Positions 1 to 38,559 of a DNA stretch of 38,559 nt are shown piece after piece. A program made the translations under genes and the position numbers. The stretch is from assembly GCF_002160865.1 (NCBI RefSeq), contig NZ_NFLJ01000029.1:1-38559 (forward strand). The letters run 5' to 3'. Position 1 is the first letter of the stretch, and each line of letters starts with the position of its first letter. This DNA is from Massiliimicrobium timonense (GTDB taxonomy: Bacteria; Bacillota_I; Bacilli_A; Erysipelotrichales; Coprobacillaceae). Below the pieces are notes generated by a model, which saw nothing but the letters and a program-made list of their open reading frames with translations, did not search any database and had not been told where the DNA came from.

Positions 1-122
1 GTATACAACATCACCTTATCACTTAAGACATCATCTATAAGCATTGTCTTATCAACATAATAATAATTCTTATCCATGAATTCTTTAAAATTTTCTGTTC
101 CTGTTGTGATACGCTTCATCAT
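1..122 (-). CDS. AAA-ATPase-like protein, N-terminal fragment (cut by window edge)
   Basis: Only the first 40 codons lie inside the window, reading leftwards. The translation starts MMKRITTGTENFKEF and continues into YYYVDKTMLI. The 'F...YYVDKT.LI..LL' pattern is the usual start of the AAA-ATPase_like (PF09820/DUF1703) proteins, a large family of P-loop proteins of unknown role common in gut Firmicutes and Bacteroidetes. The start at 122 follows an AAAGGA ribosome site at a suitable distance. The P-loop should come just after the visible part, so the call rests on a short motif. It is not part of an operon with the next gene, which lies 108 bases upstream. Confidence 0.6.
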   Translation of the reverse strand, partial: MMKRITTGTENFKEFMDKNYYYVDKTMLIDDVLSDKVMLY

Positions 123-230
123 GATCTTTCCTTTCTTTTTTGATTACATTATAGCATAATACATCTCAAAAAAACACTCTCCGGCACAATTGTTCTATTA
201 ATATAAAAACATGACAAAATAAAGTCATGC

Positions 231-941
231 TTATTGTTGAATAATAACAGTTTGAAATTCAAAATGGGCATAATGCTGCCTTGATAAAGTATATTCAAAT
301 ATAGAACCATTGCTTAAATATGAAATCTGTTCTTCTTGAATATATGGTTCATTTTCTTTCAATCCAAGATATTGTTGTTCTAAAGGGGTTGACAAAGCAG
401 CTTGTATAGTTAAATGACAGCTTTGTATTTTTAGCTTTAAAACATTTTCAATATAACTATATATAGAACCTTTAAGATGTTGTAATTTTAAGTTTGGAAT
501 CACACTAATAGGAATATATGTAATATCAATTAAATGTGGAACTTTATCTAAAAACCTTAATCTTATAATATGATAAACAAAATCTCCAACATCTATTTGT
601 AATTTTTCTGATAAAAGTTCATCTGCTGGAACAACTTCAAATTCTAGAACATTGCTTGTGACTTCTTTAATCCCTTTATATTGTTCAGTCAAACCACGTC
701 CAAATTTACTTACTGGATTATCCATAGCTGGATCATAATCCTTCACAAATGTCCCAGCCCCACGTCTACGAATAATCAAACCTTCTTTAACCAAAATATC
801 TAAAGCTTTTTTCATTGTTTCTTTATTACAATGATAGCTCATACACAATACATACTCATAAGGGAGTTTTTGACCAAAAGTATATTCTTGATTTTTTATT
901 TTCTGACGAATATCATCAGCAATATCTCTGTACTTTGCCAT
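231..941 (-). CDS. GntR-family transcriptional regulator with UTRA domain
   Basis: This 236-residue protein has a GntR winged helix-turn-helix at about residues 1-70: YRDIADDIRQKI, then LPYE, then a recognition region ending in EGLIIRRRGAGTFV. A UTRA effector-binding domain follows at about 90-235. The architecture is that of the HutC/TreR subfamily, which usually controls sugar or amino-acid uptake by binding a small ligand. A GAGGTGAG ribosome site precedes the start. No transporter or catabolic gene is adjacent, so the regulon cannot be read from context and the ligand is unknown. The usual 'LPSE' before the recognition helix reads LPYE here. Confidence 0.85.
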   Translation of the reverse strand: MAKYRDIADDIRQKIKNQEYTFGQKLPYEYVLCMSYHCNKETMKKALDILVKEGLIIRRRGAGTFVKDYDPAMDNPVSKFGRGLTEQYKGIKEVTSNVLEFEVVPADELLSEKLQIDVGDFVYHIIRLRFLDKVPHLIDITYIPISVIPNLKLQHLKGSIYSYIENVLKLKIQSCHLTIQAALSTPLEQQYLGLKENEPYIQEEQISYLSNGSIFEYTLSRQHYAHFEFQTVIIQQ

Positions 942-1005
942 AAACTCACCTCACCAATATAAAAATACCATACTTTTTATTTAATTTCACGGTTTTTTTA
1001 TATTT

Positions 1006-1548
1006 TTATGATAATTTCATGCTTTGAAGCACTTTTTTATCTAAAGTAACAATTTTTAATTCACCATCTTCATAAACTCCAAAACTTTTCTGCCCAGCTT
1101 TAGGCAAAGATATAGAAGAAGGATTCAATAAAACAATACCATTTTCTTTCTTTAAAACAGGTTTATGAAAATGACCATACATAAAAATATCTCCACTGTG
1201 TAACATTGGTAAATGTGTTTCATCATATAAATGTCCATGCGTTAAAAAGAAGCGATACCCATCAGCATATAATTCACTATAATCCCCACGCATAGGAAAT
1301 TCCAAAACCATCTGATCTACTTCTGCATCACAGTTACCTCTAACTGCCATAATCTTATCCTTATATTGATTCAGTAGGTTTATAACCTTTTGAGGCTGAT
1401 AACCTTCCGGTAAAGGATTTCTTGGTCCATGATATAATATATCGCCTAATATAATCAACTTTTCCATCTTTTCTTCTTCATAAATCTCCATCACTTTTTT
1501 TAAATCATCATAAGATCCATGAATATCAGAAATAATCATCCATTTCAC
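1006..1548 (-). CDS. yfcE: YfcE/MJ0936-type metallophosphodiesterase
   Basis: This 180-residue calcineurin-like phosphoesterase carries the metal-binding set of the family: SDIHG near the N-terminus, [19 protein letters not shown] and GHFHKP. Relatives such as E. coli YfcE hydrolyse phosphodiesters with Mn2+, but the physiological substrate is unknown. I place the start at a GTG (1548) behind GGAGGG. The upstream in-frame ATG at 1581 lies inside the preceding gene. The GTG overlaps the stop of the exonuclease gene (GTGA), so the two are translationally coupled and probably co-transcribed. Confidence 0.88.
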
Positions 1549-2303
1549 ATTAATCCCTCCATTTTCACACCAACTGGGCAATGATCAGAACCCAATATAT
1601 CATTATAGATATAAGCATCTTCAATCTGTTCTTTTAAATCATCTGATACAACAAAATAATCAATACGCCAACCTGCATTTTTTTCTCTTGCCTTAAACAT
1701 ATATGACCACCATGAATACTTCTCTAATGTTGGATATCTATATCTAAACGTATCAATAAACCCACTCTCTAGTAACTCAGTAAATTTTTGTCTTTCCTCA
1801 TCTGTAAATCCAGCATTTTTATGATTTGTTTTATCATTTTTCAAATCAATTTCTTGATGAGCTACATTTAAATCTCCACATATGACAACTGCTTTATTTT
1901 GTTTTAATTGACAAACATATTCTCTAAAAGCATCTTCCCATACTTGACGATAGTCCAATCGTTCTAATCCTCTTTTTGAATTAGGTGTGTATACTGTTAT
2001 AAAATAGAAATTTTCATATTCTAATGTAATCACTCGACCTTCCTGATCATGTTCATCAATACCTAATCCATAAGTGACATTGAGTGGTTCTTTCTTTGTA
2101 TAGATTGCTGTTCCACTATATCCTTTCTTTATCGCATCATTATAATAAGAAAAATAGCCATCAAACTTTAAATCCAATTGATGCTTTTGCAATTTTGTTT
2201 CCTGTATTGCAAAAATATCAGCATTCACAGATAAGAAAAAATCTGCAAACCCTTTATTTAAACACGCTCTTAAACCATTCACATTCCATGATACAAATAA
2301 CAT
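1545..2303 (-). CDS. xth: Exonuclease III / AP endonuclease
   Basis: This 252-residue protein belongs to the endonuclease-exonuclease-phosphatase superfamily and has the normal length for ExoIII/ExoA. Visible active-site motifs are SWNVNGLRA (metal-site Asn), AIQETKL (metal-binding Glu), [16 protein letters not shown] (Asp/Asn) and GSDHCPV (Asp-His at the C-terminus). It cleaves 5' to abasic sites in base-excision repair in the cytoplasm. The gene is the first of a two-gene unit with the yfcE-like gene, which overlaps its stop codon. A GGAGGA ribosome site precedes the start. Confidence 0.95.
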
Positions 2304-2325
2304 AATTTTCTCCTCCTATAAAAAA

Positions 2326-2340
2326 AGGGGCTATACCCCA
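2326..2340 (-). terminator. Intrinsic terminator after GyrI-like gene
   Basis: On the minus strand the sequence reads GGGGTATAGCCCC followed by seven T. The hairpin overlaps the last two codons and stop of the GyrI-like gene and lies just upstream of the xth ribosome site, so it separates the two units. Confidence 0.7.
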
Positions 2341-2945
2341 TCCTCCTCAATAGCATATCTTACAATTGTTTTTAATTTATCAACTGGATTCTTTTCAGGA
2401 TCATTTAAATAAATCTCATGATGAAATCCACTTAGTTTCATTCCTTGAATTGTAATATATTCCATAATCTGTTTGGTTGTATTAATTTCAGTATTATAAG
2501 CTCCTTTATGCAACATCTGAACACATCGTCCCTCTTGAAACTTTTTTAAATAAACATCAATAAGATATGGATTATCTTTTTTTAAAGTCACACTTTCTCT
2601 AATCATTTCAAAAGTTTGTTCATCAAGGACTTTTGGTTGAGCAATCATCAAAGTAAATTTGATCATCTTTTTTCTTGTGACATCAAATTGACTATTATCA
2701 TATGTATCCCATAATCCTTCTAATGGAGAAATCAAATACAATAAATCCATTTTTTCCTTAAAATAATCTTTAATTGCCTTAGATAATATATGTAAAGCCT
2801 CTGCTTTCAGTTTAAATTCTTCAACGTTAGGATTTCCAATTCCATCAACCATTAAAAAATTAAATTCTGGTACATCAACAACATCTATTTTTTTGGTTGA
2901 AGCATCATATTGCTTTTTATACTCTCGTCTAATGCCTTCTTTCAC
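2331..2945 (-). CDS. GyrI-like small-molecule-binding domain protein
   Basis: This 204-residue cytoplasmic protein looks like a stand-alone GyrI-like/SHS2 (Lin2189-type) protein. It begins KKQYDASTKKIDVVDVPEF, followed by FLMVDGIGNP, then a middle stretch that includes a Trp-containing GLWDTYD, and ends with EIYLNDPEKNPVDKLKT, a frequent C-terminal signature of the family. Relatives bind hydrophobic drugs or act as effector domains of AraC/MerR regulators, and some hydrolyse cyclopropanoid toxins. Here there is no attached DNA-binding domain. The gene appears monocistronic, with its own ribosome site (GGAGGAT) and a terminator at its end. Confidence 0.75.
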   Translation of the reverse strand: MKEGIRREYKKQYDASTKKIDVVDVPEFNFLMVDGIGNPNVEEFKLKAEALHILSKAIKDYFKEKMDLLYLISPLEGLWDTYDNSQFDVTRKKMIKFTLMIAQPKVLDEQTFEMIRESVTLKKDNPYLIDVYLKKFQEGRCVQMLHKGAYNTEINTTKQIMEYITIQGMKLSGFHHEIYLNDPEKNPVDKLKTIVRYAIEEDGV

Positions 2946-3057
2946 TTAAAATCCTCCCTTCACTGCCATTACATTATATATAATTTTCTAAAAAATATCT
3001 ACTTATTTTAGGATTTTTTTATTTTTTATCACTTCTTTTTTTGTTTTTCACACAAAA

Positions 3058-3080
3058 AAAGTGATTTTTTTAATCACTTT
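3058..3080 (-). terminator. Intrinsic terminator of nrdDG
   Basis: The minus strand reads AAGTGATT-AAAA-AATCACTT followed by seven T. It overlaps the nrdG stop codon, marking the end of the nrdD-nrdG unit. Confidence 0.75.
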
Positions 3081-3595
3081 CCATCCCATAAAACAACCAT
3101 ATGAGCTTGATTTGTTCTCTTTATATCAATAATTCTTTGATTTTCAGAACCTCTAAATTTCAAACGAATATTCTTTTGATCAACTAAAAAAGGACCATCA
3201 ACCAAGATATCTAAATAATTTAATATTTCATCCGTATCCTCTCCATAGACTCTCCCACCAGGTTGTAAATCTTCATACAGATAACCTGTATAACACCAAA
3301 TATCCTTATCCGGATACTTTTCATGAACCTGTCTTAATAAAGGTAATAAACCTTTTTGATTTACAAGTTCCATTGGCTCTCCACCTAACAATGTCAGACC
3401 TGAGATATGTTGAGGCGCTAATGCCTGTAATATAAAATCAATTGTATCTTGTGTGAAATCTTCACCATATTGAAAATCCCAAGCAATCTCATTAAAGCAA
3501 TCAGGACAATGATGAGTACAGCCCGAAACAAAGAGTGATACTCGCACTCCTGTTCCGTTGGCTATATCTACAGTTTTAATCGTTGCATATTTCAT
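3074..3595 (-). CDS. nrdG: Anaerobic ribonucleotide reductase activating protein
   Basis: This radical SAM enzyme of 173 residues uses a [4Fe-4S] cluster and S-adenosylmethionine to generate the glycyl radical on NrdD. The cluster motif CxxxCxxC is CTHHCPDC with cysteines 26, 30 and 33. LTLLGGEPME, the SAM-contacting GGE motif, follows, and the length is normal for NrdG. The gene begins two bases after the nrdD stop and shares its transcript. It works in the anaerobic synthesis of deoxyribonucleotides, consistent with an anaerobic host. Confidence 0.95.
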   Translation of the reverse strand: MKYATIKTVDIANGTGVRVSLFVSGCTHHCPDCFNEIAWDFQYGEDFTQDTIDFILQALAPQHISGLTLLGGEPMELVNQKGLLPLLRQVHEKYPDKDIWCYTGYLYEDLQPGGRVYGEDTDEILNYLDILVDGPFLVDQKNIRLKFRGSENQRIIDIKRTNQAHMVVLWDGK

Positions 3596-3597
3596 TT

Positions 3598-5784
3598 TTA
3601 TAAATGAAGTACACGTTCCTTAATTTCTTGTGTACGTCCCTGATTCCAGAACTGTGTTCCAATATATCCACATGTACGTCTGGCAACGCTCATCTTATCC
3701 TGATTTGTATTTCCACAATTTGGACAAATCCAAATCAATTTTCCATCTTTATCTTCTTTAATTTGAATTTCACCATCATAGCCACATTCCATACAATAGT
3801 CACTCTTTGTATTCAATTCTGCATACATAATATGTTCATAAATATGCTTCATAACAGCTAAAACAGCTTCAATGTTATCTTGCATATTTGGCACTTCAAC
3901 GTAGCTAATTGCTCCTCCTGGAGATAATTTCTGGAATTGTGATTCAAAAGTTAATTTTGTAAAGGCATCTATTTCTTCAGTAACATTAACATGATAACTA
4001 TTTGTAATATAGTTTTTATCAGTCACACCTGGAATCTTTCCAAAACGTTTTTGTAAACATTTTGCAAACTTATAAGTTGTTGATTCAATTGGTGTTCCAT
4101 ATAAACTAAAATCAATATTTTCTTCTGCTTTCCATTTCGCACAGGCATCATTTAAATGTTGCATCACTTCTAAAGCAAATGGTGTCGCATCTGGATCAGT
4201 ATGTGATTTTCCTGTCATATATTTCACACATTCACAAAGACCGGCATAACCTAATGAGATCGTTGAATATCCACCATATAGTAATTGATCAATTGTTTCA
4301 CCTTTTTTAAGTCTGGCAAGTGCACCATATTGCCATAAGATTGGTGCAACATCACTGACAGTCCCTTTTAAACGATTATGACGACACATTAAAGCTTCTT
4401 TACATAAAGCCAGTCTTTCATCCATAATACGCCAGAATTCTTTCATATCACCTTGTGATGAACAAGCAACATCTACTAGATTAATAGTCACAACACCTTG
4501 ATTAAAACGTCCATAATATTTAGGTTTATTTGTCTTTGGATCAACATAAGGTGTTAAGAAACTACGACATCCCATACATGTATAACAATGTCCTTCATTA
4601 TTTTTATCCACTTTTAATTCCAGCATTTTCTTTTCAGAAATATAGTCTGGAACCATACGTTTTGCTGTACATTTCGCTGCTAATTCAGTTAAATACCAAT
4701 ATTTGCTGTTTTCACTAATATTATCTTCTTCTAAAACATAAATCAACTTAGGGAAAGCTGGTGTCACATAAACACCTTTTTCATTTTTAACACCTAAAAT
4801 TCTTTGATTTAATGTTTCTTCAATAATTAAAGCCAAGTCATCTTTAATTTGTCCATCAGGAACTTCATTTAAATACATAAAAACTGTCACAAATGGTGCT
4901 TGACCATTTGTTGTCATCAACGTAATGACCTGATATTGAATCATTTGAACACCACGATTAATTTCTTTACGTACACGATATTCTGCCAATTCGTTAATCT
5001 GTTCTTCACTGACAGGAATATTTTCCTGCTCAAATTCTTCACGGACTTCTTTTCTAAACTTTTGACGACTGACATCAACAAAAGGAGCAAGATGTGACAA
5101 GCTAATACTTTGTCCCCCATATTGTGAACTTGCAACTTGAGCAATAATTTGTGTCGCTATATTACAAGCTGTTGAAAAGCTTTTTGGTCTTTCAATCATC
5201 GTTTCACTAATGACTGTTCCATTTTGTAACATATCTTCCAGATTAACTAAACAGCAATTATGCATATGTTGAGCAAAATAATCTGAATCATGGAAGTGAA
5301 TAATTCCTTCTTCATGAGCCTTCACAATATGACCAGGCAATAAAAGACGTTTTGTAATATCTTTACTGACTTCCCCTGCCATATAATCTCTTTGCACACT
5401 ATTGACAGTTGGATTCTTATTAGAATTTTCTTGTTTTACTTCTTCATTTGCACATTCAATCAAACTTAAAATCTGTTCATCAGTTGTATTTGATTTACGT
5501 ACTAATGCTCTCATATAACGATATGTAATATATTTTCTAGCTACTGCAAAAGCATTCAATTTCATAATTTCATTTTCTACAAGATTTTGAATTTCTTCAA
5601 CATTCAAAGCTCTTTTCATCTTTTCACATTGATACTTCACATTATTTGTAATATTATCAATATCTTCATCCGATAATCTATCTTTACCTACAACTTCATT
5701 ATTTGCTTTTTCAATTGCAGCTGTAATCTTTGTCTGATCAAATAAAACTTCTGCTCCATTACGCTTAATAATTTTCATAAACAT
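3598..5784 (-). CDS. nrdD: Anaerobic ribonucleoside-triphosphate reductase
   Basis: This 728-residue class III reductase converts NTPs to dNTPs under anaerobic conditions. It has an N-terminal ATP-cone (KIIKRNGAEVLFDQTKI) that senses ATP/dATP and a central catalytic barrel. Near the C-terminus a zinc site (CMECGYD and CPNCGN) precedes the glycyl-radical loop RRTCGYIG, with Gly706 as the radical residue. Both the first ATG (5784) and the third codon (5778) fit the GGAGGAAGG ribosome site. nrdG follows directly. The 217-base upstream gap holds an inverted repeat that may be regulatory. Confidence 0.96.
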   Translation of the reverse strand: MFMKIIKRNGAEVLFDQTKITAAIEKANNEVVGKDRLSDEDIDNITNNVKYQCEKMKRALNVEEIQNLVENEIMKLNAFAVARKYITYRYMRALVRKSNTTDEQILSLIECANEEVKQENSNKNPTVNSVQRDYMAGEVSKDITKRLLLPGHIVKAHEEGIIHFHDSDYFAQHMHNCCLVNLEDMLQNGTVISETMIERPKSFSTACNIATQIIAQVASSQYGGQSISLSHLAPFVDVSRQKFRKEVREEFEQENIPVSEEQINELAEYRVRKEINRGVQMIQYQVITLMTTNGQAPFVTVFMYLNEVPDGQIKDDLALIIEETLNQRILGVKNEKGVYVTPAFPKLIYVLEEDNISENSKYWYLTELAAKCTAKRMVPDYISEKKMLELKVDKNNEGHCYTCMGCRSFLTPYVDPKTNKPKYYGRFNQGVVTINLVDVACSSQGDMKEFWRIMDERLALCKEALMCRHNRLKGTVSDVAPILWQYGALARLKKGETIDQLLYGGYSTISLGYAGLCECVKYMTGKSHTDPDATPFALEVMQHLNDACAKWKAEENIDFSLYGTPIESTTYKFAKCLQKRFGKIPGVTDKNYITNSYHVNVTEEIDAFTKLTFESQFQKLSPGGAISYVEVPNMQDNIEAVLAVMKHIYEHIMYAELNTKSDYCMECGYDGEIQIKEDKDGKLIWICPNCGNTNQDKMSVARRTCGYIGTQFWNQGRTQEIKERVLHL

Positions 5785-5885
5785 CCTTCCTCCTTAGTCT
5801 TGTACCTGTAAGTTTACCATAATCCTCAGTTCAAAAAAAGGAATATGCTCTATAGGTCCACAGTTTTTTCTTTGTTCACAAACAA

Positions 5886-5922
5886 AATCAAAAAACATTG
5901 ATAAAAACAACGTTTTTTGATT
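5886..5922. promoter_or_regulatory. Inverted repeat upstream of nrdD / downstream of acylphosphatase
   Basis: Fifteen-base arms (AATCAAAAAACATTG and CAACGTTTTTTGATT, one mismatch) enclose a 7-base loop. Flanking T-runs on either strand make a terminator of the acylphosphatase gene plausible. The position between two minus-strand genes would also fit an operator in the nrdD leader. I see no clear NrdR box. Confidence 0.5.
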
Positions 5923-6001
5923 TTTATAACTTTCCTATGAAAATAACTATCCCTATTATAACCGATATTTTTTAAAAGAAAAGACTTGACATGATAAATA
6001 A

Positions 6002-6271
6002 TTAATATTTCAATTCAAATCCCTTTTCTTCTTTTAAAATCTCTAAATCTTCCATCATACATTCGTCGATACGTATATAACGTATACTTTTCATATGATC
6101 AATAAGCTGCTGAATACGTACCCACTCACCTTGAATACATGCCTCAACATCCCCATTACTCAAATTTCTTACCCATCCTGTTAAATGCAGACGTGTCGCT
6201 TGTTGATAAACTGTAATACGAAAACCAACCCCTTGAACACGTCCTTTAAAAATAATATGTTTTCTTACCAT
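6002..6271 (-). CDS. acyP: Acylphosphatase
   Basis: At 89 residues this has the typical size of the small alpha/beta acylphosphatases, which hydrolyse carboxyl-phosphate bonds such as acetyl phosphate. Signature 1 is FKGRVQGVGFR with the phosphate-binding Arg18. Signature 2 is GWVRNLSNGDVE with the catalytic Asn36. It is cytoplasmic and apparently transcribed alone, since neighbours on both sides are separated by hairpins. A GAAGGTGAG ribosome site precedes the start. Confidence 0.94.
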   Translation of the reverse strand: MVRKHIIFKGRVQGVGFRITVYQQATRLHLTGWVRNLSNGDVEACIQGEWVRIQQLIDHMKSIRYIRIDECMMEDLEILKEEKGFELKY

Positions 6272-6312
6272 AGACTCACCTTCTTTTTCTTATTTTATCA
6301 TTTTCAATGAAT

Positions 6313-6345
6313 GAAAAAAAGAGAAATCAATACAAGATTTCCCTA
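6313..6345 (-). terminator. Intrinsic terminator after ABC exporter genes
   Basis: The minus strand reads AGGGAAATC-loop-GATTTCTCT and then seven T. It begins at the stop codon of the permease gene and ends the ABC transporter unit. Confidence 0.7.
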
Positions 6346-7065
6346 ATCATCTAATCCTTTTTTCTTGTAACCATACATAAAAGCAATAACACCCAAAATA
6401 ATCCATACGATACAAACAATTATAGCTATCACTGTATCTTGATTAAAGAAAGGCTGCTTTGTTGATAATTGTAAATAAAGTGTTTGGAAAGAAGTTGTTG
6501 GAAAAATAACTGCAATTTTTTCAATCATCTCATTCAGTTGACTAAAAATAGGTGGCAGCATTAAGAAAATCATCAAAGGTGAACTTAAGGTTCCAGCACT
6601 CATTTGATCTTTAGAAAGCAAACCTACCAAAGCACCAAAAAACAAGACACTTAATGATGCTAAAATGTAAAAGATAAGAAAATATACGAAATATCCTATT
6701 GGTTCTTGACAAACAAGGAAAATAAGGATTCCATCAATTAGCATCAAAACCAATGCAACAAAAGCTTTACTTAACAAAAAATCAGCTGCGCTGACATTAG
6801 CTAACATTAACGAACGCAAAGTATGTTTTTCTTTTTCCTCAGCTACCATATTAGCTAAGACATTCAATGGAATAATAGAAATAGTCATAACGATGCACAT
6901 CACAATGACAAAACTCCCTGTTGCTTCTTGAAGTATATCTCCTAATAAAAACTTATACATGACTCCAAATAAAACGGGCAAAGCTAACATTAAAAATACA
7001 TTTTTATTCACAAAACAATTTTTCAAATCTTTCATAAACAATGCTTTACAAATACGTATATTCAT
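6343..7065 (-). CDS. ABC-2 type transporter permease
   Basis: This integral membrane protein of 240 residues has six probable hydrophobic helices in the ABC-2 arrangement. A first helix comes after a cytoplasmic N-terminus (VFLMLALPVLFGVMYKFLL), and the TIIPLNVLANMVAEEKEKHTLRSLM-type loop region typical of CcmB/NatB-like permeases is present, with the conserved 'EEKE..TL..L' stretch facing the ATPase. Its start codon overlaps the stop of the ATPase gene, so the two form one exporter. The substrate cannot be deduced; related pairs move peptides, antibiotics or Na+. Confidence 0.85.
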   Translation of the reverse strand: MNIRICKALFMKDLKNCFVNKNVFLMLALPVLFGVMYKFLLGDILQEATGSFVIVMCIVMTISIIPLNVLANMVAEEKEKHTLRSLMLANVSAADFLLSKAFVALVLMLIDGILIFLVCQEPIGYFVYFLIFYILASLSVLFFGALVGLLSKDQMSAGTLSSPLMIFLMLPPIFSQLNEMIEKIAVIFPTTSFQTLYLQLSTKQPFFNQDTVIAIIVCIVWIILGVIAFMYGYKKKGLDD

Positions 7066-7895
7066 TATGATTCCTCCTTCGTCAATGTTAAAAAGACTTC
7101 TTTTAAAGTTGGCTCAATTGAGTGAATCATTAATAATTCATCAATCTGTTCCAATTCCTGCTTTAAAAGTTTTAAATCTAAAGGAATCGTATAATCCTGC
7201 TGAGTTGTTTTAATACGAATCTGTTTCTTAGAATATTTCAGTTTGAGAGCTTCAGGTTGTCCACTTTCAATAATATGTCCATGATTCAAAAAGGCTACAC
7301 GATGACACATTTCATCTGCTTCTTCCATATTATGAGTTGTTAAAAAGACAGTTGTCCCTTTCGCATTCAGTTTTTTGATGATTTCTCTCACTTCATTTGC
7401 TGTGGAAGGGTCCAAATTAGCTGTAGGTTCATCTAAAAATAGAAGTGAAGGTGAATGAATAATTGTTCTAGCAAAGATTAATCGTTGTTTCATTCCTTTT
7501 GATAATTGACTAACCAACTGTTTTTTCGCCTCTAATAAATCTACTTCTTCCAAGACTTTTTCAATACAGCTTTTATCAATACCATAGATTTTTGCAAATA
7601 ACAACAAATTATCATAAACACTCATCTTTTCATATAAACCACTATTATCACTCATAATCCCTATTTGACTTTTGATTTTTGAAGAAAAAGGACTCTCTTT
7701 CAATATCTGAATCTCTCCTCCATCACTTTTTAATTGCCCCGTCAATAATTTAATCGTTGTTGTTTTTCCAGCCCCCGAAGGACCTAAAAAGCCAAAAATT
7801 TCCCCTTTTCGAACTGAAAAATCACATCCTTGTAAAGCAACAGTTGTCTGAAACCTTTTTGATAGTTGTTTGACTTCAATCACATTTTCTTCCAT
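7065..7895 (-). CDS. ABC transporter ATP-binding protein
   Basis: This is the nucleotide-binding subunit of a two-component exporter. Walker A is GPSGAGKTT, the signature is reduced to QLSKGMKQR, Walker B is LLFLDEPTANLD, and the switch His lies in TTHNMEEAD. The C-terminal 60 residues form the small domain common in drug and peptide exporters. I start at the ATG at 7895, six bases behind GGAGGG. In-frame ATGs upstream (7946, 7916) sit among duplicated GGAGGG-TATAT-ATG-like sequences, so a slightly longer product is possible. It precedes the permease with a 1-base overlap. Confidence 0.9.
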   Translation of the reverse strand: MEENVIEVKQLSKRFQTTVALQGCDFSVRKGEIFGFLGPSGAGKTTTIKLLTGQLKSDGGEIQILKESPFSSKIKSQIGIMSDNSGLYEKMSVYDNLLLFAKIYGIDKSCIEKVLEEVDLLEAKKQLVSQLSKGMKQRLIFARTIIHSPSLLFLDEPTANLDPSTANEVREIIKKLNAKGTTVFLTTHNMEEADEMCHRVAFLNHGHIIESGQPEALKLKYSKKQIRIKTTQQDYTIPLDLKLLKQELEQIDELLMIHSIEPTLKEVFLTLTKEES

Positions 7896-8142
7896 CATAT
7901 ACCCTCCTTTTTTCATTATATACCCCCCCTCCGACATTTTTTGCAATAGAAAATATCATTTGAGGTTTAAATCATTTTTATCTTCTCACCCTTATAGATT
8001 TCATACATTTTTCTACTTCTAGAATATCATAGCCATTTTTCATAGGCAAGTATCAAATAATTAAATAAAACAAACAAAAATGCGACAATGAATCGTATTT
8101 TTAATATCAATATTTCAAAGAAATGAAGTTTGAAATCAATTC

Positions 8143-8553
8143 TTATTTTCTATGCCAGTGATAATAAAGGAATAAATTATATCCTAATAGACTTATCATA
8201 TTTCCTATAAGGAAAAGAAGAAAAGGAATTCCATCTACCAACATATAATAAATCTTTGGAGGATAAGCTTCTGGCAATATATATAAACAAATAAAACTAG
8301 CAATAATCAATATAAACCAAACAATCAAACAGATGATATCCATCTTCCTATTATTTTTATCCAACAACAACATTCCATTCCAAATTGATGTCATAATCCC
8401 TAATTCTATAAATACCCATGTGATAGTCAAAAAATAATTATGCTGTGATATAAAAGTCAATATATCATAACGAATGTATTGATAATATAACATCAACATC
8501 AAGTAAAAAACAGGAAATATCAAAATATAAATCTTTTTTAAAGTCTTTTTCAT
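8143..8553 (-). CDS. Small multi-pass membrane protein of unknown function
   Basis: This product of 136 residues is strongly hydrophobic, with four likely transmembrane helices at about residues 8-26, 40-60, 72-93 and 105-128. Short basic loops (KNNRK) and a basic C-terminus (YHWHRK) lie between and after them. I recognise no family. The ATG at 8553 is preferred because AGGTG lies seven bases upstream. It stands alone, with gaps of about 100-250 bases on either side, so context gives no function. Confidence 0.6.
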   Translation of the reverse strand: MKKTLKKIYILIFPVFYLMLMLYYQYIRYDILTFISQHNYFLTITWVFIELGIMTSIWNGMLLLDKNNRKMDIICLIVWFILIIASFICLYILPEAYPPKIYYMLVDGIPFLLFLIGNMISLLGYNLFLYYHWHRK

Positions 8554-8623
8554 TATCAATCACCTCTCTACTTTCAGTATATCATTTTTCATTCAATGTT
8601 TCATAAATATATCATTTCATCAA

Positions 8624-8655
8624 AAAAGCTGTTAACTTCTACAGCTAACAGCTTT
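8624..8655 (-). terminator. Intrinsic terminator after galE
   Basis: The minus strand reads AAAGCTGTTAGC, a short loop, then GTTAACAGCTTTTTT. The stem is strong, ends in a T-run and lies ten bases after the galE stop, ending the four-gene operon that starts near 10694. Confidence 0.8.
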
Positions 8656-8664
8656 CCTATATTT

Positions 8665-9669
8665 TTATTTTTTGTTATGAATGATGAAGTTATAAGCATC
8701 TTTGCACATATCTTCTAATGATTTTTCAGCAACCCATCCCAGTTCTTCTCTGGCCTTAGCTGGGTCTGCATAACAAGTTGCTATATCTCCGGCACGTCTT
8801 GGTTTGATTTCATAGTTGACTTTGACATTGTTTGCTTTTTCATAAGCTTTCACAATATCTAAAACACTATAACCATGTCCTGTTCCTAAATTATAAGTAT
8901 AAACACCATGATCACCAACAAGTTTCTTTAAGGCTTTGACATGTCCTTTTGCTAAATCTACAACATGGATATAATCTCTGACACCTGTTCCATCTGGTGT
9001 ATCATAGTCATTACCAAAGACACCTAAACATTCTAATTCACCAACAGCTACCTTAGAAATATAAGGCACAAGGTTATTAGGAATACCATTTGGATCTTCA
9101 CCTAATAAACCACTTTCATGAGCACCAATAGGATTGAAATACCTCAATAAAACAATATTCCATTGATCATCAGAAATATAAATATCTCTTAAAATATTTT
9201 CAATCATTAATTTTGTTGTTCCATAAGGATTTGTTGTTGGACCTAATGGAAAATCTTCTTTGATAGGTACTGTATGAGGATTTCCATATACAGTTGCACT
9301 TGATGAAAAGATTAAATTCTTACAGTTATATTTTCTTAATAATTGACATAAAACAAGTGTACTCATCAAGTTATTTTGATAATATTCCATTGGTTTTTGA
9401 ACAGACTCACCAACAGCTTTATAACCTGCAAAATGAATAGCACCATCAATTTGATGTTCTTGAAAAACCTTTTCCATAGCTTCTTCATCACAACAATCCA
9501 CTTCATAAAAAGCAGGTCTTTTCCCTGTAATCTTAGTGATATTGTCCAATGCTTCTGGCTTAGAATTGTAAAAGTTATCTACAATCACAACTTCATGTCC
9601 TTCCTGCATTAACTCAACAACTGTGTGGCTTCCAATATATCCCGCACCACCTGTGACTAAAATTTTCAT
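8665..9669 (-). CDS. galE: UDP-glucose 4-epimerase
   Basis: This 334-residue extended short-chain dehydrogenase/reductase interconverts UDP-glucose and UDP-galactose using bound NAD+. The NAD site TGGAGYIGSH is at the N-terminus, FSSSATVYG supplies the catalytic Ser/Thr, and YGTTK is the YxxxK catalytic pair. YFNPIGAHESGLLGEDP and GTGVRDYIHVVDLA are GalE-specific substrate-binding stretches. It is the last gene of an operon, its start overlapping the stop of the glutaredoxin-like gene by four bases, and a terminator follows. No other Leloir-pathway gene is nearby. Confidence 0.97.
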   Translation of the reverse strand: MKILVTGGAGYIGSHTVVELMQEGHEVVIVDNFYNSKPEALDNITKITGKRPAFYEVDCCDEEAMEKVFQEHQIDGAIHFAGYKAVGESVQKPMEYYQNNLMSTLVLCQLLRKYNCKNLIFSSSATVYGNPHTVPIKEDFPLGPTTNPYGTTKLMIENILRDIYISDDQWNIVLLRYFNPIGAHESGLLGEDPNGIPNNLVPYISKVAVGELECLGVFGNDYDTPDGTGVRDYIHVVDLAKGHVKALKKLVGDHGVYTYNLGTGHGYSVLDIVKAYEKANNVKVNYEIKPRRAGDIATCYADPAKAREELGWVAEKSLEDMCKDAYNFIIHNKK

Positions 9670-9929
9670 TCATTTTCCTCCTTTAAATAGTCCTCAAATA
9701 TCTTTTGAATTTCTTCTTTTGTCACTGCTCCTTCATGAAGTTTTCTTTGACCTTCAAAAAAACAAGGAACATAATAATAATCATAACGATCAGCCAATTC
9801 ACTTTGTTCACTTTCTTCAATCGTTTCTATAGGAATCTGCTGATATTGATTATTTTGCTGATAAAGTTCTTCTATCCATTGAAATGCCTGACGACAATAA
9901 GGACAGTTTTTTAAATAAAATAATTTCAT
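9666..9929 (-). CDS. Glutaredoxin-like thioredoxin-fold protein
   Basis: At 87 residues this fits a single thioredoxin-fold domain with redox motif CPYC at residues 9-12 and the cis-proline in YVPCFF. The classical glutaredoxin GG motif near the C-terminus is not clear, so it may be a NrdH/glutaredoxin-like or thioredoxin-like reductant. It lies between the cyclophilin and galE genes with a 4-base overlap to galE, in a co-translated cluster. Its partner protein is not evident. Confidence 0.82.
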   Translation of the reverse strand: MKLFYLKNCPYCRQAFQWIEELYQQNNQYQQIPIETIEESEQSELADRYDYYYVPCFFEGQRKLHEGAVTKEEIQKIFEDYLKEENE

Positions 9930-9930
9930 C

Positions 9931-10413
9931 TTAAATCAACCTCATTGTTTTAATAACGACTGGTTCTAATGGACAATCTCTAGCATCCGTTGCCACATTA
10001 GCAATTTCATCAATCACATGTTTTCCCTTCGTAATTTTTCCAAAAGCAGCATACTCTCCATCAAGATGAGGTGCATCTTCATGCATAATAAAGAATTGTG
10101 AACTTGCTGAATCCTTAATCATTGTACGTGCCATTGAAAGCACACCTCTGGTATGCAATAATGGATTATCGATACCATTACTTTTAAATTCTCCTTTAAT
10201 TGCTGGTGTTTCATGAATATGCATATCTTTATCATAGCCACCACCTTGAATCATAAATCCCGCAATGACACGATGGAAAATCAACCCATCATAAAAATGA
10301 CTTTCAATTAAATCAACAAAATTTTTCACAGTACGCGGGGCAATTTCAGGATATAACTCACCCGACATCACTTCACCATTTTCCATTTCAATTTCAAAAT
10401 CTATTGTTTTCAT
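9931..10413 (-). CDS. Peptidyl-prolyl cis-trans isomerase, cyclophilin type
   Basis: This 160-residue cyclophilin catalyses cis-trans isomerisation of X-Pro bonds. Active-site signatures include FHRVIAGFMIQGG (catalytic Arg) and MARTMIKDSASSQFFI, with HLDGEYAAFGKI in the C-terminal half. There is no signal peptide, so it acts in the cytoplasm. Its ATG overlaps the upstream membrane-protein stop (ATGA) and the glutaredoxin-like gene follows after one base, indicating an operon. Confidence 0.94.
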   Translation of the reverse strand: MKTIDFEIEMENGEVMSGELYPEIAPRTVKNFVDLIESHFYDGLIFHRVIAGFMIQGGGYDKDMHIHETPAIKGEFKSNGIDNPLLHTRGVLSMARTMIKDSASSQFFIMHEDAPHLDGEYAAFGKITKGKHVIDEIANVATDARDCPLEPVVIKTMRLI

Positions 10414-10694
10414 AATTCGTCCTCTTTCTCCTCAATCATACGACGCTGATCGGTCGTATTTTCTTTTTTCTTTTTTAAATAAAACTTTACACCAAAAAAT
10501 AACACAATCATTGCAATAAGACATAACAACAAATGAACAATTTTTCCCATTTGTTCAAATTGATATGCTAAAGCAACAGTTAAACATAAATTCAAAATCA
10601 ATAAAGCACCTGTTGTTTTTATTCTCTTATTATAAAGGCAATCCAATGCAAAAGCATTCGATAAAAACAATATAATAATTAATCCAACTTCCAT
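10410..10694 (-). CDS. Small membrane protein of unknown function
   Basis: This is a 94-residue product with three hydrophobic segments (about residues 2-17, 27-43 and 48-68) followed by a highly charged tail (KKKKENTTDQRRMIEEKEDEL). The start at 10694 follows AGGAGG. An in-frame ATG 48 bases upstream lacks such a site. It is the first gene of the operon with cyclophilin, glutaredoxin-like and galE genes and overlaps cyclophilin by four bases. No family is recognised. Confidence 0.65.
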   Translation of the reverse strand: MEVGLIIILFLSNAFALDCLYNKRIKTTGALLILNLCLTVALAYQFEQMGKIVHLLLCLIAMIVLFFGVKFYLKKKKENTTDQRRMIEEKEDEL

Positions 10695-10761
10695 GTTTTT
10701 TCCTCCTAGTGTTATCATAACATCTTTTTCTATAAATTTCACTATAATTATGCTGTAACCG

Positions 10762-10790
10762 TTTTCATTATTTTATAAATGTGTTAGAAT
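10762..10790 (+). promoter_or_regulatory. Probable sigma-A promoter of the EF-G-like gene
   Basis: A weak -35 (TTTTCA) and a -10 TAGAAT with an upstream TG (extended -10) are separated by 17 bases, about 40 bases before the start codon. The same gap must also hold the promoter of the divergent operon at 10694. Confidence 0.5.
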
Positions 10791-10833
10791 AAAAGAAAGA
10801 TATTCCAAAAAATATTAAAGGAGCGTGATGATA

Positions 10834-12891
10834 ATGAGAGCTTATCACTCAAACGAAATTGGAAATGTCGTTGTGTTAGGTCACTCTGGGAGTGGCAAAA
10901 CCAGCGTGATTGAAGCGATGGCTTATCGTGCTGGTTTAACAAACCGTATTGGAAAAATTGAAGATGGAAACACAATTAGTGATTATTCACCAGAAGAAAT
11001 CAAAAGACATTCTTCAGTAGGATTGTCTATTATTCCATTAGAATGGAATAACTGTAAGATTAATTTATTAGACACACCCGGTTCTTTTGATTTTGTTGGT
11101 GAAGTTGAAGCCGCTTTAAAAGTTGCTGAAAGTGCCTTGATTGTTGTTCCGGCAACAGAAGGAATCAGTGTTGGAACAAAGGAAGCCATGCATAAAGCTT
11201 ATGATAAAGCCAAGATGATTTATATTAGTGGGCTGGATTATCCAAATGCTGCTTACCAGCAAAAATTAGAAGATTTAAAAATGACATATGGAAAAGCGAT
11301 TGCCCCTATTCAAGTTCCGATTATGGAAGGAAATAAAATGGTTGGTTATGTCAATGTTGCAAAAATGGAAGGACGTTATTTTGATGGCGAACAAACACAT
11401 CCTTGTCCTATTCCAGATGATATGTGGGATGAAATTACACCTATTAAAAATATGATTGATGAAGCTGTAGCGAATACAAATGATGAATTATTAGAGAAAT
11501 ATATTAATGAAGAACCTTTCACAAAGGAAGAAATTTCTTGGGCTTTACGTCAAGGTGTTATGAATAAAACATTGATTCCTGTTTTATGTGGAACAAATCA
11601 GATTGGAATTCAGATTATTTTAAATTCAATGGTTGCTTTCTTTAGTGCTGCTGGAGATATGGTCAATTCTATGGTTGTGCATAATGAGGAAACAGATGAA
11701 GATGATTTAATTGGTTTTGATGAATCTTTAGCACCATCTTTATTTGTATTTAAAACAATAGCTGATCCTTTTGTAGGGCGCATTTCTTTATTTAAGGTTT
11801 GTACAGGTTCTATTCATGCTGGTATGACTTTATTCAATGTTCAGAAAAAAGAAGCTGAGAAATTGAATAAAATCTATATTATGAAAGGTAAGGATTTAGT
11901 AGAAACAGATTGTTTAAATGCTGGAGATATTGGTGCTTTATCTAAATTATCTTATACTCAAACAAATGATACATTATGTACTTTAGATTATCGTATCACT
12001 TATGAAACAATCTTATTCTCTCAACCTTATTATGGAAAAGCCATTAAACCTGTAGGTAAAGCGAATGAAGAAAAGATTACCAATGCTTTAAATAAACTTT
12101 TGGAAGAAGACAAAACATTAAAATTTGAAAACAATCCAGAAACAAAACAACAATGTATCTATGGTATTGGAGATATTCATATTGATAGTGTTGTTTCTAA
12201 ATTAAAAGAAAGATTTAAAATTGATGTCACATTAGATAATATTATTATTCCTTATCGTGAAACGATTCGTGGTCAAGTGACACAACGTTATAAATATAAG
12301 AAACAATCTGGTGGTCATGGTCAATATGGTGATGTAGAAATCACATTTGAACCTTTACATGATTATACTGTTCCATTTGTATTTGAAGAAAAAATCTTTG
12401 GTGGTGCTGTTCCTAAAGCTTACTTCCCTGCTGTAGAAAAAGGTTTAGTGGAAGCAACAAAGCATGGTATTTTAGCACAGTATCCTGTTTTAGGTATTAA
12501 AGCAACTTTGATTGATGGTTCATATCATAGTGTTGATTCTTCTGAAATGGCATTTAAAACAGCAACAATCATGTGTTTTAAAGAAGCAATGGAAAAAGCA
12601 AAACCTGCTTTATTAGAACCATTTATGACTTTGCATGTTTATATTGATGAAAAATTTACGGGAGATATTATGGGACACTTCAATAAAAAACGTGCCCGTG
12701 TGATGGGTAGTGAAATCTTAGAAGATGGTTTAATTAAGATTACTGCTGAAGCCCCACAGGAAGAAGTCATGAATTACGCTGTTGATTTACGTGCAATGAC
12801 ACAAGGTCAAGGCTTCTTTGATATGGAATTTCTAGGATATGAGTTTGCACCTGAACATGTGACAAAACGTGTGATCGCAAACCATCAATAA
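10834..12891 (+). CDS. Elongation factor G-like GTPase (EF-G paralogue)
   Basis: This 685-residue protein has the full EF-G layout: GTPase domain with P-loop GHSGSGKT and switch II DTPGSFDF, EF-Tu-like domain II, and EF-G domains III-V, including SGGHGQYGDVEI in domain IV. The start is among three close in-frame candidates; the ATG at 10834 is best spaced from AAGGAG. The G4 motif that reads NKxD in true EF-G is SGLD here, and the effector loop is unusual. It therefore belongs to the EF-G-like paralogue group, whose role (ribosome-associated or regulatory) is not settled. It is monocistronic, with a terminator behind it. Confidence 0.88.
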   Translation: MRAYHSNEIGNVVVLGHSGSGKTSVIEAMAYRAGLTNRIGKIEDGNTISDYSPEEIKRHSSVGLSIIPLEWNNCKINLLDTPGSFDFVGEVEAALKVAESALIVVPATEGISVGTKEAMHKAYDKAKMIYISGLDYPNAAYQQKLEDLKMTYGKAIAPIQVPIMEGNKMVGYVNVAKMEGRYFDGEQTHPCPIPDDMWDEITPIKNMIDEAVANTNDELLEKYINEEPFTKEEISWALRQGVMNKTLIPVLCGTNQIGIQIILNSMVAFFSAAGDMVNSMVVHNEETDEDDLIGFDESLAPSLFVFKTIADPFVGRISLFKVCTGSIHAGMTLFNVQKKEAEKLNKIYIMKGKDLVETDCLNAGDIGALSKLSYTQTNDTLCTLDYRITYETILFSQPYYGKAIKPVGKANEEKITNALNKLLEEDKTLKFENNPETKQQCIYGIGDIHIDSVVSKLKERFKIDVTLDNIIIPYRETIRGQVTQRYKYKKQSGGHGQYGDVEITFEPLHDYTVPFVFEEKIFGGAVPKAYFPAVEKGLVEATKHGILAQYPVLGIKATLIDGSYHSVDSSEMAFKTATIMCFKEAMEKAKPALLEPFMTLHVYIDEKFTGDIMGHFNKKRARVMGSEILEDGLIKITAEAPQEEVMNYAVDLRAMTQGQGFFDMEFLGYEFAPEHVTKRVIANHQ

Positions 12892-12894
12892 TGT

Positions 12895-12931
12895 AAAAAA
12901 GGAGATAACAAAGCGTTATTTCCTTTTTTCA
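12895..12931 (+). terminator. Intrinsic terminator after EF-G-like gene
   Basis: AAAAAAGGAGATAAC, loop AAAG, CGTTATTTCCTTTTTT form a long stem with one internal mismatch and a T-run four bases after the stop codon. Confidence 0.8.
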
Positions 12932-12963
12932 CATCATTCACACAATATTCCAACAATAATTAT

Positions 12964-12991
12964 TTGACAGTTTCTAAAAATGCTTTAGAAT
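12964..12991 (+). promoter_or_regulatory. Sigma-A-type promoter of the NlpC/P60 gene
   Basis: A consensus -35 TTGACA and a -10 TAGAAT are separated by 16 bases and lie about 20 bases before the GTG start. Confidence 0.75.
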
Positions 12992-13012
12992 AAAGATAAG
13001 GAGGAATGTGAT

Positions 13013-14374
13013 GTGTTGAAAAAGAAAATCATTGTTTCATGTTTATCATTCAGTCTGTTTGCCTGTCTATTTGCAACATCCTACCATGTCAAAGCAGTAG
13101 ATTTTGAAGGAAAAGAATCTCAATATATCAAATTATGTTCTTCTTCTAAACTCACAAACAGTCAACAAAAAACATGTAAAGAATTTAATAATTATCTCTA
13201 TGACAAAAATAAAGAATTAAAAGAAGAAGCATCTCAAGCTAAAGAAGATGCCCAAAATACAAAAGAGGATATTGCCCAAATTGCTCAAAAGATTACCGAA
13301 ATAGATACAAAGATAGAATCAGCTGAAAGTGAATTAGATTATGTACAAAAAAATATTGAAAAATTAAAAAAAGAAGTACAAGAACAAAGTGAAAAACTTC
13401 AAGAACGTTTGTATAGTATGCAAACAACACTTAATTCAAATATTTTTACAACATATATCTTTGGTGCTGATACTATTTCTGATTTCATGAGCCGTATTAT
13501 CAACATTAAAGAAATTACCAATTATGATAATGAACTGATTGATCAAATCAATGAAAATATAAAAGAAGTACAAAAACAAGAAACAACTTTAAAGAATTTA
13601 AAAGCATCTCTAGAAGATGATAAAAAAGAACAGGCAAGTCTGCAAAAAACATTCCAGGCAAAATTAACTGAACAAAATAAGACAGTTGCAAGTAACACAT
13701 CTCAAGCAGCGAAAAACCAAGAATCTATTGAATCTATTCAAAAGAACTTAGCCGCTATCCAAAAAGCATCTGATGCTTCAAAAGTGAACCATGTTTCTCA
13801 GGCAACACCTAATAAAAAACCATCTTCTAGTCAATCAACCCAAAAACCATCGCAAAATGAATCAAGCAATACCAATGATGATTCTTCTCAAAAAGAAGAA
13901 CAAAAAGAAGAACAAAATCAAGAAGAAAATAATACATCTTCTGATAGCAATTTATCATCTAATGAAGAATTAGGTTTAGCTATTGCTAATAAGGCATTAA
14001 CACGTCAAGGTTATATGTATGTATGGGGTGGTTGTCATACAATGAGTGAAGTTAAAAATCCAAATCAGACAAAATTTGATTGTTCTGGTTTAGTTTGCTG
14101 GGCTCATTATCAATGTGGTGTAAACATTGGTGTTCAATCAACCAAATGGAATCTTGCAACAGCAGGGAAATCTGTATCAAAAGCGAATATACAGGCAGGA
14201 GATATTATTCTCTTTAGTGACAATGGAGCCTTTAGTGGTGTTCATCATGTAGGAATCTATATCGGAGATAATAAAATGGTTCATGCTCCTTCAACAGGAA
14301 AACCTGTTCAAGTTGCTGATTTAAGTTATAGCTATTGGCAAAATGAATGGTATACTTGCCGTCGTTTATATTAG
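13013..14374 (+). CDS. Secreted coiled-coil NlpC/P60 peptidoglycan hydrolase
   Basis: This is a 453-residue exported cell-wall hydrolase. The signal peptide covers about residues 1-28, with basic MLKKK, a hydrophobic core and cleavage after VKA. Two long coiled-coil stretches (about 50-130 and 165-245) resemble the CwlO/PcsB N-terminal domain that docks on FtsEX. A Ser/Gln/Glu-rich linker follows, then an NlpC/P60 domain from about 325 with catalytic Cys in KFDCSGLVCW and His in VHHVGIYIGDNKMVH. It probably cuts stem peptides during growth or division. The start is GTG behind GGAGG. The FtsEX pair is not in the window, so regulation by it is inferred. Confidence 0.92.
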   Translation: MLKKKIIVSCLSFSLFACLFATSYHVKAVDFEGKESQYIKLCSSSKLTNSQQKTCKEFNNYLYDKNKELKEEASQAKEDAQNTKEDIAQIAQKITEIDTKIESAESELDYVQKNIEKLKKEVQEQSEKLQERLYSMQTTLNSNIFTTYIFGADTISDFMSRIINIKEITNYDNELIDQINENIKEVQKQETTLKNLKASLEDDKKEQASLQKTFQAKLTEQNKTVASNTSQAAKNQESIESIQKNLAAIQKASDASKVNHVSQATPNKKPSSSQSTQKPSQNESSNTNDDSSQKEEQKEEQNQEENNTSSDSNLSSNEELGLAIANKALTRQGYMYVWGGCHTMSEVKNPNQTKFDCSGLVCWAHYQCGVNIGVQSTKWNLATAGKSVSKANIQAGDIILFSDNGAFSGVHHVGIYIGDNKMVHAPSTGKPVQVADLSYSYWQNEWYTCRRLY

Positions 14375-14397
14375 ACATCATCATGATGTCTTTTTTT
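14373..14397 (+). terminator. Intrinsic terminator of the NlpC/P60 gene
   Basis: GACATCA-TCA-TGATGTC is followed by seven T directly after the stop codon. Confidence 0.8.
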
Positions 14398-14402
14398 CAT
14401 GA

Positions 14403-14430
14403 TAAAAGGCGATACAATGATCGCCTTTTA
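14403..14430. terminator. Terminator of the NagB-like operon (probably bidirectional)
   Basis: AAAAGGCGAT and ATCGCCTTTT form a perfect 10-bp stem around a 6-base loop between two convergent genes. A/T runs on both sides let it act on either strand. Confidence 0.8.
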
Positions 14431-15147
14431 TAATCGAGATTCATCTTCAATTGACAACAAAGAAGCTGCTGCTTCATCACAGATCACCGTAAAATTAGGA
14501 TGAAGCTTTAAAACTGTTGCAGGAACTTCTTCATTAATAGGTTCTTCAATAAAACGTTTAAAAATTTCTGCTTTTTCATGACCATCTACAATCATGACCA
14601 GATGATTGACACGCATCAAACTCTTAGCCCCCATCGTAATCGTATAAGGTTGTCGTGGTCTTTCACCATAAGTTGGATTGACTGCTAATTTATCCTTATA
14701 TTCCATACAGTAAGTATAACTATCAAATTGTGTACAACGTGGACAATTCCCACAAAAATGACCATCATGTCCTAGACCAATCACCATGACATCAATGCCT
14801 CCAGCTTGACGAATCTGCCAGTCATAATCATGCCAGTTATCAAGCGTGATACGATGAATATGTTCTTCTAAAATATGTGCCGGTTCAAAAAACATCTCTT
14901 TCATTTCAGCCCAGTTTGTTCCATATTTTTCACCAATAAATGGATTTTCATCAAATAAATAATATTCCACATCCTTAAATTTCTTTTGATCCCTTACAAG
15001 AGGAATCATCATTTCATATAAAAGACGTGGTGTTCTTCCCGATGTCAATGAAATATTGACTCTTTTATCTTGTAACATAGCACCAAGTAAAATATACATA
15101 GCACTTTCACTCATGGCTTTGACATCTTTTTCAATAACTAATTTCAT
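14428..15147 (-). CDS. Glucosamine-6-phosphate deaminase / 6-phosphogluconolactonase family protein
   Basis: This 239-residue protein has the NagB/6PGL fold: SGRTPRLLYEM for phosphate binding and VIGLGHDGHF, the family's catalytic region. An unusual Cys-containing insertion, FCGNCPRCTQF, follows that motif, where classical NagB continues differently. It therefore resembles the NagB-related subgroup annotated as deaminases in gut Firmicutes, and the exact sugar phosphate is uncertain. The ATG at 15147 overlaps the stop of the ferredoxin-type gene (ATGA), so it is translated with two rubredoxin-type proteins. That pairing is odd for an amino-sugar enzyme. Confidence 0.75.
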   Translation of the reverse strand: MKLVIEKDVKAMSESAMYILLGAMLQDKRVNISLTSGRTPRLLYEMMIPLVRDQKKFKDVEYYLFDENPFIGEKYGTNWAEMKEMFFEPAHILEEHIHRITLDNWHDYDWQIRQAGGIDVMVIGLGHDGHFCGNCPRCTQFDSYTYCMEYKDKLAVNPTYGERPRQPYTITMGAKSLMRVNHLVMIVDGHEKAEIFKRFIEEPINEEVPATVLKLHPNFTVICDEAAASLLSIEDESRL

Positions 15148-15770
15148 AATGATCCTTCCTTTTCTATTCTTTCTAATTGTTTTTCTGTTGCCTTGCAAAT
15201 AGGACAAACAGGTGTTTCATTATTTTTAACTTCAAAAATGGCACCACACACAAGACAATGATATTGAATCGTAGTAACTTCATGAAATGATATCTTTGTT
15301 AATAAGTTTTGAGCAACATCCGTTGGAAAATCATCACATGGAGGATTTTCTACAAAAGATTCAAGTAATTGCTGGGTATTAGCACTTTGAGGTAACATAA
15401 ATCCTGCTTCACGCATGATATCTTCATGAACCAAGCGAATAGATTTTACAAATGCCTTCATTAAACGATACAATTCATCATTATGACTATTCATCAATTG
15501 TCTGGCAAGTTGCTCCTGCTTCGCCTTTTGTGTTGTTAATGTATGAGATAAATGAACAAGAGAAAGGTCTTTTGATTGTTGAGGTGGATAAGTCAGTGGA
15601 ACAAGGGAGATAGCTCCACTTGGACATGCTTTGGCACAATCACCACATCCAATACATTTTTTCACATCAATGATACTGTCTTCTGTATCTGTTGCTCCTA
15701 CTGGGCAAACATAAAGACAAAGGCAATCTTTTGTACATAAGCGAATATTTCTTACAGCTATGTATTTCAT
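15144..15770 (-). CDS. Ferredoxin-rubredoxin fusion protein (4Fe-4S plus rubrerythrin-like C-terminus)
   Basis: This 208-residue electron-transfer protein has two cluster-binding blocks at the N-terminus. The first is irregular (CTKDCLCLYVCPVG) and the second canonical (CIGCGDCAKACPSG). A helical middle of about 100 residues follows, then a rubredoxin-like knuckle pair, CLVCGAIF and CPICKA. It presumably shuttles electrons in the cytoplasm, perhaps for peroxide or oxygen detoxification as in rubrerythrin systems; that is inference. Its start overlaps the stop of the rubredoxin gene upstream and its stop overlaps nagB, making a three-gene coupled operon. Confidence 0.8.
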   Translation of the reverse strand: MKYIAVRNIRLCTKDCLCLYVCPVGATDTEDSIIDVKKCIGCGDCAKACPSGAISLVPLTYPPQQSKDLSLVHLSHTLTTQKAKQEQLARQLMNSHNDELYRLMKAFVKSIRLVHEDIMREAGFMLPQSANTQQLLESFVENPPCDDFPTDVAQNLLTKISFHEVTTIQYHCLVCGAIFEVKNNETPVCPICKATEKQLERIEKEGSL

Positions 15771-16402
15771 CCAGCCTCCCTCCCCTCTATTTTTTCAAAT
15801 TTCCATGCTGGAACTTTACACACCGGACATAATTCTGGTGCTTCATCTCCAACAAACACAAAACCACATACTGAACATACCCAGACAGATGTATTTTTCA
15901 AAAATGCTCCTTGATCTTGATGATAACGCATTAATAACGAATGCAAAATAGCTGTTACCTTTTCACCCCAGACACAAATACGTTGTGTCCCTCGATCAGC
16001 TACCTGCTTTGCATATCCATGTAAAGCAGGATAATATTGTGATAGATCTTCCTGCAACAACTGTTCTAAAACGTCTACACTCGCATTATCTTCATTTTCT
16101 ACATGTGCTGTGAACAAATCAGATAATGTTTTCAAAAGCAAAGCTTCTTCGTCTTTATATTGTTTTTCACATCCACGCTGTAAATTCGAACAAATCGCTG
16201 CCAATTCTCCTAAAGAATAAACTATATCTCCTTCTGTTGATATATTCATGTCAGTTGTCTTTGTTTCTTTTTCTTCTTTGACAAACAAAGACTGATCAGC
16301 TTTACATATAGGACAGACCCATGACTCTGGCAATTGTTGAAACGTTAAATCTTCTTGACTTTCATCATAAACATATCCACAAATAGAACATACATATTTC
16401 AT
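15767..16402 (-). CDS. Double-rubredoxin protein with degenerate ferritin-like middle
   Basis: This 211-residue protein has a rubredoxin-type iron knuckle at each end. CSICGYVYDE with CPICKADQSLF is N-terminal, and CSVCGFVFVGDE with CPVCKVPAWKF is C-terminal. The helical segment between them starts NLQRGCEKQYKDEEALLL, where rubrerythrin has its diiron helix, but the regular ExxH pairs are not evident. It is probably a rubrerythrin-derived electron carrier. The start is the ATG at 16402 behind GGAGG; the open frame upstream has no good site. It is the first gene of the operon ending with the NagB-like gene. Confidence 0.78.
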   Translation of the reverse strand: MKYVCSICGYVYDESQEDLTFQQLPESWVCPICKADQSLFVKEEKETKTTDMNISTEGDIVYSLGELAAICSNLQRGCEKQYKDEEALLLKTLSDLFTAHVENEDNASVDVLEQLLQEDLSQYYPALHGYAKQVADRGTQRICVWGEKVTAILHSLLMRYHQDQGAFLKNTSVWVCSVCGFVFVGDEAPELCPVCKVPAWKFEKIEGREAG

Positions 16403-16553
16403 GACAAAACCTCCTTCCTTTTTATTGATTGTCCTTTTCTTTATTATATAATGTAGATATATATTATTCATTAAAAACAATACTTTTCAAAAAGAAAATC
16501 AATATTTCACTGAAAAACCTTCAAAAGAAATTATATTATATTTTTAGACAAAT

Positions 16554-16577
16554 AAAAAAACACTGATTTGATCAGTG
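16554..16577 (-). terminator. Original tRNA-Glu terminator, now stranded left of the element
   Basis: The minus strand reads CACTGAT-CAA-ATCAGTG and then seven T. It lies just outside the left attachment repeat, exactly where the tRNA terminator would be before integration. Confidence 0.8.
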
Positions 16578-16588
16578 CGTTTTAACAT

Positions 16589-16604
16589 TGGTAGTCCGTA
16601 GGGG
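16589..16604. repeat. attL core (16-bp direct repeat)
   Basis: TGGTAGTCCGTAGGGG is identical to 36495-36510, the 3' end (CCA plus acceptor and T-stem) of tRNA-Glu. Together they bound the integrated element. Confidence 0.92.
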
Positions 16605-16712
16605 ATAAAACCAATATTTTATATGAATTGATATAATTCAATATATGTTGATATAATCAGCACTTTTTGGATTTTGAATTATTATGAATTGTTACAAATT
16701 TATACAAGTTCA

Positions 16713-16748
16713 TCTAAATGAGTGTCGAGCGAGTGTCGCGAGAGTGTT
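16713..16748. repeat. Left arm-type integrase binding repeats
   Basis: TCTAAATGAGTGTCGA (16713-16728) is identical to 36414-36429 at the other end. It is followed by GCGAGTGTCG and GAGAGTGTTG, giving three GAGTGTYG-like units at 10-base spacing. The position inside attL fits arm-type sites for the integrase N-terminal domain. Confidence 0.7.
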
Positions 16749-17059
16749 GTAAATTAATATGTAAATTTTTAATTTTAACTACTTTTAATATAGACTTAAA
16801 AATACTTTTTCAATTCTTTTTAATTTAATTGGATATATACTAATGATATTATAATAAATACAGTTTGTAAATATGTGGATAAAACATATTTCCTTGTTTT
16901 TTGTAATATCATGCTAACGAAATGCTAATGAGTTATAAAAAGGATTATGATAAGTAATTACTAAATATAGTATATATAATTATGCTATTTAACTATAAAA
17001 GTATCTAGATATAAATAAAAACTCATATTTAATTTTTAATCACGCTTAACATCATTATA
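16749..17059. other. A/T-rich non-coding stretch
   Basis: About 310 bases between the arm sites and the candidate oriT. I see no gene. It contains AATTTTAACTAC and TTAAAAATACTTTTTCA, part of a sequence repeated near 18350 (see the duplicated left-end repeat). Confidence 0.6.
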
Positions 17060-17112
17060 AAAGTATGTATTGATGTTGGGAATTTTTAGTGTCCGACATT
17101 TTGACATACTTT
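17060..17112. other. Candidate oriT: inverted repeat upstream of mobC/relaxase
   Basis: AAAGTATGT (17060-17068) and ACATACTTT (17104-17112) are perfect inverted arms. An inner imperfect pair, ATGTTGG and CCGACAT, lies between them. Such nested repeats just upstream of mobilization genes are typical of origins of transfer. The nick site cannot be placed from sequence alone. Confidence 0.45.
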
Positions 17113-17138
17113 GGTAAACATATCTAGGAGGATTAAAA

Positions 17139-17417
17139 ATGATGAGAAAAGATAAAATAACAGTAAGAGTTACAGAAGATGAAAAGAGTAGATTTAAGGA
17201 TTATTGTGACAATATAAATTTAAGTCCTAGCAGGGAGTTAAGACAACATATAATCAATGTACTTAATTATAAGGAATCACATATACCAATTAGTAATGGT
17301 AGAAATATCAACATATTATTTATGAATATTTATAATATTGTAAACAACTGTGAATGCAATGATAAAGCCAGAAATGAGTTGCTGAAATTGTTAAATGAAC
17401 TGGAAAATAATATTTAA
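17139..17417 (+). CDS. MobC-like ribbon-helix-helix relaxosome protein
   Basis: This 92-residue protein starts MRKDKITVRVTEDEKSRF, a typical beta-strand and first helix of ribbon-helix-helix proteins, followed by a second helix and a C-terminal helical extension. Placed immediately before a relaxase (16-base gap) and after a nested inverted repeat, it most likely binds oriT and recruits the relaxase, as MobC-type accessory proteins do. AGGAGG lies seven bases before the start. A simple autoregulator is the alternative. Confidence 0.65.
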   Translation: MMRKDKITVRVTEDEKSRFKDYCDNINLSPSRELRQHIINVLNYKESHIPISNGRNINILFMNIYNIVNNCECNDKARNELLKLLNELENNI

Positions 17418-17433
17418 GTGGAGGTATGAGGCA

Positions 17434-17949
17434 ATGTCAAAACTAATAGTAATGAATGGAAGATACAACAATTCTGACTGTATAAGGAATCTTATCAATT
17501 ATATAACTACGGACAAGGAAACAAGTCATGTCTTAACATACGACGGTTTTGGAGTGAATAATCTGAATAGACAGACAATGATAGATTCTATGATGAAAAG
17601 CAAAGAGAGAGCAGATAAAGTAAATGGTAAACAAGCATATCATCTTGTTATTAGCATATATAGAATTAGAAATCCCATGTCTAGTGATAGAAAAATAAAT
17701 TATGGACATAGCATCCTATATGATATTGGATATTACTTTTTTGAAAGAAATATTCAATCTGTTTTATCACTTCAAGATGAAATTGAAGGGAACTGGCACA
17801 ATATTCATATACATTGTGTCATCAATTCGGTTGATATGCATACTGGATTGAAAATAACAAATACTAGATCACTATTCGAGCATCTTTTGTCTATGCTGGC
17901 ATATGAATATCCATATTTGAAAATGGACAACTATGTTACATATGAATAA
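17434..17949 (+). CDS. Minimal HUH relaxase (MobP-like)
   Basis: The 171-residue product shows relaxase motifs: INYITTDK with a candidate nicking Tyr23, and the metal-binding NWHNIHIHCVINSVD with His122, His125, His127 and Asn131 (HxHxxxN), followed by TG as in PF03432 relaxases. Relaxases usually have 300 or more residues, with a helicase, primase or extended C-terminus; here only the nuclease core remains. GGAGG precedes the ATG at 17434; the longer frame from 17395 overlaps mobC and lacks a site. It would nick oriT to start transfer through another element's channel. Confidence 0.75.
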   Translation: MSKLIVMNGRYNNSDCIRNLINYITTDKETSHVLTYDGFGVNNLNRQTMIDSMMKSKERADKVNGKQAYHLVISIYRIRNPMSSDRKINYGHSILYDIGYYFFERNIQSVLSLQDEIEGNWHNIHIHCVINSVDMHTGLKITNTRSLFEHLLSMLAYEYPYLKMDNYVTYE

Positions 17950-17984
17950 ATATAACAGTATTTAAATATAAGGAGGACATGTTT

Positions 17985-18149
17985 ATGGATGATATTGATT
18001 TTTATACTGTAGATGAAGTAAGCGAGATATTAGGGTTATCAAACCAGACTATAAGAAAACTTATCAGGAATGGTCAATTATATGCAATCAGATTGGGAAG
18101 AGTATATAGAATTCCTAAATCTTCACTGGCTCAATTAAAAAGCAGATAA
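17985..18149 (+). CDS. Excisionase-family helix-turn-helix protein (54 aa)
   Basis: This short gene follows AGGAGG. The protein begins MDDIDFYTVDEVSEILGL and has the MerR-like HTH_17 pattern: TVDEVSEILG, then QTIRKLIRNGQL, then AIRLGRVYRIPKSSL. Such proteins act as excisionases, bending DNA at att sites, or as small regulators. It is a close relative of the gene at 18557. It follows the relaxase after 35 bases and could be in the same transcript. Confidence 0.72.
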   Translation: MDDIDFYTVDEVSEILGLSNQTIRKLIRNGQLYAIRLGRVYRIPKSSLAQLKSR

Positions 18150-18300
18150 GAAGTCAGCTTAGGTCGCAGTAGGTAAAGGCATCTATACAAAAGGATCTAA
18201 TATATATGGTGCAACTCACCATATGCAATGTGAGAACGGTTCGAAATCGAGGATAGTTCCATAAGTGGGAAACGTAATCCATAGAGGCGATTAAAACCCA
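18150..18300 (+). other. Non-coding, structured-looking region after the mob genes
   Basis: No gene with a ribosome site is visible on either strand. The stretch is richer in G/C than its neighbours and holds a perfect 8-bp hairpin, ATATGGTG-CAACT-CACCATAT (18204-18224). The later part resembles the attL core: GTAATCCATAGAGGCGATTA at 18275 against GTAGTCCGTAGGGGATAA at 16591. It may be an alternative oriT, a small RNA or a relict attachment site. Confidence 0.4.
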
Positions 18301-18415
18301 TATTGATATAAAAGAATGTAGCTTAATATCTGTTGATATAATCAATTTTTTCAATTTTAACTACTTTTTGATACAGACCTTAAAATACTTTTTTTCAGTT
18401 CTTTCTAGCTTATTG
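18275..18415. repeat. Diverged duplicate of the element's left end
   Basis: The blocks att-like core, ATTGATATAA, TGTTGATATAATCA, CAATTTTAACTAC and TTAAAATACTTTTT occur in the same order as at 16591-16830. The roughly 100 bases holding the integrase arm sites are missing from this copy. Confidence 0.6.
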
Positions 18416-18556
18416 AGTCATCATTAAAATTGAAAGTAAAATAATATTGGGAGTTGACTCCTTTTATTTTTATATTGAAAAAGCATTCTATAATAAGCTT
18501 TTACACTTTTTAAGAGAGAACTTTAATATCCTTAAATGAGAAGGAGTACGATTCTC

Positions 18557-18727
18557 ATGACAAATGAGCAATTATTAACAGTTGATGAAATAGCTTTTAT
18601 ATTAAATGTATCTACTCAAACAGTTAGAAAGCTTATAAAGAAGAAACAATTGATTGCTATTAAAGTTGGAAAGAATTATAGAATTTCATGGGATAATTTA
18701 AATGATTATATATCAAGAACAATATAA
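18557..18727 (+). CDS. Excisionase-family helix-turn-helix protein (56 aa)
   Basis: The product starts MTNEQLLTVDEIAFILNV and continues TQTVRKLIKKKQLIAIKVG, then NYRISWDNL, a single HTH_17 (MerR-like) domain. It is clearly paralogous to the 54-residue protein at 17985 over its entire length. The ATG at 18557 is preferred because GGAG lies ten bases upstream; the frame opens at 18536 without a site. It may be a DNA-bending or regulatory protein. The integrase has its own, different excisionase-like partner at 35044, so this one may serve another recombination or regulatory site. Confidence 0.72.
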   Translation: MTNEQLLTVDEIAFILNVSTQTVRKLIKKKQLIAIKVGKNYRISWDNLNDYISRTI

Positions 18728-18815
18728 AAAACGTTATATCATTACAAATGTAAGTATATAATTCTTCAATTATATATTATATATATGAATATAAAATTGA
18801 AGGAGGTAATAAGCA

Positions 18816-19097
18816 ATGAGTGAACTTTATATTCAAAACGTTATTCGCAGTCTTAAACAATTAGAGATTGCAAAGGAAAAAATTGATAAAGAAATCAAGG
18901 AACATGAAAGTGAGATCAAGAAGTACATGCAGATGTATAATTTAGAAGAACTTCATGGAATGAATGGGGAGAAGGCAATTTATAAGGAGATTCTTGGTCG
19001 AAGATTTGATACCAAGAGTTTCAAACAAAACTTTGCAGAATTGTATTATTCTTATATGAAAGATACAAAAAGTCTTAGATTTAAGTTCAGTTATTAG
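18816..19097 (+). CDS. Small coiled-coil protein of phage/mobile-element type
   Basis: This 93-residue protein has a charged helical first half with coiled-coil character (about residues 8-42) and a second half with YKEILGRRFDTKSFKQNF and a final KSLRFKFSY. The 'RFDT..FK......Y..Y.....S.RF' pattern recurs in small phage and plasmid proteins of unknown role, some near recombination genes. GGAGG precedes the start. It opens a run of small genes (18816-20474) reading the same way. Confidence 0.5.
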   Translation: MSELYIQNVIRSLKQLEIAKEKIDKEIKEHESEIKKYMQMYNLEELHGMNGEKAIYKEILGRRFDTKSFKQNFAELYYSYMKDTKSLRFKFSY

Positions 19098-19109
19098 GAG
19101 GATAATGCA

Positions 19110-19178
19110 ATGGGTAAAATGGTTTTTGCTATACTGACAGCTATTGCTGTCTATATTTTTGAAAGAGATAATGGTTAG
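19110..19178 (+). CDS. Putative 22-residue membrane peptide
   Basis: A short frame behind AGGAGG encodes MGKMVFAILTAIAVYIFERD plus two residues: one hydrophobic helix and a charged end. It starts 12 bases after the preceding gene and is followed by a hairpin. A peptide of this size may be real, but I have no homologue in mind. Confidence 0.4.
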   Translation: MGKMVFAILTAIAVYIFERDNG

Positions 19179-19212
19179 GGATTAGCATGAAGCTAATCCC
19201 ATTAATTTTTAT
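19179..19212 (+). terminator. Intrinsic terminator-like hairpin
   Basis: GGGATTAGC-ATGAA-GCTAATCCC followed by ATTAATTTTT directly after the 22-codon frame. The T-tract is imperfect, so readthrough into the next genes is likely. Confidence 0.55.
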
Positions 19213-19232
19213 GATGAAAGGAAAATAGAAAA

Positions 19233-19937
19233 ATGAATATAAGAGATTTAGTATTATATTTTGCATTGAAGTATGAAGGTGATTTCAATAGGATATATGA
19301 TGCACTTTCAAATAAGGAAAAGTTTGATGGAGAAGCATTATGTAAAATGAAGGAACAGCTAGATTGTCAGTATATCAGTATATTTGATGAGGAATATCCA
19401 TCAGGATTAAGGAAAATCAACTGTCCACCATTTGTGCTTTTCTATAAGGGAAATATTGATTTGTTAGATGAAAAGACACTGTGTTTAATAACACCAGAAA
19501 GCAATCATTCGACTCAGGAGCTATAGAATCAATTTGTTGATGATATGATAGAAGATGATGAGTTTGTACTGGTTAAGCCACATAGAAGCTCTTTGGATGA
19601 TTATGCAGTTAAGACTATAAAAATTATGGATAGAGGTATTTCATTCTATGGTGATGTTGATAATATAAATACACTTGTTTTTAGTGAGTATCCTTATTAT
19701 GTCGAGCCACCAAAGAAGTATCTTCCTTTTTCGTATAGAATTGTCAGTGGTCTAGCAGATAAAATTGTGATGGCTCAATGCTATGATACAAATGAAGATA
19801 TCATGGCACTTGCTTATGCAATTGAGCAGAATAAAGATGTCTATATGATTGGAAATGAGTATGAGCTGTATGATATATTGAATCAACAGAAAATCAAGCA
19901 TATTGAAAACTATGGGGAGCTAGAGTCAGCAGTATGA
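19233..19937 (+). pseudogene. DprA/Smf-like protein gene interrupted by in-frame TAG
   Basis: One continuous frame of 235 codons has a single amber stop at 19524. The first part shows the DprA pattern YISIFDEEYPSGLRKINCPP followed by FVLFYKGN. The second part has FSEYPYYVEPPKKYLPFSYR with RIVSGLADKIVMAQ and the late ALAYAIEQNKDVYMIGNE, all in DprA order. The Rossmann GSR loop is poorly conserved even without the stop. Intact DprA loads RecA on single-stranded DNA, and copies in mobile elements presumably handle transferred DNA. No frameshift is needed, so it is either a recent nonsense mutation or two expressed halves. Confidence 0.75.
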
Positions 19938-20281
19938 AACTATTGACAAAAGAAATTGAAGAAGAATTATTGAAGTATGGCATTGATGGTCAAAGAGAAC
20001 TTGTTTTTCATTCTAAGGTCATTGCTAGGTATTTCAATCCATATGGTGTAGGAACATGGCTCATTACTGGTGGAAAAAGGCTTGTGGATGGGGATTGGTT
20101 ATTATTTGGGTATGTTAGTCTTATATATAATGAATGGGGCTATATATTATTATCTGAACTAGAATCATTGAAATTAGGTAATGAAATTCCCATCATAGAA
20201 AGAGATAGATATCTAAGAGAAAATACAACTGTTCATGATGAGTGTGTAAGATTAGGTATCAGGGAATTTGAATATGAATGA
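19934..20281 (+). CDS. DUF2958 domain protein
   Basis: This 115-residue protein matches the DUF2958 pattern: HSKVIARYFNPYGVGTWLITGG, then DWLLFGYVSLIYNEWGYILLSELE, then PIIERDRYL. The family is common on conjugative and mobilizable elements, and its biochemical role is unknown. Its ATG overlaps the stop of the DprA-like frame (ATGA), so it was translated with the DprA-like protein. The amber codon upstream may reduce its expression by uncoupling. Confidence 0.82.
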   Translation: MKLLTKEIEEELLKYGIDGQRELVFHSKVIARYFNPYGVGTWLITGGKRLVDGDWLLFGYVSLIYNEWGYILLSELESLKLGNEIPIIERDRYLRENTTVHDECVRLGIREFEYE

Positions 20282-20474
20282 ACAAGAGTTGGATCAGATA
20301 TACTATGAACTTGAAGAAATAGAAGCAATATTAGGTATATTAGCTTCGATAGAACATGACTTGCCCCCACAGTACATAGGTATTGTAGCCAGTCATTATC
20401 ATTGCAAGGTCATCAATATACGTAAGATGATAAAAAAGAAATTAGATAAAATGATACCCTTAGCAGAGCAATGA
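20274..20474 (+). CDS. Small hypothetical helical protein
   Basis: This 66-residue protein starts at the ATG at 20274, overlapping the end of the DUF2958 gene by eight bases. It is acidic at the N-terminus (MNEQELDQIYYELEEIEAIL) and basic at the C-terminus (KMIKKKLDKMIP), and appears all-helical. It ends the small-gene operon, and a strong terminator overlaps its last codons. No family is recognised. Confidence 0.55.
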   Translation: MNEQELDQIYYELEEIEAILGILASIEHDLPPQYIGIVASHYHCKVINIRKMIKKKLDKMIPLAEQ

Positions 20475-20485
20475 GCTAAGGGTAT
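20454..20485. terminator. Bidirectional terminator between convergent genes
   Basis: ATACCCTTAGC and GCTAAGGGTAT form a perfect 11-bp stem around a 10-base loop between the small-gene operon and the convergent repressor gene. Confidence 0.75.
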
Positions 20486-20817
20486 TATTCTTCAAGTATT
20501 GTTTTTGCAATCTTTATAATGAGATTAAGCTGTTTGTTTGTAGCCTTTGAACATATTTCATCAAGTTGCTTGAGATAATAGTTTTTTTCCAGTGTAGAAG
20601 TTCCAGTAATAAGAAATGCGAGGTCTAATTCAAGATAGTTAGCAATGATTGATAATGTATCTAATGTAGGACATGATTTACCATTTTCGATTTTTGATAT
20701 ATAGAATGTAGAAAGGTTAAGATCGTTAGACATCTTTTCTTGAGTAATTTTTGATTCTGTTCTTTTATTTTTAATTCTTTTGCCAATCATGGCATAGTCA
20801 ATAGTTGAATTAAGCAT
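20485..20817 (-). CDS. XRE-family transcriptional regulator
   Basis: This 110-residue protein has an N-terminal Cro/C1-type helix-turn-helix, IGKRIKNKRTESKITQEKMS, then LSTFYISKIENGKSCPTLDT (about residues 11-66). A C-terminal helical part of the kind used for dimerisation follows. It is divergent from the zinc-ribbon genes at 20954 and convergent with the small-gene operon, so it may repress its own and the rightward promoters in the 136-base gap. It is a likely maintenance regulator of the element. Confidence 0.85.
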   Translation of the reverse strand: MLNSTIDYAMIGKRIKNKRTESKITQEKMSNDLNLSTFYISKIENGKSCPTLDTLSIIANYLELDLAFLITGTSTLEKNYYLKQLDEICSKATNKQLNLIIKIAKTILEE

Positions 20818-20953
20818 AAATAATCACCTCGTATATTGTTTATCATACAAATTATTCTCAAAATTAAACACAAACCAATAGAACAAGTTGAATTAATAAG
20901 ACAATATATGATAAAATATAATAGTGAAAAATTTATTGATGGGAGAGATACTA

Positions 20954-22075
20954 ATGAAATGTGAAAAATGTGGAAATGAAATCAATGATGAAGATGTATT
21001 TTGTCAGAACTGTGGTTGGAAAATCGAAAGAGAAAATAAAGTAGAATCAAAAGATAATATAGATGATAGAAAAATAAATAATTCTTTATCTGGTCATAAA
21101 AAGAAAAAGACAAAACTTATATTTGCTATAGCCTCTATATTTGTTGTAATCATAGCTGTTATTGTCTTTTTTATGCTCTCAACTCCTAAAGATGTAAAAA
21201 TAGAAGCTAAAACACTAGCAGAAGAAATATATAATGGTGATGTGGATAAATATAATTCGACTAATTTGTTTGTTCGAGGATATATAGTGAGGGATACAAG
21301 AAATGTTAATAATGAAGATGATGGATATTATATGTTGGTATCAGATATTGAAAATTGGGAAACACTTGATACGAGTCAAATGGTAGTATTTCAATATGAA
21401 GAAGGATTAAAGGATGATATAGGAACAGGAAGCAAAGTTGTAGTACAGGGACGTTTAAAAATACAAGAGGATTCACCAGACATGAGTATTTTGGTAGGTG
21501 AGAATATTGAAATTAAAGAAAGGGTTGATCCTACATATACAGTAGATTTTGAAGAGCTGAACAAAGAATATGTTGGTAAAAAAATAACTATTTCTGGACG
21601 TATGATAAATGTTCTTGGAGATGGTCATTATCTTTCTGATATTGATATAAGTCATGCTCTAAGATTAAATGGACTTACAGATGATGAATTTGCATCATAT
21701 TTTAAAAATGGAAGTTTTGCTACAGTTACAGGAGTATTAACAAATGATGCAGAGATTGATGTTGAAAAAATTGATCAAAATCAATTTACTAAAGATAAAT
21801 CTTTAGAGTATGGAAAACCAGTTAGAGATTATGTTAATTCCTATGTGAATTTGGGAGAAGAAATAACTGTAAGAGGAATATTTGTAAAAAATGGAAGTTA
21901 CAGTGTACCATATTCAATACAAGATGATGAAACTGGACAATTTATTTCTCTTTCAGTTCCTTATGAAAATATTGATTTAGATGAATATTTTCAATCAGGA
22001 GAATACTGTGTGTTAACTGGTTATATTTCTGAAGGTGGAACAAGTTATGTAATAGATATTACAGCGATTGGCTAG
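20954..22075 (+). CDS. Zinc-ribbon membrane protein with repeated OB-like domains
   Basis: This 373-residue protein starts with a zinc ribbon, MKCEKCGNEI then VFCQNCGWKI. A basic linker (KKKKTK) and one transmembrane helix at about residues 55-78 follow, then an extracellular part. That part contains at least three related beta-rich units with the pattern 'F.RGYIV', 'ISGRMINVL' and 'VRGIFVKNG', reminiscent of OB-fold/tRNA_anti-like repeats, each ending in a short conserved stretch such as YVLTGY. The start at 20954 follows GGGAGA; a GTG at 20924 is less likely. The function is unknown; it may act at the surface in the recipient or host. Confidence 0.6.
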   Translation: MKCEKCGNEINDEDVFCQNCGWKIERENKVESKDNIDDRKINNSLSGHKKKKTKLIFAIASIFVVIIAVIVFFMLSTPKDVKIEAKTLAEEIYNGDVDKYNSTNLFVRGYIVRDTRNVNNEDDGYYMLVSDIENWETLDTSQMVVFQYEEGLKDDIGTGSKVVVQGRLKIQEDSPDMSILVGENIEIKERVDPTYTVDFEELNKEYVGKKITISGRMINVLGDGHYLSDIDISHALRLNGLTDDEFASYFKNGSFATVTGVLTNDAEIDVEKIDQNQFTKDKSLEYGKPVRDYVNSYVNLGEEITVRGIFVKNGSYSVPYSIQDDETGQFISLSVPYENIDLDEYFQSGEYCVLTGYISEGGTSYVIDITAIG

Positions 22076-22129
22076 AGGAATGATTGATTATATTACTAAT
22101 GAATTTTAATGAGAAAGCAGGTACTTGAA

Positions 22130-23053
22130 ATGTATTGTAATAAATGTGGAACAAAACTAGATGACAATGCTAAATTTTGTAATAAATGTGGAAATAAAAT
22201 AAGAATGAATGATAGTGAAAATACAGAAATCCTAAATGATCATGAAGATGAAGGATGTTTAAATAAAGATGATATTTATAAAAGAGTAATCCAACTATTT
22301 GATATGGAAGAGAATAAAAACTTAAAAGTTAAAGTCATAAAAATAATCAAAGAAGAATTTGGCATAGGATTAGCAGAAGCAAAATCAATAGTAGATCAAT
22401 ATATTGAGAATCCAACGAAATTTAAAGATATTTACTTAAATTCAGATAATGTAGATAACTCGGATAAAGCAGAAATTAATATAACAAAAGAACATAAAAA
22501 AGATGAAGTAGATAGTACGAATTCATTAGAATCAGAGTTTGTATTCTTATCTAATATTCCTCATAGAAATTTAATTCCGATAATTTTAAATTATATTGAA
22601 AAAGGTTTTAATATAATTGTTGGTATTTTAATATTGATTTTTATAAAGGAACAAATAGATGCAGGAGAAAATTTAAAATTTATTATTTATATAATAAGAT
22701 TTATTGTTAACTTTATTGTGTTATTGTTTTGGGGTGAAGTTATTACTGAGCTTAAAGAATTATTTGGATTGAAATATTCTGACATCAAAGATAATACTAC
22801 AAAAGAAAAAATTATAACTACAAGTGTTATAAAAATGATTTGTTTAATGATTACTACTTATTATTTCATGAATCCATCAGATATGACTGTATTGGAGCTA
22901 GGAGGAGCGATAATAAACGATTCATTTATCGAGGCATTAATTGACACAATATTTGCATTTAAGGTTCCAGTAGTATTTTGGATTTTATCGGGTATTGTAG
23001 ATTTCATTAAATATAAAAAATATATTATAAAAAAAGAAGAGGATGTTGAATAA
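22130..23053 (+). CDS. Zinc-ribbon / L7/L12-C-like / membrane protein
   Basis: This 307-residue protein begins with MYCNKCGTKL and AKFCNKCGNKI, a double-CxxC zinc ribbon. Residues about 60-105 (LKVKVIKIIKEEFGIGLAEA) resemble the C-terminal fold of ribosomal protein L7/L12, which is used as a small interaction domain in other proteins. About four hydrophobic segments follow from residue 165 on, ending in a basic tail (KYKKYIIKKEE). The next CDS downstream belongs to the transposon, whose left target duplication begins 38 bases after this stop. It is probably co-expressed with the similar zinc-ribbon gene upstream. The start is uncertain by seven codons. Confidence 0.55.
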   Translation: MYCNKCGTKLDDNAKFCNKCGNKIRMNDSENTEILNDHEDEGCLNKDDIYKRVIQLFDMEENKNLKVKVIKIIKEEFGIGLAEAKSIVDQYIENPTKFKDIYLNSDNVDNSDKAEINITKEHKKDEVDSTNSLESEFVFLSNIPHRNLIPIILNYIEKGFNIIVGILILIFIKEQIDAGENLKFIIYIIRFIVNFIVLLFWGEVITELKELFGLKYSDIKDNTTKEKIITTSVIKMICLMITTYYFMNPSDMTVLELGGAIINDSFIEALIDTIFAFKVPVVFWILSGIVDFIKYKKYIIKKEEDVE

Positions 23054-23091
23054 ACTATATAATTCTAATTATATAAAATACATTGTTTATG

Positions 23092-23099
23092 CAAAATTA
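23092..23099. repeat. Left target-site duplication of the nested transposon
   Basis: CAAAATTA directly abuts the left terminal inverted repeat and is identical to 27098-27105. Confidence 0.85.
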
Positions 23100-23256
23100 T
23101 ACCCTACCCTACAAGTGAGTTGCTAAATATATAAAAAATTTATCCTTATATTTCAACATTTTTGAAGATTGAATAGTATTTTATATTTTAAAACATTACA
23201 TTTCATTTAAAGCCTTGTGGACATATATGTTCATATGTCTAAGTGTTAATTGGTCA
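23100..23256. repeat. Left terminal inverted repeat
   Basis: The outer 100 bases or so match the right repeat almost base for base. The inner part is looser but keeps TGTGGACATATA and TTGGTCA. It includes the palindrome GACATAT-ATGTTC-ATATGTC at 23220-23239. Confidence 0.88.
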
Positions 23257-23390
23257 ATATTAGAGATGAGATTATAATAAAAGAGATTAAGTATGTATAA
23301 TGTAAATAAAAATCATTTTAAATTTGAGTAATAAGTAGATACTATAGTATAATATTAGTGAAACTTATAAAATTAAAGGAGGGTATCTAT
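23257..23390. promoter_or_regulatory. Leader of the transposon cargo gene
   Basis: About 130 A/T-rich bases between the inverted repeat and the first gene. TATAAT at 23348-23353 is a plausible -10 about 37 bases before the start; I see no convincing -35. Confidence 0.35.
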
Positions 23391-23924
23391 ATGAAGAAAA
23401 AACAGATTATAATTTTTATCATTTCTTTTGTTTTAATAGTAGGTGTTGTTGCAATTATATCTATCAATAATACCAATTGGGTTGAAGGTGAAGAGTATTT
23501 ATATACCAAAGCCATTAATTATGTTGTTAATGATGTAGAAAAGGTAAGTGATTATAAAGATAAACAAGATTATCAAGTTTTTACGGACTATTTAATGTAT
23601 GGAATAGAAAAACAAGATACAAAAAGATATGTTTATATGTGGATACTTTATGAAGAATACTATGTTCAAGATAACAAGCTTATATTGGGGTCTGGAGCAT
23701 CAATGCCTTATAAGTTTACTTTTGAGAATGAAAATGTAATTAAATGTGTAACTGCTGAGGATGGAAGTAGATTTGAACCATCAATCAGAGAAATGTTTCC
23801 TGATGATATTGAAAATTTGCCACTTGAAGATTCATTATCTCCTTTATCACTAACACCCCAAATAGAATCATATTATTCATATCTTCCGTCAACGGAAATT
23901 CATTATGCAGATAATGAAGAATAA
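23391..23924 (+). CDS. Signal-anchored extracellular protein, transposon cargo
   Basis: This 177-residue product has a basic N-terminus (MKKKQ) and a hydrophobic segment at about 5-25, so it is exported or membrane-anchored. No lipobox is seen. The remaining domain is rich in Tyr and acidic residues and includes YVYMWILYEEYYVQDNKL, followed by SGASMPYKFTFENE, suggesting a small beta-rich fold. I recognise no family. AAAGGAGGG precedes the ATG at 23391. As the first gene inside the transposon it is cargo; immunity, surface or signalling functions are all open. Confidence 0.5.
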   Translation: MKKKQIIIFIISFVLIVGVVAIISINNTNWVEGEEYLYTKAINYVVNDVEKVSDYKDKQDYQVFTDYLMYGIEKQDTKRYVYMWILYEEYYVQDNKLILGSGASMPYKFTFENENVIKCVTAEDGSRFEPSIREMFPDDIENLPLEDSLSPLSLTPQIESYYSYLPSTEIHYADNEE

Positions 23925-23934
23925 TTTATAAAAT

Positions 23935-23973
23935 GAAAAATCATCATTACTTCCCATGTAGTGGTGATTTTTT
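23935..23973 (+). terminator. Terminator after the cargo gene
   Basis: AAAATCATCATTAC, a short loop and GTAGTGGTGATTTTTT pair with two G-U positions and end in a T-run about ten bases after the stop. Confidence 0.65.
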
Positions 23974-23975
23974 AC

Positions 23976-24070
23976 TTTAATCATGGTTAGAATTTGTTTA
24001 AATTATCAGCCAATATTATTACTTTATTGCTGGCAATAAAACCATATTTTGTTTTTGATTTAATCATGGT
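23976..24070. repeat. 12-bp direct repeat in the transposase leader
   Basis: TTTAATCATGGT occurs at 23976-23987 and 24059-24070, both followed by an AATTT-like stretch, in the 235-base gap before the transposase gene. It may be a binding site for a regulator or the transposase. Confidence 0.4.
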
Positions 24071-24159
24071 AAAATTTAAGAAGTAAAGCAATTGTTATTT
24101 GCACAAAGAGTTACATATTAACTATGTGAACTTAAATACTTTAAGAAAGGAATAAAACT

Positions 24160-26412
24160 ATGAGAAAGAAATTAAGTAAAGAACAAAAACAAATAGCTCT
24201 TAGTGCAAGTGAAGTCTATAACAAGACTCTTGAAGATAATGGATTAACAACTCTTGATGCAGAGATAGCAGAACTTGATAAAATGATTATTAGTAGATTA
24301 AGTGAAGTTGGCTATCATTTAGCTTGCCCAAATGATAATTGCCGTTCAACGGATATAAAAAAGAATGGTACTTCAAGGGGTGGACTTCAAAGATATATCT
24401 GTAAGACATGTGGTAAAAGTTTTACTCTTTTTACTGATACAGTTTTGGCTGGTATTCAATATCCCTTGCCAGTTATCATAAAAATAATCAAATATATGAT
24501 TAGCGGGGTTACCATTCCAAACATGAGCAGATATCTTAAAGAAAGCTACCCATCTACATATGAATTTGATGAAACAAGTTTAGCTGAAATAAGAATCAAA
24601 ATTATGAAAGCAATTCATGAGGCACAGCTCAAATATTTTGAAGCTAACCCATTAACAGGTATAATACAAATTGATGAGACCTACTTTCATGAAAACCAGA
24701 GCGGTACACCAGAACATAACCAATATAACCCTTATGAAGATATAAGAGGAAAAAGGACATCTCTCATCAATAAAAATGATGGTATACACAGCAAATCAAG
24801 AAATGGAAGTATTAAAGGTGATGAATTTTCAAATGTTGTTGTGGCTGTCAATTCCTATGGTCTTTGCATAAGTGCTCTGATAGGTGTTGGTCACACTGAT
24901 AGAAAATATCTTGATGAATACATCATGAAGTATATTGATATTAATAAAGTTGATGTATTCTGTTCAGATGCCAATAGTATTTTTGATGACTACTGTGTGG
25001 ATAATAATCTTGTACATTATGTCCTTCCATCAGGAAGTTATAAGAATTATAACAAAATTGGAGATATTGATGCATTAGGTCATCCCATTACTGAAAAAGA
25101 ACTTTTTGAAAAAGGAAAAATTGGTATCATTAAAAGAGGTAAAAGAAGACTTGGTTATAAGGAATTCAAGGATTATGAAAGTAAATACTATTTGAGTTTA
25201 AAAAGAGTCAACGGTATTCATAGTGAGCTTAAGAAAAAAATCAATGGAGTACATAACAGTGTTGTTACCAAGAACCTTAACTATTATACAAGCTGGTACT
25301 GTTTTTTAAGAAACTATCCCATCATCTTTACAGGAAAGACCATTTATGATGAAAGAACACCATTCATGATTCTTGCAATCATTCTTCAGCATTCAATGAA
25401 TATGACAAGAAAGAAAATGCAGAAAAGAACAATTAAGGATATTCCAAGAATTACTGGGTCTGACCTTAAGAAAATTGTCAAAAAGAACAATAAAATAAAC
25501 TCTCTTGGCTATCAAACACAGTTTGCAACAAATCCAGAAGCTCATTCATACAGACCAACAACAGATGCCATTAAAAGAATGAGCAAAGGTGAACTTCAGG
25601 ATTTTGCATTATTTCTTGGATTAAAAGGATGTAGTACAATGAAAGTTGAAGAATTAAGACATACTTTGTTTTCAACATCTTCACTATCTGATTTTCTCAT
25701 TAAATATGATATTTACCTTGGACGCATAAAAAGTAGTGAACTTGTAGAACATTACAAGGAAGATGAAAAAGTACGTAATGTAGAAAAAGAAAAAAGAAAC
25801 AACAAGAATCTAACCCCTGCTGAAACCTTTGAACAGTATTTTGCTAAATCTGTTGCTTATCACACCTATAAATACAAGGGGTCAAGAATCAAAGGCAAGA
25901 TTCAAGATAAAACTTTATTTATTGATATAGAAACAACTGGTCTGAATCCAAAAGAGGATGAAATTCTTGAACTTGCTATTGTAAATGGCTATGGTAATAC
26001 TGTTTTTCATTGCATGTTTAAACCCATTTATCACACTGAATGGCCTGAGGCTGAAAAAATAAATCATATTAAACCATCTGATGTTGAGACAATGTGTAAT
26101 ATAGAAAAATACAGAAAGGTACTACATAAAATATTTAAAGATGCTGATGAACTAATTTTTTATAATGCTAATTTTGATTTTGAATTCATAAGACCATTAA
26201 TTGATGGAAGAATTCTCAGAAAACTTGAAAGAACAAAAAAATGTTGCATGACAGCATACAAGGAATTAAAAGGACTTAATAAAAACTTCAAACTTATAGA
26301 TGCTGCTAAATCTTATAACATAGACTTTAATGAAAATGAACTACACGGAGCACTATATGATGCTCAACTTACAAGAGAAATATGGGTTAACATGTTTCCT
26401 ACATACTTTTAA
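24160..26412 (+). CDS. DDE transposase fused to a DEDDh 3'-5' exonuclease
   Basis: This 750-residue protein has an N-terminal zinc ribbon (Cys56, Cys61, Cys81, Cys84) with a DNA-binding region to about 150, then a DDE core of the ISXO2/IS1595 type. IIQIDETYF holds Asp172, VDVFCSDAN holds Asp270, and RVNGIHSELKKKI holds His354/Glu356 in the family's NxxHxxLK context. A linker at 470-515 resembles a SAP-type helix pair (SKGELQDFALFLGLKG). Residues 585-750 are a DnaQ-like exonuclease with all catalytic residues: FIDIETTGL (Asp589, Glu591), NANFDFEFI (Asp673), ELHGALYDAQLT (His729, Asp734). IS1595 transposases are normally about 300-350 residues. It should mobilise the surrounding element. Confidence 0.85.
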   Translation: MRKKLSKEQKQIALSASEVYNKTLEDNGLTTLDAEIAELDKMIISRLSEVGYHLACPNDNCRSTDIKKNGTSRGGLQRYICKTCGKSFTLFTDTVLAGIQYPLPVIIKIIKYMISGVTIPNMSRYLKESYPSTYEFDETSLAEIRIKIMKAIHEAQLKYFEANPLTGIIQIDETYFHENQSGTPEHNQYNPYEDIRGKRTSLINKNDGIHSKSRNGSIKGDEFSNVVVAVNSYGLCISALIGVGHTDRKYLDEYIMKYIDINKVDVFCSDANSIFDDYCVDNNLVHYVLPSGSYKNYNKIGDIDALGHPITEKELFEKGKIGIIKRGKRRLGYKEFKDYESKYYLSLKRVNGIHSELKKKINGVHNSVVTKNLNYYTSWYCFLRNYPIIFTGKTIYDERTPFMILAIILQHSMNMTRKKMQKRTIKDIPRITGSDLKKIVKKNNKINSLGYQTQFATNPEAHSYRPTTDAIKRMSKGELQDFALFLGLKGCSTMKVEELRHTLFSTSSLSDFLIKYDIYLGRIKSSELVEHYKEDEKVRNVEKEKRNNKNLTPAETFEQYFAKSVAYHTYKYKGSRIKGKIQDKTLFIDIETTGLNPKEDEILELAIVNGYGNTVFHCMFKPIYHTEWPEAEKINHIKPSDVETMCNIEKYRKVLHKIFKDADELIFYNANFDFEFIRPLIDGRILRKLERTKKCCMTAYKELKGLNKNFKLIDAAKSYNIDFNENELHGALYDAQLTREIWVNMFPTYF

Positions 26413-26419
26413 GATATAA

Positions 26420-26449
26420 AAAAGAACCTTCATATTGTAAGGTTCTTTT
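26420..26449. terminator. Bidirectional terminator inside the transposon
   Basis: AAAGAACCTT-CATATTGT-AAGGTTCTTT forms a 10-bp stem with A/T tracts on both sides, between the transposase gene and the convergent small gene. Confidence 0.8.
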
Positions 26450-26792
26450 ATACTATAAGCTCATATATATCATCAATTATGTCTTTGACTTCCTTATCAT
26501 ACAATTGGTCAGTATAAATATCATATTGTTTTAGATGTTTTACTTTTTCTTTCAATTCAAAATAGTATTCAATAAGCCATTCTGGTTCATCATAGTCCAT
26601 CTTAATAATATGTTTATAGATGAAACTAAGGTATTCAATGATGATGACTATATCCATAACGGTTTCAATAGTTGGTTCATCAATTTCTGTTACTTGAGTA
26701 AGCTGAATTCTTAATTCTTCAGCCCTTTCTATATAATAATCTTCATCAAAGACATCAGCAATCTTGTTGATATCTATTATTCCACTTACCAT
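26448..26792 (-). CDS. Small acidic helical protein in the transposon
   Basis: This 114-residue product is rich in Asp, Glu and Tyr, with helical repeats such as IERAEELRIQLTQV and ELKEKVKHLKQYD. There is no signal peptide or membrane helix. It is convergent with the transposase and shares its terminator. Acidic small proteins next to nucleases or transposases sometimes act as inhibitors or DNA mimics, but nothing here proves that. I do not recognise the family. Confidence 0.5.
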   Translation of the reverse strand: MVSGIIDINKIADVFDEDYYIERAEELRIQLTQVTEIDEPTIETVMDIVIIIEYLSFIYKHIIKMDYDEPEWLIEYYFELKEKVKHLKQYDIYTDQLYDKEVKDIIDDIYELIV

Positions 26793-26939
26793 GTTACATC
26801 TCTCCTTGATTTTAATTATAGCATAGCCAGTAGTGAAGATGAAGAAGTTGTTAAAGATTTAAAAGAGGATATACAATATAAGTTTAAATAACTATAAATA
26901 TTGAAAATAAATATAATTTCATTAAATATATTTAGTCTC
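26793..26939. other. Gap between small acidic gene and right inverted repeat
   Basis: No complete gene. A short plus-strand frame ending at 26891 encodes SSEDEEVVKDLKEDIQYKFK without a start codon and could be the tail of a lost gene. Confidence 0.35.
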
Positions 26940-27097
26940 TGACCAACAAAAAATTGGACATGAGAACGTATATGTCCACAAATTTTTAGCTAAAATATCA
27001 TGTTTTAAAGTAAAAAATACTATTCAATTTTCAAAAATGTTGAAATATAAGGATAAATTTTTTTATATATTTAGCAACTCACTTGTAGGGTAGGATA
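26940..27097. repeat. Right terminal inverted repeat
   Basis: Reverse complement of the left repeat, with TATCCTACCC at the tip. The internal GGACAT/ATGTCC pair at 26956-26977 corresponds to the left palindrome. Confidence 0.88.
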
Positions 27098-27105
27098 CAA
27101 AATTA
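27098..27105. repeat. Right target-site duplication of the nested transposon
   Basis: CAAAATTA immediately follows the right inverted repeat and matches 23092-23099 exactly. Confidence 0.85.
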
Positions 27106-27160
27106 AAAAAATTTATAAATATCAGCTGTACTATAATAGAGTATTGTTTAGTTTCATTAG

Positions 27161-27186
27161 AGTATACCCTAGTGGTATACTTTTTC
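27161..27186 (+). terminator. Intrinsic terminator upstream of the serine recombinase
   Basis: AGTATACC-CTAGT-GGTATACT then five T. It is probably the terminator of the zinc-ribbon operon, displaced by the transposon. Confidence 0.75.
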
Positions 27187-27221
27187 TTTGTACCATTAAA
27201 GTTGAATAACGTATTTTGGAA

Positions 27222-27260
27222 CGTTCCACTTAAAATTGTGACTTAGTGGAACGCTTTTTG
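27222..27260 (+). terminator. Second terminator-like hairpin before the serine recombinase
   Basis: CGTTCCACT and AGTGGAACG pair around a 14-base loop, followed by CTTTTTG, 33 bases before the recombinase start. As it lies in the leader it may attenuate the recombinase transcript. Confidence 0.6.
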
Positions 27261-27292
27261 TTTATTAAAGATTATGAAATGTGGTGATAAGT

Positions 27293-27862
27293 TTGAAAAT
27301 TGGATATATCAGAGTATCGACCGTTGAACAGAATATTGCAAGACAGGAAGTCATCATGAAGAAGCTGGATGTTGAAAAAATATTTATTGATAAAATTAGT
27401 GGTAAAAATAAGGAAAGACCTATGCTTAAGGAAATGATGGATTTTGTTAGAAGTGGTGATATTGTTGTTGTAGAATCAATCAGTCGTTTTGCACGTAATA
27501 CACGTGATTTGTTGGAACTGGTCGATCAATTGGTTGCTAAAGGAGTGCAATTTGTCAGCATGAAGGAAAAGATTGATACGTCTACACCATCAGGTAAGTT
27601 TATGCTTACTGTTTTTGGGGCTGTTGCTCAGCTAGAACGTGATTACATTCTTCAAAGACAAAAAGAGGGAATTGCCATTGCTAAGGCTAATGGCAAATAT
27701 CAGGGTAGAAAGAAAATTCAAAATGATAGATTTGATGAAATATATAAAAAATGGAAGAATAACGAAATGACTGCTATACAGGCAATGAAATTGCTGAATT
27801 ACAGCAAGACTACCTTTTATAGAAGAGTGAAGGAGATGAAAGAAAATGAAGAAAAAAGTTGA
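27293..27862 (+). CDS. Serine recombinase (resolvase/invertase family)
   Basis: This 189-residue protein has the usual size of Tn3-type resolvases. The catalytic serine is in KIGYIRVSTVEQN, with downstream SRFARNTRDLLELVD, VAQLERDYILQRQKEG and the long E-helix. A C-terminal helix-turn-helix covers about 140-185 (AIQAMKLLNYSKTTFYRRV). The start is TTG at 27293, since the frame upstream only offers GTGs without a site. It probably resolves multimers of the element or inverts a segment. RadC follows with a 17-base overlap. Confidence 0.9.
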   Translation: MKIGYIRVSTVEQNIARQEVIMKKLDVEKIFIDKISGKNKERPMLKEMMDFVRSGDIVVVESISRFARNTRDLLELVDQLVAKGVQFVSMKEKIDTSTPSGKFMLTVFGAVAQLERDYILQRQKEGIAIAKANGKYQGRKKIQNDRFDEIYKKWKNNEMTAIQAMKLLNYSKTTFYRRVKEMKENEEKS

Positions 27863-28295
27863 TTTTATATCACTGAAGATATGTAGAGAAAAGACAGTTG
27901 AGTATGAAAGCAAAGGTATTACAAATCCAGATAGAGCATTTGAAGCCATCAGCAATATTATTGATAATACAGATCGTGAATGTTTTGGAGTTATCATGAT
28001 GAATAATGCCAATGAAATCAATTCGTTTGAGATATGTTCGGTAGGTACAGTCAATATGACATTAGCTCATCCTAGAGAAGTATTTAAGGGAGCTATACTT
28101 TCCAATGCTTCAAAGATAATGCTCTTTCATACGCATCCAAGCAATACGATTGAACCATCTCAGACAGACATTGACACAACCAAAGAGCTTATTGAAGCAT
28201 CCAAGATTTTACAGATTCCAATTATAGACCATATTATTACCTGTGAAAGAGGATATTTCAGTTTTGCTGAACATGGAATCCTATTTGGAGAGTAG
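27846..28295 (+). CDS. radC: RadC-type JAB/MPN-domain protein
   Basis: This 149-residue protein is the metalloprotease-like core of RadC without the N-terminal helix-hairpin-helix. The metal-binding JAMM-type motif is LFHTHPSNTIEPSQTDID, with the preceding active-site Glu in the AHPREVFKGAIL segment and RadC-like IIDHIITCERGYFSF at the end. Such short RadC proteins are frequent on plasmids and mobile elements near recombination genes. Their activity is unproven. It overlaps the recombinase gene and is followed after three bases by an unknown gene, so the three form an operon. Confidence 0.85.
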   Translation: MKKKVDFISLKICREKTVEYESKGITNPDRAFEAISNIIDNTDRECFGVIMMNNANEINSFEICSVGTVNMTLAHPREVFKGAILSNASKIMLFHTHPSNTIEPSQTDIDTTKELIEASKILQIPIIDHIITCERGYFSFAEHGILFGE

Positions 28296-28298
28296 CAT

Positions 28299-29066
28299 AT
28301 GGAAGCATACAAGTTTAGAAGATATAAGGTTCCTTACAAAAAGAAATATTACTATATATACATTCCCTTTGAACATGATCATCTTTGGATTATTGACTGG
28401 GCAGACTGGTGGTATGGTGGTGCATGGATTGATGGAAATATTCAATGTCTAAAATACTTGATTGCCAGTTTTTGTATATTGGCATTTAATCCATATGCAA
28501 TTATTTATCTGCCTATAAGGAAGAACAAAAGACCAAATACCTTTGCATTTGGTGATAATTGTGAATATGACATTATTTTCAGAACAACAAAAGTATGGAT
28601 TAATGATAAGGATTTAAAGAAGATTGTCAAGAATCTTAAATATACTAGGTGGACGACTTATAAATGCAGAATCAATCTTGAAAGAATGAAAAGATATTTT
28701 CATGACAACATCAAAAAAATAGAAGATATTCCTGATTACAAGATTCTAGTCAATGCAGATGGACATATTAACGGAAGCATTATCTATTATTCATTTCCTC
28801 AGGTCTGGTATCAAGAAGAATCTATTGATCTGGTGGACTACTTCTTCAATGAAATCTTTACAAAGGATGATTTTTCAGACTGCTATGATGAAAAACATGA
28901 TTGGTTTTCCAAACCATTTACAAGCTTTGTATGGGGTGGGAAAAGAAAGTCAAAATATACATATAAACGACCTTCACTGACATTCTATATTGAGTTTTAT
29001 GATATTGAAATCATAAATAGATATGTAAAAGAGAAGATTTATCTTGTAGATAAGAATAAAATATGA
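28299..29066 (+). CDS. Hypothetical protein, 255 residues
   Basis: The protein is rich in Tyr, Trp and Lys. Near the N-terminus it has HLWIIDWADWWYGGAWIDG, then a hydrophobic stretch (about 52-70, ASFCILAFNPYAIIYLP) too mixed to be a sure membrane helix. It then has a basic region and an Asp/Phe-rich part (YFFNEIFTKDDFSDCYDEKH). No family is recognised. It lies three bases after radC and shares its transcript. It may be element-specific; a defence or counter-defence role is possible but not indicated by any motif. Confidence 0.5.
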   Translation: MEAYKFRRYKVPYKKKYYYIYIPFEHDHLWIIDWADWWYGGAWIDGNIQCLKYLIASFCILAFNPYAIIYLPIRKNKRPNTFAFGDNCEYDIIFRTTKVWINDKDLKKIVKNLKYTRWTTYKCRINLERMKRYFHDNIKKIEDIPDYKILVNADGHINGSIIYYSFPQVWYQEESIDLVDYFFNEIFTKDDFSDCYDEKHDWFSKPFTSFVWGGKRKSKYTYKRPSLTFYIEFYDIEIINRYVKEKIYLVDKNKI

Positions 29067-29094
29067 TATGCTTTAAGCAATAAGAAAGGGTGTG

Positions 29095-29181
29095 ATGGCT
29101 ATGCTAGGACATACAAACAAACACAATATAATAGATGAAAGAAAAGTAGCTAATCACAAGTGTACGAAAGAACGAGCATAG
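29095..29181 (+). CDS. Leader peptide upstream of rtcB-prfH (28 aa)
   Basis: A short frame with a purine-rich site (AAAGGG) encodes MAMLGHTNKHNIIDERKVAN and eight more residues, ending in KERA. Its stop codon lies inside the left arm of a terminator hairpin. The arrangement, with a short translated frame ending on a hairpin 60 bases before rtcB, is typical of attenuators. The peptide itself carries no recognisable motif. Confidence 0.45.
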   Translation: MAMLGHTNKHNIIDERKVANHKCTKERA

Positions 29182-29219
29182 TGGATTATCTGCTATGCTT
29201 TTTATATGCTCTTGTGATT
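29152..29219 (+). promoter_or_regulatory. Candidate transcription attenuator of rtcB-prfH
   Basis: Terminator: AGCATAG (29175-29181) pairs with CTATGCT (29193-29199), then TTTTT. Alternative pairing: GAGCATA (29174-29180) with TATGCTC (29205-29211), plus AATCACAAG (29152-29160) with CTTGTGATT (29211-29219). The alternatives share the left arm and exclude each other. Confidence 0.55.
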
Positions 29220-29239
29220 GCTTGAACACAGGAGGATTT

Positions 29240-30256
29240 ATGAAAGTTAAAATAATGAAAAATAACAAGCTATGGATGGAGGACAATGCAATAAGACAGC
29301 TTGAGTCCATAGCGGATTTTAAAGGCGTTGAATCCATTGTAGGATTGCCCGATCTTCACATGGGAAAACAGCCTGTAGGATGTACTATTTGTACACAGCA
29401 ATTTATATATCCATTTCTAATAGGAAATGACATTGGATGTGGAGTAACCTTATATGAAACTCAAGAAAAGATAAGAAAGATAAAAGTAGAAAGACTTGTT
29501 AGAAAACTTGAGAATACAGGTATCTATGGAAAATACAGCATTGGTGGAGGAAACCATTTTATTGAATTAACTGCCATTGATAAGGTCTATAATCAAGATT
29601 TAGCTAATCAACTAGGTATTGATACAAAGAAAGCTTATTTGTTGATTCATTCAGGCTCTAGAGCTATAGGAGAATCAATCTATAGAGAATATGCTTCATT
29701 AGAAGGATTGGAAGAAGCTAGTGAAAGATTCAATTCCTATATTGAAGAACATGACAAAGCTATTGCATATGCAAGAGATAATCGCAATCATCTTGCTGAT
29801 ATATTTACACAAATGGCAAATATCAAATCAGATAATAGAATTGTCATTGATTGCATACATAATTATTTGGAAATGGTTGATGGGAAATACTATCATAGAA
29901 AAGGAAGCATATCATCATTGAGTCATACCTATGCGATCATAGCAGGAACAAGAGGGAGCTCTTCTTACATAGTGAAAACTATACCTCGTAATGATGAGTT
30001 GTACTCGGTGAGTCATGGATGTGGTCGAAAGATCATGAGAAGTGAGTGTAAGGGAAAACTTCAGTCAAAATATAAAAGAGATGAACTGAAAAGAACTTCA
30101 TTAGGAAGCTATGTCATATCAAAGGACAAGGCATTGTTATATGAAGAAGCAACGGAAGCGTATAAAAGAATAGATGACGTTATTGAAACACTTTTACAAT
30201 ACAAATGCATAGAAATTATCGCAACATTAAAACCAATGGTGACTTATAAATGTTGA
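29240..30256 (+). CDS. rtcB: RNA ligase RtcB (RtcB2-type)
   Basis: This 338-residue RtcB joins 2',3'-cyclic phosphate (3'-phosphate) ends to 5'-OH ends of RNA using GTP and Mn2+. The metal and catalytic residues are present: PDLHMG, NDIGCGV (Asp64, Cys67), GGGNHFIEL (His106), HSGSR (His137), DCIHNYL (His207) and the guanylated His259 in SHGCGR. It is shorter than E. coli RtcB (about 408), like the copies that travel with PrfH. AGGAGG precedes the ATG at 29240; the frame upstream overlaps the leader. It is coupled to prfH by an ATGTTGA overlap. It probably reseals rRNA cut by ribotoxins. Confidence 0.92.
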   Translation: MKVKIMKNNKLWMEDNAIRQLESIADFKGVESIVGLPDLHMGKQPVGCTICTQQFIYPFLIGNDIGCGVTLYETQEKIRKIKVERLVRKLENTGIYGKYSIGGGNHFIELTAIDKVYNQDLANQLGIDTKKAYLLIHSGSRAIGESIYREYASLEGLEEASERFNSYIEEHDKAIAYARDNRNHLADIFTQMANIKSDNRIVIDCIHNYLEMVDGKYYHRKGSISSLSHTYAIIAGTRGSSSYIVKTIPRNDELYSVSHGCGRKIMRSECKGKLQSKYKRDELKRTSLGSYVISKDKALLYEEATEAYKRIDDVIETLLQYKCIEIIATLKPMVTYKC

Positions 30257-30840
30257 TACAGATTAGTGCTGGACAAGGTTCACCAAAAGAATGTGAAATG
30301 GCATGTTATCTATTCTATAAGGAACTTTTAACAGAGTTTCCTGACCTTGAAGTTGTTTCAACAAATTTCAGTGATAAGCAATGTCTAAAGAGTGCTGTCT
30401 TTTACAGTGAGCAAGACCTATCTTTTTTGGAAGGAAGTGTTCAATGGATATGTCAAAGTCCATTTAGACCAAATCATAAAAGAAAAAACTGGTTTATTGA
30501 TGTGTCTATACTGCAAGATAAATTCAGATTTGATAAGGATGATGATATTAGATATGAAGCTTTTCGTTCGTCAGGTAAGGGAGGACAAAATGTAAATAAG
30601 GTATCTACAGCCATTAGGGCTATACATATACCAACAGGAATAAGCGTAGTATCAATGGATCAGCGTAGCCAGATTCAAAATAAGAAGATTGCTTATTTAA
30701 GGTTAATGAAAAAGATAGATGAGAAAAACTCATCTATCAATAAGGTTATACAATATGAAAATTGGAATAAGCATAATCAACTTAAAAGAGGTAGTCCTAT
30801 ACGAATTTATAAGGGGTTGAACTTTGAAAGAGAAAAATAG
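30250..30840 (+). CDS. prfH: Peptide chain release factor H
   Basis: This 196-residue class-I release-factor homologue contains the catalytic GGQ (residues 111-113) in RSSGKGGQNVNKVSTAIR, but lacks the N-terminal helical and stop-codon-reading domains of RF1/RF2. PrfH proteins occur almost only beside rtcB. Published work on RtcB2-PrfH shows rescue of ribosomes broken in the 16S decoding centre, with PrfH freeing the stalled peptide so that RtcB can reseal the RNA. The start lies inside the rtcB end (7-base overlap), so the two are made together. Confidence 0.93.
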   Translation: MLIQISAGQGSPKECEMACYLFYKELLTEFPDLEVVSTNFSDKQCLKSAVFYSEQDLSFLEGSVQWICQSPFRPNHKRKNWFIDVSILQDKFRFDKDDDIRYEAFRSSGKGGQNVNKVSTAIRAIHIPTGISVVSMDQRSQIQNKKIAYLRLMKKIDEKNSSINKVIQYENWNKHNQLKRGSPIRIYKGLNFEREK

Positions 30841-30861
30841 ATAAAAATAATATTATTATGG

Positions 30862-30907
30862 AGATTTGTGATGTTTGTTTATAAATGAACATTATAAATC
30901 TTTTTTT
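30862..30907 (+). terminator. Terminator after prfH
   Basis: AGATTTGTGATGTT and AACATTATAAATCT pair at 12 of 14 positions around a 12-base loop, followed by seven T. It lies between prfH and the convergent gene. Confidence 0.7.
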
Positions 30908-32649
30908 AAATATTTCTCTTCGAAATCAGAAAGAATATTTAAAAAATTGGTAATGAATATATTGAATAATTCAAATTGCTTTTTTATGTCATAAACAGAT
31001 GAAATCTTAGTAAATAATTCTAATGTAGAAAGCTTCAAATCGACAATTTCAGCAAATTGTTTGTTCATATTTGCTGCGTTATAAAAACCTCTTCTTAATT
31101 TTTCCGATAATAACACTGTTAGTTCATAAGCATTTGTATCGTTTATATTATATTCATCAGTAATTACTTCATTAAAATTACTATTGTCTATTTGATATCC
31201 TAATAGATTGTCATCTATATACTGAGGGGAATAATTAACGTATTTTTCTATTACTTTTTTTATGTTGGTTTCAACAGTTCCGTCTTTCTTGGTAAAAAAT
31301 TTATAACTATCATGTCCGTTATTATAAAATTCTTCATAAACAATTTTTTTATGTAATATATTTTTTAAATCTATTTTTACTCTTATTTGTGGTAATGTGT
31401 AATTAGCAAAATAGACGCTATTTAAATTTAACAGTGAATCTAATTCAGATAATAGATTCAATTTTTTATTAAAAGTACTTTGTTTTATGTTACTTTTTCC
31501 TGTTAAAAAATTTTTATATTGTTCCTTATTTGAATTGCAGTAATCTCTAAAATATTGATCTATAGACATAAATTGTAACTCTTGAAAATTATCGATATGC
31601 ATCTTGTTTGCATTAGTCATAAAGACTCTTGCTTTTTTTTCAATATCTGTTAAATGTAAATTTGTTATATAGTGTTCAAAGATAGCTATATTAGAGAAAA
31701 AACAATTTGTTGAAGGACTAATAATATTATTATCTTTAGATATTAAATTATTGATTGATTTGATGTTTTTCTTAGTTTTTTCAAGAAAATATGCCAATAT
31801 TTCTTCATTTGAAAAGAAATAAAGATTCCTATCAAAAAAAATATTTAATTGATTTATAAATTCAAACATCGAGTTATGTAAAATATTTAATAAGGAATCG
31901 ATATATTTATTAAAATCTTTTAAAGGCTTATCTTGAAAATTATCCCATATAATTTTAACTAAAGCAAGTAATGAGTCCATTTGTGATAAATCTAGATAAT
32001 TATTATAATAGCTTTTATTGTACAGTATAATTGATTTTTCTAAATAAGCAGATGGCTGGGTACTCATATAATAATAATGAAAGATAGCTGATTCTAAACT
32101 TTTTATTTCACCAACTCCTTCAAGTGCGTATGGATGTAAAAAGTCAATAAACTCAGATAAATCATTACAGCCATAATAATCTTTATATTTGTCTTGAAAA
32201 TAATATCTAAAACAGTATTGATATTTTGATAAATTAATATTACTTATATAGTTCCTATGTATTTGTTTATTGAATTTATCAATTTCACTGTCTTGATCTC
32301 CTAAACCACCATGTATGTATGCAATGAACTGAGCAAATTCTTTTTGAGAGATATTTTTTTTCAAAATAGCAAGCGGAGAATCAGGCTTTTTTTCTATTTC
32401 TTTTAATAAATAATCTATTTTTGTCATTAAACTTGATTTATGTTGTTCTTTAAATAAACTTTCTCCGTATTGTTCTCTGATTATTTTATATATATCTATA
32501 ACTTCTTGAGGATATTTTTCTTTATCTTCAGATTTAGTTTCTTTTCTTGTGGTTTTGCCATTAAAATCAGTTTTTCCTTTTGCAGATTTATGTGTACTAA
32601 ATTCAAGAGTTAAATCTACATTAGGAACATAATCTTCTTTTCTTCTCAT
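30892..32649 (-). CDS. Unrecognised 585-residue protein
   Basis: This large protein has no signal peptide, membrane helix, P-loop or nuclease motif that I can see. The first 50 residues are charged and probably disordered (KSAKGKTDFNGKTTRKETKS). The rest is rich in Asn, Tyr, Phe and Lys and predicted helical, with FIAYIHGGLGDQD and YCFRYYFQDKYKDYYGC as the most distinctive stretches. It stands alone on the minus strand, convergent with prfH and divergent from the RecA-fold ATPase. The position fits a defence-type or accessory cargo gene, but no function can be assigned. Confidence 0.55.
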   Translation of the reverse strand: MRRKEDYVPNVDLTLEFSTHKSAKGKTDFNGKTTRKETKSEDKEKYPQEVIDIYKIIREQYGESLFKEQHKSSLMTKIDYLLKEIEKKPDSPLAILKKNISQKEFAQFIAYIHGGLGDQDSEIDKFNKQIHRNYISNINLSKYQYCFRYYFQDKYKDYYGCNDLSEFIDFLHPYALEGVGEIKSLESAIFHYYYMSTQPSAYLEKSIILYNKSYYNNYLDLSQMDSLLALVKIIWDNFQDKPLKDFNKYIDSLLNILHNSMFEFINQLNIFFDRNLYFFSNEEILAYFLEKTKKNIKSINNLISKDNNIISPSTNCFFSNIAIFEHYITNLHLTDIEKKARVFMTNANKMHIDNFQELQFMSIDQYFRDYCNSNKEQYKNFLTGKSNIKQSTFNKKLNLLSELDSLLNLNSVYFANYTLPQIRVKIDLKNILHKKIVYEEFYNNGHDSYKFFTKKDGTVETNIKKVIEKYVNYSPQYIDDNLLGYQIDNSNFNEVITDEYNINDTNAYELTVLLSEKLRRGFYNAANMNKQFAEIVDLKLSTLELFTKISSVYDIKKQFELFNIFITNFLNILSDFEEKYLKKDL

Positions 32650-32948
32650 AAAAACTCTCCTTATGTAAAATGATTATGTTTATTATATAAAAAAATAATG
32701 AATGAATAAATACATCTTTTCCTATTACATTAAAATTACTGTTTTTTTCTATTTCCTTTAATATACTTTATTCATGATTATATATATAATTAAAATTTTA
32801 TGAGAAATTATTCATTATTTAAATACTAGATATTCCCAAATTTTCTAACTTCTTTAATATCAAAATGGAGCTCTTTATAATACACTGAAAATGCAAGGAA
32901 AATCGCGATGACTTGTAAATTATAATTATCAAGGAGGATTTTTGAATT
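32650..32948. promoter_or_regulatory. Divergent intergenic region
   Basis: About 300 A/T-rich bases between divergent genes must hold two promoters. I see no reliable -35/-10 pair and no iteron or long palindrome. A GGAGG at 32933 serves the rightward gene. Confidence 0.4.
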
Positions 32949-34121
32949 ATGTGTTATATAAATTGTATACCAACTTATGGGTTGGTTCCATACAGAAATT
33001 TGGGAGAAGAAATTGATGAGTTACAGCAATTTCAAAATTTGCAAGAGATTGTTTTATCTGCGCCCAGAATAAATTTTTCAGTAATGAATAAAATGTGTTT
33101 AGAAAATTTAAAAAATTATAAGAAATTTATGATAGAGAAGTATGCAGAATGGTGGAAACAAGTGAAAATAAATAAGGACAGATATTGTGAAATTGAAAAA
33201 TTGTATTTCAAATATTGTTCTATTTTTGAAGAAAATGATGCAGTTTTATCAGAAATTAGTGATGCATTCGATAGTGTTTTTTTAGAAGATGGATTTCTTA
33301 AGGGCGAGCTATATACAATTTCTGCCCCCTCTGGGGTCGGTAAAACAGCGTTTTCCATCATGTTAGCAACTGTTTTAGCATCGGGGTATAATCGATTTAA
33401 GAATTCAATATTTGAACCACGAAAAGTTGTCTACGTCTCACTTGAGCAAAGCGAGAAACAAATTCAGGCACGCATAAAATCAACGTTGTTGGGGATAAAT
33501 GATTTAAAAAATGCGTCAGCGTATTTGGATGTTTATTTAAACAAAGGAAATAGAGAACTATTGGAATTGGCTGAAACATTATATCAGATAAGCATGAGTC
33601 ATATAGATATTTTATCTATTGATGATTTTGATTCTTTGAGTGTTGAAGAGATTTTAGATGTAATAAAAAAGCGCACAAATAATTTGGATGTACTTGTGAT
33701 TGATCAATATGAAAATATTGAAAATTCTTTAAATACTGTTTCAGATGATGTGGCAAGAACACTAAAGAGTTTTGCAAATAAGGAGAATATAGTCTTGATT
33801 TTGCAAAGTCAAATCAATAAAAGTTCAGTAGAAAAAGCAAAAATCAAAAGTGGTTTGTATGATGCGCAGAAATTAAGTGGAAATTCACTTAGAGGAACAT
33901 CAGGATTGGAACATCAGTCTACGGGTATTCTCTTTATTGTACCCCTAGATCAAGAAAGAATAATTTATGGATATAAAGCAAAATTAGTTGAAATTTTCAT
34001 TTCTAAAAATCGCTATGGTGAAAGTGGAAAAAGTTTAAAAATGTGGCATATTGGCGCCTTAAACATATTTGTTGACAAAGATTTTGACGAAGTTATGGAG
34101 ATTCCAAATGTTGATTTATAA
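32949..34121 (+). CDS. RecA-fold (DnaB/RepA-like) replication ATPase
   Basis: This 390-residue protein has an N-terminal region of about 115 residues with no known domain, then a RecA-type core. Walker A is APSGVGKT (126-133), followed by RKVVYVSLEQSEKQIQARI typical of DnaB and RepA helicases. Walker B is VLVIDQYENI, and IVLILQSQINKS is the sensor strand. The final part (VEIFISKNRYGESGKSLKMW) matches the DnaB C-terminus. It probably unwinds the element's origin after transfer or excision. GGAGG precedes the start. The next gene overlaps its end. Confidence 0.8.
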   Translation: MCYINCIPTYGLVPYRNLGEEIDELQQFQNLQEIVLSAPRINFSVMNKMCLENLKNYKKFMIEKYAEWWKQVKINKDRYCEIEKLYFKYCSIFEENDAVLSEISDAFDSVFLEDGFLKGELYTISAPSGVGKTAFSIMLATVLASGYNRFKNSIFEPRKVVYVSLEQSEKQIQARIKSTLLGINDLKNASAYLDVYLNKGNRELLELAETLYQISMSHIDILSIDDFDSLSVEEILDVIKKRTNNLDVLVIDQYENIENSLNTVSDDVARTLKSFANKENIVLILQSQINKSSVEKAKIKSGLYDAQKLSGNSLRGTSGLEHQSTGILFIVPLDQERIIYGYKAKLVEIFISKNRYGESGKSLKMWHIGALNIFVDKDFDEVMEIPNVDL

Positions 34122-34968
34122 AAAAAGATTTCCTGAAAATATTATTGTGTATGAATTTTCTTGCTATAAATTATTGCAAATAATCAGCAGTAATCCAATA
34201 AAGAAAGTAAATAGTGTTTGTATTAATGGTGTCTTCATAAAATATTTCAATAACAATGCTAATATCAGACAGTTTTCTTATTTTGATTTTACTGTTTTAT
34301 GTGCATTGTTGACAATTTTTGAATGTTTTGGAGAACAAAAAAATTTTTCGACAATGACTATTTTGAAAATTTTAAGAGGCAATAAGCAGGCAAGATTTTC
34401 AAAAAATAGTAAGAAATTAGGAACTCTAAATAAAAAAATGATTGAAGATTCTCTAGCTTATATGAATAACGTGTTTTTGTTTGCTTTAGATAATCAAAGC
34501 TATGATGAGAGAACAAGTTTTTTGTCAATAAAACAGGTAGGTAACTTTTACAAATTTGAAAAAGAACCTAAAATTATAAATTTATTTGAAATCTTAGGTT
34601 TTAAAAGTCAGTCATATTCAATAAATTTCTTTAATCTATATAAAATATGTAATAGACATTTTCATGAAGGTCAAGAATTCATCAGTTTTAAATTTTGGGT
34701 TTTATCTTCATTGATTAAAGATTATGAAGTCCAAATCAATCAATCGGTTGTAAAAAGAATCTTAAAAATTGACAAAGTCGAAGAAAAAGCAAAAAAAGAT
34801 TTGGCTTTACATAAAATTTCAAAATCAATTTACAAAAAGCGCTTGAATGAAACGTATTTTAAATTTCATTTATTTGTAAAGATGTATGGGGATTTTTTTA
34901 AGGCTTATGGAATTATTGATGAATATAAATTTAATCAAAATCAGATGATTATATTTTATAAAAAATGA
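34108..34968 (+). CDS. Possible winged-helix replication initiator
   Basis: This 286-residue basic protein overlaps the RecA-fold ATPase gene by 14 bases and is translated with it. FDFTVLCALLTIFECFGEQKNFSTMTILKIL resembles the 'YD..VL.AI.SL...G...T...I...L.G' start of winged-helix replication proteins in Firmicutes elements. The C-terminal half has a long basic helical part (KRILKIDKVEEKAKKDLALH). The match is by pattern only, so replication initiation is a guess supported mainly by its neighbour. The ATG at 34108 has GGAG upstream; one at 34069 is less likely. Confidence 0.45.
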   Translation: MLIYKKRFPENIIVYEFSCYKLLQIISSNPIKKVNSVCINGVFIKYFNNNANIRQFSYFDFTVLCALLTIFECFGEQKNFSTMTILKILRGNKQARFSKNSKKLGTLNKKMIEDSLAYMNNVFLFALDNQSYDERTSFLSIKQVGNFYKFEKEPKIINLFEILGFKSQSYSINFFNLYKICNRHFHEGQEFISFKFWVLSSLIKDYEVQINQSVVKRILKIDKVEEKAKKDLALHKISKSIYKKRLNETYFKFHLFVKMYGDFFKAYGIIDEYKFNQNQMIIFYKK

Positions 34969-34976
34969 AAAATTTG

Positions 34977-35004
34977 TGTAAATAATCTTTTAAGATTATT
35001 TACA
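34977..35004. promoter_or_regulatory. Long palindrome upstream of the excisionase gene
   Basis: TGTAAATAATCTT and AAGATTATTTACA are perfect 13-base arms around TT. There is no T-run after it, so an operator or recombination-protein site is more likely than a terminator. Confidence 0.55.
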
Positions 35005-35043
35005 TCAAATTTTCATCAAATTTATTAGAATGGAGGAAAGAAT

Positions 35044-35316
35044 ATGGATAATCAACAAAATAATATGTATGATTTACAAATGCTAACACAAGAAGAAGTG
35101 GCAGAGTTATTACATACTCATGTGACTACGATTGCAATGCTTCGAGAAGTAGGAATTTTACCTGCAATTAAAACTGGACGTAATTTCATGTTTTCACAGC
35201 AAACTATTCGAGACTTTCAAAAAAATTATAGTGGATATGATGTAAGTAATAGAGTAAAGGCTGTAGAAAGTTTTCAATGCGTATATGAAAATATGGCATC
35301 AGGAGGAAATACCTGA
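35044..35316 (+). CDS. xis: Excisionase (HTH_17)
   Basis: This 90-residue protein has a MerR-like excisionase domain: LTQEEVAELLHTHVTTIAML, then REVGILPAIKTGRNFMFSQQ, then TIRDF, with a C-terminal tail of about 30 residues. Its stop overlaps the integrase start (TGATG), and AGGAGG for the integrase lies within its last codons. It is the obvious partner of the integrase and should favour excision from tRNA-Glu. A 28-bp palindrome 40 bases upstream may control the pair. Confidence 0.85.
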   Translation: MDNQQNNMYDLQMLTQEEVAELLHTHVTTIAMLREVGILPAIKTGRNFMFSQQTIRDFQKNYSGYDVSNRVKAVESFQCVYENMASGGNT

Positions 35317-36422
35317 TGCCTATTCGTAAACGAGAACGTAAGAAAATGAAAAATGGATATGTCTATGAAGTTTATATTAATTATTATGATAATGGTATAA
35401 AAAATAGATATTCTAAAAGTGGATTTAGAACTTGGAAAGATGCCAAAAATCATGAAGCAATGATATATGCTAAATTAGAGAAAAAAGGTAATGTACAAAA
35501 AAAGTGTAAAAAAACTTTTGATCAAGTATATCAAGAGTTCTTGGAAATAGGTTGTGGGAATTATCAAGAGAACACAGTTACTAGTACAAAAAATATATAT
35601 AACACCTTTTTGCATAAAGAAATTGGCAATAAATTAATTACGACCTTCAATTATGCATTCTTGCAAAATTACTTTAATAGTAAGTCAAAGCAAGGATTGG
35701 CTACCAATAAAAACATTAAAAAAGCGATTAATCGAATATTAGATTTTAGTGTTAAATTAGGGTATATAGAAACAAATCCTATAAATTTAGTTTCAGTTAA
35801 GGGAATTGATACAACAAGAAATGAAAACAAAGTTATCAGTGATAATGATTTTCAATTAATTATAAAGCGTTTATCCGAAAAAGAGACGTTTAAGTATATG
35901 ACATACAGAATAGCATTGATAATAGGATATTATACAGGTTTAAGAGTATCAGAAGTCTTAGGGTTAGAAAAAGAAGATATAGATTTTCAAAATAACACTA
36001 TATCTGTTAAGCGAAAACTTGTATACAAAGGATTGAGAAAACAGGACTTCTATACAACACAACAAATGAAGTCGAAGAAATCACATGCTGTTATACCGCT
36101 AGCTTTACCATTAAAACAGGAACTTCAAAAATGGTTTAGAATAAATCCTTATGAGAAAATTATTTGTGATGAAAATGGCTATTATATTAATCCCAATACA
36201 ATGGGACAAGATATAAAAGCAATCACAAATAAAGAGGGTATACATTTTCATTTTCATATGTTAAGGCATACCTTTTCTACGAAGTTAGTTTTGGGGAATG
36301 TTGATATAAAAACGACACAAGAGTTGATGAGGCATAGTAATTTTAATACCACAATGAGTCTTTATACTCATATAAATGATGAACATAAACAAGAAGTCAT
36401 AAACGAAATTTTTTCTAAATGA
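35316..36422 (+). CDS. int: Tyrosine recombinase (integrase)
   Basis: This 368-residue protein has an N-terminal arm-binding domain (about 1-60; YVYEVYINYYDNGIKNRYSK and FRTWKDAKNHEA), a SAM-like core-binding domain (65-160) and a catalytic domain from about 172. The catalytic set is Arg210 (YTGLRVSE), a lysine around 252-255 (MKSKKSH), His314 and Arg317 (HMLRHTF), His340 (LMRHS) and Tyr350 (LYTH). It is complete and should be active. The gene ends 72 bases before attR, and its stop codon lies within the right arm-type site. It integrates the element at the 3' end of tRNA-Glu. Confidence 0.95.
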   Translation: MPIRKRERKKMKNGYVYEVYINYYDNGIKNRYSKSGFRTWKDAKNHEAMIYAKLEKKGNVQKKCKKTFDQVYQEFLEIGCGNYQENTVTSTKNIYNTFLHKEIGNKLITTFNYAFLQNYFNSKSKQGLATNKNIKKAINRILDFSVKLGYIETNPINLVSVKGIDTTRNENKVISDNDFQLIIKRLSEKETFKYMTYRIALIIGYYTGLRVSEVLGLEKEDIDFQNNTISVKRKLVYKGLRKQDFYTTQQMKSKKSHAVIPLALPLKQELQKWFRINPYEKIICDENGYYINPNTMGQDIKAITNKEGIHFHFHMLRHTFSTKLVLGNVDIKTTQELMRHSNFNTTMSLYTHINDEHKQEVINEIFSK

Positions 36423-36440
36423 GTGTCGAATGAGTGTCGA
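36414..36440. repeat. Right arm-type integrase binding repeats
   Basis: TCTAAATGAGTGTCGA (36414-36429), identical to 16713-16728, and a second TGAGTGTCGA (36431-36440). The first overlaps the last codons and stop of int. Confidence 0.7.
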
Positions 36441-36457
36441 AAACGGTTTTGAAATGA

Positions 36458-36485
36458 AAAAAAGCCCATTTTATCGGGCTTTTTT
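36458..36485. terminator. Element-borne terminator next to attR
   Basis: AAAAAAGCCC-ATTTTATC-GGGCTTTTTT is a perfect 10-bp stem that works in both directions. It ends int and, on the minus strand, replaces the terminator that tRNA-Glu lost when the element inserted. Confidence 0.85.
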
Positions 36486-36494
36486 GATTTCTAC

Positions 36495-36510
36495 TGGTAG
36501 TCCGTAGGGG
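36495..36510. repeat. attR core (16-bp direct repeat)
   Basis: TGGTAGTCCGTAGGGG, the 3' end of tRNA-Glu, is identical to attL at 16589-16604. Confidence 0.92.
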
Positions 36511-36570
36511 GTTCGAACCCCTGAATGCTAGGATGAGAACCTAGTGTGTTGACCACTTCACCAACGGACC
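36495..36570 (-). tRNA. tRNA-Glu (anticodon CTC)
   Basis: The minus strand folds into a full cloverleaf. The acceptor GGTCCGT pairs with ACGGACT (one G-U), the anticodon stem CTAGG/CCTAG encloses loop TTCTCAT (anticodon CTC), and the T-arm is AGGGG-TTCGAAC-CCCCT, with an encoded CCA. The sequence 3' of it belongs to the integrated element, which restores the acceptor end. Confidence 0.95.
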
Positions 36571-36758
36571 AAATATTGACAATATATAGTATATCACTCT
36601 TAAATCAAGTGTAAAGATTTTTTTAAAATAAATGCAATAAATAAGGAATAAAAAGCATTAATATGATGGAATGATGAATTTATTATAAATATCATGTTGG
36701 GATTGAGTGAACAGCATTTGAATGATATAATGAAAGCGAAAAAAATTAAGAAATTGTT
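36571..36758. other. Intergenic region between tRNA-Glu and murA
   Basis: No gene or strong hairpin is seen. It must contain the leftward tRNA promoter; the A/T-rich sequence gives several weak matches and no clear choice. Confidence 0.4.
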
Positions 36759-36787
36759 TTGATATTGACGACATAAATGTGTATAAT
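36759..36787 (+). promoter_or_regulatory. Sigma-A promoter of murA
   Basis: TTGATA, a 17-base spacer and a consensus TATAAT, about 70 bases before the start codon. Confidence 0.65.
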
Positions 36788-36859
36788 CTCATTAAAAAGA
36801 GAAATAGAGTTATAAATAGATTGATGATTGGATATATATTAAAGAAAGGAAATAAACAC

Positions 36860-38125
36860 ATGGCAGAAGTAATTGCGATAGATGGTGGATATAAATTAAA
36901 TGGAACTGTAAGAATTAGTGGAGCGAAGAATGCAACTGTTGCTTTGATTCCCGCAGCCGTATTATCTGAAGGTCCTGTAGAGATTTTAGGAGTCCCTGAA
37001 ATTTCAGATGTTGCTGCATTGGCAACACTTTTAAAGGAGTTAAAATGTGATGTAGAGATTGATGGAGAACGTATCAAGATTGATCCTACACATATGGAAG
37101 ATATTGCATTAGTGAGTGATGCAGTCAATAAACTAAGAGCTTCTTATTATTTTATGGGAGCCTTACTTGGAAAATATAAACGTGTAAAAATAAAAATGCC
37201 CGGGGGATGCTATTTAGGACCACGTCCTATTGATCTTCATCTCAAAGGTTTTGAAGCTTTGGGAGCAAATATTACTTATGAAAATGATACTTATTTATTG
37301 GAAGCTAAAGAATTGATTGGAACTTCTATTTATTTAGATTTTGCATCAGTTGGAGCAACAATTAATATTATGTTAGCAGCTGTCAAAGCCAAAGGAAAAA
37401 CTGTGATTGAAAATGCTGCGAAAGAACCGGAAATTATTGATGTGGCGAACCTTCTGACAAAGATGGGAGCAAAAATCAGAGGCGTAGGAACTGATACAAT
37501 TACGATTGATGGTGTCGAACATTTAAATGGAACATTTCATGAAATTATTCCAGATCGTATTGAAGCAGGAACATTTTTGATTATTGCTGCGGCGGCTGGA
37601 GAAAAAGTGATTGTTCAAAATATTATTCCTCAGCATTTAGAAGCGTTAATTTCTAAACTCAAAGAAATGGGTATTCAAATGGATGTTGTGGGAGATAGTA
37701 TTGTGGTTTATGGTAGAGAAGGTGATTTAAAACCAGTCAACATTAAAACACAAATTTATCCTGGTTTTGCAACTGATTTACAACAACCTCTTACAACTCT
37801 TTTAACACAGGCTAGTGGTGATTCACATGTTAAAGAAACCATTTATATTGAAAGATTTAAACATTGCCCTCAATTAAATAAAATGGGTGCTCACATTGAT
37901 TTAAAAGAAGCTGAAAGCATCATTCATGGAGCAACACAATTGCATGGTACAAGAGTGGAAGCAACAGATTTACGCTGTGGTGCTGCTTTGGTTGTTGCTG
38001 GTTTAATTGCTCAGGGAAGAACAGAAATTACAAATGTCTATCATATTGATCGAGGATATGATAATATTGACCATAAACTCATTACATTAGGTGCTCATAT
38101 TACAAGATATCATATTGATGAATAA
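36860..38125 (+). CDS. murA: UDP-N-acetylglucosamine 1-carboxyvinyltransferase
   Basis: This 421-residue enzyme transfers enolpyruvate from PEP to UDP-GlcNAc, the first committed step of peptidoglycan synthesis. Its N-terminus has RISGAKNATVALI (substrate Lys/Asn), the active-site loop reads MPGGCYLGPRPIDLH with Cys117, and the late DLRCGAALVVAGLIA is typical. Because Cys117 is present, the enzyme should be fosfomycin-sensitive. The ATG at 36860 follows AGAAAGGA; a longer frame from 36779 covers the promoter and is unlikely. It is transcribed separately from rpmE. Confidence 0.96.
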   Translation: MAEVIAIDGGYKLNGTVRISGAKNATVALIPAAVLSEGPVEILGVPEISDVAALATLLKELKCDVEIDGERIKIDPTHMEDIALVSDAVNKLRASYYFMGALLGKYKRVKIKMPGGCYLGPRPIDLHLKGFEALGANITYENDTYLLEAKELIGTSIYLDFASVGATINIMLAAVKAKGKTVIENAAKEPEIIDVANLLTKMGAKIRGVGTDTITIDGVEHLNGTFHEIIPDRIEAGTFLIIAAAAGEKVIVQNIIPQHLEALISKLKEMGIQMDVVGDSIVVYGREGDLKPVNIKTQIYPGFATDLQQPLTTLLTQASGDSHVKETIYIERFKHCPQLNKMGAHIDLKEAESIIHGATQLHGTRVEATDLRCGAALVVAGLIAQGRTEITNVYHIDRGYDNIDHKLITLGAHITRYHIDE

Positions 38126-38166
38126 AAAATGAAAAAACTATTGTTTTTATCGTCAAGAAATGCTAT

Positions 38167-38172
38167 TATAAT
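38167..38172 (+). promoter_or_regulatory. Probable -10 of rpmE
   Basis: TATAAT lies 55 bases before the rpmE start, with TTGTTT about 20 bases upstream as a poorly spaced -35. Confidence 0.45.
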
Positions 38173-38226
38173 TGGGCAACTTACTTTGAAGTAGCAAATA
38201 TTTCAAGGCGGAAGGAGAAATGAAAA

Positions 38227-38430
38227 ATGAAAAAAGGAATTCATCCAGATTATAAAAAAGTCAAAGTGATTTGTACTTCTTGTGGAGCTGAATTTGAAAG
38301 TGGATCAGTATTAAACGAAATTCGTGTTGATACATGTTCAAATTGCCATCCATTCTATACAGGAAAACAAAGATTTGCAAGTGCTGATGGACGTGTAGAA
38401 AAATTCAATAAAAAATACGGACTTAAATAA
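38227..38430 (+). CDS. rpmE: 50S ribosomal protein L31 (zinc-binding type)
   Basis: This 67-residue protein has the zinc pairs CTSCG and [12 protein letters not shown] and the usual [12 protein letters not shown] start and [11 protein letters not shown] end. It belongs to the large ribosomal subunit (bridge between subunits). The zinc-binding form also stores zinc and is replaced by a zinc-free paralogue during zinc starvation in relatives. GGAAGGAGAA precedes the start, and a terminator follows. Confidence 0.97.
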
Positions 38431-38462
38431 TAAGAACCTGGGCTCTGTGTCAAGAGTGGAGG

Positions 38463-38493
38463 GGAAGTAACTGAATCAGTTACTTCCTTTTTT
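38463..38493 (+). terminator. Intrinsic terminator of rpmE
   Basis: GGAAGTAACTG-AAT-CAGTTACTTCC is an 11-bp perfect stem followed by six T. Confidence 0.85.
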
Positions 38494-38559
38494 AAATAAT
38501 GTCATACTTAAAACCAAGATGCAGAAGTATTCTTTTTCTTAGGTTTTGAAAATATCTAT

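Follow-up and report, generated by a model that had tools for sequence, protein, structure and literature searches.

An IS1595-like transposon encoding a transposase fused to a DEDDh exonuclease in Massiliimicrobium timonense

Transposon ends and gene content

The window analysed here is a 38,559-nucleotide stretch of Massiliimicrobium timonense DNA (contig NZ_NFLJ01000029.1), in which a complete transposon of 3,998 bp, with both ends present, occupied positions 23100-27097. It was flanked on both sides by the 8-bp target duplication CAAAATTA, whose left copy (23092-23099) matched the right copy (27098-27105) at all eight positions; the probability of a random 8-mer match at that single position is about 1e-4. 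The terminal inverted repeats lay at 23100-23260 on the forward strand (tip TACCCTACCCTACAAGTGAGTTGC) and at 26940-27097 on the reverse strand (tip TATCCTACCCTACAAGTGAGTTGC in the inward reading). They paired over about 157 bp with 87% identity and shared tips (TAYCCTACCCTACAAG), and were almost perfect across the outermost 70 bp. The match of the right end to positions 1-157 of the left end had an E value of 2e-48, far beyond chance. A sequence-only reading of the locus had proposed exactly these coordinates, and the long repeats and intact duplication that it described were confirmed. Its suggestion of a recent insertion held in part: the perfect duplication fits, but an empty site with joined flanks was found in none of 118 relatives, from which the flanks themselves were absent. 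The element was present once in its own genome, a draft of 113 contigs. Among viral contigs, an exact 17-mer of the end occurred once, by chance, within a gene resembling a phage terminase.

Inside the element, a single uninterrupted open reading frame on the forward strand (24160-26412) encodes a transposase-exonuclease of 750 amino acids. Upstream of it lies passenger gene A (23391-23924, forward strand, 177 aa), with an N-terminal membrane anchor predicted by eye. No Pfam or NCBIfam family scored above cut-off for this gene, and neither plasmids nor viral contigs held a match. Passenger gene C (26448-26792, reverse strand, 114 aa) is an open reading frame with no assigned family; searches of Pfam and NCBIfam above cut-off and of plasmids were likewise negative. 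Between the converging transposase gene and gene C is a terminator-like hairpin with T-runs on either side (26420-26449).

Other features of the window were seen outside the element. A serine recombinase gene (27281-27862; Resolvase, E 8e-45) begins 176 bp from the right duplication and is followed by a RadC-like gene. By eye, the adjacent open reading frames at 19233-19526 and 19545-19937 seemed to be fragments of one DprA-like protein, probably broken, and neighbouring RtcB-like and release-factor-H-like frames at 29195-30840 resembled the known rtcB-prfH pairing.

Domains of the fused protein

The N-terminal part of the protein contains a zinc ribbon (C56, C61, C81 and C84; 24325-24411, forward strand). 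It scored above cut-off with NCBIfam models NF048018 and NF050000 (IS1/IS1595; 43.5 bits against a cut-off of 28), and its cysteines were invariant in the alignment with relatives. The DDE-type core follows at residues 163-393 (24646-25338, forward strand). In an alignment with relatives and IS1595 transposases of standard length, D172, D270, N351 and K358 followed the DDNK pattern and H354 was almost invariant; either N351 or H354 may be the third metal ligand. Matches to Pfam and NCBIfam core models were weak. The NCBIfam IS1595 model matched the 750-aa protein with an E value of 1e-17 and 64.5 bits, under the curated cut-off of 75; relatives of the same clade scored 83 (L092), 80 (L094), 85 (L095) and 73 bits (L237). 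In the AlphaFold model, the pLDDT of the core was mostly about 75-95, with lower values at about residues 180-220 and 290-310. The solved fold closest to the model of residues 1-580 was the ISCth4 transposase (Z 12.0, 4.5 Å over 249 residues; Foldseek E 3e-4). Beyond the core, a SAP/Rho_N-like helical segment at residues 468-505 (25561-25674, forward strand) aligned with relatives that have no exonuclease. Its helices were modelled with pLDDT 69-86, and the Rho_N match in this segment of relative L237 (E 0.0096) was below cut-off.

The C-terminal residues 581-750 (25900-26409, forward strand) form a DEDDh exonuclease domain, identified by Pfam PF00929 and a motif check. Enzymes of this type work in the 3' to 5' direction. 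Residues 586-740 matched the RNase_T model (PF00929) with an E value of 1.5e-14 and 55.3 bits against a cut-off of 24, and the catalytic set was complete (D589, E591, D673, H729 and D734). By sequence the domain matched the PolC exonuclease (2p1j), RNase T and, weakly, Cas2-DEDDh (8fy9), and its identity to the plasmid and phage DEDDh matches was at most about 37%. The linker and exonuclease were modelled by AlphaFold at low confidence. With the exonuclease so poorly modelled, a Foldseek search of the full-length model produced no informative match. The combination of an IS1595-like DDE core and a complete DEDDh domain in one 750-aa protein, as originally read from the sequence, was thus upheld: the frame is uninterrupted and both catalytic sets are kept.

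Relatives and spread

Profile searches recovered large transposases (456-561 aa) that are IS1595-like but lack an exonuclease. Their hosts were members of the same order, including Absicoccus porci, as well as Streptococcus, uncultured Clostridia and Oscillospiraceae. In a 91-row tree with an arbitrary root, the window protein and seven exonuclease-less relatives formed one clade with support 100/99, within which the window protein was a long branch. These relatives were L035/L058, L036/L092 (Absicoccus porci), L094, L095 (Streptococcus saliviloxodontae), L093, L037 and L196/L237.

Several of the large transposases lay within recognizable elements. L094 had long inverted repeats, an 8-bp duplication (CTTTAATA) and a DUF4180 passenger. 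L099 also had long inverted repeats, an 8-bp duplication (AAATGGTA) and passengers, and its transposase was frameshifted. A 4.7-kb element at positions 4629-9289 of L237 was bounded by long inverted repeats and a 9-bp duplication (TTTAGCCGT), and carried two genes between the transposase and the right end, one radical SAM/SPASM-like and of the peptide-maturase type, the other encoding 169 aa. Within the stretches examined around L058, L059, L060, L095, L096 and L097, no convincing inverted repeats were found. Inside the ends of some relatives we observed TTTTATAAAA arrays (L237 4739-4919 and 8920-9171; L094 5369-5727; L099 2680-3037), each of 8 to 12 copies spaced by about 21-22 bp, sometimes 33. 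It is possible that these are iterons binding the transposase or a replication protein.

Because L094, L099 and L237 share them, long repeats, a large transposase and passengers are traits of the clade, as judged from these loci. The layout had been described at the outset as not known from any named IS family. For the fusion this stands, since we found no named family that has it; the size and the long repeats are common to the exonuclease-less clade. Only the exonuclease sets the window element apart, and the simplest reading is that this tail was added along the branch leading to the window protein.

A search for other proteins joining this core to a DEDDh domain, which the sequence-only reading had proposed, yielded none. 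With the transposase query or profile, no second fused protein was found in the element's own genome, in its family or order, or in the sampled genomes of its class and phylum; nor was one found in viral contigs, plasmids, phages or a contig set of 84,980 species. These searches were samples, pattern-based scans or scans of close relatives, in which absence is not proof. Evidence for the fusion thus comes from a single intact locus.

A second copy of the left end was found. G279, a genome of the same order but of another family, carried 1,149 bp of the left part of the element at an unrelated site, with 99% identity. The end of this copy (C9:350955-351121) was 98% identical to the left end in the window. 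In this remnant (L042) the body of gene A was kept and its ATG lost, the transposase was cut after codon 29, and no right end was present. The remnant stops before the exonuclease and therefore leaves the fusion unconfirmed. This nearly identical left part in another family is an independent line of evidence for movement of the element between lineages.

Possible role of the exonuclease

We consider it reasonably probable that the locus is a mobile DDE transposon in which the tethered DEDDh domain serves as an accessory nuclease on the 3' ends of the donor or an intermediate. The ends, the duplication, the spread between lineages and the conserved catalytic residues of both domains were observed directly, and from these a plausible course of events can be drawn. 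The zinc ribbon and nearby helices would bind the long inverted repeats. The DDNK core would then cut the 3' ends and join them to the target 8 bp apart, perhaps by way of a circular intermediate. Such an intermediate has been reported in the IS1595 family, in which mobilizable elements with circles are known and MTnSag1 forms a circle (PMC5704250). In one lineage, a 3'-5' exonuclease of the DEDDh type would have been added to the C-terminus by way of a linker. The exonuclease is evidently dispensable for cleavage and joining, because relatives without it leave clean 8-9-bp duplications. Its most likely task would be to attack 3' ends that lie beyond the protected end of the transposon, either by trimming the donor flank back to it or by breaking down the donor or aborted intermediates. 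We infer this role in transposition by analogy; trimming or destruction is suggested by the parallels with KolobokD and Cas2-DnaQ.

The main rival is an idle fused tail, since no intact fusion other than this one is known. According to this explanation the transposase gene lost its stop codon by accident where a captured exonuclease gene lay next to it, leaving a tail that does nothing in transposition. That the fusion was seen once and that the relatives move without an exonuclease are both in keeping with it, as is the somewhat lower GC3 of the exonuclease part (0.165, against about 0.23-0.25 for the rest). However, the domain has kept the full catalytic set despite deep divergence from every sampled homologue, a pattern that fits retained function over fresh capture. 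There is also no Met between residues 494 and 619, which makes separate production of the whole domain from an ATG near its start unlikely. We regard an accidental, non-functional fusion as rather doubtful, although it deserves serious weight. The exonuclease could alternatively be cargo, merely carried along, that protects the element or the host by degrading phage or plasmid DNA or by repair. The varied genes in the relatives, which encode radical SAM/SPASM-like and DUF4180 proteins, would agree with this, but here the exonuclease has no gene of its own: it is fused to the transposase and thereby tied to the transposon ends. We consider a cargo role improbable. As for an assembly or annotation artefact, which the sequence-only reading had named as a possible objection, the genome is a draft of 113 contigs with one intact copy only. 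Against this stand the single open frame, the paired repeats and the exact duplication around the element, as well as the recurrence in G279 of the left part, with the transposase gene up to codon 29. We judge an artefact very improbable.

An accessory nuclease in a mobile DDE transposon thus remains our preferred reading. A stronger form of it, in which the element represents a distinct class of bacterial transposon whose own 3'-5' exonuclease shapes the ends or clears the donor, and which arose independently of KolobokD and Cas2-DnaQ, is put forward tentatively and is less likely to be true than not to be. If the exonuclease does work in transposition, the protein would be a natural fusion of end cutting and end processing in bacterial DDE transposition, a counterpart of Cas2-DnaQ in CRISPR and of KolobokD among animals. 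The handling of donor and flanking 3' ends in IS1595-type transposition would then be directly testable. The wider branch of IS1595-like transposons, which are large, have long ends and carry diverse cargo, itself appears undescribed in the open-access literature.

Comparison with known systems

The IS1595 family comprises the groups IS1595, ISPna2, ISH4, IS1016, ISSod11, ISNwi and ISNha5, with Merlin as eukaryotic kin. The window element shares with the family and Merlin an N-terminal zinc ribbon and 8-bp duplications, and its core has the VN..H..LK (DDNK) motif that many members of standard length show. It differs in its transposase, which is roughly double the normal size, carries a C-terminal extension and the exonuclease, and falls below the curated NCBIfam cut-off. 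GG ends are reported for Merlin and IS1016-type elements, in contrast to the TAYCC tips here; Merlin repeats reach up to 462 bp (PMC8101967). We place the element in a large-transposase, divergent branch of the IS1595 (IS1/Merlin-like) superfamily and assign it to no named group, because the curated model score was missed. Its nearest kin, the 456-561-aa clade, have the same core and C-terminal extension, together with long repeats, 8-9-bp duplications and passengers in L094, L099 and L237. They differ in the absence of the exonuclease, and Oscillospiraceae-type members have the TTTTATAAAA arrays that are absent from the window element.

In the open-access literature we found no account of a fusion between a bacterial transposase and a DEDDh exonuclease and no described IS family with the same architecture, in line with the original claim of novelty. 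The closest described parallels of the fusion are KolobokD and Cas2-DnaQ. KolobokD elements are eukaryotic DDD/E transposons encoding a DEDDh exonuclease; according to the authors' proposal, this enzyme breaks intermediates down starting at the 3' end (PMC9587614). The likeness, drawn from that description, is a DDE-type transposon that encodes a DEDDh enzyme, whereas KolobokD belongs to another superfamily, has animal hosts and carries a TREX/ERI1-like exonuclease. The zinc ribbon, core and duplication of the window element point to IS1595 over Kolobok. In the case of Cas2-DnaQ, duplexes with 3' overhangs are processed by the adaptation complex and then integrated by it (PMC8616872). Cas2-DEDDh (DnaQ) of type I-E CRISPR resembles the window protein as integrase machinery with a fused DEDDh domain and 3'-end processing; unlike it, the CRISPR system uses the Cas1 integrase, not a DDE transposase, and inserts spacers, not a transposon.
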